A DNA stretch of 5,663 bases from Planctomycetota bacterium (lineage in GTDB: Bacteria > Planctomycetota > PUPC01 > JACPCR01): contig JASLXP010001266.1 in the NCBI GenBank assembly GCA_030740295.1, forward strand, positions 1 to 5,663. The letters run 5' to 3'. Shown here piece after piece: positions 1-5,663 of the stretch. The notes below the pieces were generated by a model, which had not been told where the DNA came from, made no database searches, and was given only the letters and a program-made list of their open reading frames with translations. Both the position numbers and the translations under genes were made by a program. Numbering within the stretch: position 1 is the first letter of the stretch; each line of letters opens with the position of its first letter.

Positions 1-585
1 GACATGCGTTTCGATGACGGCGATATCTTTCTTCAGCAAATGAAGGGCTGGTTTAATGAACACATGCCCGAAGTGAACACGGTCCTCAAGAGGAAGTCCG
101 GCGTTTACACCCAGGACGATGATGCGCTGATCGGGGAATTGAAAGAGAAAAGCGACGCCGCGGTCGTCGCCATCGGCCATTGAAGTACCTGCGCGCCGGC
201 GGTCGCCGGCTATTGTCTGATGCTGGAAATCCAGCACGGAATCCCCACCGCTTCGATACAGACCGATGCCTTCGAGACAGCCGTCAAGCAATCGGCTTTT
301 GCGAACGGCCTTCCTGACCAGCGATTCGTTTTTGTGCCTCAGCCCGTCATGGGCAAGCCGCCGGCCGAGCTCAGGGCATACGTCGATGGTGACGATCCGG
401 TAACCGGCCGGGCGGTCATGGTGGAAGTGGTCGAAGCGCTTACCGGCCCGTTGACTGATGAGGAGAACCATGAGCATTTGGGCAGACTGCTTTATTCGTG
501 CTGCGATTGGCCGATTCCAGGTGGGGGGAGCGTCCCCATTGCCAGGAAACGGCCACAGATCTGTGGCCTCCGAAAGAGGGTATAG
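1..585 (+). CDS. UGSC-family selenoprotein (5' partial, in-frame TGA read as selenocysteine)
   Basis: The frame is open from the window edge to TAG at 583-585, apart from one TGA at codon 61, and codes for 194 residues if that codon is selenocysteine. Sequence before and after the TGA reads as one continuous domain. It has a hydrophobic strand, AAVVAIGH (53-60), then U61-S-T-C64, a helix with LE followed by GIPTASIQTDAF, and a VFVPQPVMGKPPAEL strand/loop. From memory this is the layout of the UGSC (seleno)protein family, in which a UxxC or CxxC redox motif follows a V-x-G-x-G-type strand. The exact reaction of the family is not known to me; thiol/selenol redox chemistry is inferred from the motif. 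No signal peptide is visible, but the N-terminus is missing. Family-like sequence ends near residue 155 (LTGPLTDEE). The tail (160-194) carries a vicinal Cys pair (C167, C168) and runs over inverted repeats, so it may not be native. The alternative is a short ORF ending at 183 plus a separate gene starting at ATG 220; I consider this unlikely because the domain would be cut at its active site. Confidence 0.8.
181..183 (+). other. Candidate selenocysteine (UGA) codon
   Basis: This TGA is in frame with both the upstream coding sequence (1-180) and the downstream ORF (to 585). The 12 codons between it and the first downstream ATG (220) are open and encode STCAPAVAGYCL, which supplies the second redox cysteine and the following helix. 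The residue sits at the U/C position of a UxxC redox motif. In relatives of the family that position is Cys or Sec. A SECIS-like hairpin follows at the right distance. ATG 220 has no convincing Shine-Dalgarno sequence just upstream, which argues against a restart there. Confidence 0.8.
195..210 (+). promoter_or_regulatory. Bacterial SECIS-like hairpin
   Basis: Positions 195-200 (GCCGGC) pair perfectly with 205-210 (GCCGGC) around a four-base loop, GGTC (201-204). The loop begins 17 bases after the UGA. Bacterial SECIS elements lie inside the coding region just after the UGA and have a short apical loop with G at one of its first positions. The E. coli fdhF element, as I recall it, also shows GGUC in its apical loop at a similar distance. 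I do not see an obvious bulged U or a long lower stem, but these are not conserved in all bacterial elements. The expected role is to bind SelB with Sec-tRNA and direct decoding of the UGA at 181. Confidence 0.65.
525..537 (+). repeat. Short inverted repeat GGGGA-GCG-TCCCC
   Basis: GGGGA (525-529) and TCCCC (533-537) are perfect inverted copies around a three-base spacer, within a G-rich run. On the minus strand it reads GGGGACGCTCCCC. From memory, this resembles the compact GGGGAC...TCCCC hairpins found in REP-type repeats linked to Y1/IS200-like transposases in several bacterial phyla. No transposase is present in the window, so that link is only suggestive. It lies inside the tail of the selenoprotein frame. 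Confidence 0.5.
551..568 (+). repeat. Perfect 18-bp palindrome
   Basis: GGCCACAGATCTGTGGCC is identical to its reverse complement over all 18 bases. In RNA it could form a 7-bp stem with a GATC loop (551-557 pairing with 562-568). It begins 13 bases after the GGGGA/TCCCC repeat and ends 15 bases before the TAG that closes the selenoprotein frame. No T-run follows, so it is not a canonical intrinsic terminator. It could be part of a repeat element, an operator for a dimeric regulator, or the end of an insertion. The palindrome itself is certain; its role is not. Confidence 0.6.
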
Positions 586-686
586 ACCACGCCCCAGTTG
601 ATCTGCGCCACACGGGACCCAGAATGGATCGGCGAGGATGGCCATGAAAGACTCTTCCCTTTGCCCGGCGAGGTCCAGGAAAAATC

Positions 687-1718
687 ATGATGAAGCGCGC
701 ACCGTTTGAGTTGGGCCCCATTCGACCGGTCGATGAGGGCGACAGCCTGCTGATCCGCACCACCCGCGGGTGCCCGTGGAACCGGTGCGAGTTCTGCGTT
801 AACTTCGAGGACATGCAGTTTTCCATGCGGTCCGTTGACGACATCAAGAAGGACATCGTTGCGGCTGCCGAGTACTACGGGGGCCATCCGTTCCGTTCGT
901 GTTTCCTGCAGGACGGCGACAGCTTCATCATGAAAACGAAGGACCTTCTAGAGGTCCTTACCTTCCTGAAGCAACACTTCCCTTCTCTCGAACGAGTGTC
1001 CAGCTACGGCCGTGCTTATACCATGATCAGGAAGGGCCCTCAGGAAATCCAGGACATCCACGACGCGGGACTCACGCTGCTCTACTGCGGCATGGAATCG
1101 GGCTCAGACAAGGTGCTCAAGAACGTAAGGAAAGGAGTCCTTTCCGCGGACATCATCAAGTCCGCGCAGATGGCAAAGTCAGCGGGGATGGGAATATCCG
1201 AATTCATCATTCTCGGGCTGGGAGGTACCGCACTGTGGGAGGAGCACGCGACGGAGACGGCTCGGGTACTGAACGAAATCAACCCCGATGCCATCCGGGT
1301 CCTGACCATAGGCGTGAAGCATGGCTCGGGGCTTGAGAGGCAGATGGAGGAAGGGACCTACAAACTGCAGACAGAGAAGAACATCATCGAGGAACAGCGC
1401 CTCTTGATCGAAAGTCTTGACGGCATCACCAGCTACTACGTCAACCATCACGGCGTTGACCTGCTCATGGAGGCTCGAGGCCAGTTCCCGAAGGACAAGC
1501 CACGGCTGCTGGCCATCATGGACCGGTACCTCAATATGCCGGAGGACGAGCGGACCAACTACACGCTCGGGAAACGGCTGGGGTACTACCATTGCATGGA
1601 TGATATGGAGAAGCAGGCAGTGAAGACCGAGGTCGAAGCGAAGGTCAGGGAGGTGCAGGAGGCGTACCCCGACCAACTGGAGGAGATATTCCATCACCTG
1701 CGGGAGAGAGTGGTCTAG
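687..1718 (+). CDS. Radical SAM protein (C-x4-C-x2-C cluster motif), function unknown
   Basis: The 343-residue product has a radical SAM core. TRGCPWNRCEFC places cysteines at 29, 34 and 37 to bind the [4Fe-4S] cluster that cleaves S-adenosylmethionine. The first two are separated by four residues rather than the usual three. Further core elements are FLQDGDSF after the cluster loop, the YCGMESGS motif (133-140) typical of SAM-ribose contact, and the strand-turn EFIILGLGG (172-180). The C-terminal region, with SSY-like, YYVNHHGVDLLMEARG and LGKRLGYY segments, looks like a conserved family-specific domain. From memory, close relatives are annotated only as radical SAM proteins, mainly in anaerobes, and the substrate is unknown. 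The start is ATG 687, with AGGA at 677-680 six bases upstream; ATG 690 is also possible. The frame is closed upstream by TGA at 645-647. It lies 101 bases after the selenoprotein stop and may be cotranscribed with it. The protein looks cytoplasmic. Confidence 0.9.
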   Translation: MMKRAPFELGPIRPVDEGDSLLIRTTRGCPWNRCEFCVNFEDMQFSMRSVDDIKKDIVAAAEYYGGHPFRSCFLQDGDSFIMKTKDLLEVLTFLKQHFPSLERVSSYGRAYTMIRKGPQEIQDIHDAGLTLLYCGMESGSDKVLKNVRKGVLSADIIKSAQMAKSAGMGISEFIILGLGGTALWEEHATETARVLNEINPDAIRVLTIGVKHGSGLERQMEEGTYKLQTEKNIIEEQRLLIESLDGITSYYVNHHGVDLLMEARGQFPKDKPRLLAIMDRYLNMPEDERTNYTLGKRLGYYHCMDDMEKQAVKTEVEAKVREVQEAYPDQLEEIFHHLRERVV

Positions 1719-1723
1719 CCTCG

Positions 1724-1737
1724 CGAGGTGGACCTCG
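1724..1737 (+). terminator. Weak GC hairpin after the radical SAM gene
   Basis: CGAGG (1724-1728) pairs with CCTCG (1733-1737) around TGGA, six bases after the stop codon. An overlapping palindrome, CCTCGCGAGG (1719-1728), competes with it. No T-run follows, so this is a poor intrinsic terminator. It may only mark the 3' end of the transcript. The rest of the gap up to 1821 shows no promoter I can defend. Confidence 0.25.
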
Positions 1738-1821
1738 ATCGGATCATCTCTCGGCTTGATCTCCCCTGCTCATCCTTCAATTGCTCTGCAATCTTAAAAT
1801 GGTAAACACCACGGGCCTCAA

Positions 1822-4785
1822 ATGATCACACTCGCTCTACTGCTCAGTTTGGTTCCATCAGGTCGTGCGGAGTACATCCGCAACGGAGAATTCGAGGCCG
1901 CTGAACTTGGTCCGTGGAGAATTCAGAAGTGGAGCGGCGAGTGTTCCATCAGGCTTGATTCCGGATTCGTTCAGAGCGGCGGTCGTTCCGTTGCATTCGA
2001 ATCCAGCGCGAGGTGCAAAATCGCACTGAAGCAGGACCTGGGAAAACTGCCTGCAGGGAGCTATTCACTTAAGGGATATGTTCGTGCCATAAATCTGCGT
2101 GCCGGCCGATGGAAGCGGACCTTTCTGATTGGCCTTGAGACTCCGCAGAAGGAACTGTTCCTGGACAATCTTCCCGCAGGCACTTACGGATGGAAGCCAT
2201 TCGAACGACACTACAAACTTGATCAACCTATCGACGCCAGGCTTTACCTTTACCTGTTCGGTCCCGGAAGAATCTGGCTCGACAGCCTGCGTTTCGAGCG
2301 CAATGAGAAAAGTGTAGCCGGCAAAGGAGTCGCAATGGGCGATGAGAAGGGAACGCTCGCTCGTGACATCGCGGCCAGCAAAGGCGACGTCCGTTGTCCG
2401 CATTGCCGTGGTGGTCACGAAAGGGATGTGCGGAATTGTCGTTTTTGCGGATTCGACATTGCCTCGGCCAGGATGGCGGATGAGGAGTTTAAGCTGATCA
2501 GCAGCGGGCACGAAATCGTCGGGCCGGACCTCCTTCGGAATGGGAGTTTTGATGAAAAAGGAAGGGGAACGAATTGTCCCTTCGTTGGTTGGGCAGCTCG
2601 TTCGATGCTCGGTGGGAAGCACTCTTTCGAACTCGCGCCGGGCCGCACTGGAATGGCGGCGAAGATCACAGCCGGCAAAGCCGGTCGGGGCGATATTCAC
2701 AACCTTCAGGATGTCGTCATCAAAGCCGGAAGCATCCTCAGATTCCGATTCTGGGCGAAAGCAGAAAAACTGAACGGTGGCGTATCGGTGTGGTTCGAAG
2801 GTGATCCAGGTGAGGGCTGGCACAAGATCAATGTGGACAGCAGTGCAAAGGACTGGACGCTTTTCGAGACCCGTGTCCGAGTCCCTGAAGGAAAGAACGG
2901 ACAGACCAAACCTGCGATTCAATTCTGGTTCTATAACTGGGGCACCGGTTCCATTCTGTTCGACGACATCAGCGCCGCGGTGGTCCGGCCTGATCCCGGT
3001 GGCGCGGTAAAGGACGAACTACGCCGACTACTGCGACTCGTGAGGGAAGGCATTGGTTTAACGGATTCGCCTCCCGAATCTATGAAGGCATGCAAAGACA
3101 TCGAAGCAGCGCTGCTTGATGCGCTCAAAGATCCGCGGAACGCAGATACCAAATCATTGAAGCAGGGAGCTCTTTCTGCCCTCAGCGGCCGGCAACGCGG
3201 AGACGGGACATTTGTTCTAGGCGTCACGCACAGTGTGGAGAAAGTCTTTCTCGACGAGCCTTTCCAGGGCAGCATTGCGCAGTCGATGCACATTACGCTG
3301 GCACAGAATGAATCTGAAGCCGCGCAGTTGGTGGTGCTTTCCGCAGACAGACCACTGAACAATGTCCGCGTTTCCCTCAGCGGGGATCTGAAGTCGCAGG
3401 AGACCGGGGCTGCCTTCCCATCGGAACAGGTGCGCATCAGTCTGATCGGTTATGTGGATACGACCGCGGGTAAACGTCCTTACCAGTCGAAGAAGCTCGG
3501 CTGGTGGCCGGATCCGCTGCTGCCGAATGCCGCTTTCGATGTGAAAGCGGGCGAAGCCCAGCCGCTCCTTGTGACGGTCACGGCCCGTGGAGACACGAAG
3601 CCTGGCCCATACTCAGGCAAGATCTCAGTGACTGCCAACTCATCGAAGATCGAAATACCATTCCATGTGGAGGTACTTCCTTTCGCTCTGCCTCAACGGC
3701 GCACTTATACGTCCTTTGCTTTTGGATGCTCTCCGAAACTCGTGGCCCGGCATTATGGAAGCGACCCAGACCAGAAGATCATGAAGCGTTTCGTCATCAA
3801 GGCATGCAAACGCGGCCTTCCTCCGACCGATCTTCTTAACGGCTGGGCGTGGGCCAGGCCGAAGCCTCCGAAGCTGGCGGGAGGGGGATATGATTTTTCC
3901 GAGCTCGACCGATGGATCGACATCTTCAAGCAACATGGCCTGTCGCGCTTTCCAATGGCCATAGTGCCGCGATTCAAAAAGTGGGGCGGCGGGGACTACA
4001 CGAAGAAATGGAAAACAGACTTCGCCGATTTCCTCAGGGCTTACGCCGATCACCTCAAGCACAGGGGCATCCTGGAGAAGGCCATCATTTACAACATCGA
4101 TGAAGCTGCCAGGTCAAAAGGCGAATGGGATATCTGCAAGGCCCTATACAAGCTGTGCAAGCAAGCCGTGCCTGGCGTCCCCGTCGTGCAATGCCTCAAC
4201 GAGCCCAGTGGCGTGAAGGCGATTTCCGGGCATGCCAACATCTGGGATCTGTATTACGGCCAGTACGAGAGGGCCGGCGGCCCGGATCAGCTTAAGGCGG
4301 GGAGCGAAATCATTCTTTCAGTCTGCATCTACCCGAGCGTGCATCCGAACCTCTTCATCGAGTATCCACTTCTCGATGCTCGCATCCTTCCCTGGATCGG
4401 CTTCCGCGTCGGCGCAAAAGGCTTCGAATACTGGGACATGTTTCAGTGGGGCGAAAACATCGGAAAGCGCGACTGGGTCAAGAACGGAGACGGGACACGG
4501 ACTGCATGGAAACTCCGGAAACCGCATGGCGACGGCCTCCTCATGTACCCTGGCCCTGACGGGATGCCGCTCTCCAGCCTCCGTCTGGAGTCTTTTCGAG
4601 ACGGTCTTGAAGACTACGAGTACCTGCACCTGTTGTCCGGGATCAGTAAGACCGATCCGGTCGCGGCGTCCCTGGTGAAAGAGGCCAGAGAAGTCATCGT
4701 CACCGGCGTAACAGGCCATGTGAAGGAGCCATCGAAACTCCTGGACCTGCGACGTCGGATCGGCAAAAAGCTGTCTGAGCGATAA
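1822..4785 (+). CDS. Secreted GH123-like glycosidase with DUF4091 domain and two jelly-roll modules
   Basis: The product has 987 residues. It has a short signal peptide (hydrophobic ITLALLLSLV, probable cleavage after GRA at residue 16), so it is probably exported. A carbohydrate-binding-type jelly roll follows (about 17-160, starting YIRNGEFE). Then comes a zinc-ribbon-like motif, C192-x2-C195-x10-C206-x2-C209. A second jelly roll (about 236-388, LLRNGSFD to SILFDDIS) and a helical linker (about 390-455) follow. A beta-sandwich (about 463-625) precedes a TIM-barrel region. IIYNIDEA holds an adjacent D760-E761 pair, matching the Asp-Glu pair used in substrate-assisted catalysis by GH123 beta-N-acetylgalactosaminidases. 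The barrel continues through GFEYWDMFQWGEN and ends in the DUF4091 signature, RLESFRDGLEDYEYL (about 920-937). Hydrolysis of N-acetylhexosamine-containing glycans is inferred; the substrate is not established. ATG 1822 is the only plausible start, because TAA closes the frame at 1795-1797. There is no clear Shine-Dalgarno sequence. Confidence 0.88.
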   Translation: MITLALLLSLVPSGRAEYIRNGEFEAAELGPWRIQKWSGECSIRLDSGFVQSGGRSVAFESSARCKIALKQDLGKLPAGSYSLKGYVRAINLRAGRWKRTFLIGLETPQKELFLDNLPAGTYGWKPFERHYKLDQPIDARLYLYLFGPGRIWLDSLRFERNEKSVAGKGVAMGDEKGTLARDIAASKGDVRCPHCRGGHERDVRNCRFCGFDIASARMADEEFKLISSGHEIVGPDLLRNGSFDEKGRGTNCPFVGWAARSMLGGKHSFELAPGRTGMAAKITAGKAGRGDIHNLQDVVIKAGSILRFRFWAKAEKLNGGVSVWFEGDPGEGWHKINVDSSAKDWTLFETRVRVPEGKNGQTKPAIQFWFYNWGTGSILFDDISAAVVRPDPGGAVKDELRRLLRLVREGIGLTDSPPESMKACKDIEAALLDALKDPRNADTKSLKQGALSALSGRQRGDGTFVLGVTHSVEKVFLDEPFQGSIAQSMHITLAQNESEAAQLVVLSADRPLNNVRVSLSGDLKSQETGAAFPSEQVRISLIGYVDTTAGKRPYQSKKLGWWPDPLLPNAAFDVKAGEAQPLLVTVTARGDTKPGPYSGKISVTANSSKIEIPFHVEVLPFALPQRRTYTSFAFGCSPKLVARHYGSDPDQKIMKRFVIKACKRGLPPTDLLNGWAWARPKPPKLAGGGYDFSELDRWIDIFKQHGLSRFPMAIVPRFKKWGGGDYTKKWKTDFADFLRAYADHLKHRGILEKAIIYNIDEAARSKGEWDICKALYKLCKQAVPGVPVVQCLNEPSGVKAISGHANIWDLYYGQYERAGGPDQLKAGSEIILSVCIYPSVHPNLFIEYPLLDARILPWIGFRVGAKGFEYWDMFQWGENIGKRDWVKNGDGTRTAWKLRKPHGDGLLMYPGPDGMPLSSLRLESFRDGLEDYEYLHLLSGISKTDPVAASLVKEAREVIVTGVTGHVKEPSKLLDLRRRIGKKLSER

Positions 4786-4799
4786 AGCAGAACCAAAGC

Positions 4800-4824
4800 A
4801 GTTCACAGCTACTCGGTGTGAACT
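4800..4824 (+). terminator. 8-bp perfect hairpin between the two secreted-protein genes
   Basis: AGTTCACA (4800-4807) and TGTGAACT (4817-4824) are perfect inverted copies around a nine-base loop. It lies 14 bases after the glycosidase stop codon and 26 bases before the next start. It is followed by CCCCGC rather than a T-run, so classic intrinsic termination is doubtful. It could be an operator-like site, an mRNA-processing or stabilising hairpin between two cotranscribed genes, or an attenuator. Confidence 0.4.
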
Positions 4825-4850
4825 CCCCGCAGAAGAAGAGTAACCGTGTC

Positions 4851-5663
4851 ATGAGTCACATCAGATGTTCCGGCGGCAGCATTCTGCGTCGGGGCCTTCT
4901 TCTCTTCCTTGTCACGCAGCATGGCCTGCCGGCACAGGTGAGGGACGAACAAAAGGTATCAGGTGAACGGCTGGGGAATATGAAGGCCAGCACTCCACCG
5001 GAAGTTGTCAATGAAGTGTGGGAGCAGTTCTGTCTGGCGCACTTCGGGGCAGAGAAAGAACCGATGGTCTACGAATTCTATGGCAGGGAACTCGCCGTCA
5101 TCGATGAAGGAACCTGGCTGCACGCGTCTGAGACTTCAGCCTGCATTGCGTGGGAGACCAATCTGCCGGCAAGAGCGCACGTGGAGTACGGACTGACGCC
5201 CGATTGCAGCGAGAAGACGCATCCCGGAAGGAGGCCCTTCTACGTTCATGTTCACTACCTGACCGACCTGAAGCCAAAGGCCCAATATCACTACCGAATA
5301 GTCTCTGTGGATGAGCGTGGTAATCGACTTGCCTCACAGACCCGGACGTTCAAGACGATCGCGCTGGCGGCGGCGGTGCACGTTCCTGGCGACCTGGATG
5401 GCCCTCCTTACATCCTGGACCGGCCGGGAGCGACTTACGTCGTTACTGAAGACATCACGGCAGACGGCACAGCGATTGAGATCGGCGCGGCAAACATCGC
5501 CTTAGACCTGAACGGCCACTCCATCACTTATCACAACAAGGACATTCCTGCAGAAACATTCACCGACAAGTGGATGAGTTATGTTCACAAGGGCGCGGTG
5601 GGAATCAAGAACTTCGGCCATTCAGGGCTCAAGCTCCTGAATGGTGTTATCAGGCAGGGGGCC
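4851..5663 (+). CDS. Secreted FN3-like plus parallel beta-helix protein (3' partial)
   Basis: The frame starts at ATG 4851 and is open to the window edge (271 codons), so the gene is cut off at its 3' end. The N-terminus looks like a signal peptide: Arg residues at 5, 13 and 14, the hydrophobic stretch GLLLFLV, and probable cleavage after LPA at residue 28. Residues about 86-169 form a fibronectin-III or purple-acid-phosphatase-N-like sandwich, with TWLHASETSACIAWETN, ARAHVEYGLT, and YLTDLKPKAQYHYRIVSVD ending in TRTFKT. From about 176 the sequence has the pattern of a right-handed parallel beta-helix: YVVTEDITADGTAIEIG, NIALDLNGHSITY and GIKNFGHSGLKLLNGVIRQG. That fold occurs in pectate-lyase-like polysaccharide lyases and surface proteins; catalytic residues would lie beyond the window. 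An AGAAGAAGAG purine run (4831-4840) lies ten bases before the ATG and could act as a ribosome site. It lies 65 bases downstream of the glycosidase gene on the same strand, suggesting joint expression. Confidence 0.82.
   Translation, partial: MSHIRCSGGSILRRGLLLFLVTQHGLPAQVRDEQKVSGERLGNMKASTPPEVVNEVWEQFCLAHFGAEKEPMVYEFYGRELAVIDEGTWLHASETSACIAWETNLPARAHVEYGLTPDCSEKTHPGRRPFYVHVHYLTDLKPKAQYHYRIVSVDERGNRLASQTRTFKTIALAAAVHVPGDLDGPPYILDRPGATYVVTEDITADGTAIEIGAANIALDLNGHSITYHNKDIPAETFTDKWMSYVHKGAVGIKNFGHSGLKLLNGVIRQGA

Follow-up and report, generated by a model that had tools for sequence, protein, structure and literature searches.

A short-form gene of the bacterial UGSC family with a predicted selenocysteine in a U-S-T-C motif

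The first gene of the window (the whole stretch of DNA that was analysed, 5,663 nucleotides) adds a new, shortened member to a bacterial selenoprotein family that has been described before but is little understood. It occupies 1..585 of the + strand. The best explanation of its sequence, in which we have high confidence, is that it would encode a bacterial UGSC-family (PF24696) selenoprotein of a G-H-U-S-T-C-A-P subfamily, with a predicted hairpin directing selenocysteine (Sec) to codon 61. The main interest lies in this USTC subfamily, which is under-annotated and carries hints of GrdB/PrdB-like chemistry, more than in the window gene itself.

Reading frame, family and the residue at codon 61

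A single in-frame TGA (181–183, + strand) interrupts frame 1, which otherwise runs open between base 1 and the TAG at 583–585. This TGA is codon 61 of the visible frame and is predicted to be read as Sec. The visible frame encodes 194 residues. Comparison with L001, the locus whose gene is most similar to that of the window, places the true start outside the window, together with some 50 N-terminal residues. A sequence-only reading had described a frame open on both sides of this TGA, with conserved sequence running through it. Both points are borne out, the second by a single match to the Pfam UGSC family (PF24696) that covers residues 8–128 and profile positions 40–159 of 172 (69.8 bits against a cut-off of 25). 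The off-window start of the gene was overlooked in that reading, as was the absence of the C-terminal region found in most Sec relatives. The same reading had put the TGA at the redox residue of the UGSC family, with a Cys three residues later. The position and the Cys (residue 64, TGC at 190..192, + strand) stand, and together they give a UxxC motif (U61, C64). The literal U-G-S-C motif does not stand: it is absent from the window protein, which has U-S-T-C instead.

Codon 61 was compared across relatives at the protein and the DNA level. The protein search found 137 relatives, of which 120 were listed. All 34 rows of alignment A3 have Cys, or Sec written as C, at codon 61, which is the outcome that the sequence-only reading had proposed looking for among homologues. 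A genome scan for loci encoding relatives found 141, and the best 80 were retained by similarity to the window. At the equivalent of codon 61, TGA occurs in 61 of these 80 and TGC in the remaining 19, with no third codon. The ranking of the loci by likeness to the window may have left Cys forms under-represented in these counts. The two codons fit the anticipated alternation of Sec and Cys at the site. S-T-C follows the site in 80/80 of the retained loci, and the Cys at +3 is present in all of them. One of these loci, L058, holds a second TGA copy. On this Terriglobia contig the TGA-containing UGSC genes lie at 2780 and 6559, about 3.8 kb apart, and the codons of the hairpin block described below are altered.

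Annotation of the family is affected by the TGA. For 75 of the 120 listed relatives the best alignment reaches back to codon 61 or beyond, and the other 45 begin after it, as expected if gene finders had halted at the TGA; the active site is missed in these 45 database entries. In the window, the ORF that remains from ATG 220 (220..585, + strand) encodes 121 amino acids and lacks the Sec site. The database protein P0002 is 99% identical over 121 residues, begins exactly at the position of ATG 220 and has the same unusual tail. The predicted mis-start, with loss of the active site, is therefore already on record in the database.

The naming models also separate this subfamily from the classical one. 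The window protein scores 61.6 bits on the NCBIfam UGSC model NF041046, below the cut-off of 125, and is therefore filed under the Pfam family and not under the NCBIfam equivalog. Six USTC-type proteins tested, the window protein included, score 54–78 bits on this model, whereas the classical protein L103 scores 152. The subfamily is thus under-annotated on two counts: all six tested members fall below the naming model, and the 45 listed relatives start past the Sec codon. Classical UGSC proteins (PF24696/NF041046) share with the window the Pfam domain, Sec in a UxxC motif and exchange of Sec with Cys; in an alignment that includes the window, classical U-G-S-C copies from the phylum to which L006's genome belongs have Sec in the same column. 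They differ in having U-G-S-C where the window has U-S-T-C, and L103 is 19–29% identical to the ten other aligned rows. Six classical U-G-S-C genes from that phylum (L103–L108) have an in-frame TGA followed by a predicted hairpin of a different kind.

According to the available portion of PMC2398784, the UGSC-containing family is a major family of the Global Ocean Sampling selenoproteome, one of its abundant environmental selenoproteins. The accessible literature on the family already covers the UxxC motif, the Cys homologues and a C-terminal fusion. The functions of such selenoprotein families are largely uncharacterized according to the accessible part of a 2026 review (PMC13188914). The portions available of PMC2398784, PMC13188914, PMC7539508, PMC9312934 and PMC1088965 make no mention of a USTC subfamily, of a reductase neighbour or of a relation to GrdB/PrdB, which leaves it unproven that these are unpublished.

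A predicted SECIS hairpin and the selenocysteine machinery

A predicted SECIS hairpin lies at 195..210 (+ strand), 14–29 nt downstream of the first base of the UGA. It has six pairs (195–200 with 205–210) and a GGUC loop (201–204). The constraints on bacterial SECIS elements given in the available text of PMC13188914 are a loop of 3–9 nt, a stem of 4–16 bp, a G in the first two loop positions, a spacing of 16–37 nt and an energy of −7.5 kcal/mol or lower. The window hairpin, with a 4 nt loop, 6 bp, GG, 17 nt from UGA to loop and −15.4 kcal/mol, lies within them. Its folding energy is not significant alone: with 200 shuffles for each of the four stretches evaluated, 165, 43, 21 and 16 gave an equal or better fold. 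The case for the putative element rests on a comparison between the Sec and the Cys forms, energy aside.

This comparison centers on a block of 12 bases (four codons), CCGGCGGTCGCC, at 196–207 (+ strand), which folds as GGC-GGUC-GCC. Of 62 Sec rows, made up of 61 loci and the window, 61 have it unchanged, and in the one exception, L058, the peptide is different. The same peptide, P-A-V-A, is encoded in 4 of the 19 Cys rows, where it is spelled in four other ways. Codons were counted in 63 Sec rows (the 61 loci, the second L058 copy and the window) and compared with the 19 Cys rows. At +5 from the TGA, CCG occurs in 61/63 Sec rows; at +6, GCG occurs in 63/63; at +7, all 61 rows with Val use GTC; and at +8, all 61 rows with Ala use GCC. 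At these four offsets the codons of the Cys rows are variable. Such freezing of codons in Sec forms, set against their variation in Cys forms, is a clean argument for a SECIS element without experiment.

The surroundings of the block are less uniform. Many relatives have a bulged base and a lower stem flanking it, whereas the window stem consists of six pairs with no bulge. The hairpin is not the fold of lowest energy for this stretch in L057 and L058. The element of Escherichia coli K-12 fdhF (NC_000913.3) has the same GGUC apical loop as the window, 18 nt after the UGA against 17. It belongs to another protein, and it has a bulge and three pairs where the window has six unbroken pairs. We propose that the hairpin would bind SelB carrying Sec-tRNA-Sec, and that ribosomes would in this way insert Sec at codon 61.

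The machinery for such insertion was sought by whole-genome searches of 49 genomes drawn from the 80 loci (31 with TGA, 18 with TGC). SelB scores over its cut-off in 31/31 TGA genomes vs 7/18 TGC genomes, SelA in 28/31 vs 7/18, and a tRNA-Sec of at least 66 bits is found in 26/31 vs 7/18. Fisher tests were run on these counts, with a looser count of 27/31 in the case of tRNA-Sec. The TGA genomes that lack a SelA match over cut-off are G001, G007 and G003 (a partial match at a contig end), and those that lack a tRNA-Sec are G001 (borderline at 54.8 bits), G020, G024, G025 and G030; gaps in the genomes may or may not account for these misses. In G001, which carries the most similar relative, SelB scores 360 bits and the SelA match, at 36.5 bits, stays below the cut-off. 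The Sec/Cys exchange, the hairpin block frozen in TGA forms only and the link of these forms with SelB-bearing genomes together support the view, first put forward in the sequence-only reading, that this is a genuine selenoprotein gene.

The short form and other readings of the TGA

The window gene is much shorter than its Sec relatives. In 53 of 57 closed Sec rows (window excluded) 447–450 codons follow the TGA, the exceptions having 482, 444, 408 and 199; in the window 133 follow. The region of about 315 C-terminal residues present in most Sec relatives is missing and has left no convincing trace within the window. An unrelated tail of about 36 residues (475..585, + strand), modeled with low confidence and common to P0002, stands in its place. 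The accessible text of PMC2398784 describes a fusion of UGSC with a C-terminal region termed ‘Unknown_1’. The layout of the 53 closed Sec rows is similar to this, without implying that their C-terminal region is ‘Unknown_1’; unlike that fusion, the window protein has no long C-terminal region. Stand-alone Cys members also occur in the family. The window gene is probably a stand-alone form that arose by loss of the C-terminal region, and its product probably acts as a stand-alone domain.

The main rival is decay: the gene would be that of a selenoprotein by ancestry, the window copy would have been degenerating since it lost its C-terminal region, and the UGA may no longer matter. We consider this unlikely. 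The difference in length, the absence of any remnant of the lost region and a long branch in the tree (0.47, against a median of 0.075) agree with it. Against it, the core retains 33 of 36 near-invariant positions, with three mild changes, and the frozen hairpin block is intact; the same short form is also present in a second sequence, P0002, and the stand-alone Cys members are a precedent for it. The differences between the window and L001 number 37, 23 and 90 at codon positions 1, 2 and 3 (149 codons); this concentration at position 3 indicates that the reading frame was under past selection.

It is much less probable still that the TGA is a true stop, produced by a pseudogene mutation or an assembly error that splits an ordinary Cys gene. 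The missing C-terminal region and the long branch would fit this as well. However, TGA stands at the same codon in the 61 relatives, from many phyla, the block is frozen at the level of bases in TGA forms only, and the near-invariant positions are kept as described above. P0002, which is 99% and not 100% identical, starts past the site, which is what a stop at that position in its own DNA would lead one to expect. A general sense use of UGA in the host (for example as Trp) would be compatible with the open frame, as any recoding would, but it is very improbable, as relatives have Cys and never Trp at the site, the SECIS-like hairpin is restricted to TGA forms, and the neighbouring ORFs at 687–1718 and 1822–4785 are open under table 11.

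The tree of the family counts in favour of a selenoprotein gene. It comprises 81 domain sequences. The TGA was read as X, so the Sec/Cys site does not itself drive the split. A single branch (support 100/99) separates the 19 Cys forms from all the other sequences. The window falls inside a starred set of 24 rows, all of them Sec. As the root is not shown, the tree does not give the direction of change between Sec and Cys. Going by the titles of their records, the Sec relatives belong to some ten phyla, namely Chloroflexota, Thermomicrobiota, Rokuibacteriota, Methylomirabilota, Latescibacterota, Poribacteria, Binatota, Myxococcota, Thermodesulfobacteriota and Acidobacteriota.

Possible chemistry and neighbouring genes

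In the predicted structure, an alternating alpha/beta domain, Sec sits in the loop that follows the third strand and precedes a helix, with the Cys three residues later. A thioredoxin fold has been suggested for UGSC, according to the accessible part of PMC2398784. Our models have alternating strands and helices, and the rows shown by VIA-align are mostly CheY-like or other Rossmann-like domains, a result that excludes no fold.

Comparison of profiles by hhalign shows that the Sec segment of the window family is like that of GrdB/PrdB (PF07355). The alignment covers 46 columns with Sec in register, at a probability of 91.6 with alignment A5 and 66.0 with A3. With A5 the score is 48.4, and 200 column shuffles reach no more than 25.9; A3 gives a weaker 40.5. 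The likeness is confined to these columns, and the N-terminal region of GrdB/PrdB is absent from the window protein, which at E <= 0.1 matches PF24696 and has no match to PF07355. Among the PF07355 loci themselves, all 13 full-length ones (L082–L087, L089–L092 and L094–L096) have a TGA where the Pfam match ends or no more than four codons from there. Past the TGA they have an open, conserved C-terminus, and the Pfam match stops before the Sec site. Shorter PF07355-like proteins with U-P-x-C motifs are encoded in L088 (~1750), L093 (~1912–1923) and L097 (~1921). In L093 both motif positions are TGA (U-P-I-U), which makes it a possible double selenoprotein.

In at least 11 of the best 80 of 141 loci, the family gene has a thioredoxin-reductase-like gene next to it. 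This number is a lower bound, as many loci end at contig edges. The reductase-like gene lies downstream on the same strand in ten loci and upstream in one; five of these loci are Sec forms and six are Cys forms, and a CxxC motif is present in all 11. Pyr_redox_2 (Pfam) was confirmed in the three neighbours tested (3/3), and the protein of L066 scores 292.9 for the NCBIfam thioredoxin reductase, below the cut-off of 343. The downstream neighbour in the window is a radical SAM gene and no reductase.

The reductase neighbour and the resemblance to GrdB/PrdB are two testable leads to the chemistry of the USTC subfamily. Sec would be the reactive nucleophile, the Cys may resolve it as a selenenylsulfide, and in lineages with the neighbour gene the thioredoxin-reductase-like flavoprotein would restore the selenol. 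We also put forward, tentatively and as somewhat doubtful, that UGSC/USTC proteins are a divergent GrdB/PrdB-type branch, which would cleave bonds reductively through the selenol rather than exchange disulfides as thioredoxin does, would be recharged by a dedicated thioredoxin-reductase-like flavoprotein, and would have in the window protein a minimal Sec-domain version. The reductive cleavage in this proposal draws on the Stickland chemistry of GrdB/PrdB, as given in the available text of PMC13188914 and as a matter of general knowledge.

Other genes occur near the family gene. A recurrent family, one member of which has 549 amino acids, lies upstream of or near it in 13 Sec loci, including L010, L025 and L048; the member tested (L048) has no Pfam match. 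In the window, 687–1718 (+ strand) encodes a stand-alone radical SAM protein of 343 amino acids with 1947 relatives at E <= 0.001. It falls under the cut-off for all 22 NCBIfam families that it matches, and its identical cluster is found on 8 contigs, the longest of which has 45,209 bases. Glycoside hydrolase 123 domains (GH123_cat, 92.4 bits) occur in the 987-amino-acid product of the following ORF, 1822–4785 (+ strand). A pair of motifs inside this product, CPHC and CRFC, resembles a small zinc ribbon, with a weak match to a zinc-finger family. The last ORF, 4818–5663 (+ strand), continues off the window; the protein that it begins to encode has a purple acid phosphatase N-terminal (fn3-like) domain.
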